DNA of 45,920 nucleotides from Verrucomicrobiia bacterium (lineage in GTDB: Bacteria; Verrucomicrobiota; Verrucomicrobiia; Limisphaerales; DSYF01): NCBI GenBank assembly GCA_035765895.1, contig DASTWL010000044.1:1-45920 (forward strand), given 5' to 3'. This document shows positions 1 to 45,920 of this stretch, in pieces. The translations under genes and the position numbers were made by a program. The stretch's first letter is position 1, and every line of letters begins with the position of its first letter. A model generated the notes under the pieces. The model was not told where the DNA came from. It saw only the letters and a list, made by a program, of their open reading frames with translations, and did no database searches.

Positions 1-218
1 TAAAGATGATCAAGAAGCGAGTCGAAGAGAGCAAAGTGGCGGTTCGCAACTGCCGCCGCGATGGTGTCGACCACTTCAAGAAGCTCGAAAAGGACAAGAA
101 GATCTCGGAAGACGACTCGCGGCGCGGCCAGGAGCGTCTCCAGAAGCATATCGACACGGTGATCGCCGAGATTGACCGAATCGGGCAGCGCAAGGAACAG
201 GAAGTCCTCGAAGTATGA
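1..218 (+). CDS. frr: Ribosome recycling factor, C-terminal part (5' truncated by window edge)
   Basis: This is the last ~70 residues of ribosome recycling factor, which with EF-G splits the post-termination ribosome so subunits can be reused. The reading frame is open to the left edge, so the N-terminus lies outside the window. The fragment carries the family's basic helix ('EESKVAVRNCRRDG') followed by a charged helix with 'KISEDDSRRGQERLQKHID', matching the end of the three-helix domain I of RRF. The stop codon overlaps the start of uppS by 4 bp (ATGA), which suggests translational coupling. frr followed by an isoprenyl transferase is a widespread bacterial order. Family assignment is secure; only the missing N-terminus limits it. 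Confidence 0.93.
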   Translation, partial: KMIKKRVEESKVAVRNCRRDGVDHFKKLEKDKKISEDDSRRGQERLQKHIDTVIAEIDRIGQRKEQEVLEV

Positions 219-958
219 CCGATCCCGGTAGCCAGCCGCCCGATTGGGTCCCGCCGGCCGATCAACTGCCCCAGCACGTCGCCATCATCATGGATGGCAA
301 CGGGCGTTGGGCGAAGCAGCGGCATCTGCCGCGCGTGGAGGGGCACCGGCAGGGTGCGGAATCGGCGCGCGCCATCATTCGCGCGGCGGGCGAGCTGGGC
401 ATCAAGTATCTCACGCTCTACGCGTTCTCGACCGAGAACTGGAACCGTCCCAAGGACGAGGTGGATACGCTGATGAAATACCTCGTGCAGTATCTGAAGC
501 GTGAGACGCCCGAATTGAACAAGAGCAATGTCCGGCTCCAGGTCATCGGCCAGATCTGGCGGCTGCCGGAGAACGTGCAGGAGCAGGTTCGCAAATCCAT
601 TGCCACGCTGGAAAAGAACAACGGACTGACGCTCATTCTCGCGCTGAGCTACAGCGGGCGCAGCGAACTGTTGGACGCGGTGCGGGCCATCGCCGCCAAG
701 GCCAAGGACGGCAAGCTGGATCCTTCCGAGATCACCGAGCGGGTCATTTCCGAACACCTGCACACGCGCCACTGGCCAGATCCGGACCTGCTGATTCGCA
801 CGAGCGGCGAGATGCGCGTGAGCAATTTCCTGCTCTGGCAGATTTCCTACGCGGAGTTTGTCATCACGCCGACCCTCTGGCCCGATTTCCGCAAACCGCA
901 ACTCATCGAAGCGCTGGAGGAATACGCCCGGCGCCACCGGCGGTTCGGGGGGATTTGA
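215..958 (+). CDS. uppS: Isoprenyl transferase (undecaprenyl diphosphate synthase)
   Basis: The gene encodes a cis-prenyltransferase of 247 residues, the normal family length. It condenses isopentenyl diphosphate onto farnesyl diphosphate to make the C55 lipid carrier for peptidoglycan and other wall polymers, acting at the inner face of the cytoplasmic membrane. The diagnostic motif 'MDGNGRWAKQR' lies at residues 26-36, with the catalytic Asp in MDGNGRW. The substrate-binding motif 'LIRTSGE' is near residues 193-199, followed by 'RVSNFLLWQ'. The 4-bp overlap with frr argues for this start. The usual downstream cdsA is absent; instead the stop abuts the stop of ribF on the other strand with no spacer. 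Identity is very secure. Confidence 0.97.
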   Translation: MTDPGSQPPDWVPPADQLPQHVAIIMDGNGRWAKQRHLPRVEGHRQGAESARAIIRAAGELGIKYLTLYAFSTENWNRPKDEVDTLMKYLVQYLKRETPELNKSNVRLQVIGQIWRLPENVQEQVRKSIATLEKNNGLTLILALSYSGRSELLDAVRAIAAKAKDGKLDPSEITERVISEHLHTRHWPDPDLLIRTSGEMRVSNFLLWQISYAEFVITPTLWPDFRKPQLIEALEEYARRHRRFGGI

Positions 959-1951
959 CTAGAAGCACTTCGCGGCTGCCGCAATGTCGGCGGTGATTTG
1001 CGCCTTCAATGCATCAAGCGATGCGAACTTCATTTCGGCGCGGAGCTTGGCAATGAATTCCACTTCCAATTCCTGTCCGTAAAGGTCGCCGGCGAAATTC
1101 AAGAGATGCACCTCGAAGCGGCGTTCGTGCTTGCCGGTTTTCACCGTGGGACGCGTGCCGAGGTTGAGCGCGGCATGGAAAGTGGCGGCACGGGCGCCCC
1201 GCCCGTGAGCTTCTGTTGCATTTGAAACCGAGGGGCTCACGGGCGTCCCGCCCGCGTCACGATAAAACACCCGCGCGGCGTAAACGCCGTCGGGTGGCAG
1301 GACGAGGCCGGTCATGTCCAGATTCGCCGTGGGGAAGCCGAGCTGGTGGCCGAGTTGATCGCCGCGCACCACGGGCCCGCTGATGGAGTAAGTGCGGCCC
1401 AGCATCTGACTCGCGGCGTCGAAGTCGCCGGCTTGAATCGCGGCGCGGATGCGCGTGCTGCTGACGACTTCGTTGTCGAGCGCGACGGCGGCCATGCCGT
1501 GGACCGTGAAGCCAAGTTCAGCGCCGAGCTGGCGGAGCAGGGGGACGTTGCCGCTGCGCTTGTGCCCGAAGACGAAGTCCGCGCCGACGCAGATGCTCTG
1601 GAGCTTGCCGAGTTCATTCGCGAGTTTACGGATGAACTCCTCACCGGTTTGTTCGCTGAAGGCACGGGTGAACTCGATGAGCAATGTTGCGTCGGCGCCG
1701 AGCGAGGCGATCGCGCGGAGCTTTTGCGGCAGCGGATGGATCAGCGGCGGCACGCGGTCCGGCGCCACGATGACCGCCGGATGCCGGTCAAACGTCACCA
1801 CGAGGGCGAGGCCGTCGTGCTGGCGCGCATCGGCGATGGTTTGCCGGATGATTTGCTGGTGCCCGAGGTGCACGCCGTCGAAGACGCCGATGGCCAGACA
1901 GACTTTGCGTCCGTTGGTCGGGAGATCAGCGGCTTGGCGGATGACTTTCAC
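959..1951 (-). CDS. ribF: Bifunctional riboflavin kinase / FAD synthetase
   Basis: This 330-residue protein converts riboflavin to FMN and then FAD. The N-terminal FAD synthetase (nucleotidyltransferase) domain shows 'FDGVHLGHQ' at residues 24-32 and 'STRIR' near 165. The C-terminal riboflavin kinase domain shows 'GFPTAN' at 205-210 and 'NLGTRPTV' near 263. Between 'VYAARVFYR' and 'FHAALNLGTRPTV' the loop is about 25 residues longer than usual, and the extra DNA is a palindromic repeat (1191-1254) read through in frame. It is the last gene of the minus-strand nusA operon, 18 bp after truB. The core motifs are intact, so the enzyme is probably active, but the insertion sits in the kinase domain. 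Confidence 0.95.
   Translation of the reverse strand: MKVIRQAADLPTNGRKVCLAIGVFDGVHLGHQQIIRQTIADARQHDGLALVVTFDRHPAVIVAPDRVPPLIHPLPQKLRAIASLGADATLLIEFTRAFSEQTGEEFIRKLANELGKLQSICVGADFVFGHKRSGNVPLLRQLGAELGFTVHGMAAVALDNEVVSSTRIRAAIQAGDFDAASQMLGRTYSISGPVVRGDQLGHQLGFPTANLDMTGLVLPPDGVYAARVFYRDAGGTPVSPSVSNATEAHGRGARAATFHAALNLGTRPTVKTGKHERRFEVHLLNFAGDLYGQELEVEFIAKLRAEMKFASLDALKAQITADIAAAAKCF
1191..1254. repeat. Palindromic repeat element inserted in frame in ribF
   Basis: Two nearly identical 15-bp units lie at 1191-1205 (CGGGCGCCCCGCCCG) and 1240-1254 (CGGGCGTCCCGCCCG). Each is a small hairpin with a 6-bp stem and 3-base loop. They are also linked by a perfect 11-bp inverted repeat, CGCCCGTGAGC (1200-1210) and GCTCACGGGCG (1235-1245), with a 24-base spacer. 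The whole unit falls in an extended loop of the riboflavin kinase domain and keeps the reading frame. I infer a dispersed palindromic element that entered a coding sequence; only this copy is visible here. Confidence 0.6.
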
Positions 1952-1969
1952 ACGACGACTTTTCCTGCC

Positions 1970-2683
1970 TCAGGCGGACGCCAGCTTCAAGAACGGAATC
2001 ACGCGTTTTTCCAACTGCGCCTGGCTCATTTGCAGGATCGATTCGAGCGGCAGCGCATCGGCGACGTCGAACTTGCCGGAGACGGCGCGGCGCAGGGTGG
2101 CGAGATGCGCGCCGCAACCGAGTTGCTGGCCGAGTTCATGCGCGACGCTGCGGACGTAGGTGCCCTTGGTGCAGGCCAGCCGGAACTGGCCGAGCGGCTC
2201 GGCGTAGCTCGTGAAGCGGAAGTTGTAGATGTGCACGAGGCGCGGCTCACGCTCCACCTCGACGCCCTTGCGCGCCAGTTTGTAGAGCGGCACACCGTCC
2301 TTCTTGATGGCCGAAACCATCGGCGGTGTCTGCATGATGTCGCCGATGAACGGCGCGCAGGCTTCATTCAACTGCTCCAGCGTCAACGGCGGCACCGCCT
2401 TGGTCGCGGTGATTTCACCGTCGCAATCGTAGCTGTCGGTCGTCTCGCCAAACTTGATGGTGCCTTCGTAAACCTTGTCGTCGGACATCAGGCGTTCGGA
2501 GAGTTTCGTGCCGCGGCCCAGCACGATGATGAGCAGGCCGGTGGCGTTTGGGTCGAGCGTGCCGCAGTGGCCGACCTTCTTGATGCCGAACGTGCGGCGG
2601 ATTTTGTCCACGACGTCATGCGACGTGGGGCCGGCGGGTTTGTCGATGAGCAGCGCGCCGTCGAGCGCGGTGAATTCGTGCAT
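1970..2683 (-). CDS. truB: tRNA pseudouridine(55) synthase TruB
   Basis: TruB isomerises U55 to pseudouridine in the T-loop of tRNAs. The 237-residue product begins with 'GALLIDKPAGPTSHDVV' and carries the catalytic-Asp motif 'GTLDPNATG' at residues 41-49. It also has the family segments 'YEGTIKFGETTDSYD' and 'CTKGTYVRSVAHELG'. At 237 residues it is short and lacks a clear C-terminal PUA-type extension, as in many bacterial TruB proteins outside the enterics. It sits in the minus-strand nusA operon, 9 bp after nrnA and 18 bp before ribF, the classical position. Assignment is firm. Confidence 0.96.
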   Translation of the reverse strand: MHEFTALDGALLIDKPAGPTSHDVVDKIRRTFGIKKVGHCGTLDPNATGLLIIVLGRGTKLSERLMSDDKVYEGTIKFGETTDSYDCDGEITATKAVPPLTLEQLNEACAPFIGDIMQTPPMVSAIKKDGVPLYKLARKGVEVEREPRLVHIYNFRFTSYAEPLGQFRLACTKGTYVRSVAHELGQQLGCGAHLATLRRAVSGKFDVADALPLESILQMSQAQLEKRVIPFLKLASA

Positions 2684-2692
2684 GCGATGAAA

Positions 2693-3676
2693 TTACTTGG
2701 CGCGGTTGATCGCCTGTTTGATGGCGGCGATGACGCGACGCTGGACCGAGAGCGGGGAACCGGCAATGCGCGCGCCGGCGGCCGCGGGATGGCCGCCTCC
2801 GCCAAACTGTCCCGCGATCTCGTTGACGTTCACCTTGGGAGATTTGGAGCGGAGACTGACGCGCGTGCACTCCGGTTCCATCTCCTCGAACGTGACGGCC
2901 ACCACCACGGGCTCGATGGCGCGAATATGGTCGATCAACCCCTCCGAATCCGCGGTGTCGGCGCCGGTCCGGGTGAAGTCGCGCTTTCGCAGCCAGAAAT
3001 AGCCGATGCGGTTGTTGTGCGTGAGGTGGAAATGGGAATAGACGTGCTGCAACAGCTTGGCCCGCGAGACCGGATAGGATTGATAAACCTCGTGGCAGAT
3101 GTGCGCGAGGTTGGCTCCGCGCGACACCAGTTCTGCGGCGGTGTGGTAGGTGCTCGGGCGCGTGGTCGGATATTGAAACGAACCCGTGTCGGTGGACACG
3201 GCCGTGAACAGGCAGTCGGCAATGGGCTTGGTGATCGGCCAGCGGGCGGCTTTCAGGAGGCGGAAAATCAACTCGCCAGTCGAGGGCTCGCGGGCGGAAA
3301 CCCAGTTCAAGTTCGCGTAACGCGTGTTGCTCTCGTGATGGTCGATGTTGATGAAAAACTTGCGCCGGGCGATGTGCTCGCCCACGGTGCCCAGCCGCTC
3401 GAAACTCGCCGCGTCGGTGGCAATGACGCAATCAAACTCCTGTCCCGGTTTGGGCGGCTGGATGACATTGTCCAGATCCAGGAAGCGGTATTTTTGCGGA
3501 ATGGGATCCTGGTTCCAGCAGGAGACTTTTTTGCCTTCGGCCAGCAGGGCGAGGGTCAGGCCGAGTTGGGAGCCAACACAATCTCCGTCCGGGCGCATGT
3601 GGCCGACCACGCAGAAGGTCTGGTGCTCGTGCACGGCGTCCACGATGCGATCGATGATTTTGGGATGGGGCTTCAT
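2693..3676 (-). CDS. nrnA: DHH-family oligoribonuclease / pAp phosphatase (NrnA type)
   Basis: The 327-residue DHH/DHHA1 phosphoesterase is expected to degrade nanoRNAs and to dephosphorylate 3'-phosphoadenosine 5'-phosphate in the cytoplasm. The metal-binding motif 'GHMRPDGDCVGSQ' is at residues 25-37, 'DHHESN' at 112-117, 'TDTGSFQ' near 172-178, and the DHHA1 'GGGGHPAAAG' loop at 292-301. All key acidic and His residues of the DHH site are present. It is sandwiched between rbfA (12 bp) and truB (9 bp), which is the standard location for nrnA in bacteria lacking an Orn-type exonuclease nearby. Family assignment is secure; the exact balance of the two activities is inferred. Confidence 0.93.
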   Translation of the reverse strand: MKPHPKIIDRIVDAVHEHQTFCVVGHMRPDGDCVGSQLGLTLALLAEGKKVSCWNQDPIPQKYRFLDLDNVIQPPKPGQEFDCVIATDAASFERLGTVGEHIARRKFFINIDHHESNTRYANLNWVSAREPSTGELIFRLLKAARWPITKPIADCLFTAVSTDTGSFQYPTTRPSTYHTAAELVSRGANLAHICHEVYQSYPVSRAKLLQHVYSHFHLTHNNRIGYFWLRKRDFTRTGADTADSEGLIDHIRAIEPVVVAVTFEEMEPECTRVSLRSKSPKVNVNEIAGQFGGGGHPAAAGARIAGSPLSVQRRVIAAIKQAINRAK

Positions 3677-3688
3677 GCCGGAATCGAT

Positions 3689-4051
3689 TCAAGCGGCGGG
3701 CCCGGAGCCAGTGCGCTCGATTTCGTCAATGATTTGCAGCACCCGGTGCGCCTTCTCAATCGTGTCATCCATGATGAACGTGAGGGTGGGGGTGTATTTG
3801 AGCACGATGGCCCGGCCAATCTGGCCTTGAATCAGCACGCGTTTTTCCTCGATCCGCTTGAGCGCGCGCTTTTGCTGGTCGGGCTTGCCCAGCAGGCTGA
3901 TGAAAACCTTGGCGGACCGGAGGTCGCCGGAGGTTTCCACGGCGTTGACGGACACGAGGCCCACGTCGGTGATGGACAGTTCGCGGCGGATAATTTCGCC
4001 GATCTCGTGTTTCAACAGTTCGTTGACCCGTTCTATTCTGCGCGAAGCCAT
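3689..4051 (-). CDS. rbfA: 30S ribosome-binding factor RbfA
   Basis: RbfA binds the immature 30S subunit and promotes 16S rRNA 5'-end maturation. The 120-residue product shows the KH-type fold signature: an N-terminal 'RRIERVNELLKHEIGEIIRREL', a central 'VETSGDLRSAKVFIS', and a C-terminal 'LKYTPTLTFIMDDTIEKA'. Length matches the family. It lies between infB (72 bp upstream) and nrnA (12 bp downstream) in the operon. The ATG at 4051 gives the canonical 'MASRRIERVNELL' start. Confidence 0.96.
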   Translation of the reverse strand: MASRRIERVNELLKHEIGEIIRRELSITDVGLVSVNAVETSGDLRSAKVFISLLGKPDQQKRALKRIEEKRVLIQGQIGRAIVLKYTPTLTFIMDDTIEKAHRVLQIIDEIERTGSGPAA

Positions 4052-4123
4052 GATGCTCTTAACTCCAGCGGGACCGCCGGACGTCCGGTCGCCGGCGGGG
4101 TCATCCGGCGCTGACCGGTGACG

Positions 4124-6676
4124 TCAAAGTTTCTGGGCCACCTTCTCGACCGCGTAGCACTCGATGATGTCGCCTTCCTGAAATTCGCCAAACCCCTCGA
4201 TGCGGATGCCGCATTCCATGCCGGCGCGGATTTCGTTCACTTCGTCCTGGAAGCGGCGCAGCGACTGCGTAACCCCCTCGTAGATGAGGTCCTTGCGGCG
4301 GCGCACGCGCACTTTGCCGCGCACGATCCGCCCGTTGGTGACCATGCAACCGGCCACCGGCACGCCCTTCGAGAGTTCAAACACCTTGCGCACTTCGGCC
4401 GTGCCGGTGGTGGTTTCCTTGAGGACCGGCTCGAGCAATCCGGCCATGGCCGCCTTCACCTCGTCCACGAGTTCGTAGATGATGGCGTAAAGCTTGATCT
4501 GCACGCCGTGATGCTTCGCCTTGTCATTGACACCGGTGTCAATGCGCGTGTGGAAGCCGAGGATGACCGCCTTGGACGCCGCGGCGAGCGCAACGTCGGA
4601 TTCCGTGATGGTGCCGACGGCGCTGTGAACGACCTCCAGCGTCACCTTGTCGGATTCGATCTTGGTGATTTCGCTGACGATGGCCTCGACGGAGCCTTGC
4701 GTGTCGGCCTTGACGATGACCTTGAGCGCCTTGCTTTGCTGCGCGTCCAGCGTGGCGAACAGGTTTTCCAACGTCACCTTGGCGCGGTTCTCGAGTTCGG
4801 CGCTCTTGTTTTCCTGGGCGCGTTTCTCGCCGATTTCGCGGGCGGTCTTTTCGTCTTCAGCAACGACGAATTCGATGCCGGCTTCAGGCACGCCATTCAG
4901 GCCGAGGACGCGCACGGCCACGGAGGGGCCGGCCTCCTTGAGCCGTTTGCCTTCTTCGTTGATCAGCGCACGGGCCTTGCCGTAATGCTCGCCGCACAAA
5001 ATGACGTCGCCGACGTGCAGGGTGCCCTTCCGCACCAGCACCGTTGCTATGGGGCCGCCGGGCTCGAGGCCGGACTCGATGACGTTGCCCTTGGCGCCGC
5101 GCGTGGGGTTCGCCTTCAGTTCGAGCAGGTCGGCTTGCAGCACAATCGCGCTGAGCAATTTGTCCACGCCCTGCTTGGTCAGCGCCGAACAATCCACAAA
5201 AATGTTGTCACCACCCCAGTCGTCGGGCACCACGCCCTTGTCCTGCAATTGCTGCCGCACTTGCATCGGGTTGGCATTCGGATGGTCGCACTTGTTGACG
5301 GCCACAATGATTGGAACCTTGGCGGCCTTGGCGTGGCTCAGCGCTTCGAGCGTTTGTGGCATGACGCCGTCATTCGCTGCGACGACGAGCACCACAATGT
5401 CGGTGACGTTCGCGCCGCGCGCGCGCATGGAGCTGAACGCGGCATGGCCCGGGGTGTCGAGGAAGGTGATTTGTTGCAGTTCGCCCTTCTTCTCCGGATG
5501 CGGCACGGAAATCGTGTAAGCGCCGATGTGCTGCGTAATGCCGCCGGCTTCGCCCTTGGCGACGTCCGATTTGCGAATGACATCGAGCAGCGTGGTCTTG
5601 CCATGGTCCACGTGACCCATGATGGTGACGACGGGCGGCCGGGGTTTGAGATCTTCCGGACGGTCTTCGTCCTCCACCACCTCGACCTTCGGCTGCGGTT
5701 TGTGAACCTGACCCTCGCCCTTGGCGCGTTTTTCAACTTCAAACCGCACGCCAAACTTGGCGCACACGCGTTGCGCGACGCCTTCGTCCACCGTCTGATT
5801 GACGCTGGCGAACACGCCGAGCTGCATCAATTCAGCGATGACGACAAATGGCTTTTGCTTCAACTGTTCGGCAAGGTCGCGCACCACGATCGGTGGCTTG
5901 AGCCGGATGATGGCGGCGTCCTCGGGCAGATCAATGTTGGTGGCTGCCGGGCCACCCGACCGGGTCGGCGGCGCCTTGGCAGCCGGCGCGCCAGTTCCGC
6001 GCCCGGCTTGCCCCCCGCGTGGCGGCGTGCCGGGTCGGTTTTGACGGTCATCGCGTTGCGGTGCTCCGGGCCGTCCGGCAGGCCGGCCGGCGCCCCGGTC
6101 GGAGGAGCGGGGACCGCTGCGCATGGGCAAATTGATGCGGCCCACCAACTGGCCCACCTTGGGCGGCGGGGGAGTGGCGGGGGCGGCCGGCGCGGGTGGC
6201 GCCGCGGGGGCAACCGGCGCCGGAGCAGGCTCCGGAGCGGGCGGCGGTTCCGGGGCTGGAGCCGGGGCGGCCTCGGTTGCGGGCGCCTGCGGTTCGACTG
6301 AGGCCGGTTCTGCCGGTTCTGCCGGTGCGGGAGAAGCGGCGGGCGCGGGTTCCGGCTTGGTTTCTGGCGCGGGTTCGTGGCGGATGAGCACCACCGGCGC
6401 GGGTTCGGGTTTGGGCGGCTCGGGGGGTGGCGTTTCAACCTTGATTTCGACGGGAACAGGCGGGGCCGGGGGCACCGCGGGCTCGGGCGCCGCGATCTTG
6501 GCTTTCAGGGCCGGATGGGACTCGATGATCTGCTGCTCCAGATATTCGGCGGTGATCTTGTCGAGAGAGCTGGAAGGGACTTTGGCGGCGGAAATACCCA
6601 GTTCTTTGGCTTTGGTTATTACTTCCTTGTTCTCCAAGCCAAGTTTCTTAGCAATGTCGTAGATGCGAACGGGCAT
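4124..6676 (-). CDS. infB: Translation initiation factor IF-2
   Basis: IF-2 is the GTPase that delivers initiator fMet-tRNA to the 30S complex and drives subunit joining. The start at 6676 gives '[19 protein letters not shown]', the standard IF2 N-terminal domain; the frame is open further upstream but that part has no family similarity. The 850-residue protein has an N-domain (1-60), a Pro/Ala-rich linker (about 65-175) passing into an Arg/Gly/Pro-rich linker (to 245), and a second IF2N domain (248-312). The G domain has 'GHVDHGKT' at 354-361, 'DTPGH' at 407-411 and 'NKCD' at 461-464, and is followed by the usual C-terminal domains. It is 88 bp after nusA. Very secure. Confidence 0.97.
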
Positions 6677-6764
6677 AGTTTCAATATGCTCGCGCCTTGA
6701 ACTGCCACCCCAGCATTCATAGGCCCGAGCTAAAATTCCAAATGGTCGCCACCGGCGGCATAAA

Positions 6765-8045
6765 TCAGCCGGAGATTTCGGTCTCGCCAACCTTGATCGT
6801 GCGGCGGGCGGCCTCTTCGCGCGCAGACTGCAAAATCGCGCCGGCGTGGGCCGCCACTTCCGGGATTTCGGCCAGGTCGCTTTCCTCCGCCTGCAGCAAC
6901 AGTTCGAGACTGCCAAATCCATGATGCACGAGCACGTCGGCCTGCTCGCGCGTGAGCCCGGGAATCGCGGCCAGCGACTCGACGGCTTCCGCGACTTTCT
7001 CTTCAAAGCCTTTCGTCACGACCACTTCGGGTTCGATATCCACCTGCCAGCCGGTCAGCTTGGAGGTGAGACGCGCGTTCTGGCCGCGTTTGCCGATGGC
7101 CAGGGAAAGCTGGTCTTCGCTGACGATGATCCGGGCCCGCCGCGTTTCCTCATCAATCTCGAAGGTCTTCAGCTTGGCGGGCGACAATGCGTTCGTGAGG
7201 AAGTTGCGAATGTTCGGATCCCAGCGGATGATGTCCACCTTCTCATTGTTCAACTCGCGGACAATGTTTTTCACGCGCTGGCCGCGCAGGCCGACACAGG
7301 CGCCGACCGGATCCACTTTTTCATCACGGGTCCAGACCGCGAGTTTGGTGCGGAAGCCCGGTTCGCGGGCGATGCCTTTGATTTCGATGGTGCCATCGTT
7401 GATTTCGGACACTTCCAGCTGGAACAGCTTCACCACGAAGCGCGGGTCGGCGCGGGACAAAATGATTTCCGGGCCGTGGGCCGTTTGTTCAACGGCCTTG
7501 ACGTAGCAGCGGATGCGCTCGCCGATCTGGTATTCTTCCGTCGGGACGCGTTCCCGGTTGGGCAGCAGGGCTTCATACTTGCCGAGATCGACGATGACGT
7601 CGGAGCGTTCAAACCGCCGGACCGTGCCGCTGATGATGTCACCCACGCGATCTTTGAATTCCGCGAAAATGAGCGCCTTTTCGGCCTTGCGCAACTGCTG
7701 CATGATGGTCTGCTTCGCATACTGCGCCGCAATGCGGCCGAAACCGGTCGGGGTGACTTCGATTTCCAGTTCGTCGCCGATTTTGGCCTCGGGGTTGATG
7801 CGACGCGCGTCGAACTGGGAAATTTGGTCGTGCTTGGAAATGACCCGTTCAGCCACGACGAGTTTGGCAAACGCCTTGATGTCACCGGTTTTGGGTTCGA
7901 TATCAACCCGCAGTTCCCGCGCCGGACCGACGGCCTTCTTGGCAGCAGAAAGGAGGGATTCCTGGACAGCAGCCAGCAAAACATCGCGGCCGATGCCCTT
8001 TTCCTTTTCCCAATACTCCAATACTGCAAGAAGATCTGCGTTCAT
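6765..8045 (-). CDS. nusA: Transcription termination/antitermination factor NusA
   Basis: NusA binds RNA polymerase and modulates pausing, intrinsic termination and antitermination. The 426-residue product has the N-terminal polymerase-binding domain (1-130), an S1 domain (about 135-188, 'GTVRRFERSDVIVDLG') and KH1 with 'GLRGQRVKNI' (252-261). KH2 has 'IGKRGQNARL' (317-326), and a single helix-hairpin-helix type C-terminal unit (about 355-412) follows. It is the first gene of the minus-strand operon nusA-infB-rbfA-nrnA-truB-ribF. The usual rimP upstream is missing: the neighbour is on the opposite strand. A terminator-like hairpin 33 bp upstream of the start suggests leader attenuation, perhaps autoregulatory. 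Confidence 0.97.
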   Translation of the reverse strand: MNADLLAVLEYWEKEKGIGRDVLLAAVQESLLSAAKKAVGPARELRVDIEPKTGDIKAFAKLVVAERVISKHDQISQFDARRINPEAKIGDELEIEVTPTGFGRIAAQYAKQTIMQQLRKAEKALIFAEFKDRVGDIISGTVRRFERSDVIVDLGKYEALLPNRERVPTEEYQIGERIRCYVKAVEQTAHGPEIILSRADPRFVVKLFQLEVSEINDGTIEIKGIAREPGFRTKLAVWTRDEKVDPVGACVGLRGQRVKNIVRELNNEKVDIIRWDPNIRNFLTNALSPAKLKTFEIDEETRRARIIVSEDQLSLAIGKRGQNARLTSKLTGWQVDIEPEVVVTKGFEEKVAEAVESLAAIPGLTREQADVLVHHGFGSLELLLQAEESDLAEIPEVAAHAGAILQSAREEAARRTIKVGETEISG

Positions 8046-8077
8046 AACTCGTTCTCTCTTCTCCCCGTCTGGGGAAC

Positions 8078-8109
8078 AAAAAAGTCGGCAGATTTTATTC
8101 TTCCGACTT
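8078..8109 (-). terminator. Terminator-like hairpin in the nusA leader (candidate attenuator)
   Basis: Reading the minus strand, AAGTCGG pairs perfectly with CCGACTT across a 14-base loop and is followed by a run of six T (plus-strand positions 8078-8083 are A). This is an intrinsic terminator oriented toward nusA, ending about 33 bp before its start codon. No minus-strand gene lies upstream for it to terminate. Just upstream, two mutually exclusive pairings exist: GCTGG/CCAGC (8115-8128) and GGTAAA/TTTACC. The control role is inferred from position and orientation. Confidence 0.6.
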
Positions 8110-8261
8110 GGCGCGCTGGTAAACCAGCAAACTTTACCGTTCTAGCCAAACGCTAAATACAGCGGGGGGGAGCGTCAAGCCTCGTTTTGGCGCGGATGGG
8201 TTCAACGACCCGCCGGCAGGAAACGTTTTGCGTTTTTTTTGCGTCAACCTACTTTCGGCGC

Positions 8262-8633
8262 GTGAACGAACCGCTTGCCCTGTTGCTGTGCGAAAGAGGG
8301 TTGATTGCCACGCAGTTGACGCAACGCCTGGAGGCGTTGCGCTACCGCCTGCACGTCGTGGGCAAGCCGCCGGAATTGGTCGCCGCAGCCCTCACGGAAA
8401 AAGCCATGATCATTCTGGCAGACGTTGAGAGCAACACGCCGGAGGTGGTGCAGGCCCTGATGCAACTCCGTGCCGATGCCGCCACCGCGCACATTCCCGT
8501 GATCGCCTTCGGGCGGGAGATGAATGACCACACGCAAGCCGACCTCGTGGCGCGCGGCGCCACGATGGCCGTCAACGAAGTTGCGATTCTGAGTCATCTT
8601 GCCCAACTCCTTGACCGGGCGCTGGAAATCTAG
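8262..8633 (+). CDS. Degenerate receiver-like (CheY-fold) single-domain protein
   Basis: A 123-residue protein whose alternating strand/helix pattern resembles a response-regulator receiver: 'LALLLCERG', then 'AMIILADVES', then 'IPVIAFG', then 'GATMAVNE'. The Asp in 'LADVES' sits where the phosphoacceptor would be. The acidic pair of strand 1 is reduced to Cys-Glu, the Thr/Ser switch position is occupied by Phe-Gly, and the conserved Lys is replaced by Asn. It may therefore be phosphorylation-independent. The GTG at 8262 starts at the first strand; an ATG at 8187 would add 25 residues with no family resemblance. No kinase is adjacent. It diverges from nusA. The fold is an inference from pattern, not from close recognition. 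Confidence 0.55.
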   Translation: MNEPLALLLCERGLIATQLTQRLEALRYRLHVVGKPPELVAAALTEKAMIILADVESNTPEVVQALMQLRADAATAHIPVIAFGREMNDHTQADLVARGATMAVNEVAILSHLAQLLDRALEI

Positions 8634-8735
8634 CTGGTTGCCCAGCTGGTTGCGGATTGCCACCGCGTTCAACGAACCGTCGAAACAACATTTGCTGCTC
8701 TCTTCGGGTCAAAAGATGGTTAGAATATCAAATGA

Positions 8736-8764
8736 TTGACCACCTATAGGTGAATTTATATTAT
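8736..8764 (+). promoter_or_regulatory. Sigma70-like promoter of the cold-shock gene
   Basis: TTGACC (8736-8741) and TATTAT (8759-8764) are separated by exactly 17 bp, giving a strong housekeeping-type promoter. Transcription would start near 8771, leaving a leader of about 100 nt before the cold-shock protein start at 8870. Such a long leader is typical of cspA-type genes, where RNA structure responds to temperature. Confidence 0.7.
8741..8752. promoter_or_regulatory. Perfect palindrome in the promoter spacer (candidate operator)
   Basis: CACCTATAGGTG is a perfect 12-bp palindrome. It lies almost wholly in the 17-bp spacer between the -35 and -10 hexamers and shares its first base with the -35 element. 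A dimeric regulator bound there would compete with RNA polymerase. The regulator is unknown. Confidence 0.5.
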
Positions 8765-8869
8765 CATGGCGAAAGTGTGCTTCGCTCCTTTCGTTGATGT
8801 CTCACGGCCCAGAAAGCGGTCGGGCGGAAGAGTGCGGAGCGACACGTGGCAGGAAGGAAGGAGATCGTT

Positions 8870-9076
8870 ATGAGCAGTGGCAAAGTGAAGTGGTTCGACA
8901 ACAAAAAGGGGTTTGGGTTCATTGCGCAGGAGCAGGGCAAGGATGTGTTTGTGCATCACACCTGCATCGCTGGCACGGGCTTCAAGACGCTCAATGAAGG
9001 CGATTCGGTGACCTTCGAGCTCGTGGACAGCGAAAAAGGGCCCAAGGCGCTGAATGTGCATCGCGAAGCGGCCTGA
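8870..9076 (+). CDS. Cold-shock protein (CspA family)
   Basis: A 68-residue single cold-shock domain that binds single-stranded nucleic acids and acts as an RNA chaperone. It has '[15 protein letters not shown]' with RNP1 'KGFGFI' and RNP2 'VFVHH', the aromatic residues that stack on bases. The ATG at 8870 is chosen because a strong Shine-Dalgarno (AAGGAAGGAG) lies immediately upstream and the protein then begins at the domain boundary ('MSSGKVKW'). The promoter at 8736-8764 implies a ~100-nt leader. A GC-rich hairpin follows the stop. The gene stands alone. Family assignment is secure; which csp paralogue it represents cannot be told. Confidence 0.95.
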
Positions 9077-9091
9077 GCAGCGCGCTTGACT

Positions 9092-9127
9092 CCGGTGCCG
9101 GGCACGGGCCTGGCATCGGGGCTTTTG
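9092..9127 (+). terminator. Probable intrinsic terminator after the cold-shock gene
   Basis: CCGGTGCC (9092-9099) pairs with GGCATCGG (9112-9119) with one G-T wobble, and a short TTTT run follows at 9123-9126. It lies 16 bp after the stop. The U-tract is short, so efficiency is uncertain. Confidence 0.45.
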
Positions 9128-9163
9128 CGTGACGCCTCCCGCGCCCGCCGCTAAATTGGCGGC

Positions 9164-10357
9164 ATGGTCGATGCCGTTGTTTCACCCGTCAAAAGCCTTT
9201 ATGTGCACGTGCCCTTTTGTGCGCATAAATGCGAGTATTGCGCGTTCTATTCCGAGGCATCTTCCGGGGACATTATCAACCGTTACGTTGCCGCGCTGAC
9301 GCGCGAGCTGGAACTCGTGGCGGACGCCGTGCGGCCGCAGACCGTTTTCTTTGGGGGCGGCACTCCGTCGTTGCTCAATCTGCGCCAATGGGAGCAGATT
9401 TTTCGAACCATGGACCGCTTGGGGCTTTTGGGCGCGGCGGAATGGACGGTCGAATGCAACCCGGCCACCGTTTCGGCCGACAAGGCCCGCTTGCTGCGGG
9501 AACACGGTGTGAACCGCGTCTCCCTGGGCGTGCAGTCGCTCGACGAAACGCTGCTTGAGCGGTTGGGCCGCATTCATTCGCGGGAGCAGGTATTCAAGTC
9601 CTTCGACATCCTGCGCGCGGCAGGCTTCCAAAACCTCAACGTGGATCTGATGTTTGCCATTCCCGGGCAGAGCATGGCAGTCTGGCAGCGCACGCTGGAC
9701 GAGGCGCTGGCCTTGGAGAGCGAACACCTGTCGTGCTATGAGGTGATCTACGAGCAGGACACACCGCTCTTCGCGCAGTTGCAGGCCGGTGAATTTGACG
9801 TGGATGAAGATCTGGCCTGCGACATGTATGAAGCGTTGATTGACCGTGCCGGTGCCGCCGGCGTCGAGCAGTATGAAGTGGCCAATTTTGCCCGCCATCA
9901 AAGCGCCACCGCGCCGCTGCCCAAGCCCGATCTGGATGATCCCGCGATTCCGACGTTTGCCTGCCGGCACAATGTGAATTACTGGCGCGGCGGCGATTAT
10001 CTGGGGCTGGGACCGAGTGCCACCGGCTACGTCAAGGGCTTGCGCACCCGTAACTGGTCCAACACACCGCTTTACTGTGAGCAGTTGGAACGCGGCATCC
10101 GCGCCTTCGAATCACGGGAGGAACTGCCGCCCTTGAAGCGGGCCGGGGAAATCGCGGCCTTTGGACTGCGCCTGACCGCCGGCTGGCCGTTTGCGGCCTT
10201 CCGGGAAGCCACGGGCCATGAACTTCGCGAGCACTGGGCGCAGGACATGCAAGCCTTGGTGGCGCGCGGCTGGGCGGAAACGAACGATGAACGGTTCCGC
10301 CTGAACCGCCTGGGCCTGCGCTTCGCCGACGCGGCGGCGGAAATGTTTCTCCGCTAG
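9164..10357 (+). CDS. hemW: Radical SAM heme chaperone HemW
   Basis: A 397-residue radical-SAM protein of the HemW/HemN-like family, thought to insert heme into respiratory proteins. It was formerly annotated as oxygen-independent coproporphyrinogen III oxidase. The [4Fe-4S]/SAM motif CxxxCxxC is at Cys19, Cys23 and Cys26 ('PFCAHKCEYCAF'), followed by 'FFGGGTPSLL', and the heme-related 'HNVNYW' with 'GDYLGLGPSA'. Presence of HNxxYW, and a single Cys after the third ligand position being replaced by Ala, favours HemW over true HemN. Its stop shares the four bases CTAG with the stop of the convergent MFS gene. Assignment is strong; biochemical role follows the family. Confidence 0.92.
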   Translation: MVDAVVSPVKSLYVHVPFCAHKCEYCAFYSEASSGDIINRYVAALTRELELVADAVRPQTVFFGGGTPSLLNLRQWEQIFRTMDRLGLLGAAEWTVECNPATVSADKARLLREHGVNRVSLGVQSLDETLLERLGRIHSREQVFKSFDILRAAGFQNLNVDLMFAIPGQSMAVWQRTLDEALALESEHLSCYEVIYEQDTPLFAQLQAGEFDVDEDLACDMYEALIDRAGAAGVEQYEVANFARHQSATAPLPKPDLDDPAIPTFACRHNVNYWRGGDYLGLGPSATGYVKGLRTRNWSNTPLYCEQLERGIRAFESREELPPLKRAGEIAAFGLRLTAGWPFAAFREATGHELREHWAQDMQALVARGWAETNDERFRLNRLGLRFADAAAEMFLR

Positions 10358-11904
10358 GCGGCCGTGGCTTCGGTGTGCACCGGCCGCGCGTGACGTAATT
10401 TTTGCGCGGCAATCAAGCCGGCGATGACGCACAGGGCCGCTGCTGCGAGATATGGCGAATGCGGATAAAGCGCGTAGGCGCTCGTCGCGAACAACGGGCC
10501 GAAGATGCGGCCCAACGTGCCCGCGCTTTGCGTGACGCCCAGAATCCCGCCCTGTTCTTCCTGCGGTGTGAAGATGGAAATCAACCCCATGGTGGGCGCG
10601 CGATTGAGGCCCGACGACATGGCGACGGCCGCGAGCCCGACCAGCAGAACCACGAGGGTGGCGGCGTAGGGAATGATGAGCAGGCTCAAGCCCACCAGCA
10701 CCAGGCTGCTGGAAATCAGCTTTGGCTCGCCGAAGCGCTTCACCAGCCGTCCGATCATGCCGCCCTGCACCATCGCCGACATGAGTCCGCAGAACGCAAA
10801 CAGGTAGCCGATGTGCTTTTCGTCGTAATAAAACTTCTGCCGTTTGATTTCCGCCGGATATGCATCTTCCAGCAGGAGACGGTTGAAGTGGCGCAACGAA
10901 TCCGACCGCAGATTCGCGGTGGTCAGTTTCGCCGTCTCCGGGCGCAGGTTGACCTGCTGCCATGCGGCGACGTCGAACAAGTGTGGCTGCAGCAACAGCG
11001 CATTCACGTCATCGAACAATTTGCGGCGGAGTGCCGTCGGGGCGGAGGTTTGCTGCAAATCGGCGAGTGCCTGGGCCGGCATCAGGGAGCGCAGGCGGGC
11101 CGAAACCGGGTCCGTGCCCGCGCTGATTTTTTGCGCCAGAGCAGTTGGATTCTTGAAGTCATCGGGATGAAACCCCGGTGACGCGAGCAGCAGCGGGAGG
11201 GTGCTTTCAAAACAGGCGAAGCAAAACGTGGCCAGAAAATACAGGCCGATCAAAAAGCCGACGCGCGGCATTTTCAGCGCATGCGCCCATTGGGCCAGTT
11301 TCGGCCGGGTCGGAGCGCTGGCCGTGCCCGGGGTGCGGCTTTCCGCGAGGATCATCACGGCGAGGAGGAAATTCGTGATGCAGATGGCCGAAGCCACCCA
11401 GCCCGGACCCGCGAGGCCGAATCCGCTCGCGCTGAGCGCGCCAATCACCGGCCCGAGAATGAATCCCAGCCCGAAGGCCATCCCGATCATACCCATGCCG
11501 CGGGACCGTTTTTCCGGCGGGGTCACATCCGCGATATACGCCGAGGCCACCGAGATGTTGGCGCCGCAAATGCCCGCAAAGACGCGTGAGGCGAGCAGGA
11601 CCGCCAGGGCCGCGTGCGGACTCAGGCGTGGTGCCGCAGCCAGAGCGAACAGGGCATACGAAACGGCTGAACCGGCGGTGCTGATCAACAACACGGGTCG
11701 CCGTCCGATCTTGTCGGAAAGCCGTCCCCACGCCGGTGCGAAGAAAAATTGCATCACCGAAAACGACGCGATGATGACGCCGATCATGAACCCTTCCGCG
11801 CCGAATTTCTCCGCATAACGCGGCAGCAGGGGTAAAACGATGCCGAAACCAATGAGGTCGATGAAGACGGTGAGGAAGATGATGAGCAGGGAAGGTTTCT
11901 TCAT
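10354..11904 (-). CDS. MFS transporter (TetA-like drug/metabolite efflux) with a large inserted loop
   Basis: A 516-residue inner-membrane major facilitator. The ATG at 11904 gives 'MKKPSLLIIFLTVFIDLIGFGIVLPLLP', the first membrane helix; the frame upstream lacks similarity. The loop-2/3 MFS motif appears as 'WGRLSDKIGRRPVLL', with 'GFILGPVIGAL' further on, all typical of the TetA/tetracycline-efflux-like branch. Between 'GLYFLATFCFACFESTLPLLL' and 'GYLFAFCGLMSAMVQGG', which are normally about 20 residues apart, there are roughly 120 residues of soluble, helix-rich sequence. By topology this loop would face the periplasm. Substrate is unknown. It converges on hemW and diverges from a response regulator. 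Confidence 0.85.
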   Translation of the reverse strand: MKKPSLLIIFLTVFIDLIGFGIVLPLLPRYAEKFGAEGFMIGVIIASFSVMQFFFAPAWGRLSDKIGRRPVLLISTAGSAVSYALFALAAAPRLSPHAALAVLLASRVFAGICGANISVASAYIADVTPPEKRSRGMGMIGMAFGLGFILGPVIGALSASGFGLAGPGWVASAICITNFLLAVMILAESRTPGTASAPTRPKLAQWAHALKMPRVGFLIGLYFLATFCFACFESTLPLLLASPGFHPDDFKNPTALAQKISAGTDPVSARLRSLMPAQALADLQQTSAPTALRRKLFDDVNALLLQPHLFDVAAWQQVNLRPETAKLTTANLRSDSLRHFNRLLLEDAYPAEIKRQKFYYDEKHIGYLFAFCGLMSAMVQGGMIGRLVKRFGEPKLISSSLVLVGLSLLIIPYAATLVVLLVGLAAVAMSSGLNRAPTMGLISIFTPQEEQGGILGVTQSAGTLGRIFGPLFATSAYALYPHSPYLAAAALCVIAGLIAAQKLRHARPVHTEATAA

Positions 11905-12221
11905 GGCATCAGCGTTTCCGGAACCGGGCAGGCACAAACAACATCCGCGCAATCTAGGGACGGAGCGGGGCGAGTCAAGGCAGTGGCGGTGCCGGGTTCG
12001 AGTCACGCACGTCTTGAACCGGGACATTTTGGCGGGTGGGCGGGCCAGCATCATGCGGAACTGGTCGCGGGCGCGGGATTTGCTTCGAGATGCTCCGACG
12101 AGTTATCAAGTTGCGTCCCGGATGCGCTTTATCCAGTATGCGGTTGCATCCGAATTGAAAATTGACCGGAAGTCCTGGAACCAACGCGGCCAGAATCGCA
12201 ACCGAACACTGTGAACCAAAA
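11905..12221. other. Divergent intergenic region, no gene seen
   Basis: This 317-bp stretch separates the MFS gene (-) from the response regulator (+). Short open frames here have no signal, domain or ribosome-binding support. No convincing promoter pair, tRNA or terminator was found by eye, although it must contain the promoters of both neighbours. Confidence 0.5.
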
Positions 12222-12908
12222 ATGGCACAAGCCAAAGATCGTCAAGCCAAGGACAGTAGAGCCCGAATTCTACTGGTGGATGACCACGCCGTTGTCCGTT
12301 ACGGTATCGCGCAACTCATCAATCGGCAGAACGACCTTGTTGTATGCGGTGAAGAAGAAGACGCCTCGCGCGCCATGAGCGCCATCGGGACGTTGAAGCC
12401 CAACCTGGTCATCGCCGACATTTCGTTGAAGGACAGCAGCGGCCTCGAATTGATGCGCAACATCAAGGCGCAGCATCCGGGCCTGCCCGTGCTCGTGGTG
12501 AGCGTCCATGATGAATCCATTTACGCCGAGATTGCCTTTCGCGCCGGGGCGCTCGGTTACCTGATGAAACAAGAGGCGGTGGACAAGATCCTGACCGCCA
12601 TCCGCCGTGTCCTGGCCGGTTCGATTTACGTCAGCGACGTGCAGGCGGCCCGCATGCTGCAGCAACAGGTGCGCGGCCAGAACACCATCCAGGAATCGCC
12701 GGTGAAGAGCCTCAGCGACCGGGAACTGGAGGTGTTCCAACTTATCGGCCAGTGGAAGAAAACGAAGGATATCGCTTCGCAACTGCACCTCAGCATCAAG
12801 ACGATTGAATACTACCGCGAGCAGATCAAAAAGAAGCTCAACCTGAAGAGTGCCGCAGAATTGACCCACTACGCCACTTCGTGGGTGCAGCGCGAAGCCA
12901 CGCGTTAG
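12222..12908 (+). CDS. NarL/FixJ-type response regulator, no adjacent kinase
   Basis: A 228-residue two-domain transcription regulator. The receiver domain has the full phosphorylation set: 'LLVDDH' acidic pair, phospho-Asp in 'VIADISL', Ser switch in 'VVSVHD', and Lys in 'YLMKQEA'. A linker leads to a LuxR-type helix-turn-helix: 'LSDRELEVFQLIG', then 'TKDIASQLHLSIKTIEYYREQIKKKL'. The ATG at 12222 is picked because it directly precedes the domain; the frame is open to 12162 without similarity. No histidine kinase is in the window. A strong terminator follows, so it is probably monocistronic. It lies 192 bp upstream of a surface-protein gene that could be a target, which is inference. Confidence 0.9.
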   Translation: MAQAKDRQAKDSRARILLVDDHAVVRYGIAQLINRQNDLVVCGEEEDASRAMSAIGTLKPNLVIADISLKDSSGLELMRNIKAQHPGLPVLVVSVHDESIYAEIAFRAGALGYLMKQEAVDKILTAIRRVLAGSIYVSDVQAARMLQQQVRGQNTIQESPVKSLSDRELEVFQLIGQWKKTKDIASQLHLSIKTIEYYREQIKKKLNLKSAAELTHYATSWVQREATR

Positions 12909-12930
12909 CATTTATTTCAAATTCTTCTTC

Positions 12931-12960
12931 AGCCGGCCGATCTAGGCCGGCTTTTTTGTT
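12931..12960 (+). terminator. Intrinsic terminator of the response-regulator gene
   Basis: AGCCGGCC (12931-12938) pairs perfectly with GGCCGGCT (12945-12952) across a six-base loop and is followed by a run of T (12952-12957). It is 22 bp after the stop codon. This is a textbook Rho-independent terminator. Confidence 0.85.
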
Positions 12961-13081
12961 TACCGGGCCCAAATCCGTTTCAATCCCTCCGCGAATCCCG
13001 GGGTTGTCCCGGGCTGGTGTTTCGTCGTGGACCGGGGGATGGGTCACTGTCCTGCCCTGATTGTGCATATTCCCCGCGGAA

Positions 13082-13096
13082 TTAACCTGCTGTTAA
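13082..13096. promoter_or_regulatory. Short inverted repeat upstream of the surface-protein gene
   Basis: TTAAC and GTTAA are separated by five bases, ending four bases before the ATG at 13101. A LuxR-family regulator could recognise such a site, but the arms are only five bases long and chance occurrence is plausible. Confidence 0.25.
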
Positions 13097-13100
13097 CGAC

Positions 13101-16028
13101 ATGAAGCAATTCTGTGTTATGAATGCAAACCGCACCCTGGGCACCTGCCTCGCGGCCGGGCTGTTGGTTTTCTCCACGCTCGCCGCCCGCGCCGTGTCCT
13201 ACTCCTTGCAAGGACAGTCGCGCGGCAGCACCACATGGACCACCAGCAATTTGCAGAATTGGCGCGAACTTGATTACATTCCCTGCCGGCTCTTGATATC
13301 TGGTTCTGCAGTCAACAACCAAAGCGTAACGATTACTTTTCCGCACCTCACCGGCACCACACCGGGTTTTCAGGATCTCCGCAATTTTTCGACTTCGACG
13401 AATGTGACCTTCGTTTCCGGTCCGACGTTGTCGGCTCCTGAGGGGCAGGATTGGTCCTATACATTTGTCATCAACTATGCCGGCGGGACGGGCTTCGTCA
13501 GCTTCGATGCCCGGCTGGCGGCCGGCGCCCACTTGAACACGGGCAGTTCACTCATGCTCAGTGGCTCCCCAAACTCGATGGGGAACCTGCAAGTTCATAA
13601 ACCGGCACCCGGGCCTGGCGCACCAAACCTTGCCTTGACCAAGATCGGTCCGGCCACGGCGGCGGCCGGCGACATCATCACTTACACCTTGACCTATACC
13701 AACACGGCGACGACCACGAACATCGCGGTGGGTTCGCAAATCAGCGATGTTCTGCCTCCGCAGCTCGTCCCCGTGATTGCGTCACTCAATGGGGGTGAAG
13801 TCGCCGGGAACACGGTGTTTTGGGATGTGGGCGATGTCGGTCCAGGGATGGGCGGTGTGGTGACGTTCCAGGCGCAGATTTCGACCAACATTTCATTTGG
13901 GCAGGCCATCACCAATTACGCCCAGGTGTTGAGTTCGGAAGATGATGCCTCTTACATGGACAACTCCTCCCGCTGGGTGACAGTGTTGAGCATTAACCGC
14001 CCGCCCGTGGCCGGCGACGATGCCTATTCCGTGCCGGAGGATGGTTCGCTCGCCGTGTCCGCGCCCGGCGTGTTGGCGAATGACACGGACGCGGATGGCA
14101 ATCAACTTTCCGCCACCCTCGTTACCGGCCCCAGTCATGGAACGCTTGCCTTCAATGCCGACGGAAGCTTCACCTACTTGCCAGAGACCAATTACAACGG
14201 CCCGGACAGCTTTGCTTACAAGGCCACTGATGGCTTAGCCGACAGCGCCGTGGCGACCGTGAGCATCACGGTGACGCCGGTGAATGACGCACCGGTGGCG
14301 GACAACCAGAGTGTGACGACGCCGGAAGACACGGCGAAGGCGATCACGTTGAGTGGTTCCGATCTGGACGGCGACAGTCTGAGCTTCACGGTGTCGACGC
14401 AGCCGGCGCACGGCACCTTGAGCGGCACCGCTCCGAATCTGACCTACACCCCGGCGGCGAACTACAACGGTCCGGACAGCTTCACGTTCCTGGCGAACGA
14501 CGGGCAGACGAACAGCGCCGTGGCGACCGTGAGCATCACGGTGACGCCGGTGAATGATCCGCCGAACACCAACAATTGGGCGGGCGGGGACTACACCATC
14601 AACGAAGATTCTGTGTTGACGGTGGCCGCGCCGGGCGTTCTGGCCGGGGTGGTGGATGGGGACGCGGACAATTTGAGCGCGGCGGTGGCGACTTCGGTTG
14701 TGCACGGAAGCCTGAGTTTGAATCCGAATGGGTCGTTCACGTATCAGCCGGCGACGAATTACAATGGCGCGGACAGCTTTACATTCACGATTTCCGACGG
14801 CCAGACCAACGTGGGGCCGTTGACCGTCAACATCACGGTGGTGCCGGTGAATGACGCCCCGTCGTTTGTGAAGGGCGCAGATCGACTTCTGCCGGAAAAC
14901 GCGCCGGCCCAAAGCATCGCGGGCTGGGCCTCTAACATCAGCGCCGGTCCGGCCAATGAAGCGGATCAGGTGGTGACTTTCCAGGTGAGCAGCGACAACC
15001 AGGCGTTGTTTGCGGTGCAACCCGCCCTAAGCGCCAATGGCACGCTGACCTTCACGCCGGCGGCTGGTGCTTTCGGCACCGCGAACGTGTCGGTGGTGGC
15101 GCGTGACAATGGCGGCACTGCGAACGGCGGTGTGGACACTTCGGCGCCGCAGACGTTTGCCATCACTCTCAACGCGCCGCCCACGGTGAGCATCACGAGC
15201 CCCACGAATGGTGCCACGTTTATTGGTCCCGTGGACTTCACGCTGCTGGCCAACGCGGCCGATGCGGATGGCACGGTGGCCCAGGTGGAATTGTTCGTCG
15301 GCACCAACCGCGTCGCGCAAATCACCAACGGCGGGCCGTATTTCACGGTGCTGACCAACGTGCCGCCGGGCACCTACCAGTTGAGCGCGCGGGCCACGGA
15401 CGACCGGGGGGCGGTGGGCGTCTCGACCACGAACAGGGTGACAGTGCTGGAGCATCCGCCGATCGTGACCGTGGCGGGGATTCATTTGAATCCGCGCACG
15501 AGCCTGTATGAGCAAACCATCCGGGTGCTCAACCCAACCTACAATGCCTATCCGGCGGTGCGGGTGTTCGTCGGCAATCTCGCGCCCGAAGTGCGGTTGT
15601 TCAACATCTCAGGCGTGCTGAACGGCGTGCCTTACGTGCAGTCGAATTTCCCCGTGCCGGCGGGCGGTTACGTGGACATCATCGTGCAGTATTATTCCAC
15701 GGGCGGCGTGCTGCCGAACCCCACGTTGTTTGCGGAGATCGTGCCGGTGGAGGAAGGCGGCGGGGCGGTGGCTGTGGGCGGTGTGGCGCAGCCCATCCGC
15801 ACCGGAAAGATGCTGCCCAACGGCACCTTTCAACTGGAATTCGGCACCCAGTCAAATCGGGTCTATGCCGTGCAATACAGCAGCGACCTGAAGACGTGGG
15901 GCACCACGCCAAACGCCGTCGCCGGCAACGGCTCGTGGTATGTCTGGATTGACAATGGCCAGCCCAACACGCCCAGTCTGCCCAAGGATGCCAAAGCGCG
16001 CTTCTACCGGGTTCTGTTGATGCCGTAA
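13101..16028 (+). CDS. Large secreted surface protein with DUF11 and tandem cadherin-like domains
   Basis: A 975-residue exported protein. It starts with a signal peptide ('LAAGLLVFSTLAARA'); an ATG at 13119 is an alternative start. After a ~140-residue unique domain comes a DUF11-type repeat (about 173-298, 'TKIGPATAAAGDIITYTLTYTN'). Three cadherin-like/Big repeats follow at roughly 300-395, 396-488 and 489-588, each with 'DADG/DLDG', 'NYNGPDSFTF' and 'VTPVND' cores. A divergent fourth unit and an Ig-like domain (about 693-785) precede a C-terminal module with 'QYSSDLKTW' and 'RFYRV', a pattern frequent in Verrucomicrobiota extracellular proteins. Likely an adhesin or matrix protein; ligand unknown. 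It is 2-32 bp upstream of a barrel gene and probably co-transcribed with it. Confidence 0.8.
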   Translation: MKQFCVMNANRTLGTCLAAGLLVFSTLAARAVSYSLQGQSRGSTTWTTSNLQNWRELDYIPCRLLISGSAVNNQSVTITFPHLTGTTPGFQDLRNFSTSTNVTFVSGPTLSAPEGQDWSYTFVINYAGGTGFVSFDARLAAGAHLNTGSSLMLSGSPNSMGNLQVHKPAPGPGAPNLALTKIGPATAAAGDIITYTLTYTNTATTTNIAVGSQISDVLPPQLVPVIASLNGGEVAGNTVFWDVGDVGPGMGGVVTFQAQISTNISFGQAITNYAQVLSSEDDASYMDNSSRWVTVLSINRPPVAGDDAYSVPEDGSLAVSAPGVLANDTDADGNQLSATLVTGPSHGTLAFNADGSFTYLPETNYNGPDSFAYKATDGLADSAVATVSITVTPVNDAPVADNQSVTTPEDTAKAITLSGSDLDGDSLSFTVSTQPAHGTLSGTAPNLTYTPAANYNGPDSFTFLANDGQTNSAVATVSITVTPVNDPPNTNNWAGGDYTINEDSVLTVAAPGVLAGVVDGDADNLSAAVATSVVHGSLSLNPNGSFTYQPATNYNGADSFTFTISDGQTNVGPLTVNITVVPVNDAPSFVKGADRLLPENAPAQSIAGWASNISAGPANEADQVVTFQVSSDNQALFAVQPALSANGTLTFTPAAGAFGTANVSVVARDNGGTANGGVDTSAPQTFAITLNAPPTVSITSPTNGATFIGPVDFTLLANAADADGTVAQVELFVGTNRVAQITNGGPYFTVLTNVPPGTYQLSARATDDRGAVGVSTTNRVTVLEHPPIVTVAGIHLNPRTSLYEQTIRVLNPTYNAYPAVRVFVGNLAPEVRLFNISGVLNGVPYVQSNFPVPAGGYVDIIVQYYSTGGVLPNPTLFAEIVPVEEGGGAVAVGGVAQPIRTGKMLPNGTFQLEFGTQSNRVYAVQYSSDLKTWGTTPNAVAGNGSWYVWIDNGQPNTPSLPKDAKARFYRVLLMP
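14242..14557 (+). repeat. Exact 46-bp direct repeat between two cadherin-like domains
   Basis: The segments 14242-14287 and 14512-14557 are identical over 46 bp. They are spaced exactly 270 bp (90 codons) apart and encode the same 'SAVATVSITVTPVND' strand ending each domain. Identity at the DNA level, including third positions, points to recent duplication or gene conversion of a domain-sized unit. Confidence 0.85.
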
Positions 16029-16060
16029 TCATGCTGCGGATTCACCCGAGAATGCTTTCC

Positions 16061-17194
16061 ATGAAACGTCGCCTTCAACCTCATTACCTCGTGCTCGCCA
16101 CCGCGGTGGGCGCTGCGTCGGCGTTCGCCCAGGCGGACGGACTGGATGGCAGCGCGCTCGCGGCCAGCCTGCAAAAAACCGCCACGGCCAGGCCCAACCG
16201 GGTCCGCGTCAGCTACCGCGCTGGATTCAACGTGGGCGTCAAATTTGAAAACCTCGGTGGCATCACGCCGCCATCCGGCGCCAATCCGGGGCCGGCCACC
16301 GGTTACCAGGAAAACCGCACTTACGAGGACGGCTACAATTATCTGGACGACAACAACAACTCCTACGGCGATCTGCACGCCACGCGGAACTGGGGTTACA
16401 CCAGCGCGAGCCAGATCACCGATACGGCGGACAGCCGGTTCGTCGCCATGCACGTGACCTCGGCCCCGGCCACGGGCGCGACGGGCAGCCGCGATGACGA
16501 CCCGCTGCACGGCTTTGAAATCAATTACGCCCGCGAGTTGCAGGATCACGGCAGTTGGAAATGGGGCGTCGAAGCCGCCTTTGGCTTCACCTCGCTCGAC
16601 GTGACGGATGCCCGCCCGGTGAGTGGCAGTGTCAACCGGATCACCGACTTGTTTGAAGTGCCGCTCGACGAGGGCACGGGGGACCGCTATGTGCCGCCGG
16701 CCCCTTACGCGGGGTCGGATTCACCGGGGCCGTTGCTGGGCAGCGATCCCAATCGCACAGTGGAAACACTGGCCGGTGCGGCCACCATCAGTGGCCGGCG
16801 GCAGTTCGAGGCCAATCTGTTCGGCTTCAAAGTCGGCCCCTATGTGGAAATCCCCGTCAGCTCACGGTTGTCGGTGAACGTCAGCGGCGGTCTGGCACTG
16901 GTCTATGTTTCCAGTGACCTGACGTTTGGGGATGAAACCGTCACAACCGACCCGTCCATCAATCTGACCCAGATCCATCCCGGCAGTTCCAGCTCGAAGT
17001 CCGACCTGCTGCCGGGCGGTTATGTGGCGGCCAATCTGGCATGGACGGTGGACGAGAACTGGACCATATTTGGCGGCATGCAATTCCAGGGCGCGGGCAA
17101 ATACACCCACCGCGATGCCGGCAGCCAGCGTGCCGCGGTGTTGGACCTGGGCCAAACGGTGTTTGGTGTCATTGGAGTCGGTTATTCATTCTGA
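16061..17194 (+). CDS. Outer-membrane beta-barrel-like protein
   Basis: A protein of 377 residues from the ATG at 16061, which gives a classical signal peptide ('MKRRLQPHYLVLATAVGAASAFAQA'). An in-frame ATG at 16031 would add ten residues. The mature part is rich in alternating hydrophobic strands with Gly/Asn turns ('FGFKVGPYVEIPVSSRLSVNVSGGLALVYVSS', 'GYVAANLAWTVDENWTIFGGMQF'). It ends in '...VGYSF', the terminal aromatic residue expected of BAM substrates. No named family is recognised. It lies between the surface-protein gene and a response regulator whose ribosome-binding site overlaps its stop codon, so the three genes look like one transcript. Function as pore, receptor or anchor is unknown. 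Confidence 0.7.
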   Translation: MKRRLQPHYLVLATAVGAASAFAQADGLDGSALAASLQKTATARPNRVRVSYRAGFNVGVKFENLGGITPPSGANPGPATGYQENRTYEDGYNYLDDNNNSYGDLHATRNWGYTSASQITDTADSRFVAMHVTSAPATGATGSRDDDPLHGFEINYARELQDHGSWKWGVEAAFGFTSLDVTDARPVSGSVNRITDLFEVPLDEGTGDRYVPPAPYAGSDSPGPLLGSDPNRTVETLAGAATISGRRQFEANLFGFKVGPYVEIPVSSRLSVNVSGGLALVYVSSDLTFGDETVTTDPSINLTQIHPGSSSSKSDLLPGGYVAANLAWTVDENWTIFGGMQFQGAGKYTHRDAGSQRAAVLDLGQTVFGVIGVGYSF

Positions 17195-17207
17195 GGAGAA
17201 GCCCGTC

Positions 17208-17882
17208 ATGAACAAAGCAAAGTCGCGGATCAAGGTATTGCTCGTGGACGACCATCCGGTCGTGCGGCGTGGGTTGGCTGCCTGCTTGAGCCGGCAGGAA
17301 CAAATCGAGCTGGTGGGTGAAGCCGCCGACGGTCGGGAGGCGCTGGAAAAAGCCCGCGCCCTTCAGCCCGACGTGGTGGTTACCGATGTGGAAATGCCCG
17401 TGATGAACGGGGCCGACCTCACCGTGGCGCTGGCGCGCGACGTGCCCGCCGCCCGCGTGCTCGTGCTCTCCATCTACCGCGCGCCCGGCCACGTGCTGCG
17501 CATGGTGCAGGCGGGCGCGGCCGGCTACATGTTCAAGGAATCGCCCGTGGAAGAACTCGTGCGCGGCATCGAACAGGTGGCCAAGGGCGAGCCGTTCTTC
17601 AGCGAAAACGTGGCGCAGATCGCCTTGAACCAGGTCGTGCGCGGCCAGATGTCCGGCGAACAATCACTCACGGTGCGCGAACGGGAGGTGCTCATCCGGA
17701 TTGCCGAGGGCCTGAGCAACAAGGAAATCGCCGACGTGCTGGGCCTCGGTGTGCGCACCGTGGAAACGCACCGCGAACGTGCGATGCGCAAGCTGAACAT
17801 CCACAGCGTGGCGGGGCTGACCAAGTATGCCCTGGCCCAGGGCTGGGTGACGTTGAACGACGGCATGAAGCTGGGCGTATAG
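17208..17882 (+). CDS. NarL/FixJ-type response regulator at the end of a surface-protein operon
   Basis: A 224-residue LuxR-type response regulator with a complete receiver: 'LLVDDHPVV', phospho-Asp in 'VVTDVEMP', Ser in 'VLSIYR', Lys in 'YMFKESP'. Its helix-turn-helix domain has 'LTVREREVLIRIAEGLSNKEIADVLGLGVRTVETHRERAM'. The ATG at 17208 is supported by a GAGGAG Shine-Dalgarno that overlaps the stop of the barrel gene, implying translational coupling. No kinase is nearby. It is a paralogue of the regulator at 12222-12908 in architecture, but the sequences differ widely. Possibly it controls its own surface operon; this is inferred from gene order only. Confidence 0.9.
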   Translation: MNKAKSRIKVLLVDDHPVVRRGLAACLSRQEQIELVGEAADGREALEKARALQPDVVVTDVEMPVMNGADLTVALARDVPAARVLVLSIYRAPGHVLRMVQAGAAGYMFKESPVEELVRGIEQVAKGEPFFSENVAQIALNQVVRGQMSGEQSLTVREREVLIRIAEGLSNKEIADVLGLGVRTVETHRERAMRKLNIHSVAGLTKYALAQGWVTLNDGMKLGV

Positions 17883-17920
17883 GAATTTGCTGGCTGGAGG
17901 AACCGGGGAGCAATCCCCTG

Positions 17921-17944
17921 ACGGCGCGCCTGCGGGCGCGCCGT
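17921..17944 (+). terminator. GC-rich hairpin after the response-regulator gene
   Basis: ACGGCGCGCC (17921-17930) pairs perfectly with GGCGCGCCGT (17935-17944) with a 4-base loop. The following sequence is only weakly T-rich (TTTGCGTTG). It lies between convergent genes and could act in both directions, but the missing U-tract lowers confidence. Confidence 0.45.
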
Positions 17945-17970
17945 TTGCGTTGTGGGCCGGCCGGCGTCAT

Positions 17971-18486
17971 TTACGGGCTGGCAGCTTTCCGGGACGTGGA
18001 TTCCAGTTTGATCCGGGTGGCATTCACGTCCAGCAGCGGACCCAGTTCATACACGTTGGTGTAGCCGTAGGTGTAAAGCGCCACATAGGTCGAGAGATTG
18101 AGCGAGGCCGCCGGGCTTTTGGTCGCGAACGCCCGCGGCGCATTGAGGAAGTTGTTGTTGCAGTAAATGAGAATGCGCCGTCCCTTGTCGGGAATGAGCC
18201 GGGCCAGGCTGTTGACGTTGATGTCGGGGAAACTCAGGTTCACCGCGCCCTTGACGTGCAGCAACTCAAACATCGCGTGACTGCGTGCGTCGAGCACCAG
18301 CGTGTCCGGTTCCCGGCTCATCCGGATGAATTCCGCCTCCGAAACGCGCCGGCTTTCGCGATGTTGCGCCGCCTCATGTGCGAGCTTCAAAAAGCCGGGC
18401 ATGTCGATGTTCGTGTTGACGACGGAATTTTGTGCGGAGAGCAGCAGCGGCGCGCTGAACAGCAGGGCGAGCAGGGGCGTTTTCAT
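17971..18486 (-). CDS. Exported rhodanese-domain protein
   Basis: A 171-residue protein with a signal peptide ('MKTPLLALLFSAPLLLSAQ') and one rhodanese-like domain. The domain shows 'DTLVLDARSHAMFELLHVKGAVNLSFPDI' and an active-site loop 'ILIYCNNNFL' with Cys109, then 'ALYTYGYTNVYELG'. The Cys is present, so persulfide or thiosulfate chemistry in the periplasm is possible, but the loop sequence (CNNNFL) is not that of the known thiosulfate sulfurtransferases. The ATG at 18486 is chosen because it starts the signal peptide; a 12-residue upstream extension has none. It is convergent with the response regulator and diverges from the structured non-coding region. Role unknown. Confidence 0.8.
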   Translation of the reverse strand: MKTPLLALLFSAPLLLSAQNSVVNTNIDMPGFLKLAHEAAQHRESRRVSEAEFIRMSREPDTLVLDARSHAMFELLHVKGAVNLSFPDINVNSLARLIPDKGRRILIYCNNNFLNAPRAFATKSPAASLNLSTYVALYTYGYTNVYELGPLLDVNATRIKLESTSRKAASP

Positions 18487-18621
18487 GCTCCTTGGACGGA
18501 AGCCGGCGGGATTTGCTCCCACCTCAAAGAATCACCGGCTTTGGTGGACTGTGAAGAAACTGTGACCAACGCCCAATAATTCAGGTTTGCCCGCGAACCG
18601 GTTTTGGCGTTTCGTTGACGA

Positions 18622-18909
18622 TGCAGGATCGAGCAAGGTTTAACTCAGTGTGATGCTGGAGTCCAAATCCAGCCAAGCCTCGACTGGCAACTGAGAGCAA
18701 ACTTGGTGGCTTCCAAAACCACCCTCGATCCTGCACCGTTTTACGGGAGGATCATGATCCCAATTGCAGCATACAGCAATTGGAAGTTATTAAGGTTGTT
18801 CACCAAGAGGAAAGCTTTCCTCAAATGCAGATTGCAACCCAGTTGCCGTTTTCACCTAAGACTCGTTTCTGAAAGATTGTGGATAGTTGGTCAATTCTAA
18901 GGTGAAAAC
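18622..18909. ncRNA. Candidate structured non-coding RNA or palindromic island, low GC
   Basis: This is the densest part of a 464-bp gene-free interval (18487-18950) between the rhodanese gene (-) and dnaB (+). A perfect 12-bp stem (TGCAGGATCGAG 18622-18633 / CTCGATCCTGCA 18724-18735) encloses a nested arm and a side hairpin. The nested arm has CAAG/CTTG plus TTT/AAA with one bulge, CTCAGT/ACTGAG (18644-18649/18690-18695), and GCTGGA/TCCAGC (18655-18660/18668-18673). The side hairpin is GTGG/CCAC. Together they resemble a three-way junction. Downstream are palindrome 18749-18760, hairpin 18760-18783 (8-bp stem), 16-bp palindrome 18807-18822, hairpin 18834-18846, and a 10-bp stem 18848-18857/18900-18909. 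GC is 25/60 and 23/60 in 18781-18900, against 34/60 in 19081-19140. No known RNA family is recognised. Strand is unknown. Confidence 0.45.
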
Positions 18910-18950
18910 TTCGACTCGCTTTGTGGTCGTGTTTTAAGTTTCGTTGTCGC

Positions 18951-20408
18951 GTGATTGATTCAGTTGCTGATCAAGGCGGCCCCGCCGTTGACTTGAAGCG
19001 TGCCCGTCGCCGCAAGCAGGCGGCGTTGGATCCGGCCAAGCTGGACCGCCTGCCGCCCCATGCCATCGAGGCGGAGCAGGGCGTGCTGGGATGCTTGTTA
19101 TGGTCGCCCAACGACTGCATGGGCGAGTGTATCACCAAGTTCAAGGGTGATTCCGAGGTGTTCTACGACCTCCGGCATCAGACCATCTACGACGCCATCC
19201 AGGCGATGTATGACAAGCGCGAGGCGGTGGATTTGATCACGCTGCAACAGCGCCTGAAGGACAAGCAGATGCTCGAGCAGGTGGGCGGCCTGGCTTACTT
19301 GTCATCGTTGCAGGACACGGTGCCGTCCGCGGCCAACCTGAGTTACTACCTCGACATCGTGCTCGAAAAGGCGGTGCTGCGGAAGATGATCCGCACCTGC
19401 ACGGACATCGTGGCCCGCGCCTACGAAAACGAGGGCGAGGTGGACACGTTGATGGATGAGGTGGAGCGTGACGTGCTGCGCATCAGCGAATCGCGCATTC
19501 AGGGGGCCACCAGTTCGATGAAGGAGCTGGTCAAGAAGGCCATCACGACAATTGAGGATTTTCACCAACGGCAGGGGATGTTGACGGGCATTTCCACGGG
19601 CTTTGCCGACTTCGACAAGATGACCAGCGGCCTGCACGGGGGCGAGATGGTCGTCATTGCCGCGCGGCCTTCGATGGGCAAAACCTCGCTGGCCATGAAC
19701 ATCGTGGAGCATGTGGTGCTCGAGGAACGGCTGCCCGTCGGCGTGTTCAGCCTGGAAATGACCGCGGAATCGCTGGTGCTGCGCATGTTGTGCTCCCGGT
19801 CCCGCGTCAATCTGCGCAACGTGCGCGAGGGCTTCCTGGCCGAGCGGGATTTCCCGAAGCTTACCGGGGCCGCCGGCAAGATGGCGAGCGCGCCGCTGTT
19901 TATTGACGATTCGGCCGGCCTTTCCATCCTGCAAATGCGGGCGAAGGCGCGCCGCATGCACCAGCAGCACGGCATCAAACTTTTGGTCATTGACTACCTC
20001 CAGTTGCTTCACTCTACTGCGGCGCGAGCAAAGGAAAGCCGGCAGCAGGAAATTGCGGACATCTCGGGTGGCATCAAAGCCTTGGCGAAGGAACTCAACG
20101 TTCCCGTCATTGTGCTGGCCCAGTTGAACCGGGAATTGGAAAAGGACAAAAGCCGCAAGCCCCGGCTGTCGGATTTGCGCGAATCCGGTTCCATTGAACA
20201 GGATGCCGATCTGGTGGGGTTGCTTTACAAGCCCAGCGTGGACGATGAAGAAGGCGGCGGCAGCGGAGATCAAGACTCACGCCCCGTCAACCTCCTCATC
20301 GCCAAGCAACGCAACGGTCCGACCGGCGACGTTAACCTGACGTTCCTCAACTCGATTACACGTTTTGAAAGTGCCGCAAAAGTCAGCGAAGAAGATGTGC
20401 CGGGTTGA
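18951..20408 (+). CDS. dnaB: Replicative DNA helicase DnaB
   Basis: The hexameric 5'-3' helicase of the replication fork. The N-terminal domain carries 'PPHAIEAEQGVLGCLL'. The RecA-like C-terminal domain has Walker A 'ARPSMGKTSLAMN' near residues 237-249, Walker B 'LLVIDYLQLL', and the DnaB motifs 'GVFSLEMTAE' and 'LSDLRESGSIEQDAD'. The 5' end is uncertain: GTG 18951 is used here (485 residues), while TTG 18921 would add ten residues, and neither has a good Shine-Dalgarno. The true start could also be inside the Arg/Lys-rich leader. The 3' end overlaps bamA by 14 bp. The structured non-coding region ends about 40 bp upstream. Function is secure, start is not. Confidence 0.95.
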   Translation: MIDSVADQGGPAVDLKRARRRKQAALDPAKLDRLPPHAIEAEQGVLGCLLWSPNDCMGECITKFKGDSEVFYDLRHQTIYDAIQAMYDKREAVDLITLQQRLKDKQMLEQVGGLAYLSSLQDTVPSAANLSYYLDIVLEKAVLRKMIRTCTDIVARAYENEGEVDTLMDEVERDVLRISESRIQGATSSMKELVKKAITTIEDFHQRQGMLTGISTGFADFDKMTSGLHGGEMVVIAARPSMGKTSLAMNIVEHVVLEERLPVGVFSLEMTAESLVLRMLCSRSRVNLRNVREGFLAERDFPKLTGAAGKMASAPLFIDDSAGLSILQMRAKARRMHQQHGIKLLVIDYLQLLHSTAARAKESRQQEIADISGGIKALAKELNVPVIVLAQLNRELEKDKSRKPRLSDLRESGSIEQDADLVGLLYKPSVDDEEGGGSGDQDSRPVNLLIAKQRNGPTGDVNLTFLNSITRFESAAKVSEEDVPG

Positions 20409-22788
20409 GCAACCGGCGGTGTCCGCCTGCCGCTGGCTCATTGCGCTGTTGGGGTTGCTGTTCTTCACCGCCGCGGCCCTTGCCCAGCTTGACCCCGTCA
20501 AGGTGGCCAGCATCGAAATCAAGCCCGTCGGCCCGGCCACCGTCAGCGACGAGTTGATTCGCGCCAACATCCGCGTCAAGGTCGGCGATCCTTACATCCG
20601 CCTCAACGTGGATGATGACATTAAGAACCTCTACGCCACCGGCCTTTTCTATAACATCCGCGTGGCCGAGGAAAACACCGCCGACGGCGTGGCGCTGACT
20701 TACCTTGTGCAGGCCAAGCCGCGGCTCACCGATATCCGCTTTCAGGGCAACCACAAGTATGACGACGCCAAGCTGAAGAAGAAAATCACCTCGCGGGTGG
20801 GCGACCCGCTGGATGAGCGGAAGCTGTTCACCGACAGCCAGGACATCCAGAAGATGTATGAAAAGGCCGGCTACCCCGGCACCGAGGTGAAATACGTCCT
20901 GAACATCGAGGAGGCCGCCGGCCGCGGCACCGTGACGTTTGACATCAAGGAAAGTCCGAAGGTCAAAATCCGCGAGGTGGATTTCGTGGGGGCGACGGCC
21001 TTTCCGCAAGGCAAACTGCGCAAGGTGATCAAGACCCGCAAACGCTGGTTCCTCTCGTGGATCACCGGCAGCGGCGTTTACAAAGCCGACCAGTTTGATG
21101 AGGACCGGGACCGGCTGACGCAGTTTTATCGCCAGCACGGCTACCTCGACTTTGAAATCAAGGACGTGCAACTGGAACGGCCAACGCCGCGGACGATGGT
21201 CGTCAAGATCAGCGTTTACGAGGGCACGCCCTACAAGGTGGGCGCGGTGACGTTTCAGGGCGCGCCGATGTTTCCCACCAACAGCGTGGACAAAATGCTC
21301 CTCAAGCCCGGGGCTGTCTTCAATCCCGACAATCTCGGCAAGGACATCCAGCGCGTCGAGGATTTCTACGGCGCGAAGGGTTACATCGACGTGAACAGCT
21401 CGTCCGGCAACCTGCGCGTGGCAAAAATCCCCAACACCGAAAAGGGGACAATGGACCTGCGCTACAACGTGGACGAGGGGCAGAAGTCTTACATTGAGAA
21501 GATTGAAATCCGCGGCAACACCAAGACCAAGGATCGCGTGATCCGGCGCGAACTGGCGGTGGCGCCCGGCGAAGTGTTCGACATGGTGCGCGTAAACATC
21601 AGCAAGCAGCGCCTGGAGAACCTGCAATACTTCGACAAGGTGGACACGCGACCGGAGCCCACCGACATCCCGAATCGCAAAAACCTCGTCATCGGCGTCG
21701 AGGAAAAGAACACGGGCAATCTGTCTGTGGGGGCCGGGTTTAGTTCGGTGGATTCCATCGTCGGCTTTGCGGAATTCAGCCAGGGCAATTTTGACATTGC
21801 GAATCCGCCGCTGTTTACGGGCGCGGGCCAGAAATTCCGGCTGCGCGTCCAGTTGGGCACGCAGCGGCAGGATTACTTGATGTCGTTCGTCGAACCTTGG
21901 TTCCTGGGCCGCAAATTGTCGTTGGGCGTGGATCTTTACCGCCGCGAGCTGAACTATCAAAGCTTGGAGAGCCTTTACGATGAGGAACGGACGGGCACGC
22001 GGCTCAGCCTGACGCGGGCGTTGGGCAGCGACTTTCTCATTGGCAGCCTGAGCTACACCATTGAAGACGCGGGCATCGTCAACGTATCCACCAATGCCCC
22101 GGCGTCGATCACTTCCGAGTCGGGCCATTCCCTGTTGTCGAAAGTGGGCCTGTCGCTGGCGTATGACACACGCAACAACACCATGCTGCCGGACCGGGGC
22201 CAGCGCACGGAGCTTTCGACTGAATTCACCGGCGGGCCGTTCGGTGGCGACAAGGAGTTTTACAAGCTGGAAGTCAAGAGCGCGTGGTATTTCAAGGGGC
22301 TCTTCACCGGTCACGTGCTGGAATTATTCGGCCGTGCCGGCGTGGCGGACAGCCTCAAGGGCAACGAAGACGTGCCGTTCTACGAACGCTATTACTTGGG
22401 CGGCCTCTATTCCCTGCGCGGTTACCGGTATCGCGAAATCGGCCCGCGCGAGCAGTTGCTCGACGGCAGCAGCAGCGAGCCCATCGGCGGTGACACCTAC
22501 TGGTTCGCCTCGGCTGAATACAGCATTCCCATCATTGAACGTTTGCGCTTCGCGGTGTTCTATGACATCGGCATGGTTTATCCCGGCTCATTCAGTCTTT
22601 CGCCCGATCCGTCGCGCGGCCCCGGTTTTGACACCGGCAGCTACGCGGACAACTGGGGCATTGGCCTGCGCCTGAACCTGCCCATCGGTCCGCTCCGGCT
22701 GGACTACGGCATCCCCATCACCTCGCCGCCGGGCGTCAGCTCCAGCGGGCGCTTTCAGTTTGGAGTCGGCTACACCCGCGAATTTTGA
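20395..22788 (+). CDS. bamA: Outer-membrane protein assembly factor BamA
   Basis: BamA (Omp85) is the core of the machinery that folds beta-barrel proteins into the outer membrane. The ATG at 20395 gives a signal peptide ('WLIALLGLLFFTAAALAQ') and a 797-residue precursor. An in-frame TTG at 20365 would add ten residues. The periplasmic part has five POTRA-like units, with recurring patterns such as 'ITDIRFQGNHKYDDAKLKKKI'-type strands and 'IEKIEIRGNTKTKDRVIRREL'. The barrel starts around 'GNLSVGAGFSSVDSIVG', contains 'GGLYSLRGYRYREIGP' (the VRGF/Y-like loop), and ends '...GVGYTREF' with the terminal Phe. It is fused by overlap to dnaB and followed after 12 bp by ompH. Confidence 0.95.
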   Translation: MCRVEQPAVSACRWLIALLGLLFFTAAALAQLDPVKVASIEIKPVGPATVSDELIRANIRVKVGDPYIRLNVDDDIKNLYATGLFYNIRVAEENTADGVALTYLVQAKPRLTDIRFQGNHKYDDAKLKKKITSRVGDPLDERKLFTDSQDIQKMYEKAGYPGTEVKYVLNIEEAAGRGTVTFDIKESPKVKIREVDFVGATAFPQGKLRKVIKTRKRWFLSWITGSGVYKADQFDEDRDRLTQFYRQHGYLDFEIKDVQLERPTPRTMVVKISVYEGTPYKVGAVTFQGAPMFPTNSVDKMLLKPGAVFNPDNLGKDIQRVEDFYGAKGYIDVNSSSGNLRVAKIPNTEKGTMDLRYNVDEGQKSYIEKIEIRGNTKTKDRVIRRELAVAPGEVFDMVRVNISKQRLENLQYFDKVDTRPEPTDIPNRKNLVIGVEEKNTGNLSVGAGFSSVDSIVGFAEFSQGNFDIANPPLFTGAGQKFRLRVQLGTQRQDYLMSFVEPWFLGRKLSLGVDLYRRELNYQSLESLYDEERTGTRLSLTRALGSDFLIGSLSYTIEDAGIVNVSTNAPASITSESGHSLLSKVGLSLAYDTRNNTMLPDRGQRTELSTEFTGGPFGGDKEFYKLEVKSAWYFKGLFTGHVLELFGRAGVADSLKGNEDVPFYERYYLGGLYSLRGYRYREIGPREQLLDGSSSEPIGGDTYWFASAEYSIPIIERLRFAVFYDIGMVYPGSFSLSPDPSRGPGFDTGSYADNWGIGLRLNLPIGPLRLDYGIPITSPPGVSSSGRFQFGVGYTREF

Positions 22789-22800
22789 TTCCCTTTCCGT

Positions 22801-23424
22801 ATGAAACGAACAGTGAAGATCATTGCGTTAACCTGTGCTGTGGGATTGCTGCTGGCGGCTGCTCCGGCGTATGCGGACGGCCAGATTGCCACGGTGGACC
22901 TGAAGAAACTTTTTGATGGTTACTGGAAGACCAAGCAGGCCGATGCGGCGCTGAAGGCGCGGGGAGCTGACTTGGAAAAGGAGTTCAAGGGCATGATGGC
23001 CGATTACGACAAGGCCACGGATGCCTACAAGGCGCTGATGGCGGCCTCCACAGACCAGGCCATGTCCGAAGCCGAACGGGACAAGAAAAAGCACGAGGCA
23101 GAGGACAAGCTGCGGGATCTGAACGACCAGAAGGAGAACATGGCCAAGTTCAAAGCCCAGGCCAACTCGACCATCGACGAACAGCGGCGCCGGATGCGCG
23201 ACAACATTCTGGCCGAAATCCGCAAGGCGGTGGATAGCAAGTCCAAGTCGGCGGGCTACTCCCTGGTGATTGACGTTGCCGCGGAAACCGTCAACAACAC
23301 GCCGGTGGTCCTGTTCAACAAGGGAGACAACGACATCACCGACGGGATTCTCTCCCAGCTCAATGCCAGCGCACCGCCGGAGGCCAGCAAGCCGGCGGAC
23401 GACGCGGCTGCGCCCAAAAAATAG
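22801..23424 (+). CDS. OmpH/Skp-family periplasmic chaperone
   Basis: A 207-residue exported protein with signal peptide 'IIALTCAVGLLLAAAPAYA' followed by 'DGQIATVDLKKLFDGYWKTKQAD', the family's N-terminal strand and helix. A long charged coiled coil follows ('AERDKKKHEAEDKLRDLNDQKENMAKFKAQ'), then the strand segment 'GYSLVIDVAAETVNNTPVVLFN'. Skp-type trimers hold unfolded outer-membrane proteins on their way to BamA, and the gene is 12 bp after bamA. A Pro/Ala/Lys-rich tail extends past the usual end. The downstream lpxD found in many genomes is absent; a convergent reductase follows. Confidence 0.9.
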   Translation: MKRTVKIIALTCAVGLLLAAAPAYADGQIATVDLKKLFDGYWKTKQADAALKARGADLEKEFKGMMADYDKATDAYKALMAASTDQAMSEAERDKKKHEAEDKLRDLNDQKENMAKFKAQANSTIDEQRRRMRDNILAEIRKAVDSKSKSAGYSLVIDVAAETVNNTPVVLFNKGDNDITDGILSQLNASAPPEASKPADDAAAPKK

Positions 23425-23458
23425 GCGGGCTTTTTCAGCTTCGGCCCTTGCGGCCAGC

Positions 23459-23490
23459 CTCAGCCAGAGCGTCAGCTCTGGCTGAGTCGT
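23459..23490. terminator. Perfect 12-bp hairpin between convergent genes
   Basis: CTCAGCCAGAGC (23459-23470) and GCTCTGGCTGAG (23475-23486) form a perfect stem with a 4-base loop, followed by TCGTTTT on the plus strand. It lies 34 bp after ompH. The convergent reductase stop codon (23472) is inside it, so the reductase C-terminus is encoded by half the hairpin. It could terminate ompH transcription. Confidence 0.6.
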
Positions 23491-24653
23491 TTTACGGGCT
23501 TCTCGTAAAACAGCTCATGCGCCTCGGCGAGGACGTCTGGAATGCGCGTTGCGAATGGGCTGTTCTGCAAACAGGCGGTTAGATTCGTTTCGCGCACGCG
23601 TGCCGCATTTTCGCCCGGAAACCAATGATCCGCCTGGCCCAGCAGGTTGTAGCGCATTTTTGCCCAGTTCACGATGCCGATGGATTTGGCGTAGGTCCAC
23701 AGGCGGATGATTTCAAGGACGTTGATCTGGTTGGGCACCACATCATGATTGGGAATGCCCTTGAACCAGCTGGCGCACCAGTCCCGGCCCAGTTGCCTCT
23801 CCATTTCCGCGCGCAAGCGCGCTTCGATGGGGGCGATGACTTCCGCGGCCCGCTCATAATGTTCGAGCGCGCGGATGTGTTCGTCGAAATCGCCCGGCCG
23901 TGCCGCGCCAATGCTGAGCGTGTGCACCTCCGGTCGTGCCAGGCAGTAGAGGTCGTTGAACTGCATGGGGGACAGCGGCGCGCACAGCTCGACCAGTTTG
24001 GCCGGCGGTTCATACAGTTTGCCCCCCTTGTCGTTTGGGCTGATGATGAACACGCCCATGTCGCGGGCCCGGGCGGCTTGCACCGCCGGCCAGTTCAGGT
24101 CGTTCACGAAATACCAGTGCAGGTTCACGTAATCGAACTCGTCGGACTCGACCGCGGCCAGGATCACGTCCGTATTGGCGTGCGTCGAAAACCCGATGAA
24201 CCGGGCCCGGCCTTCGCGCTGAATCTGCCGGGCCATGTCCAGGCAGCCGCCCTTTTTCAACGACCAGTCCAGCAGTTCGCGGTTGTTGATGCCGTGCAAC
24301 GACAACAAATCGACATGCTCCACGCGGAGGTAGGCGAGGGATTGATTGAATGTTTCGTAAAAGTCCCGGGCGTTGGCCTGCGGTGCAACCTTGGTCTGAA
24401 GAATGAGCTTTTCACGCGGCAGGCGGGGCAGAATCCGACCCAGCTGCATTTCCGAAGTGCCGTAGCCACGGGCCGTTTCAATGTGATTGATGCCCAGCTC
24501 CAGCGCGCGTTCCACGGTGGCCTCCAGATTGGCCTGGTTGTCCGCCGGGATGTCCGCCGGCGAAACATCCTGCCATTTGAACTGGTAACGCATTCCGCCA
24601 CACGTCAACACCGGCATGGCCAGTCCGGTCCTTCCAAAACGGCGATAATTCAT
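23472..24653 (-). CDS. Aldo/keto reductase with a cysteine-depleted C-terminal domain
   Basis: A 393-residue aldo/keto reductase. The N-terminal barrel has '[23 protein letters not shown]', '[16 protein letters not shown]' (catalytic Tyr; the usual Asp is Glu), 'LILQTKVAP' (Lys) and '[10 protein letters not shown]' (His). The extra ~110-residue C-terminal segment ('[28 protein letters not shown]...') resembles the ferredoxin-like tail of Fe-S aldo/keto reductases in length and helix pattern. It keeps only one Cys instead of the usual CxxC clusters. It may have lost the cluster. Start ATG 24653 matches the family N-terminus; the frame upstream has none. Substrate unknown. It diverges from the coiled-coil gene. 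Confidence 0.85.
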
Positions 24654-24774
24654 GGCCGGCAATATGCACAAGTTGGCGCGCCGGGCAAATCCGGGACACC
24701 AAATTTGCACGGAGCGCGCCCTGGCCGGGTGTGTTTCCTCAATCACTCTCAGGCGCGCCGGCTTGAAAGTGGCG

Positions 24775-24803
24775 TTGACACCCCCATGGCTGCGGACTAC
24801 GCT
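24775..24803 (+). promoter_or_regulatory. Sigma70-like promoter of the coiled-coil gene
   Basis: TTGACA (24775-24780) and TACGCT (24798-24803) are separated by 17 bp. The -35 is a perfect match; the -10 fits three to four positions. Transcription would begin about 24810, 20 to 25 nt before the start at 24833. Confidence 0.55.
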
Positions 24804-24832
24804 CCCACCGGTTTTCAACAATTCAGCACACC

Positions 24833-25591
24833 ATGTTGATTCGCATTAGTCTAATTGTCGCCATCGTGGCCGGTTTGGCCGTTGCGGTCGTCAATTTCGT
24901 CCAGGTTAAAGAGGTCATCACCACCACACGTGAGACGCTCAACACCACCAGCAATCAACTGGTCACCACCACGGCGAATCTCCGGACCACCACCAAGGAG
25001 CGCGATGGTCTCAAGTCCGAGCTGGCCGTGACCAAGGACAAGCTCAAGACCACCGAAGAAGCGCGTGACACGGCCTTGGCCGACGCGGAGACGAATCGCA
25101 AGAAGGCGGTGGACTTGACTGCCCGGCTCGATAAAACCACGAAGGAACGCGATGATGCGCAGGCGAATTTGGCGCAGTGGAAAGTTTTGGGAATTCCCGT
25201 GGACCAGATCAAGGTCATGATCGCTGAATTGAACCAGACCAAGGAAGCGGTTGAAGTCGCCAAGGAGGAAAACAAAATCCTCTCGACCAAGGTCAAGAAC
25301 CTCGAAAACGATCTCGCCTACTACCGCGATCCCGATTATCGCGTCCATCTGCCCGAAGGCTTGAAGGGCAAGGTGCTGGTTTCCGATCCCAAGTGGGACT
25401 TCGTGGTGCTGAACATCGGTCAGGATCAGGGCGTGCTGGATCGGGGTGAGCTGCTCATCAACCGCGACGGCAAACTGGTTGCCAAGGTGCGTGTGCTGCG
25501 CGTGGAAAAGGACCGTTGTATCGCCAACCTGGTTCCGGGCTGGAAACTGGGCGAGGTCATAGAGGGCGATTCCGCGATTCCGGCCTTCTAA
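24833..25591 (+). CDS. Membrane-anchored coiled-coil protein with C-terminal beta domain
   Basis: A 252-residue protein of unrecognised function. An N-terminal membrane helix ('[19 protein letters not shown]') is followed by a Thr/Lys-rich coiled coil (about 28-155, with repeats such as '[20 protein letters not shown]'). A compact beta domain then follows ('[45 protein letters not shown]') that resembles the C-terminal strands of FlgT/MreC-like periplasmic proteins. The expected topology is inside-anchored with the coiled coil and beta domain in the periplasm. It has its own promoter and is followed after 9 bp by a 52-residue lipoprotein gene, suggesting a two-gene envelope unit. Confidence 0.75.
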
Positions 25592-25600
25592 GTTCAATTC

Positions 25601-25759
25601 ATGCCCATGCGCCTGCTTTCTCTGCTGCTGCTTCTGGCCTCCCTCGCTTTGCTGGCGGGTTGCGCCAGCACGGAATCGGACAATGTTTCAACCCGCCCCT
25701 GGAATTCGCCGATGGGCTGGGAAAACGGTCTGCCCTCCGGGATCAACGAAGGCCGCTGA
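25601..25759 (+). CDS. Small lipoprotein, 52 residues
   Basis: A short gene, ATG 25601 to TGA 25757-25759, encoding a lipoprotein precursor. It has a basic N-terminus and a Leu-rich h-region. The lipobox 'LLAGC' puts Cys21 at position +1, followed by a ~31-residue mature peptide containing 'NVSTRPWNSPMGWENGLPSG'. The mature part is rich in Trp, Pro, Gly and Asn and has no family known to me. It is 9 bp after the coiled-coil membrane protein and probably co-expressed with it. The signal sequence and spacing support it as real despite its size. It is convergent with rny, 8 bp apart. Confidence 0.75.
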   Translation: MPMRLLSLLLLLASLALLAGCASTESDNVSTRPWNSPMGWENGLPSGINEGR

Positions 25760-25767
25760 GCCGGCCT

Positions 25768-27330
25768 CTACTTCGCCACTTCGACGCACCGGGTTTCACG
25801 GATGACCGTGATTTTGATCTGCCCCGGGTATTGCAGTTCACTTTCAATTTTTTGTGCAATGCTGCGGGCCAGGGCGAAGGCCTGTTCGTCGGTGGCCTGG
25901 TCGGGATGCACAAACACGCGCAGTTCCCGTCCGGCCTGCACGGCGTAACATTTGTCCACGCCAGGAAAGGACAGGCCGATGCGCTCCAAATCTTCCACGC
26001 GCTTCAGGTAGGTTGCCATGTTCTCCGAACGCGCCCCGGGCCGCGAGGCGCTGATGGCATCTGCGGCGCTGACCAAAATGCCCAGCGGCCCGACGGGCTC
26101 GACATCGTTGTGATGTGAGGCAATGCCGTTGACGACGGCGTCGGATTCGCCAAAGCGTTTGACGAAGTCGGCGCCGACGACGGCGTGCGGCCCCTCCACC
26201 TCATGATTCAACGCCTTGCCGATGTCGTGCAACAGGCCGGCCCGACGGGCTTGATTCACGTCCACGCCGAGTTCCGCCGCCATCAGGCCCATCAACTGCG
26301 CGACCTCGACGGAGTGATCGAGAATATTCTGCGAGTAGCTGCGTCGGAAATGCAGCCGGCCAAGCAGCTTCACAATCTCGGGGTGCAGCGGCGGCAGGCC
26401 GGCTTTGACGACGGCTTCCTCGCCCAAGCGGACGATGGATTCCTCCATTTCCTGGCTGACCTTGGCGACGACTTCCTCGATGCGCGTCGGGTGGATGCGC
26501 CCGTCCTGGATGAGCCGCAGCATGGCTTCCTTGGCGGTTTCGCGGCGCACCGGGTCAAAGGAGGACAACACCACGGCGTTGGGCGTGTCATCGATCAACA
26601 CCGTCACGCCCGTGGCGGCCTCGAAGGCCCGGATGTTGCGGCCTTCACGGCCGATGATCCGGCCCTTGAGTTCGGTGTCCTGCAGGGCGATGGTGGCCGT
26701 GGTCGTCTCGGCGGTGTGGTCGCTGGCGTAACGCTGAATCGCCGTGCTGATGACATAGCGCGCCTTCTCCTCGGCGCGGGTCCTGGCCTCCTCAATGATG
26801 TGGCGGGACAGCTTGCTGGCGTCACGCATCGCCTCGGTTTCGACCTCCTTGAGGAATTCCTGGCGGGCTTCCGCCTCGCTGATGCCGGAGAGTGATTGAA
26901 GTTGTTCGCGGCGGCGTTGCGTCAGTTCGGCCAGCTCACGCTGCCGGGCTTCCAAGGTCGTGGCCTGTTGGGTCAGCCGCTGTTCACGTTCCTCAACTGC
27001 CTTTTCCGCGCGCATCACGCGTTCAAGCTGGGTGTTGATGAGGCTTTCCCGTTCGGAGAGCCGGCGGTCGTGGTCGATCTGCTGGGCGCGCTGGGCGGCA
27101 AGGGAGTCCTCAATCTCCCGGCGCAGCTTGAGGGCTTCTTCATTGGCGGCGAGCCTGGCCTTTGCGGTGAGTTCCTCGGCTTCGCGGCGTGCCGCCGCGG
27201 CTGCGGCCTCGGCTTGCTGGCGCTGGACGGCGGCCGCGCGTTGGTTCCGCCACCACAGCAGGAGATAAATCAGCCCCGCGCCGAGGGCGAAGCCGGCGAC
27301 GCCTTCCCAGATATTGATTGTCGAAAACAT
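25768..27330 (-). CDS. rny: Ribonuclease Y
   Basis: RNase Y is a membrane-anchored endoribonuclease that starts bulk mRNA decay in bacteria lacking or supplementing RNase E. The 520-residue product has an N-terminal membrane helix ('GVAGFALGAGLIYLLLWW') and a long Ala/Glu/Arg coiled coil (about 30-200). A KH domain follows ('LKGRIIGREGRNIRAFEAATGV'), then an HD domain with 'NILDHSVEVAQL' and the catalytic 'LLHDIGKAL'. The C-terminal 'QYPGQIKITVIRE' segment is conserved. Length and order match the family exactly. It is the last of three minus-strand genes with the cyclo-ligase and rarA, 18 bp after the cyclo-ligase. Confidence 0.97.
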   Translation of the reverse strand: MFSTINIWEGVAGFALGAGLIYLLLWWRNQRAAAVQRQQAEAAAAAARREAEELTAKARLAANEEALKLRREIEDSLAAQRAQQIDHDRRLSERESLINTQLERVMRAEKAVEEREQRLTQQATTLEARQRELAELTQRRREQLQSLSGISEAEARQEFLKEVETEAMRDASKLSRHIIEEARTRAEEKARYVISTAIQRYASDHTAETTTATIALQDTELKGRIIGREGRNIRAFEAATGVTVLIDDTPNAVVLSSFDPVRRETAKEAMLRLIQDGRIHPTRIEEVVAKVSQEMEESIVRLGEEAVVKAGLPPLHPEIVKLLGRLHFRRSYSQNILDHSVEVAQLMGLMAAELGVDVNQARRAGLLHDIGKALNHEVEGPHAVVGADFVKRFGESDAVVNGIASHHNDVEPVGPLGILVSAADAISASRPGARSENMATYLKRVEDLERIGLSFPGVDKCYAVQAGRELRVFVHPDQATDEQAFALARSIAQKIESELQYPGQIKITVIRETRCVEVAK

Positions 27331-27348
27331 TTACCAACCGGGACCGGC

Positions 27349-27927
27349 TCAGAGCATGAGCCAGTGCGACGGTGTCAGAATGCAGTTCAAAAGAATGTCA
27401 TGCGGTTCAACGGGAATGTCGGCCACGAGTTGTTCATCGAGCGCCACACCACATGTTGTCCCGGACACGTCCGCCAGCAGCCGGTCGTAGAAACCCCTGC
27501 CGCGGCCCAACCGGCGACCGTGCCAGTCGAAAGCTAGCGCAGGCACCAACACCAAGTCCAGCCGGTTTAGGGCGATTGCGGGACAGTCGGGCGCCGGCTC
27601 ACGGATGCCGAACTTTCCCGGCGCGAGGTTGCGTGCGGCATCGTCCACCACCGCGGCGGCGTAGCCGCCAGTGTCAGGCTGAAAGCGGGGCAGGGCAACG
27701 GTCTTGCCGCTGCGTTTCGCCGCGGCTGTCAGGGGCCAGATGTCCGGCTCATCGCGCAGGGGCACGAAGATCAGAACGTGCCGCGCCTGCTGCCAAACCG
27801 GCTGTGCCAGCAGGCGGCGGCAGATCTCCTGCGAAGCGGCGGCGCGGCGGGCGGGCGGAACGGAGGCAATGCAGGCGCGCATTTCCGCCCGTAGTGCGGC
27901 TTTGCGTTGTTCGGGCGATTCAGCCAT
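27349..27927 (-). CDS. 5-formyltetrahydrofolate cyclo-ligase
   Basis: This ATP-dependent enzyme converts 5-formyl-THF to 5,10-methenyl-THF, recycling folate. The 192-residue product begins 'MAESPEQRKAALRAEMRA' and has the family core 'IFVPLRDEPDIWPLT', 'KTVALPRFQPD', and the ATP/phosphate loop 'GRRLGRGRGFYDRLLA' with catalytic basic residues. The frame is open far upstream but overlaps rarA, so the ATG at 27927 is chosen; it overlaps the rarA stop by 8 bp. Close packing with rarA and rny indicates one transcript. Confidence 0.92.
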   Translation of the reverse strand: MAESPEQRKAALRAEMRACIASVPPARRAAASQEICRRLLAQPVWQQARHVLIFVPLRDEPDIWPLTAAAKRSGKTVALPRFQPDTGGYAAAVVDDAARNLAPGKFGIREPAPDCPAIALNRLDLVLVPALAFDWHGRRLGRGRGFYDRLLADVSGTTCGVALDEQLVADIPVEPHDILLNCILTPSHWLML

Positions 27928-29299
27928 GGGGTTTTGGCGGGCGGGCCTGCTCCAGTTGCATGCGCCACTTTTCGACGCGCTCCTTGATTTTCTTTTCCAC
28001 ACCCTGCTCGGTGGGCTCGTAATAGCGGCGCGCGGCGCCCAGATAATCCTGCGGGACAAAATGGTCCGGATGACTGTGCGCGTATTCGTAGCCCTGGCCG
28101 TGACCCAGCCGTTCCGCTCCCCGGTAGTTTTTGTCGCGCAGATGCTCGGGCACCGGCAACGTCCGGCCGGAGCGGACGTCTTCCAGGGCGGCATCAATCG
28201 CGAGGTAGGCGCTGTTGCTCTTGTTGGCCGTGGCGATGTAAATGGTCGCTTCGGCCAGCGGAATCCGGGCCTCGGGCCAGCCCACGAATTCGGCGGCGGC
28301 CAGCGCGGCGTTGGCCAGCACGAGCGCCATCGGATCCGCCAGCCCCACGTCCTCCGCCGCGCAAATCACGATCCGCCGCGCGATGAAACGCGGGTCTTCG
28401 CCGGCGTGAATCATCTTGGCCAGCCAATACAACGCCGCGTCGGCATCACTGCCGCGCATGGATTTGATGAACGCCGAGATGGTGTCGTAATGCGCGTCGC
28501 CGTCGCCATCATAAACCACCGCCTTCTTTTGGATGCTCTGCTCCGCGGCGGCGAGATCAATGTGGATGACGCCGTCCACCCCGGGTGGCGTGGTCAGCGC
28601 GGCAATCTCGAGGGCGTTGAGCGCCTTGCGGGCGTCGCCGTCGGAAAGCGTCGCCAGATGACGCAACGCTTCCGCTTCCGCATTGATTTTCAAGTAACCG
28701 AGCCCGCGTTCGCCATCGGCCAGCGCGCGCTGGAGCAGGGCGAGCAAATCTGAATCCGTCAGCGGGCGCAGCTCGAAGATTTGCGAGCGCGAAACGAGCG
28801 GCGAGTTGACGAAGAAAAACGGATTGTGCGTCGTGGCGCCAATCAACCGGATGACGCCGCTCTCCACGTCGGGCAGCAGAATGTCCTGTTGCGATTTGTT
28901 GAAGCGGTGGATTTCATCGACGAACAGGATCGTGGGCTGCCCGGTGTTTTGCAGGCGGTTGGCGGCGCCCGCCAGAACGCGCCGCATGTCGGCAACGTTC
29001 GATTCCACACCACTCAATCGTTCGAAGCGGCTCCTGGTCTGCCGGGCGATGATTTGCGCAAGGGACGTTTTGCCGGTGCCGGGCGGACCGTAGAAGATCA
29101 GCGATTGGATGCGGTCGGCTTCAATGGCGCGGCGCAGCAACTGGCCCGGGCCGATAATGTGGGCCTGGCCAGCGAACTCATCCAGCGACCGCGGCCGCAT
29201 GCGCGCGGCCAGCGGCTGGTGCCGCGCCGGCTCCGCCGCGGCGCCGGCGGGAGGCGGTTCCGGCGGGGGCGGGGTTGCAAAGAGATCGTCACTGGCCAC
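27920..29299 (-). CDS. rarA: Replication-associated recombination protein A (RarA/MgsA)
   Basis: RarA is a AAA+ ATPase that acts at stalled replication forks together with SSB and RecA. The 459-residue product has 'LAARMRPRSLDEFAGQAHI' and Walker A 'FYGPPGTGKTSLAQI'. Walker B is 'ILFVDEIHRFNKSQQDILLP', sensor 1 is 'LIGATTHNPFFFVNSPLVSR', and the C-terminal tetramerisation region has 'YDGDGDAHYDTISAFIKSMRGSD'. The Pro-rich first ~25 residues are unusual but short. A minus-facing terminator hairpin lies about 40 bp upstream. The stop overlaps the cyclo-ligase start. Confidence 0.95.
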   Translation of the reverse strand: MASDDLFATPPPPEPPPAGAAAEPARHQPLAARMRPRSLDEFAGQAHIIGPGQLLRRAIEADRIQSLIFYGPPGTGKTSLAQIIARQTRSRFERLSGVESNVADMRRVLAGAANRLQNTGQPTILFVDEIHRFNKSQQDILLPDVESGVIRLIGATTHNPFFFVNSPLVSRSQIFELRPLTDSDLLALLQRALADGERGLGYLKINAEAEALRHLATLSDGDARKALNALEIAALTTPPGVDGVIHIDLAAAEQSIQKKAVVYDGDGDAHYDTISAFIKSMRGSDADAALYWLAKMIHAGEDPRFIARRIVICAAEDVGLADPMALVLANAALAAAEFVGWPEARIPLAEATIYIATANKSNSAYLAIDAALEDVRSGRTLPVPEHLRDKNYRGAERLGHGQGYEYAHSHPDHFVPQDYLGAARRYYEPTEQGVEKKIKERVEKWRMQLEQARPPKPHG

Positions 29300-29336
29300 G
29301 CCGGCACGCTAGCAATTCGCCGCGGGGTTGCCCAAA

Positions 29337-29367
29337 TGAAAAAGCCCGCTGACTGAACAGCGGGCTT
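29337..29367 (-). terminator. Minus-strand intrinsic terminator upstream of rarA
   Basis: AAGCCCGCTG (29342-29351) and CAGCGGGCTT (29358-29367) form a perfect 10-bp stem with a 6-base loop. Read on the minus strand, the T-run (plus-strand A 29339-29343) follows the stem, so it stops transcription heading toward rarA. On the plus strand no T-run follows. No minus-strand gene is recognisable upstream, so either an RNA gene lies in 29368-29755 or this is a rarA leader attenuator. Confidence 0.75.
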
Positions 29368-29755
29368 GCTGGGCGGTGGCGTTCACCGCCGCCTAAAGAG
29401 CCCCCGCCAGTGCCGTGTTCAACAGTTCCTTTGAACTGCTTTGGTATATATGGAACGAGTCGGACGGATTTCGACTTCCAGTCAAGGCCTGTCGGCCACC
29501 ACCCGAACTTTGGTGTCCCATGTCTGCAATTTACGGTCAAAGGACGTGGTTTCGAATCACGTGCATAGGCAGGGAAATTATTCTTCAAAGAGCCGCGCGT
29601 GTATTGGCAACGTTCCAACCGCGCTTTCTGCCGTCACTATCCGACGGGCTGTCGGATGCCTCAAGCAAAAATTGTCTGAGCTTGTTTCGTGCCGTGCGCC
29701 TCGAGCGGTGCGCTTCATTGACGCCCGTCGCCGTGCGCACTACTTTTGGCCAGCA
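29368..29755. other. Non-coding interval between rarA and nadA
   Basis: No convincing protein gene, tRNA or known RNA family is seen in these 388 bp. Several hairpins exist: CAGTTC/GAACTG with a 4-base loop near 29422-29437, ATCCGAC/GTCGGAT (29639-29645/29651-29657), and CAAGC/GCTTG just downstream. GC is low for the window in part (27/60 at 29521-29580). It must hold the nadA promoter and whatever is terminated by the minus-facing hairpin. Confidence 0.45.
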
Positions 29756-30793
29756 ATGACGACCGCTGCCACAGCCCAGCCGGTTTCCGCGCTGACCCTC
29801 CGCCCGGTGGACCACTCGCCGCGCAACGAGGCGTTGGCCCGGGAAATCCTCGTGCTCAAGAAGCAACTCAACGCCATCATCTTGGCGCACAATTACCAGA
29901 TTCCCGAGATTCAGGATCTGGCGGACTACGTGGGCGACTCTCTCGGGCTGGCTCAGCAGGCCGCGAAAACCAACGCCGATGTCATCGTCTTCTGCGGTGT
30001 GCATTTCATGGCGGAGACGGCGAAGATTCTGAACCCGGACAAAATCGTGGTTTTGCCCGACCGCGACGCGGGCTGTTCGCTGGAGGAGAGTTGCCCGGCG
30101 GAGGAACTCGCCAAATTGCAGGCCACGAATCCCAATTTTTGGACAATTGCCTACATCAATTGCAGCGCCGCAGTGAAGGCGCTGTGCGACGTCATCGTCA
30201 CCAGCGGCAACGCCGAAAAAATCGTCAACGCGGCCCCCAAGGACAAAGACCTGCTGTTTGTGCCCGACGAAAATCTCGGTCAATGGGTCATGGAACAGAC
30301 CGGACGGCCGATGACGTTGTGGAAGGGCAATTGCTACGCACACGTTGAATTCCAACGCGACGCCGTGCTGGCCGCCCGCGCGCAGTATCCGGACGCCAGG
30401 ATCGTGGTGCATCCCGAGAGCGTGCGTGAAGTGCGCGACCTGGCGGACGCGGTGTGCTCGACGGAAAAGATGGTGGCCTACTGTCGCAATTCGCCCGCCA
30501 AACGTTTCGTGGTCGTGACCGAATCGGGCATCATCCACCGGATGCGGAAGGAATGTCCCGGCAAGGAATTCCTTTGCGCGCCGGTGTTCAACGTGATGAA
30601 GCTGCCGACAGACAACTGCCGGTGCAGCGAATGCAAATACATGAAGTTGAATACGCTCGAAAAACTGCGTGACTGCATGAAGAACCTCGCGCCGCGCGTC
30701 GAACTGCCCCGGCCGGTTCTGGAGCGCGCCCGGTTGCCCATCGAGCGGATGTTGGAAATTTCGGCGCGGCCCGCTACGGCCCCGACAGTTTGA
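29756..30793 (+). CDS. nadA: Quinolinate synthase NadA
   Basis: NadA condenses iminoaspartate (from NadB) with dihydroxyacetone phosphate to quinolinate, the precursor of NAD, using a [4Fe-4S] cluster. The 345-residue product has 'AIILAHNYQIPEIQDLADYVGDSLGLAQ', 'VFCGVHFMAETAKILNPDK', and the expected cluster Cys in 'RDAGCSLEE' (C107), 'KGNCYAH' (C193) and 'CRCSECKYMKLNT' (C290 or C293). The ATG at 29756 is used; the frame is open upstream without similarity. Neither nadB nor nadC is in the window. Upstream hairpins could form a leader but match no riboswitch I can name. Assignment is secure. Confidence 0.95.
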   Translation: MTTAATAQPVSALTLRPVDHSPRNEALAREILVLKKQLNAIILAHNYQIPEIQDLADYVGDSLGLAQQAAKTNADVIVFCGVHFMAETAKILNPDKIVVLPDRDAGCSLEESCPAEELAKLQATNPNFWTIAYINCSAAVKALCDVIVTSGNAEKIVNAAPKDKDLLFVPDENLGQWVMEQTGRPMTLWKGNCYAHVEFQRDAVLAARAQYPDARIVVHPESVREVRDLADAVCSTEKMVAYCRNSPAKRFVVVTESGIIHRMRKECPGKEFLCAPVFNVMKLPTDNCRCSECKYMKLNTLEKLRDCMKNLAPRVELPRPVLERARLPIERMLEISARPATAPTV

Positions 30794-30879
30794 AGGTTCC
30801 GTGTTTTCAAGAGCGCGTCGTTGCCCGCCGGCACCGGGCAGCGGCCGCGGTGGTTCGATGTCTGGCATAACGCCCCTCC

Positions 30880-32721
30880 ATGAACAGCGCGAGTGGTCCC
30901 GCGAACGACTCCGGAATGCTTCAAGCCTTCCGGCCCAGAATTGCCCTGCCGTTTCTGCGCGAAATGCGCGGGTATTCGCGCGAAAAGCTGCGGCATGACC
31001 TGATTGCGGGCGCCACGCTCACGCTGGTTTCCATTCCCCAGGCGATTGGTTTCGCGCTGATACTGGGTTTGCCGCCGGTCACCGTGATCGTCTCGGTCGT
31101 GGTGGGCGGGTTTGTCAGTGCACTGTTTTTCTCGTCGCATCATCACGTCTTTGGGCCCACGACCTCGGTTTCGTTGATTACGGCGGCCACGATTGCGGCC
31201 AACCCCGATCTGAATCTCCATCCGTTGCAACTGGCGGCCTATCTGGCGTTTCTCATCGGCCTCACCCAGTTCGTCGCTGGAATGTTCAACTTTGGGGAAG
31301 TGACCAAATTCATCTCCCGTTCCGTGGTGGTGGGTTACACCACCGCGATTGGCGTGCTGTTGATCGCGAGTCAATGGCATAATTTTGTGGGTTATGCCAG
31401 TCCGGCGGGCGAACCCTTCTTGAGCACGTTTCAGGGCGCGGTCAGTGCGTTCGCGGCCAGCAACATCTCATGGTGGTCCATCGGCATCGGTCTGCTGACC
31501 CTGCTGATTTTCGAGGGAATCAAGCGGTTTCGCCCCACCTGGCCCGAGGCGCTGTTGGGACTGGCGTTTCTCGGCATTGCCGCCCGGGTGTTCGCGGCGT
31601 TTCATCCCGAAATCCCGTTCCGCATGGTGAAGGATGAAGGGGCGTTGACGGCCATCCTGCCCAAGTTGACCGCATTGCCCTCGCTCCACGATCAATTTGA
31701 GATTCTGCCCCACTTGGCCAATACCGCCATCGCCATCGCCATCATCGGCATGCTGGAAGCCACGGCCATCACCAAGTCCTTGGCGGCCAAGAGCGGCCAG
31801 CATCTGAACCCCAACCAGGAATTGATCGGCATGGGGGCGGGCAACTTGGCGGCGGGACTGTTCGGCGTGCCGCCCGGGTCGTCGTCCTTCACGCGGTCGG
31901 CCGTCAATTATCAGACCGGCGCCGCCTCGCAGCTTTCATCGATGCTCAGCAGCGTGGTGGTGCTGTTGATCCTGCTGTTTGTAACGCCCATTTTCAATTA
32001 CATCCCCGTCGCGGCGCTCGCGGCCCACCTCATGCGGGTCGGTTACAAACTGATCAACCGCCCGCAAATCCGCATTTCCGTGCGGGCCACGCGGTCGGAT
32101 GCGATTGTCTTCTTCGCCACTCTGGCGGCTGCGTTGTTTCTCCGGCTCGACACGGCCATCTACGTTGGCATTGGCGTGGCGCTGGTGCTGTTTCTCAAGA
32201 AAACCAGCACGCCGACCCTGGCGGAATACGTGTTCAGCGACACCGGCCACCTGATCGAAATGCGGGACAAACAACAGCGGGCCACGCCGCAGATTTCCAT
32301 CATTCACGTCGAAGGGGAACTGTTCTTCGGCGCGGCGGACCTGTTTCAGGAACAGGTGCGCCGGCAGGCGGAGGACGAGAACATCCGCGTGTTCATCCTG
32401 CGCATGAAAAACGCGCGGCATCTCGATGCGACCACCATCATGGCGCTGCAGTCGCTCGACGATTATTTGCACAAGACCAACCGGCACCTGCTGATCAGCG
32501 GCTGCCGGCCCGACGTCACCCGGGTGCTGCGCAACAGCGGATTGCTCGCGGAAATCGGCGAGGAGAATGTCTTTCCCGCGGACGCCAACCCCACGCTCTC
32601 TACGCGCCGCGCCTTGGAACGCGCGCAGAAGCTGCTGCACGGCGAGGGCGAGATCCGCATTTTCTACGAACGCGAAAAACTGCCGGTGGACGACGAGCGG
32701 GCACTGGACTACTCGATTTGA
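30880..32721 (+). CDS. SulP-family anion transporter with STAS domain
   Basis: A 613-residue inner-membrane transporter of the SulP/SLC26 family. Members move sulfate, bicarbonate or dicarboxylates. The membrane part shows 'LRHDLIAGATLTLVSIPQAIGFALILG', 'VFGPTTSVSLITAATIAA' (SulP signature), 'GMLEATAITKSLAAKSGQHLNPNQELIGMGAGNLAAGLFG' and 'YIPVAALAAHLM'. A C-terminal STAS domain follows from about residue 460 ('ISIIHVEGELFFGAADLFQEQV', 'RHLDATTIMALQSL'). About ten to twelve hydrophobic helices are visible. It follows nadA after 86 bp. The substrate cannot be told from sequence; no carbonic anhydrase or sulfate-assimilation gene is adjacent. Confidence 0.92.
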   Translation: MNSASGPANDSGMLQAFRPRIALPFLREMRGYSREKLRHDLIAGATLTLVSIPQAIGFALILGLPPVTVIVSVVVGGFVSALFFSSHHHVFGPTTSVSLITAATIAANPDLNLHPLQLAAYLAFLIGLTQFVAGMFNFGEVTKFISRSVVVGYTTAIGVLLIASQWHNFVGYASPAGEPFLSTFQGAVSAFAASNISWWSIGIGLLTLLIFEGIKRFRPTWPEALLGLAFLGIAARVFAAFHPEIPFRMVKDEGALTAILPKLTALPSLHDQFEILPHLANTAIAIAIIGMLEATAITKSLAAKSGQHLNPNQELIGMGAGNLAAGLFGVPPGSSSFTRSAVNYQTGAASQLSSMLSSVVVLLILLFVTPIFNYIPVAALAAHLMRVGYKLINRPQIRISVRATRSDAIVFFATLAAALFLRLDTAIYVGIGVALVLFLKKTSTPTLAEYVFSDTGHLIEMRDKQQRATPQISIIHVEGELFFGAADLFQEQVRRQAEDENIRVFILRMKNARHLDATTIMALQSLDDYLHKTNRHLLISGCRPDVTRVLRNSGLLAEIGEENVFPADANPTLSTRRALERAQKLLHGEGEIRIFYEREKLPVDDERALDYSI

Positions 32722-32743
32722 AGCGGCCAGTGTCGGTCCGCTC

Positions 32744-33211
32744 CTAATACGCGATTTTGTCGGCCTTGGCCGACCATTCGGTGAAGGCCGCCAGTGCCTC
32801 GGAGCGCAGGAGCTGTTTCATCGGCAGCGAGCGCCGGCCCAGCGGGCGCGCCACCTCCCGATACAGGAAATCATCGTCGAACGCGATCCCGGCCGCGTCC
32901 TTGCGGGTGTTGCCGAAGAAGACCCGCCTGATCCGGGCCCAGTAAATCGCCGCGAGACACATCGGGCAGGGCTCGCAACTCGTGTAGAGTTCGCAGTCGT
33001 CGAGCCTGAATGTTTTCAACTTCCGGCAGGCCGCGCGAATGGCGGAAATTTCGGCGTGCGCCGTGGGATCGTTGTCCGAGGTGACGCAGTTCCAGCCGCG
33101 TCCGACAATCCGGCCGCGGCGCACGACCACGGCGCCGAAGGGGCCGCCTTGGCCGGCGCGCATTTGCTGCACCGACAGCCGGATGGCCTCGCGCATGAAC
33201 TCCTTATTCAT
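32744..33211 (-). CDS. Guanine deaminase-like nucleoside/base deaminase
   Basis: A 155-residue zinc-dependent cytidine-deaminase-fold protein. The zinc ligands and catalytic Glu are in 'HAE' (His52, Glu54) and 'PCPMC' (Cys82, Cys85). The C-terminal segment 'AFTEWSAKADKIAY' matches the domain-swapped tail of Bacillus-type guanine deaminases (about 156 residues) that deaminate guanine to xanthine. tRNA adenosine deaminase (TadA) is the main alternative, but TadA lacks this tail. The ATG at 33211 gives 'MNKEFMREAIRLS'. It lies 31 bp after the metal ATPase gene on the same strand. No other purine-salvage gene is adjacent. Confidence 0.8.
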   Translation of the reverse strand: MNKEFMREAIRLSVQQMRAGQGGPFGAVVVRRGRIVGRGWNCVTSDNDPTAHAEISAIRAACRKLKTFRLDDCELYTSCEPCPMCLAAIYWARIRRVFFGNTRKDAAGIAFDDDFLYREVARPLGRRSLPMKQLLRSEALAAFTEWSAKADKIAY

Positions 33212-33242
33212 TCCACAACCCTGGAGGATCGGCGCGTCAAAC

Positions 33243-35582
33243 TCAATCGCGGGGTGCGTCGATGACGGCCGCCGGCCGCTGCCCAAGGAGCAAACGCAGG
33301 CTGTTCATGACCACCACCACGGTGCTGCCTTCGTGTCCCACCACGCCCAGCGTCAGGGGAATCTGACCGAACATGGCGAGCGTGACGAGCACGACCACGG
33401 TTCCCAGCGAAATGACCAGGTTCTGCCGGATAATGCGCCGGGCGCGGACGCTCAACTGAAAGGCGGCGAGAAAATTTTCCAGACGATCATGCATGAGCAC
33501 GACGTCAGCCTGTTCGAGGGCGGCATCCGAGCCGCGCGCGCCCATGGCCACGCCGACGTGGGCCACGGCGAGACTCGGCGCGTCGTTCACGCCATCGCCC
33601 ACCATGGCCACTTTGCGGCCTTCGCGGGTGAGCTGGACGATGGCCTCCACCTTGCCTTCCGGCTTGAGTTCGGCCCGCACGTCGTCCAGATGCAGATCCT
33701 GCTTGAGGTGCTCGGCGGCGGCGCGACGATCGCCCGTCAGCACCACGGAGCGCAATCCTTCGGCGCGCAATTCATCCACCACGTGGCGGGACTGCGGGCG
33801 AACGTCATCCCGCAACAAGATGCGCCCCAGCAGGTCGCCTTCCGCGAGCCAGATTTCGGAAATGCCGTGGTCAGTTTCGGCAGGAAGCGGCCGGGATTGT
33901 GCAGCGGCCGCAGCCATTACCCAGTCGCGTTTGCCCAGCCGGCAGACGGTGCCGTTGCGTCGCGCCAGCAAGCCCTGGCCGGTGACCGATTCGAAGTGGG
34001 CGAACTCCACGGGCTGGATTCGTTGTTGTTTGCCGTGCCGGGTGATGGCACGGGCGAGGGGATGGGTGGACAAGCGCTCCAGCGAATAGGCGATCTGCGC
34101 CACCTCGGCTTCGCGTCCGGGGGGGAAACTTTCGACGCGTTCGACGCGCAGTTCGCCGGTGGTCAGGGTGCCGGTCTTGTCCAGCGCCACCACGTTGACT
34201 TCGGCCAGCTTTTCCACGGCCGCCCCGCCACGGAACAACACGCCGTGACGCGCACCCCAGGCAATGGCCGCGAGCACGGCGGAGGGAATCGACAGCACCA
34301 GCGCGCAGGGAGACGCGACCACGAGCAACGTCATGGTGTGGTAAAACGCGCTGTGGATTTCGTTGACGCTTTTGAACGGCGCCTGCTGGAAACCCAGCCA
34401 CCAGACGAAAAACATGCCGAGCGACATCAACAAAACGATGTAAGTGTAATACGTGCTGAATTTGTCGGTGAACTTTTGCGCGGGTGCCTTCTGATGCTGC
34501 GCTTCCTTGATGAGCTTGATGATTTTCTGCAACGCACTCTCGGTGACCGGCCGGAGCACCACGCATTCGACCGCGCCCCACAGGTTCAAGGTGCCGGCGA
34601 GCACCGTGTCGCCCACCTTTTTTTCGACGGGCGTAGCCTCGCCGGTCAGGTTGGATTCATCCGCCGCTGTTGCGCCCCTGGCCAGCTCGGCGTCCACGGG
34701 GAATTGCGAATCCGGCTTCACCAGCAGGCGCATGCCGGTGCGGATTTGCGCGACGGGAATTTCGCGTTCGCCGCCGGTTGCATCCAGCACGATGGCAACT
34801 TTCGGGGCCTCGTGGAACAGGGAACGAATTTCCTTTTGCGTGCGGCCCAACGCGTAATGTTCCAGCGCGCCGGACAACGAAAAGAGAAAGAGCAGGGTGG
34901 CGCCTTCGCCCCACGCACCGATGCTCGCGCTGCCGGCGGCCACGGCCAGCATCAGGAAATGCACGTCGATGGCGCGTTGCCGCAGCCGTTCCCACACCTC
35001 TTCCGCGGGGAACCAGGCCCCGGCCAGGTAACTGAGCATGAAAACCGGAGTCCGCCAGGCCGCGGGAACGGCGTAAGCCGCGAGCAACCCCAGCCCGCCG
35101 CACAGCACGGCCAGCACCAACTGGCCCTTCCATTCATCCACGTCGTGTTCCTCCTCGAGAAACTCAACGTCGCGCTGGACAACCTTGGGCAGGGGGATGT
35201 CGCGCCAGCGCCAGAAGCTTGGCGCGGTGGGGCAGGTGACGCGTGCAATGGTGGTTTGTTCCCCGCTGTGGCGAATGGTGAGCCGCTGGCGCACGTCCGC
35301 GCTGAGCGGATGGCCGCACACGCTGCAATCCCCCCTGCCTTCGAGCAACAGGCAGGGTTGTGACGCTTCACCGGCGCAGGCCTCCTCGTAACTGTGCGTC
35401 AGCCGCTCGGCAATGCGCGGCACATCGGTCCGGCCCAGCGTGGCGACGGAAATCTTCTGCTCCGCGCGGTCAATGGTGACTGCCTCCAGCGTGGGCTCCG
35501 CCTCCAGCGCCTGCACGACGGCGCGCGCGAGACAGCACGGTGTCTCCTCGGCGGACGCGGCGGTGGCGGGGCGCTCTTTCAT
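33243..35582 (-). CDS. P1B-type heavy-metal ATPase with Cys-rich N-terminal region
   Basis: A 779-residue metal-exporting P-type ATPase. The core has TGEAT (near 313-317), SPC in the sixth helix (424-426), DKTGTLT (468-474), the 'HP' pair (507-508) and GDGVND (662-667). The last helix carries 'VVGHEGSTVVVVMNSLRLL' (HEGST at 750-754). SPC with HEGxT fits the P1B-4 group (Co, Fe or Zn export) better than the Cu group. The N-terminus is unusual: a degenerate HMA-like stretch with Cys16-Cys17 but no CxxC, then a region with Cys77, CxxC (86-89) and Cys117 that could bind a metal. ATG 35582 is chosen over an unsupported upstream extension. It lies 56 bp after the stress-protein gene. Confidence 0.9.
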   Translation of the reverse strand: MKERPATAASAEETPCCLARAVVQALEAEPTLEAVTIDRAEQKISVATLGRTDVPRIAERLTHSYEEACAGEASQPCLLLEGRGDCSVCGHPLSADVRQRLTIRHSGEQTTIARVTCPTAPSFWRWRDIPLPKVVQRDVEFLEEEHDVDEWKGQLVLAVLCGGLGLLAAYAVPAAWRTPVFMLSYLAGAWFPAEEVWERLRQRAIDVHFLMLAVAAGSASIGAWGEGATLLFLFSLSGALEHYALGRTQKEIRSLFHEAPKVAIVLDATGGEREIPVAQIRTGMRLLVKPDSQFPVDAELARGATAADESNLTGEATPVEKKVGDTVLAGTLNLWGAVECVVLRPVTESALQKIIKLIKEAQHQKAPAQKFTDKFSTYYTYIVLLMSLGMFFVWWLGFQQAPFKSVNEIHSAFYHTMTLLVVASPCALVLSIPSAVLAAIAWGARHGVLFRGGAAVEKLAEVNVVALDKTGTLTTGELRVERVESFPPGREAEVAQIAYSLERLSTHPLARAITRHGKQQRIQPVEFAHFESVTGQGLLARRNGTVCRLGKRDWVMAAAAAQSRPLPAETDHGISEIWLAEGDLLGRILLRDDVRPQSRHVVDELRAEGLRSVVLTGDRRAAAEHLKQDLHLDDVRAELKPEGKVEAIVQLTREGRKVAMVGDGVNDAPSLAVAHVGVAMGARGSDAALEQADVVLMHDRLENFLAAFQLSVRARRIIRQNLVISLGTVVVLVTLAMFGQIPLTLGVVGHEGSTVVVVMNSLRLLLGQRPAAVIDAPRD

Positions 35583-35638
35583 CTTTGGCGGCGGACAATC
35601 TACACGCGTCCCGGCATTCGCAACAGGATTTTGCGCCG

Positions 35639-36223
35639 TCACGCCGCGGAGCGGGGGGGCACGAAATCGCGTTCCGGATTGCGGACCGTCAACACCGGAC
35701 ATGGGGCGTGGCGCACGATCAGCTCGGCCGTGCTGCCCATCAAAACATGCTTCAACCCGGTGTAGCCATGTGTGGTGATGACGATGAGATCAGCGGCGAT
35801 TTCCTCCGCCAATTGCACGACCTCCCACGAGGCGCGGCCGGTGCGGACCACCGTGCTGGCGCCTCCGGGCAGCGGGCCCAGTTCCGTGGCCAGCCGTTTC
35901 AGCCGTTCGCCGGCGGATTTGGTCAGCGCGGTGCTCATTTCATCGTAGGCCGGCGGGACGATGCCAAAATTGTCTGGAATGACAGTGGGCTCAACGACAT
36001 GAACCAGCACAACTTTCGCTCCAAACTGGGTGGCGAAGGCCCACACATATTCAAGCGCTTTGGCTGAGTGCGCAGAGAAGTCCACTGGCGCCAGAATGGT
36101 GCGCAACCGGATGCGAGAATCGCTGCCGGTGACTGGTTTGCATTCCGTTTCGGTCGCTTTGACGTCACGCGGCTCAGGCTGCGGGGCAACCCCGCCACGC
36201 TCGTGGGTAAGTTTCTCTTTCAT
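35639..36223 (-). CDS. Universal stress protein (UspA family) with N-terminal extension
   Basis: A 194-residue protein with one Usp domain (about 40-180): 'RTILAPVDFSAHSAKALEYVWAFATQFGAKVVLVHVVEP', and the ATP-binding pattern 'GYTGLKHVLMGSTAELIVRHAPCPVLTV'. The GxxG...GST set is complete, so nucleotide binding is expected. About 40 hydrophilic residues precede the domain. The ATG at 36223 has an AAGG Shine-Dalgarno; an upstream TTG at 36241 is possible. It is the first gene of a same-strand run with the metal ATPase and guanine deaminase and diverges from pckG. Confidence 0.9.
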   Translation of the reverse strand: MKEKLTHERGGVAPQPEPRDVKATETECKPVTGSDSRIRLRTILAPVDFSAHSAKALEYVWAFATQFGAKVVLVHVVEPTVIPDNFGIVPPAYDEMSTALTKSAGERLKRLATELGPLPGGASTVVRTGRASWEVVQLAEEIAADLIVITTHGYTGLKHVLMGSTAELIVRHAPCPVLTVRNPERDFVPPRSAA

Positions 36224-36354
36224 AGCCTTGAAGCGATTCAACTCGCCATGTCATTCTCACCCGGGAGCGCCGCCGGGGCAAGGGTGACGCGGGTGCGCCC
36301 CGCTAATTCGGTGTGTCAGCGGGGCTGAATTCTGGGGCCGCGCCCTGGACCTGA

Positions 36355-36384
36355 CTGACAACCCGGGGTCCGTTTCGCTAGGCT
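36355..36384 (+). promoter_or_regulatory. Possible promoter of pckG
   Basis: CTGACA (36355-36360) and TAGGCT (36379-36384) are 18 bp apart, which would start transcription near 36391, about 20 nt before the ATG. An 8-bp stem (GCCCCGCT 36297-36304 / AGCGGGGC 36318-36325) lies just upstream. Both matches are moderate. Confidence 0.3.
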
Positions 36385-36411
36385 GGCGTCCGGGGCAATC
36401 CGTTCATCATC

Positions 36412-38190
36412 ATGACGCATACCAAAAAACTGGGGGTTACGAAGCTCACCAACAAGCACGTCCGCGCCTTCGTGGACGAAGTCGCGCGCCTGACGCATCC
36501 CGACCGCATCTGGTGGTGCGACGGTTCCGAGATGGAAAAGGACGCGTTGACGCACGAGGCCTGCGCGAAGGGCATCCTGATCAAGCTCGACCCTGCGAAG
36601 TGGCCGGGATGCCATTATCACCGCTCCCATCCCAACGACGTGGCGCGCGTCGAGCAGTGCACGTTCATCTGCACGACGAATGAGGATGACGCCGGGCCGA
36701 CGAACCACTGGATGGCGCCGCGCGACATGTATGTGAAGCTCGACGGACTCCTCAAGGGCTGCATGAAGGGGCGCACCCTGTATGTGGTTCCCTACCTCAT
36801 GGGACCGCCCGGCTCGCCGCTTACCAAAGTGGGCATTCAGGTGACGGACTCCCTCTACGTGGTTCTCTCCATGCGCATCATGACCCGCATGGGCGACGTG
36901 GCTTACGAACAACTGGGCGAGAGCGACGACTTCAACCGCGGCATCCACAGCATGCTCGATGTGCATCCGGAACGCCGCTACATCGCGCATTTTCCCGAGG
37001 ACAACACGATTGTATCCGTCGGCTCGAACTACGGAGGCAATGTCCTGTTGGGCAAGAAGTGTCTGGCCTTGCGCATCGGCTCCTACCTGGCGCGCAAGGA
37101 GGGCTGGATGGCCGAGCACATGTTGATTCTGGGCGTGGAATCGCCGCAGGGTGAAAAGAGCTACATCGCAGCGGCTTTTCCGAGCGCCTGCGGCAAGACC
37201 AACTTCGCCATGATGATTCCGCCCGCGCATTTCAAGGGCTGGAAGGTTTGGACTGTCGGCGATGACATCGCCTGGATGAGGCCCGGCCCGGATGGGCGGC
37301 TCTACGCCATCAATCCCGAGGCGGGCTACTTCGGCGTCGTGCCTGGCACCAACAGCAAGACGAATCCCAACGCCGTCAAGACCATCGCGAAGGACACCAT
37401 CTTCACCAACGTGGCCCTGACCGCCGGGGGCGACATCTGGTGGGAAGGCAAGGACGGGGAGCCACCCAACGAATGCCTGGATTGGAAGGGCGAACTGTGG
37501 GTCAAAGGGTCCAAGGAAAAGGCCGCGCATCCCAACAGCCGGTTTGCGGCGCCCATGCGCAACAACCCCATGCTCGATCCCGAGGTCGAAAATCCGCACG
37601 GTGTGCCAATCGATGCCATCATCTTCGGCGGCCGCCGCGCCACGACCATGCCGCTCGTGTTCCAGGCCTTCAACTGGATCCACGGCGTTTACGTGGGCGC
37701 CACGATGGGTTCGGAAATGACCGCGGCGGCCGTGGGCGGGCTGGGCCAGGTGCGGCGTGACCCGATGGCAATGCAGCCATTTTGCGGCCTGAACATGGGC
37801 GATTACTTCCACAACTGGCTCAACATGCGCCGCAAGCTGAAGTTCCCGCCGCGCATCTTCCACGTGAACTGGTTCCGCAAGGATGAGCACGGCAATTTCC
37901 TCTGGCCCGGCTTCGGCGAAAACATGCGCGTGTTGAAGTGGATCGTGGACCGCTGCCACGGGCGGGCCGGGGCGCATGAAAGCACGCTGGGCTGGGTGCC
38001 GACCAAACGCGACATCGATCTCACGGGCATCAAGGGGTTCAACGAAGAGGATTGGGAAAAGCTGATGAACGTGAACGTGGAGGAATGGCGGCGCGAAGTG
38101 ATTTCGCAGGATGAACTATTCCTGAAAGTTTACGGCCATCTGCCGAAAGAGTTCATCATGCAGCGCGAGTTGCTCGTCTCACGCTTGTAA
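36412..38190 (+). CDS. pckG: Phosphoenolpyruvate carboxykinase (GTP)
   Basis: This enzyme converts oxaloacetate and GTP to phosphoenolpyruvate, GDP and CO2 (gluconeogenesis) in the cytoplasm. The 592-residue product is of the GTP-dependent class, as shown by 'AAAFPSACGKTNFAMM' (kinase-1a P-loop, SACGKTN at 258-264), 'VGDDIAWM' (kinase-2), 'GYFGVVPGTN' and 'HPERRYIAHFPEDNTI'. 'DRIWWCDGSE' near the N-terminus and 'GSNYGGNVLLGKKCLALRI' are also class-specific. Length is normal for the family. It is monocistronic, flanked by a divergent stress-protein gene and a convergent small gene. Confidence 0.97.
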   Translation: MTHTKKLGVTKLTNKHVRAFVDEVARLTHPDRIWWCDGSEMEKDALTHEACAKGILIKLDPAKWPGCHYHRSHPNDVARVEQCTFICTTNEDDAGPTNHWMAPRDMYVKLDGLLKGCMKGRTLYVVPYLMGPPGSPLTKVGIQVTDSLYVVLSMRIMTRMGDVAYEQLGESDDFNRGIHSMLDVHPERRYIAHFPEDNTIVSVGSNYGGNVLLGKKCLALRIGSYLARKEGWMAEHMLILGVESPQGEKSYIAAAFPSACGKTNFAMMIPPAHFKGWKVWTVGDDIAWMRPGPDGRLYAINPEAGYFGVVPGTNSKTNPNAVKTIAKDTIFTNVALTAGGDIWWEGKDGEPPNECLDWKGELWVKGSKEKAAHPNSRFAAPMRNNPMLDPEVENPHGVPIDAIIFGGRRATTMPLVFQAFNWIHGVYVGATMGSEMTAAAVGGLGQVRRDPMAMQPFCGLNMGDYFHNWLNMRRKLKFPPRIFHVNWFRKDEHGNFLWPGFGENMRVLKWIVDRCHGRAGAHESTLGWVPTKRDIDLTGIKGFNEEDWEKLMNVNVEEWRREVISQDELFLKVYGHLPKEFIMQRELLVSRL

Positions 38191-38210
38191 CAGCCGCCCG
38201 GGCGGACAAC

Positions 38211-38240
38211 AAAAAACCCCGCGCGACGCGTCGCGCGGGG
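38211..38240 (-). terminator. Perfect palindromic terminator between pckG and the small Cys-rich gene
   Basis: Positions 38217-38240 form a perfect 24-bp GC-rich palindrome flanked by six A on the plus-strand left side (38211-38216). Read on the minus strand this is a strong stem followed by TTTTTT, so it terminates the small gene at 38261-38452. It may also slow transcription from pckG. Confidence 0.85.
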
Positions 38241-38260
38241 CAAATGAATTATCGAGCGGT

Positions 38261-38452
38261 TCAGCTCTTCTTGTCGGCGGTCTTGGCCTTGTCACCGCCT
38301 GCGGGGCACTTGCCGCTCTTGGCGGGGCAGCAGCCTTCCGTTTTGGCCTTGTCACAACTCTTCTTCGCGTCGGTGCTCTTGTCGGCGCCGGCGCCGGCCT
38401 GGACTGCGAACGTGAAGGCCACGAGGGCCATTAATGCGACCAACTTTTTCAT
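38261..38452 (-). CDS. Small exported Lys/Cys-rich protein
   Basis: A 63-residue precursor with a clear signal peptide ('MKKLVALMALVAFTFAVQAGA'). The mature part is about 42 residues and highly charged, with many Lys and Ala, and four Cys arranged as 'SCDKAKTEGCCPAKSGKCP'. It could bind metal or form disulfides in the periplasm. No family is recognised. It has a dedicated strong terminator and is convergent with pckG, which supports it as a real gene. Start ATG at 38452 begins the signal peptide. Confidence 0.75.
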   Translation of the reverse strand: MKKLVALMALVAFTFAVQAGAGADKSTDAKKSCDKAKTEGCCPAKSGKCPAGGDKAKTADKKS

Positions 38453-38624
38453 GCTTGTATTTACTGGTTAAGACCCGCACCGCGGACAAACCGGATGTCC
38501 ACCGTTCAAGGTCTTGGTTGAACATCGGCATTCTCGCCCGGGTTCCTCCAAATGACAAAGAGTTTTTTGTCCGGCTGCCGGGTGCATTTGACTCGCATCA
38601 AAAGTGACGCAACATTCGCGCGCC

Positions 38625-40067
38625 ATGCCCACCTTGCTCTGGTTTCGTCAAGATTTGCGACTGGCCGACAACCCCGCGCTGGCCGCTGCCCTGCAGCGTG
38701 GCGAGCCCGTGCTTCCCGTATTTATCTGGGCGCCGGAAGAGGAGGGCGAATGGCCGCCCGGTGGCGCGTCGCGCTGGTGGTTGCACCACTCGTTGCGCGC
38801 GTTGGCGGCGGACTTGCACGCGCTGGGGGCGCGGCTGGTGCTGCGCCGCGGCCCGACGGAACCAGCCTTGCGCGCGCTGCTTCAGGAAACGGGGGCACAG
38901 GCCGTTTACTGGAACCGGCGTTACGAGCCCGCCATCGTCAAGCGGGACACCCAGCTCAAGGGCGCGTTGAAAGGTGCGGGGATCACGGTGGAAAGCTTCA
39001 ATGCCGCACTGCTGCACGAGCCGTGGCAGATTCAGAACAAAGCGGGCAAGCCCTTTCAGGTGTTCACGCCGTTTTGGCGGCACTGTCTCGCGCTGCCGGA
39101 ACCGGAAGTGCCCTTGGCGGTGCCTCATCAATGGCCGTCGCCCGCGCGCTGGCCGGCCTCGTTGAACTTGGCGGATTTGGCGTTGGAACCTGTCATTGAC
39201 TGGGCGGGCGGTTTGCGGGAGGCGTGGCAACCGGGCACCGCCGGCGCTGCGGCCCAACTGGACCGCTTCGTGCGCGACGCCTTCGCGGACTACCCGGAGC
39301 ATCGGAATCGCCCCGACCTGGTCGGAACGTCCCGGCTCTCGCCGCATCTGCACTTCGGCGAAATTTCGCCGCGACAGATCTGGCACGCCTTGCGGCAGGC
39401 GTCGCCGGCCAGCGGCAAGTCCGCCCCAGAAAGCGGCTGGCGTGATTCGCAATTTTTGGCGGAGGTGGGCTGGCGCGAGTTTGCGCATCATTTGTTGTAT
39501 CATTTTCCGCATACGCCCACGGAACCGTTGCGGGCGGAGTTTGCCCAGTTTCCCTGGCAGCCCAATGCGGACTGGCTGAAGGCCTGGCAGCGCGGGCAAA
39601 CGGGCGTGCCACTGGTCGATGCCGGCATGCGCGAGTTGTGGACGACGGGTTGGATGCACAACCGCGTGCGCATGGTCGTGGCGTCGTTCCTCGTCAAAAA
39701 TCTGCTGCTGCCCTGGACGGACGGCGCCCGCTGGTTTTGGGATACGCTGGTGGATGCCGACCTGGCGCAGAACACGCTGGGCTGGCAGTGGACGGCCGGC
39801 TGTGGGGCCGATGCCGCGCCCTACTTCCGCGTCTTCAACCCGGTCAGCCAGGGCGCGAAGTTTGATCCCGAAGGCCATTACGTGCGCCGTTGGGTGCCGG
39901 AACTGGCCGGCTTGCCGGCGGCCTGGATTCATCAACCCTGGGCCGCGCCGGCCGCCGAACTGGCCCGCGCGAGCGTCCGGCTCGGCCAGACGTATCCGGC
40001 GCCGCTCGTCAGTTTGAGCATTTCGCGGGAGGTGGCGTTGGCGGCCTACGCCCGGATGCGCGGCTGA
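38625..40067 (+). CDS. phr: Deoxyribodipyrimidine photolyase
   Basis: A 480-residue FAD-dependent photolyase that repairs UV-induced pyrimidine dimers using blue light. The N-terminal photolyase domain starts 'MPTLLWFRQDLRLADNPAL'. The C-terminal FAD domain has 'TSRLSPHLHFGEISPRQIW', 'FAHHLLYHFPH', 'GQTGVPLVDAGMRELWTTGWMHNRVRMVVASFLVKNLL', and 'LAQNTLGWQWTAGCGADAAPYFRVFNP'. The Trp/Asn residues of the FAD pocket and electron-transfer path appear in place. Class I CPD photolyase is the best fit. ATG 38625 is preferred over an upstream GTG (38604) because it starts at the family N-terminus. Confidence 0.95.
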   Translation: MPTLLWFRQDLRLADNPALAAALQRGEPVLPVFIWAPEEEGEWPPGGASRWWLHHSLRALAADLHALGARLVLRRGPTEPALRALLQETGAQAVYWNRRYEPAIVKRDTQLKGALKGAGITVESFNAALLHEPWQIQNKAGKPFQVFTPFWRHCLALPEPEVPLAVPHQWPSPARWPASLNLADLALEPVIDWAGGLREAWQPGTAGAAAQLDRFVRDAFADYPEHRNRPDLVGTSRLSPHLHFGEISPRQIWHALRQASPASGKSAPESGWRDSQFLAEVGWREFAHHLLYHFPHTPTEPLRAEFAQFPWQPNADWLKAWQRGQTGVPLVDAGMRELWTTGWMHNRVRMVVASFLVKNLLLPWTDGARWFWDTLVDADLAQNTLGWQWTAGCGADAAPYFRVFNPVSQGAKFDPEGHYVRRWVPELAGLPAAWIHQPWAAPAAELARASVRLGQTYPAPLVSLSISREVALAAYARMRG

Positions 40068-40121
40068 TTTTCCTCGCAACTTTTCGCGCTTTGGCTATCC
40101 CTGCGGGGCAATCCTAACAAC

Positions 40122-40889
40122 ATGAAACGAATTATTCCCTGTCTCGCCCTGGCGGCGTTTTTCTCCAGTCTGATTTCAGTGCCCGCCCAAATGGGTGGTG
40201 GCGGTCCCTCGGGACCGGATTTTTCGGGCGCGATGGCGCGCTTGTTCAGCGACAATCCCGCCTTCACCGCCGACATCGAGATGCAGGCCAAAAATGAAAA
40301 GTCCGGGCAGGACATTTCCATGCCGGGCAAACTCGCCTACCTCGAAGGCAAATCCCGCTTTGAGATGAACATGACCGACATCAAGGGCGGTAACATTCCG
40401 GCCGGCGTCGCGGAGCAAATGAAGAAAATGGGCATGGACAGCCTCGTGACCCTGTCGCTGCCCGACCAGAAATCGCTGTGCCTGATATACCCGAACCTGA
40501 AGGCCTACGCCGAAATGCAGGTCAAGAATTTGAGCGACACCAAGAACGCCGCGGACTTTGACGTGAAGGTGACCGAACTGGGGAAGGAAACCGTCGGGAC
40601 CCACGACTGCGTGAAGAACAAGGTGGCGGTCACCGACAAGGAGGGCAAGCAGCACGAATACACCGTCTGGAACGCGACCGACCTGAAGAAGTTTCCGGTC
40701 AAGATTGAAACCACGGAGCGCGACATGGACGTGGTGCTGGTGTTCAACCACGTCAAATTCGACAAGCCCGCCACGAGCCAGTTCGAGCCGCCGACCGGCT
40801 ACAAGAAATACGATTCGATCATGACGCTCATGCAGCAGGAAATGATGCATCGCATGGGTGGGCCGGCGGGCGCGGCGCCGCAACACTGA
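40122..40889 (+). CDS. Exported DUF4412/LolA-like protein
   Basis: A 255-residue protein with a signal peptide ('MKRIIPCLALAAFFSSLISVPAQ') and a Gly-rich start to the mature chain. The main domain has 'FTADIEMQAKNEKSGQDISMPGKLAYLEGKSRFEMNMTDIKG' and 'GTHDCVKNKVAVTDKEGKQHEYTVWNATDLKKFPVKIE'. This is the alternating strand pattern of DUF4412 and LolA/LppX-type proteins that bind lipids or acyl groups in the periplasm. The C-terminus is Met/Gly/Ala-rich. A strong terminator follows. It lies 54 bp after phr, probably without functional link. Function is inferred from fold resemblance only. Confidence 0.65.
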   Translation: MKRIIPCLALAAFFSSLISVPAQMGGGGPSGPDFSGAMARLFSDNPAFTADIEMQAKNEKSGQDISMPGKLAYLEGKSRFEMNMTDIKGGNIPAGVAEQMKKMGMDSLVTLSLPDQKSLCLIYPNLKAYAEMQVKNLSDTKNAADFDVKVTELGKETVGTHDCVKNKVAVTDKEGKQHEYTVWNATDLKKFPVKIETTERDMDVVLVFNHVKFDKPATSQFEPPTGYKKYDSIMTLMQQEMMHRMGGPAGAAPQH

Positions 40890-40904
40890 CTGGCTTGAGG
40901 GCCA

Positions 40905-40945
40905 AAACCGGCGGTCCGGATTTTCCGGCCCGCCGGTTTGTTTTT
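40905..40945 (+). terminator. Intrinsic terminator after the DUF4412-like gene
   Basis: AAACCGGCGG (40905-40914) pairs perfectly with CCGCCGGTTT (40930-40939), the inner part pairs further (CCGG/CCGG), and TTTTT follows at 40941-40945. It lies 15 bp after the stop. Confidence 0.85.
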
Positions 40946-40992
40946 CCAGGCGCCCGCTGGACGGCGCGCGCGCCTTTCCCTATGTTAGCAGC

Positions 40993-41976
40993 GTGAACCA
41001 CCGTGCTTTTGGAACAGCGGGCTTTCAGATTTCAGAAATGGGCTTCGGTTGCTGGCAATTGGGCGGCGCCGATTGGGGCTCCCTCGACGACGCCCGCGCC
41101 TTTGCCATCCTGAACGCCGCGGCCGATGCGGGCGTCAACTTCTTCGACACTGCCGATGTCTATGGCGCCGGGCGCAGCGAGTCGCTCATCGGCCAGTTTC
41201 TCAAACGCCGGCCGGGCCCTTTCTTCGTGGCCACCAAGCTGGGCCGCATGCCGGACCTGTTTCCCGACCAATACACCGAGGCCGGTGTCCGGGCTGCCAC
41301 AGAGGCTTCGCTCAAACGGCTCGGCGTGGAGGCTTTGGATCTCACGCAACTGCATTGCGTGCCGCCCGTCGTGTTGGAGCACGGGGAAATTTTCGACTGG
41401 TTGCGTCGCCTGCAGCGCGAAGGGAAAATCAAACATTTTGGCGCCAGCGTCGAATCCATGGACGAGGCCCGGGTCTGCCTGGCGCAGGCGGGACTGTGCT
41501 CGCTGCAAATCATCTTCAACATTTTTCGACAAAAGCCCCGGCGGGAGATTTTTGCGGAAGCCCGCCAGAAGTCCGTGGGCATCATTGTCCGGCTGCCGCT
41601 GGCGAGTGGCCTGCTGGCCGGGCGCATGACCCGGGGCCAGCAGTTTCCGGCGAAGGATCACCGCACCTACAACCGCGACGGTCAGGCCTTCAACGTGGGC
41701 GAGACGTTTGCGGGCTTGCCGTTTGAGAAAGGGGTGGAACTGGCGGAGGCGCTGCAGCCGTTCGTGCCTGCCGGCTGGACGATGGCGGAAATGGCCCAGC
41801 GCTGGATTCTGGATCATGCGGCTGTTTCCACGGTCATCACCGGCGCCAGCCAATCTGAACAGGCCGCAGCCAACGCGCGGGTTTCCGCATTGACGCCACT
41901 GCCGCCGGAACTGCACGCGCGCCTTGCTGATTTTTACGAGCGCCACGTGGCTGCCCACATTCGCGGGCCCTACTGA
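40993..41976 (+). CDS. Aldo/keto reductase (NAD(P)H-dependent)
   Basis: A 327-residue aldo/keto reductase. It has 'ISEMGFGCWQLGG', 'VNFFDTADVYGAGRSE' (catalytic Asp and Tyr), 'FFVATKLGRM' (Lys), 'LDLTQLHCVPP' (His), and the C-terminal coenzyme-binding region 'STVITGASQSEQAAANARV'. The full Asp-Tyr-Lys-His set is present. The GTG at 40993 gives 'VNHRAFGTAGFQIS'; the frame is open back into the terminator without similarity. It lies just downstream of a terminator, so it needs its own promoter. It is only distantly like the reductase at 23472-24653. Substrate unknown. Confidence 0.92.
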   Translation: MNHRAFGTAGFQISEMGFGCWQLGGADWGSLDDARAFAILNAAADAGVNFFDTADVYGAGRSESLIGQFLKRRPGPFFVATKLGRMPDLFPDQYTEAGVRAATEASLKRLGVEALDLTQLHCVPPVVLEHGEIFDWLRRLQREGKIKHFGASVESMDEARVCLAQAGLCSLQIIFNIFRQKPRREIFAEARQKSVGIIVRLPLASGLLAGRMTRGQQFPAKDHRTYNRDGQAFNVGETFAGLPFEKGVELAEALQPFVPAGWTMAEMAQRWILDHAAVSTVITGASQSEQAAANARVSALTPLPPELHARLADFYERHVAAHIRGPY

Positions 41977-42071
41977 AGCGGGTTTGCTTAAGCGTTGGAT
42001 TAGCCGGACTCGCCGCGCGCGCCGCGATGCGGTGGCGCCGGCAAATTTCTCGCAAACTTTCGAGTCGGGGC

Positions 42072-42100
42072 TTGAGTCTGGCGGGTTCCATGGCTATAGG
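42072..42100 (+). promoter_or_regulatory. Possible promoter of the PII gene
   Basis: TTGAGT (42072-42077) and TATAGG (42095-42100) are exactly 17 bp apart. Transcription would start near 42107, giving a leader of about 145 nt before the PII start at 42251. The rest of the 274-bp interval 41977-42250 shows no gene. Confidence 0.45.
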
Positions 42101-42250
42101 ATGAGCCACTTTGGTTGTCGTGTGTTTACCGCCCAAGGCGCATGACGTTCAAGCGGGCGGCCCGCCCTCAGAAGCCGGCCGGAGGAGTTTTCTTTTCATG
42201 CCGGCTGCCGTCGGTGTGACGCAACTTGGGCATTCGTAGAGAAGCGTGAT

Positions 42251-42583
42251 ATGAAGCGAATCGAAGCAGTCATCCGGCCGCACCGGCTGGTCGAAGTGCT
42301 GACCGCACTCGTGAAGATGCAGGTCGGCGGCGTTACCGTCGTGGACAGCCTGGGGTTCGGGCGTCAGCCGGGCCACTCGGAAGTGTATGAGGAGGTCCGG
42401 CGCGGACCGAACATGGAGGTCGGGCTGGTGCCCAAGAAACTGCTCATCATGATCGTCGAGGACGGGCAGGTTTCCAGCATCGTGGAGGCGGTCACGCAAA
42501 TCGCCCGCACCGGCCATCCCGGGGACGGGAAAATCTCCGTGTCCGACGTGCATCAACTCGTCCGCATTCGCGACGGCATCTGA
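42251..42583 (+). CDS. PII-family nitrogen regulatory protein with altered T-loop
   Basis: A 110-residue PII (GlnB/GlnK) signalling protein, normally a trimer that senses ATP/ADP and 2-oxoglutarate and controls ammonium transport and glutamine synthetase. Conserved features are 'MKRIEAVIRPHRLVEV', 'GFGRQPGHSEVY' (Gln39, Tyr46), 'RTGHPGDGKI' (the B-loop) and 'VRIRDG' (C-loop). The T-loop is four residues longer than in GlnB of E. coli, and position 51, the usual uridylylated Tyr, is Arg. Control by uridylylation is therefore unlikely. Neither amtB nor glnA is adjacent. A TTGAGT-17-TATAGG promoter lies upstream. Confidence 0.9.
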   Translation: MKRIEAVIRPHRLVEVLTALVKMQVGGVTVVDSLGFGRQPGHSEVYEEVRRGPNMEVGLVPKKLLIMIVEDGQVSSIVEAVTQIARTGHPGDGKISVSDVHQLVRIRDGI

Positions 42584-42658
42584 GTTTCGTCAGGCGGGCC
42601 CCGCAGCGCTGGTTTATTTAAAATGTCGCGCGTCGCCGGCTTCCCGCGCCGCCGTGCG

Positions 42659-43834
42659 CTACTTCGCCAGGGTTTTGCAGAAGTTCTCCATGCGCGTCAG
42701 GCCCTTCTCAATGTTGGCCATGCTGGTGGCGTAGCTGAGCCGGATGTAGTCATCCGCGCCAAAGGCGATGCCCGGCACGGCGGCCACTTTTTCCTGTTCC
42801 AGCAAACGGGCGCAGAACTCCGACGACTTGAGCCCGAGCTGCGAAATGTTCGGGAAGAGGTAAAAGGCGCCCTTGGCGTTGACGCAGCTGACGCCCGGCA
42901 TGCGGTTCAACTTCTGCCACGCGTAGGTGCGGCGTTTGTCAAATTCGGCGAGCCATTTGGGCAGATGATCCTGCGGTCCGTTCAGGGCCGCCACGCCGCC
43001 CTTTTGCGCGAAGCTGGTGGGGTTGCTCGTGCTGTGGCTTTGAATGGCGTCAATCGCCTTGGCAATGGGCTCGGGCGCGGCGAGAAAACCCAGGCGCCAG
43101 CCCGTCATGCTCCACGCCTTGGCCAGGCCATGCACGATGATGGTGTGCTCAAAGTGCGCGGGGCTGAACGTCGCCACGCTCTGCACCTGGGCGCCGTCGT
43201 AGGTCAGGTGCTCGTAAATCTCGTCGCTCATGATGAGCACCCCTTTCTCCACGCAGACGTCGCCGAGCGCCTTCACCTCGGCGGGCGAATAAACCGACCC
43301 GGTCGGGTTGCTCGGCGAGTTGAGGATGAACAGGCGCGTGCGCGGCGTGATGGCGGCCCGCAACTGTTCCGGAGTGACCTTGAATTCCGTTTTGTCCGTG
43401 GTCGGGAGGATGACCGGCGTGGCGCCCGCCATCTTGACCATTTCGGGGTAGCTCAGCCAGTAGGGTGCGGGAATGATCACTTCGTCACCGGTTTCGCACG
43501 TGGCCATGATGACGTTGAAGCAGGAATGCTTGCCGCCGCTGGAAACGATGATCTGGCTGGGCTTGTAAGTGAGCCCGTTCTCGCGCTTGAACTTGTCCGC
43601 AATGGCCTGGCGCAACTCGGGGATGCCGCTGCTGGGCGTGTATTTGGTGAAGCCGGCCGCCAGCGCCTGCGCCGCCGCGTCCTTGATGTGCTGCGGTGTG
43701 TCAAAGTCCGGTTCCCCCGCGCCGAAGCCGACGACGTCTTCCCCCGCGGCTTTCATCTGCTTGGCCTTCGAATCGATGGCGAGCGTGAGGGAAGGGGAGA
43801 GGCTGGCGGCGCGTTGCGAAATCTTGTAGTTCAT
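42659..43834 (-). CDS. Aspartate aminotransferase (class I, prokaryotic 1-beta type)
   Basis: A 391-residue PLP-dependent aminotransferase. Key positions are 'SPSNPTGSVYS' (Asn176), 'LIMSDEIYEHLTYDG' (Asp204, Tyr207), PLP Lys239 in 'VHGLAKAWSMTGWRLGF', and a C-terminal Arg in 'YIRLSYATS' that binds the substrate carboxylate. The sequence 'MNYKISQRAASLSPSLTLAI' is typical of bacterial aspartate/prephenate aminotransferases that also serve phenylalanine/tyrosine synthesis. Aspartate is the most likely substrate. It is convergent with the PII gene, linking nitrogen sensing and amino-group transfer only by position. Confidence 0.93.
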   Translation of the reverse strand: MNYKISQRAASLSPSLTLAIDSKAKQMKAAGEDVVGFGAGEPDFDTPQHIKDAAAQALAAGFTKYTPSSGIPELRQAIADKFKRENGLTYKPSQIIVSSGGKHSCFNVIMATCETGDEVIIPAPYWLSYPEMVKMAGATPVILPTTDKTEFKVTPEQLRAAITPRTRLFILNSPSNPTGSVYSPAEVKALGDVCVEKGVLIMSDEIYEHLTYDGAQVQSVATFSPAHFEHTIIVHGLAKAWSMTGWRLGFLAAPEPIAKAIDAIQSHSTSNPTSFAQKGGVAALNGPQDHLPKWLAEFDKRRTYAWQKLNRMPGVSCVNAKGAFYLFPNISQLGLKSSEFCARLLEQEKVAAVPGIAFGADDYIRLSYATSMANIEKGLTRMENFCKTLAK

Positions 43835-43906
43835 TTGCGGCGCAGAGGATTAGCGGCGCGGCGCAGCGGTGCAAGTGGAATTGAGCTGGCCCGCGCCGGC
43901 CGGCGC

Positions 43907-44734
43907 TCAGTGGCCATCAGCCTCCTTGATGTGCTGTTGCAGTTTTCGTAAATCCGCCAGATCGTCGGCATTGGCCGTGTGCTGGCCGAGCAGGTAGCCG
44001 TCCTTCGCCGCGCGCCAGCCGAAACGTTCGACGTGCCCGTCGGCAAAGGACAGGTTGGCGCCGCGCTGATGGCGGTCCGCGGGCACGTCCAGCCAGTAAT
44101 CCTGCCAGGGGCTTCCCGCCGCGAACATGCCGAAGGTGGAATCCCAGATGTCGTTTTCGTGCGTGTCGATGAACACAAAGACCGAGGCGGTGTTGGGAAT
44201 CTCGGTGAATTTGCGATAGTGATCCGCCTGGCTGCATTGAATGCTGTTGCTCATGTTGTAGCTGCGGTTGCGCAACAGGTCCGGGCGGCCGGTCACCGTG
44301 GAACGATCCGCCGGGCAACGGTAGATCGCCGGGCTTTGGTTGTAGCGAAACAGCAGGGACGTCGCTTCGCCAATCGCGTTGGTGTCCAGCGGCGCCAGGG
44401 AGCGGCACCACGTCAGGCTGTCCTCACCCGGCGCCGGGCCGCCGGAACCGCCCGGCGTGATGTAATACACGAAGTTGTTGGGCACCATGACATCCTCGTT
44501 GTCGCCGGCGTATTGATGCCAACATACGGACAGTTGCTTCAGGTTGTTCAGGCAGGCAACCGTCCAGGCCTTCTGCTTGGCGCGGTTCAATGCCGGCAAC
44601 AGCAGGGCGGCGAGCAACGCCATGATGGCAATGACCACCAGCAGCTCAATGAGGCTGAACGCGTGCACCGCCAAACGCTCCTTGGCCCCGGGGCGACGAG
44701 GCTGGCAACGAAAAAACTGGACGAGGCGCTGCAT
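43907..44734 (-). CDS. Type II secretion/type IV pilus-like pseudopilin
   Basis: A 275-residue protein with the prepilin N-terminal signature '[24 protein letters not shown]' (Glu at mature position 5). A long globular domain typical of Verrucomicrobiota/Planctomycetes pseudopilins follows, with '[21 protein letters not shown]', 'IYRCPADRS' and '[15 protein letters not shown]'. The residue before the cleavage site is Ala rather than the usual Gly (HA|FSLIE), so processing efficiency may be altered. ATG 44734 is used; a TTG at 44770 is possible. The Cys residues may form disulfides. It is monocistronic between aspC and an M23 peptidase. Many paralogues are expected in such genomes. Confidence 0.85.
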
Positions 44735-44801
44735 TTGATTCGGGCCTGATTGCCTCCCAACCTTGCCCAAGTCCGCCCGTTTGGCCAGTGCGGTGGGTGC
44801 G

Positions 44802-45818
44802 TTAATACGTCAGCAGTGAAAGCAGCTTTTGCCCGTTGTTGGCCAGTTCCCAACGGCCGCGGCGCTGGGTGACCAGCTTGCAGCACGGGTTCTTTTGCTG
44901 TTCGGCGGCGTTCACCGACACCAGATAAAAGCGGGCCTTGCTCTTCAGCTCGGACGCGGCCCGGGGGATGACGCGGATGGGCACGCCGACGTAGTTCAGG
45001 ACCAGTTCGTAGCCCGCGACGCCTTCCTTTTCCGCGACCAGATTGCGCACCGTGAGCTGGGGATAACGCCGCAACCACTCGAAATCGGTGTCGCGCACCT
45101 GCACCCGGCAGAGTTCCGTCTGGTCCTTGATGAACGCGAGGAGGCTGAACGCGGCGCCTTCGCGCTGCTGCGCCAGCAGAATCAGCCGCGGGTCGAGGCC
45201 GCGGAGATTCTGGCCGTTCCAACCGCCGTGATCATTGCGCAGCCCCGGCTGGAATTTCCGATACCAGTCGGCAAAGCGGCTGTTCAGGAGCAGGTCGATC
45301 TCGAAATGGACGTGCGCCCGCTCCTTGGAGATGCCCTCGCGCGTGTTGGCTGTGCGGCCCATCACGGCGATGGGCTCGCCGGCTTGCACGGGGCTGCCCG
45401 GCCGCAGCCCCGCCCGCACCTCGCTCAAATGCGCGTAAAGCGTGTAAACGTCCAGCCCTTCGATGTTGTGCCGCAGAATGACATATTTGCCGTAATTCGA
45501 CAGGGCCGCATTCGCATTGATGTAGGCGACTGTGCCACTGGCGCTGGCCATGACCGGATCGGTCGGTTCGCCGCGCCGGTCGCGTTGCAGACAGCGAATG
45601 TCGAGGCCTTCGTGAAATTGATAGCCGTTGCTGCGCACGGCGCCGAACGTGCCGCTTTCCCAGGTTTTGCCGACCGTTGGCACGAAGAATCGTTCCTCAC
45701 CGCCCGGTTCAAAAATGGCCCGGTTGGCGGTGGGCAGTTGAAACGGCTGCGCCGAGGTGGAAGCCAGTTGAAGCCCGGCAGCGAGCGCGCCCAGCCCGGT
45801 GCGAAATCGGGAGCCCAT
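44802..45818 (-). CDS. M23-family metallopeptidase (LytM-type)
   Basis: A 338-residue exported peptidase with signal peptide '[19 protein letters not shown]'. The LytM zinc site is complete: HxxxD in 'FHEGLDI' (His69, Asp73), catalytic His in 'LYAHLSE', and HxH in 'AHVHFEI' (His169, His171). Such enzymes cut peptidoglycan cross-links in the periplasm. A ~140-residue C-terminal extension with beta-rich sequence has no known family here. ATG 45818 overlaps the stop of the preceding gene by one base (TGATG), showing translational coupling to it. Confidence 0.92.
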
Positions 45819-45920
45819 CACTGGTCGTCCTTCATCGGCTTGTCCAGGCCGGTCTTGTGGCCCAGTCCCTGGGCGATGAGTTCGGCGTCCTCCCGGCTGA
45901 CGTCCGGCGTGAAAATCAAG
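45818..45920 (-). CDS. C-terminal end of an upstream gene, partial
   Basis: The last 33 codons of a minus-strand gene running off the window edge. They read '...LIFTPDVSREDAEL...' to '...KTGLDKPMKDDQ' followed by TGA. The sequence is hydrophilic and unassigned. Its stop overlaps the ATG of the M23 peptidase (TGATG), so the two are coupled. Confidence 0.6.
   Translation of the reverse strand, partial: LIFTPDVSREDAELIAQGLGHKTGLDKPMKDDQ

Follow-up and report, generated by a model that had tools for sequence, protein, structure and literature searches.

Introduction

Trans-acting bacterial small RNAs of the RsaE or RNAIII type carry repeated, exposed loop seeds in the form of C-rich UCC loops. 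A free-standing RNA of another kind, 6S RNA (SsrS), is approximately 120-180 nt long, has paired ends, and contains a central bubble that mimics an open promoter. The 7-nt anticodon loop of tRNA(Trp) has U at position 33, CCA at 34-36 and AA at 37-38. Structured RNAs have been little studied in Verrucomicrobiota. The binding of DnaA upstream of dnaB, the gene for the replicative helicase, has been measured in M. tuberculosis, in work that also cites Caulobacter (PMC7738170). A literature search returned no report of an RNA such as the one described below, nor of a small RNA beside DnaA-bound dnaB promoters.

Here, we analyze a locus directly upstream of dnaB in an uncultured Limisphaerales bacterium (Verrucomicrobiota), contained in a 45,920-nt stretch of DNA that we refer to as the window. 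Judged by its homologues and by compensatory base changes, the segment at positions 18621-18737 is a conserved structured RNA. We favor, with modest confidence, its interpretation as an independent, lineage-restricted small-RNA gene on the + strand, which possesses a dnaB-type promoter and is probably co-regulated with dnaB.

Results

In the window, dnaB occupies 18951..20408 on the + strand, starts with GTG (MIDSV...), encodes the Pfam DnaB N-terminal and DnaB_C domains, and has a GC content of 60%. A rhodanese-domain gene (17971-18522, - strand) lies between a response-regulator gene and the RNA; in G001, a relative of the same genus, the response-regulator gene immediately precedes dnaB, with neither the rhodanese gene nor the RNA between them. 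The original prediction described 18622-18909 as a single structured island of about 40% GC. Its counts for 18781-18900 (25/60 and 23/60) are correct, but the overall value is not, since GC is approximately 40% in the low-GC stretch 18736-18920 versus 53% in 18621-18737. The island in fact consists of two unlike pieces, the first with significant folding and the second with marginal folding. When both strands were folded against shuffled controls, the stems of 18621-18737 were stronger than those of the controls (z -5.5 for the + strand, -5.9 for the - strand, with 0/200 shuffles as good). In a sliding 120-nt window the fold z peaks at -5.6, at 18620-18739, and three homologues yielded values of -4.1, -5.4 and -5.0.

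The predicted transcript, 18621..18737 on the + strand with ends approximate to a few nucleotides, is defined by this fold score, by homologues found with blastn and covariance models, by covariation, and by the blank result from Rfam. Run with blastn against 58 genomes, the spacer had a single real match, in G057 (74% over 85 nt, E 1.8e-6), and comparison by hand revealed that the outer stem and both hairpin loops are kept and that the inner stems are altered on both sides. A two-sequence covariance model (window and G057) retrieved G176, G260 and G289, all of family f43, among 293 genomes of the order, and a five-sequence model retrieved the additional homologue G298. All five homologues belong to Limisphaerales, with covariance-model E-values of 1e-20 to 1e-23 per genome, and they span two further families, four being in f43 and G057 elsewhere. 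The pattern GTCCAAA...TCCAAAACCNCNCTNG, applied to GTDB species representatives, recovered five Verrucomicrobiota contigs; four are the f43 loci by covariance-model score and coordinates (PMOA01000058, JARLJW010000006, PKZR01000026 and JAMFSG010000376), and the fifth, JAGWYX010000540, is the G057 locus by position. The pattern also matched non-Verrucomicrobial genomes and one viral contig, but the covariance model confirmed none of these.

The window and the five homologues, six sequences in total, were compared for structure. In the consensus architecture an outer stem, P1 (11-12 bp), encloses two arms, one built of P2a-P2b with P3 as its cap and the other of P4. P1 (18622..18633 paired with 18724..18735, + strand) is present with 11-12 bp in 6/6 genomes, and in the window it is the perfect 12-bp stem originally described, letter for letter; the nested arm and the side hairpin arm placed within it are likewise real and conserved across homologues. 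P2a (5' strand 18636..18641, paired with 18699-18704) is defined by the RNAalifold consensus and compensatory changes, and P2b (5' strand 18644..18649, paired with 18690-18695) exhibits double changes in 5/6 pairs. The P3 hairpin (18655..18673) has a 6-bp stem, with compensatory changes in 4/6 pairs, and a 7-nt loop, GUCCAAA (18661-18667), that is identical in 6/6 sequences. P4 (18705..18723) has a 5-bp stem with two compensatory pairs and a loop containing [U/G]UCCAAAA, and on its loop side UCCAAAACC is invariant in 6/6. Thus, UCCAAA is kept in both hairpin loops. The RNAalifold consensus also includes a small side hairpin (GCC/GGC, 18677..18688), weakly supported, as its pairs are broken in one or two sequences. 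The loops at 18661-18667 and 18711-18717 carry the letters of the tRNA(Trp) anticodon loop (N-U-CCA-AA); a pattern search for tRNA(Trp) in the window's own genome gave no match and was uninformative.

Five helices are maintained by compensatory changes. In the covariance-model alignment A5, 97% of cells pair, double changes occur in 13 pairs, and the covariation score is reached by 0/500 shuffles, a figure inflated by one P1 row that was registered one base off. With the register set by hand, which for P2b of G289 was picked by eye, the related genomes display 14 compensatory pairs, only two of them in P1. P2a and P2b were absent from the model that built A5; RNAalifold predicts both, their covariation is reached by 0/500 shuffles, and slid controls score far lower. 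In the hand register, G-U pairs on the + strand outnumber A-C mismatches 10 to 4, which favors an RNA transcribed from the + strand. As originally proposed, no protein frame fits: coding is excluded because the distances from one TCCAAA loop to the other (50, 50, 48, 48 and 47 nt in the homologues measured) differ by amounts that are not multiples of three and because stop codons interrupt.

The lack of likeness to known RNAs was also borne out. The window had no match at the gathering threshold to any of the 4227 families of Rfam 15, which include 6S, SRP, RNase P, tmRNA, riboswitches and HEARO; 18450-19050 had none at E<=10, the five homologue loci had none at E<=1, and ARAGORN found 0 tRNA or tmRNA genes in the window. 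With homologues, compensatory pairs and no Rfam match, the candidate new structured RNA of the original prediction is upheld for 18621-18737.

Between the RNA and dnaB lie hairpins and palindromes of low GC (18748..18909, + strand) that do not belong to the conserved RNA. Most exist as described: the palindromes at 18749-18760 and 18807-18822 and the 10-bp stem 18848-18857/18900-18909 match letter for letter, the hairpin at 18760-18783 has 8-bp arms and an 8-nt loop, and that at 18834-18846 is present but has arms of only 5 bp. Folding of 18736-18920 is marginal (z -2.3, with 2/200 shuffles as good); the longest stem is rare among shuffles (2/300), the total stem length less so (36/300), and counterparts are absent from the homologous loci. 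A low-GC spacer with such marginal hairpins could be an ordinary intergenic region that folds by chance, and this explanation stands for 18749-18909. For 18621-18737 it is refuted by homologues with compensatory changes in five other genomes and two further families, and as an account of the locus it is scarcely credible.

The regions upstream of dnaB were collected from approximately 50 relatives, and an ungapped PWM was trained only on those without the RNA. The motif, tTGTGAAtAACcTGTGAAtAA...AAnAAcT....TTGc, comprises two 9-mers spaced 11 bp apart and, after them, a -35-like TTGC. Each 9-mer (consensus TGTGAAtAA) is the complement of TTATTCACA, a form of the DnaA box, which is of the TTWTNCACA type. 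Before dnaB the element most often ends 28-31 nt ahead of the start codon, which suggests that the dnaB mRNA is leaderless. Upstream regions L037-L106 point to a dnaB promoter that appears to be conserved throughout Limisphaerales: TTATTCACA-like boxes in tandem precede a TTGC -35, the element stops about 30 nt short of the start codon, and the transcript would be both leaderless and DnaA-regulated. A perfect TTATCCACA box occurs upstream of dnaB in several relatives (L086, L093, L102), and in L045 (G008) this region contains tandem repeats of a unit of about 50 nt (GGTTTTTTCCGCCGAAAAAAGTCGTGATCACCTTATG...).

The same element precedes the RNA. The predicted promoter/operator at 18548..18591 (+ strand) has tandem DnaA-box-like 9-mers (TGTGAAGAA, TGTGACCAA) 11 bp apart, an A/T-rich stretch, and a -35-like TTTGCC. 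It scores 30.6, compared with 16.4 for the best background in approximately 150 kb outside elements, and the exact tandem-box pattern, written from the window sequence, occurs once in the 4.64-Mb genome (18550-18569). Matches of 22.4-33.8 bits, ending 27-29 nt before the foot of P1, lie upstream of 5/6 RNAs, and at none of the five is the real PWM equaled by a column-permuted version (0/1000). For five of six genomes we thus predict a promoter specific to the RNA, with conserved spacing to the start of the fold, and by analogy with the leaderless start suggested for dnaB, the RNA would begin at P1. Weighing against an independent gene, the G057 copy lacks the dnaB-type element, and in the window no good -10 hexamer was found at the predicted place and a sigma-70 scan returned no promoter.

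The strong stems on both strands and the nearby DnaA-box-like sites might instead indicate a fold that acts in DNA, as a single-strand or cruciform hairpin forming a replication or protein-binding site near dnaB. We regard this as very improbable, given the excess of G-U over A-C on the + strand and the combination of a multi-branch fold, invariant loops and fixed promoter spacing, which is typical of RNA.

A more serious alternative, and one raised originally, is a cis-acting dnaB leader, co-transcribed from the promoter at 18548-18591, whose fold would modulate dnaB as an attenuator, stabilizer or protein-autoregulated leader. Wherever dnaB is seen, the RNA is upstream on the same strand, directly so in G176, G260 and G289, the contig of G298 ending in the spacer past the RNA; no intrinsic terminator is present directly after P1. 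In the window itself, the inferred dnaB-proximal copy of the promoter (18918..18950, + strand) is degenerate, the best score downstream of the RNA being only 5.5 in contrast to the strong element before it, so read-through into dnaB is possible. In G176 and G260, however, a second strong element (28.0 and 31.9, respectively) lies between the RNA and dnaB and ends 30 nt before the ATG, and the dnaB mRNA of these genomes should therefore exclude the RNA. In addition, the spacer from the RNA to the start codon (about 150-210 nt) is unconserved, no expression platform of a leader or riboswitch is seen at the start codon, and the G057 copy has no adjacent dnaB. Among the rival readings a cis effect on dnaB expression ranks first, with most credibility in the window's own genome; overall, the second element and the position of the G057 copy make it unlikely.

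The RNA is single-copy in the window's own genome and in each carrier. Within f43 it is carried by only 4/49 genomes, and none is found at the dnaB of the same-genus relative G001; the RNA is therefore dispensable. The four placeable carriers need four changes on the dnaB tree. G302 possesses the spacer found 3' of the RNA in G289, including the TTGAAGATATCCACAGGAG stretch, yet lacks the RNA, and both G302 and G282 have similar flanks without it. This patchy distribution implies that the gene is easily gained or lost, or that the region recombines, and it is more in keeping with an accessory regulator than with a core function. When the full-structure model was run across the class, no carriers emerged outside Limisphaerales, the one order from which the RNA is known. 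The large-group searches scored approximately 9-11 first-look candidates in each genome (72 in that of the family), and absences hold within this depth. Weak covariance-model matches in G295 (L063), within a protein-coding gene, and G009 (L076), in a GC-rich repeat array, were rejected as chance. The latter array (L076, 1100-1850) consists of near-identical units (GCCGAGTTCCACTCGGCAGGGCGTCGGCAAGG...), resembles a dispersed repeat, and weakly mimics the RNA model. Elsewhere, the dnaB proteins of L081 (G268) and L083 (G176) fall on short sister branches, but the DNA in front of the two genes shows no relatedness even immediately before the start codon, a pattern that would mark the start of dnaB as a recombination or rearrangement boundary.

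Patchy presence, the four changes on the dnaB tree, the similar RNA-less flanks in G302 and G282, the G057 copy located elsewhere, and a near-identical 43-nt repeat flanking the RNA in G176 would all fit a small mobile or repeat-derived element, MITE-like with P1 as its terminal inverted repeat, that has inserted several times at the dnaB promoter. The G176 repeat, however, corresponds to the promoter element that most relatives carry in front of dnaB, and is therefore not a generic target duplication. The single copy per genome, the covarying internal helices and invariant loops, unlike those of decaying insertions, and the lack of any match in the phages and plasmids searched render a mobile origin improbable. 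The decayed mobile palindrome cluster proposed originally is accordingly disfavored for the core, while it may describe 18749-18909.

Discussion

The conserved fold, the strand preference, the invariant twin loops, and the shared promoter element with its spacing are computed features of this locus. An independently transcribed RNA fits best, because the foot of its outer stem keeps a fixed spacing to a dnaB-type element of its own. This supports the trans-acting RNA among the original options, with action in trans itself a conjecture. Transcription would most likely start at the foot of P1, from a layout of two DnaA-box-like 9-mers 11 bp apart, TTGC, and about 28 nt to +1, and would release a free RNA of approximately 120 nt whose ends are closed by P1 and whose two hairpin arms display the UCCAAA loops. 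Control by DnaA would place the RNA under common regulation with dnaB and replication. The two identical loops could act in trans as paired antisense seeds for mRNAs containing UUUGGA or, alternatively, as a twin docking site for one protein; the dnaB genes of three carriers contain no UUUGGAC target.

The RNA may be tied to DNA replication. A more specific proposal, which we offer tentatively and consider doubtful, is that of a replication-linked regulatory RNA under a duplicated, DnaA-controlled dnaB promoter, in which the UCCAAA loops signal the state of DnaA or of initiation to mRNAs or a protein and couple helicase supply to replication in some Limisphaerales. What sets the locus apart is a covariation-supported RNA, without Rfam relatives, that seems to share its promoter logic with the replicative helicase gene. 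Provided that it is expressed, it would give an initial entry point to RNA-level regulation linked with replication genes in Verrucomicrobiota.

The RNA is a new family within a known general kind, that of bacterial structured small RNAs; what is unusual about it is its relationship to a promoter. Its loop likeness to tRNA(Trp) is likely a coincidence, mimicry being possible; neither its stem lengths nor its remaining parts are like those of a tRNA, and ARAGORN was blank. It resembles 6S RNA in size class, in having ends paired to each other and in being, as predicted, free-standing, but differs in its two-armed multi-branch fold without a central bubble and in the absence of an Rfam match. 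Small RNAs of the RsaE and RNAIII type are similarly short, and share with it a closed fold, apparently independent transcription, and two loops with a common UCC-containing seed; here, in contrast, the loop is (G/U)UCCAAA rather than UCCC, Rfam reveals no similarity, the phylum is different, and the target is only hypothetical. Finally, as at the DnaA-bound dnaB promoters of M. tuberculosis and Caulobacter (PMC7738170), DnaA-box-like sites are located directly upstream of dnaB; unlike those promoters, the same element here also precedes an RNA gene.
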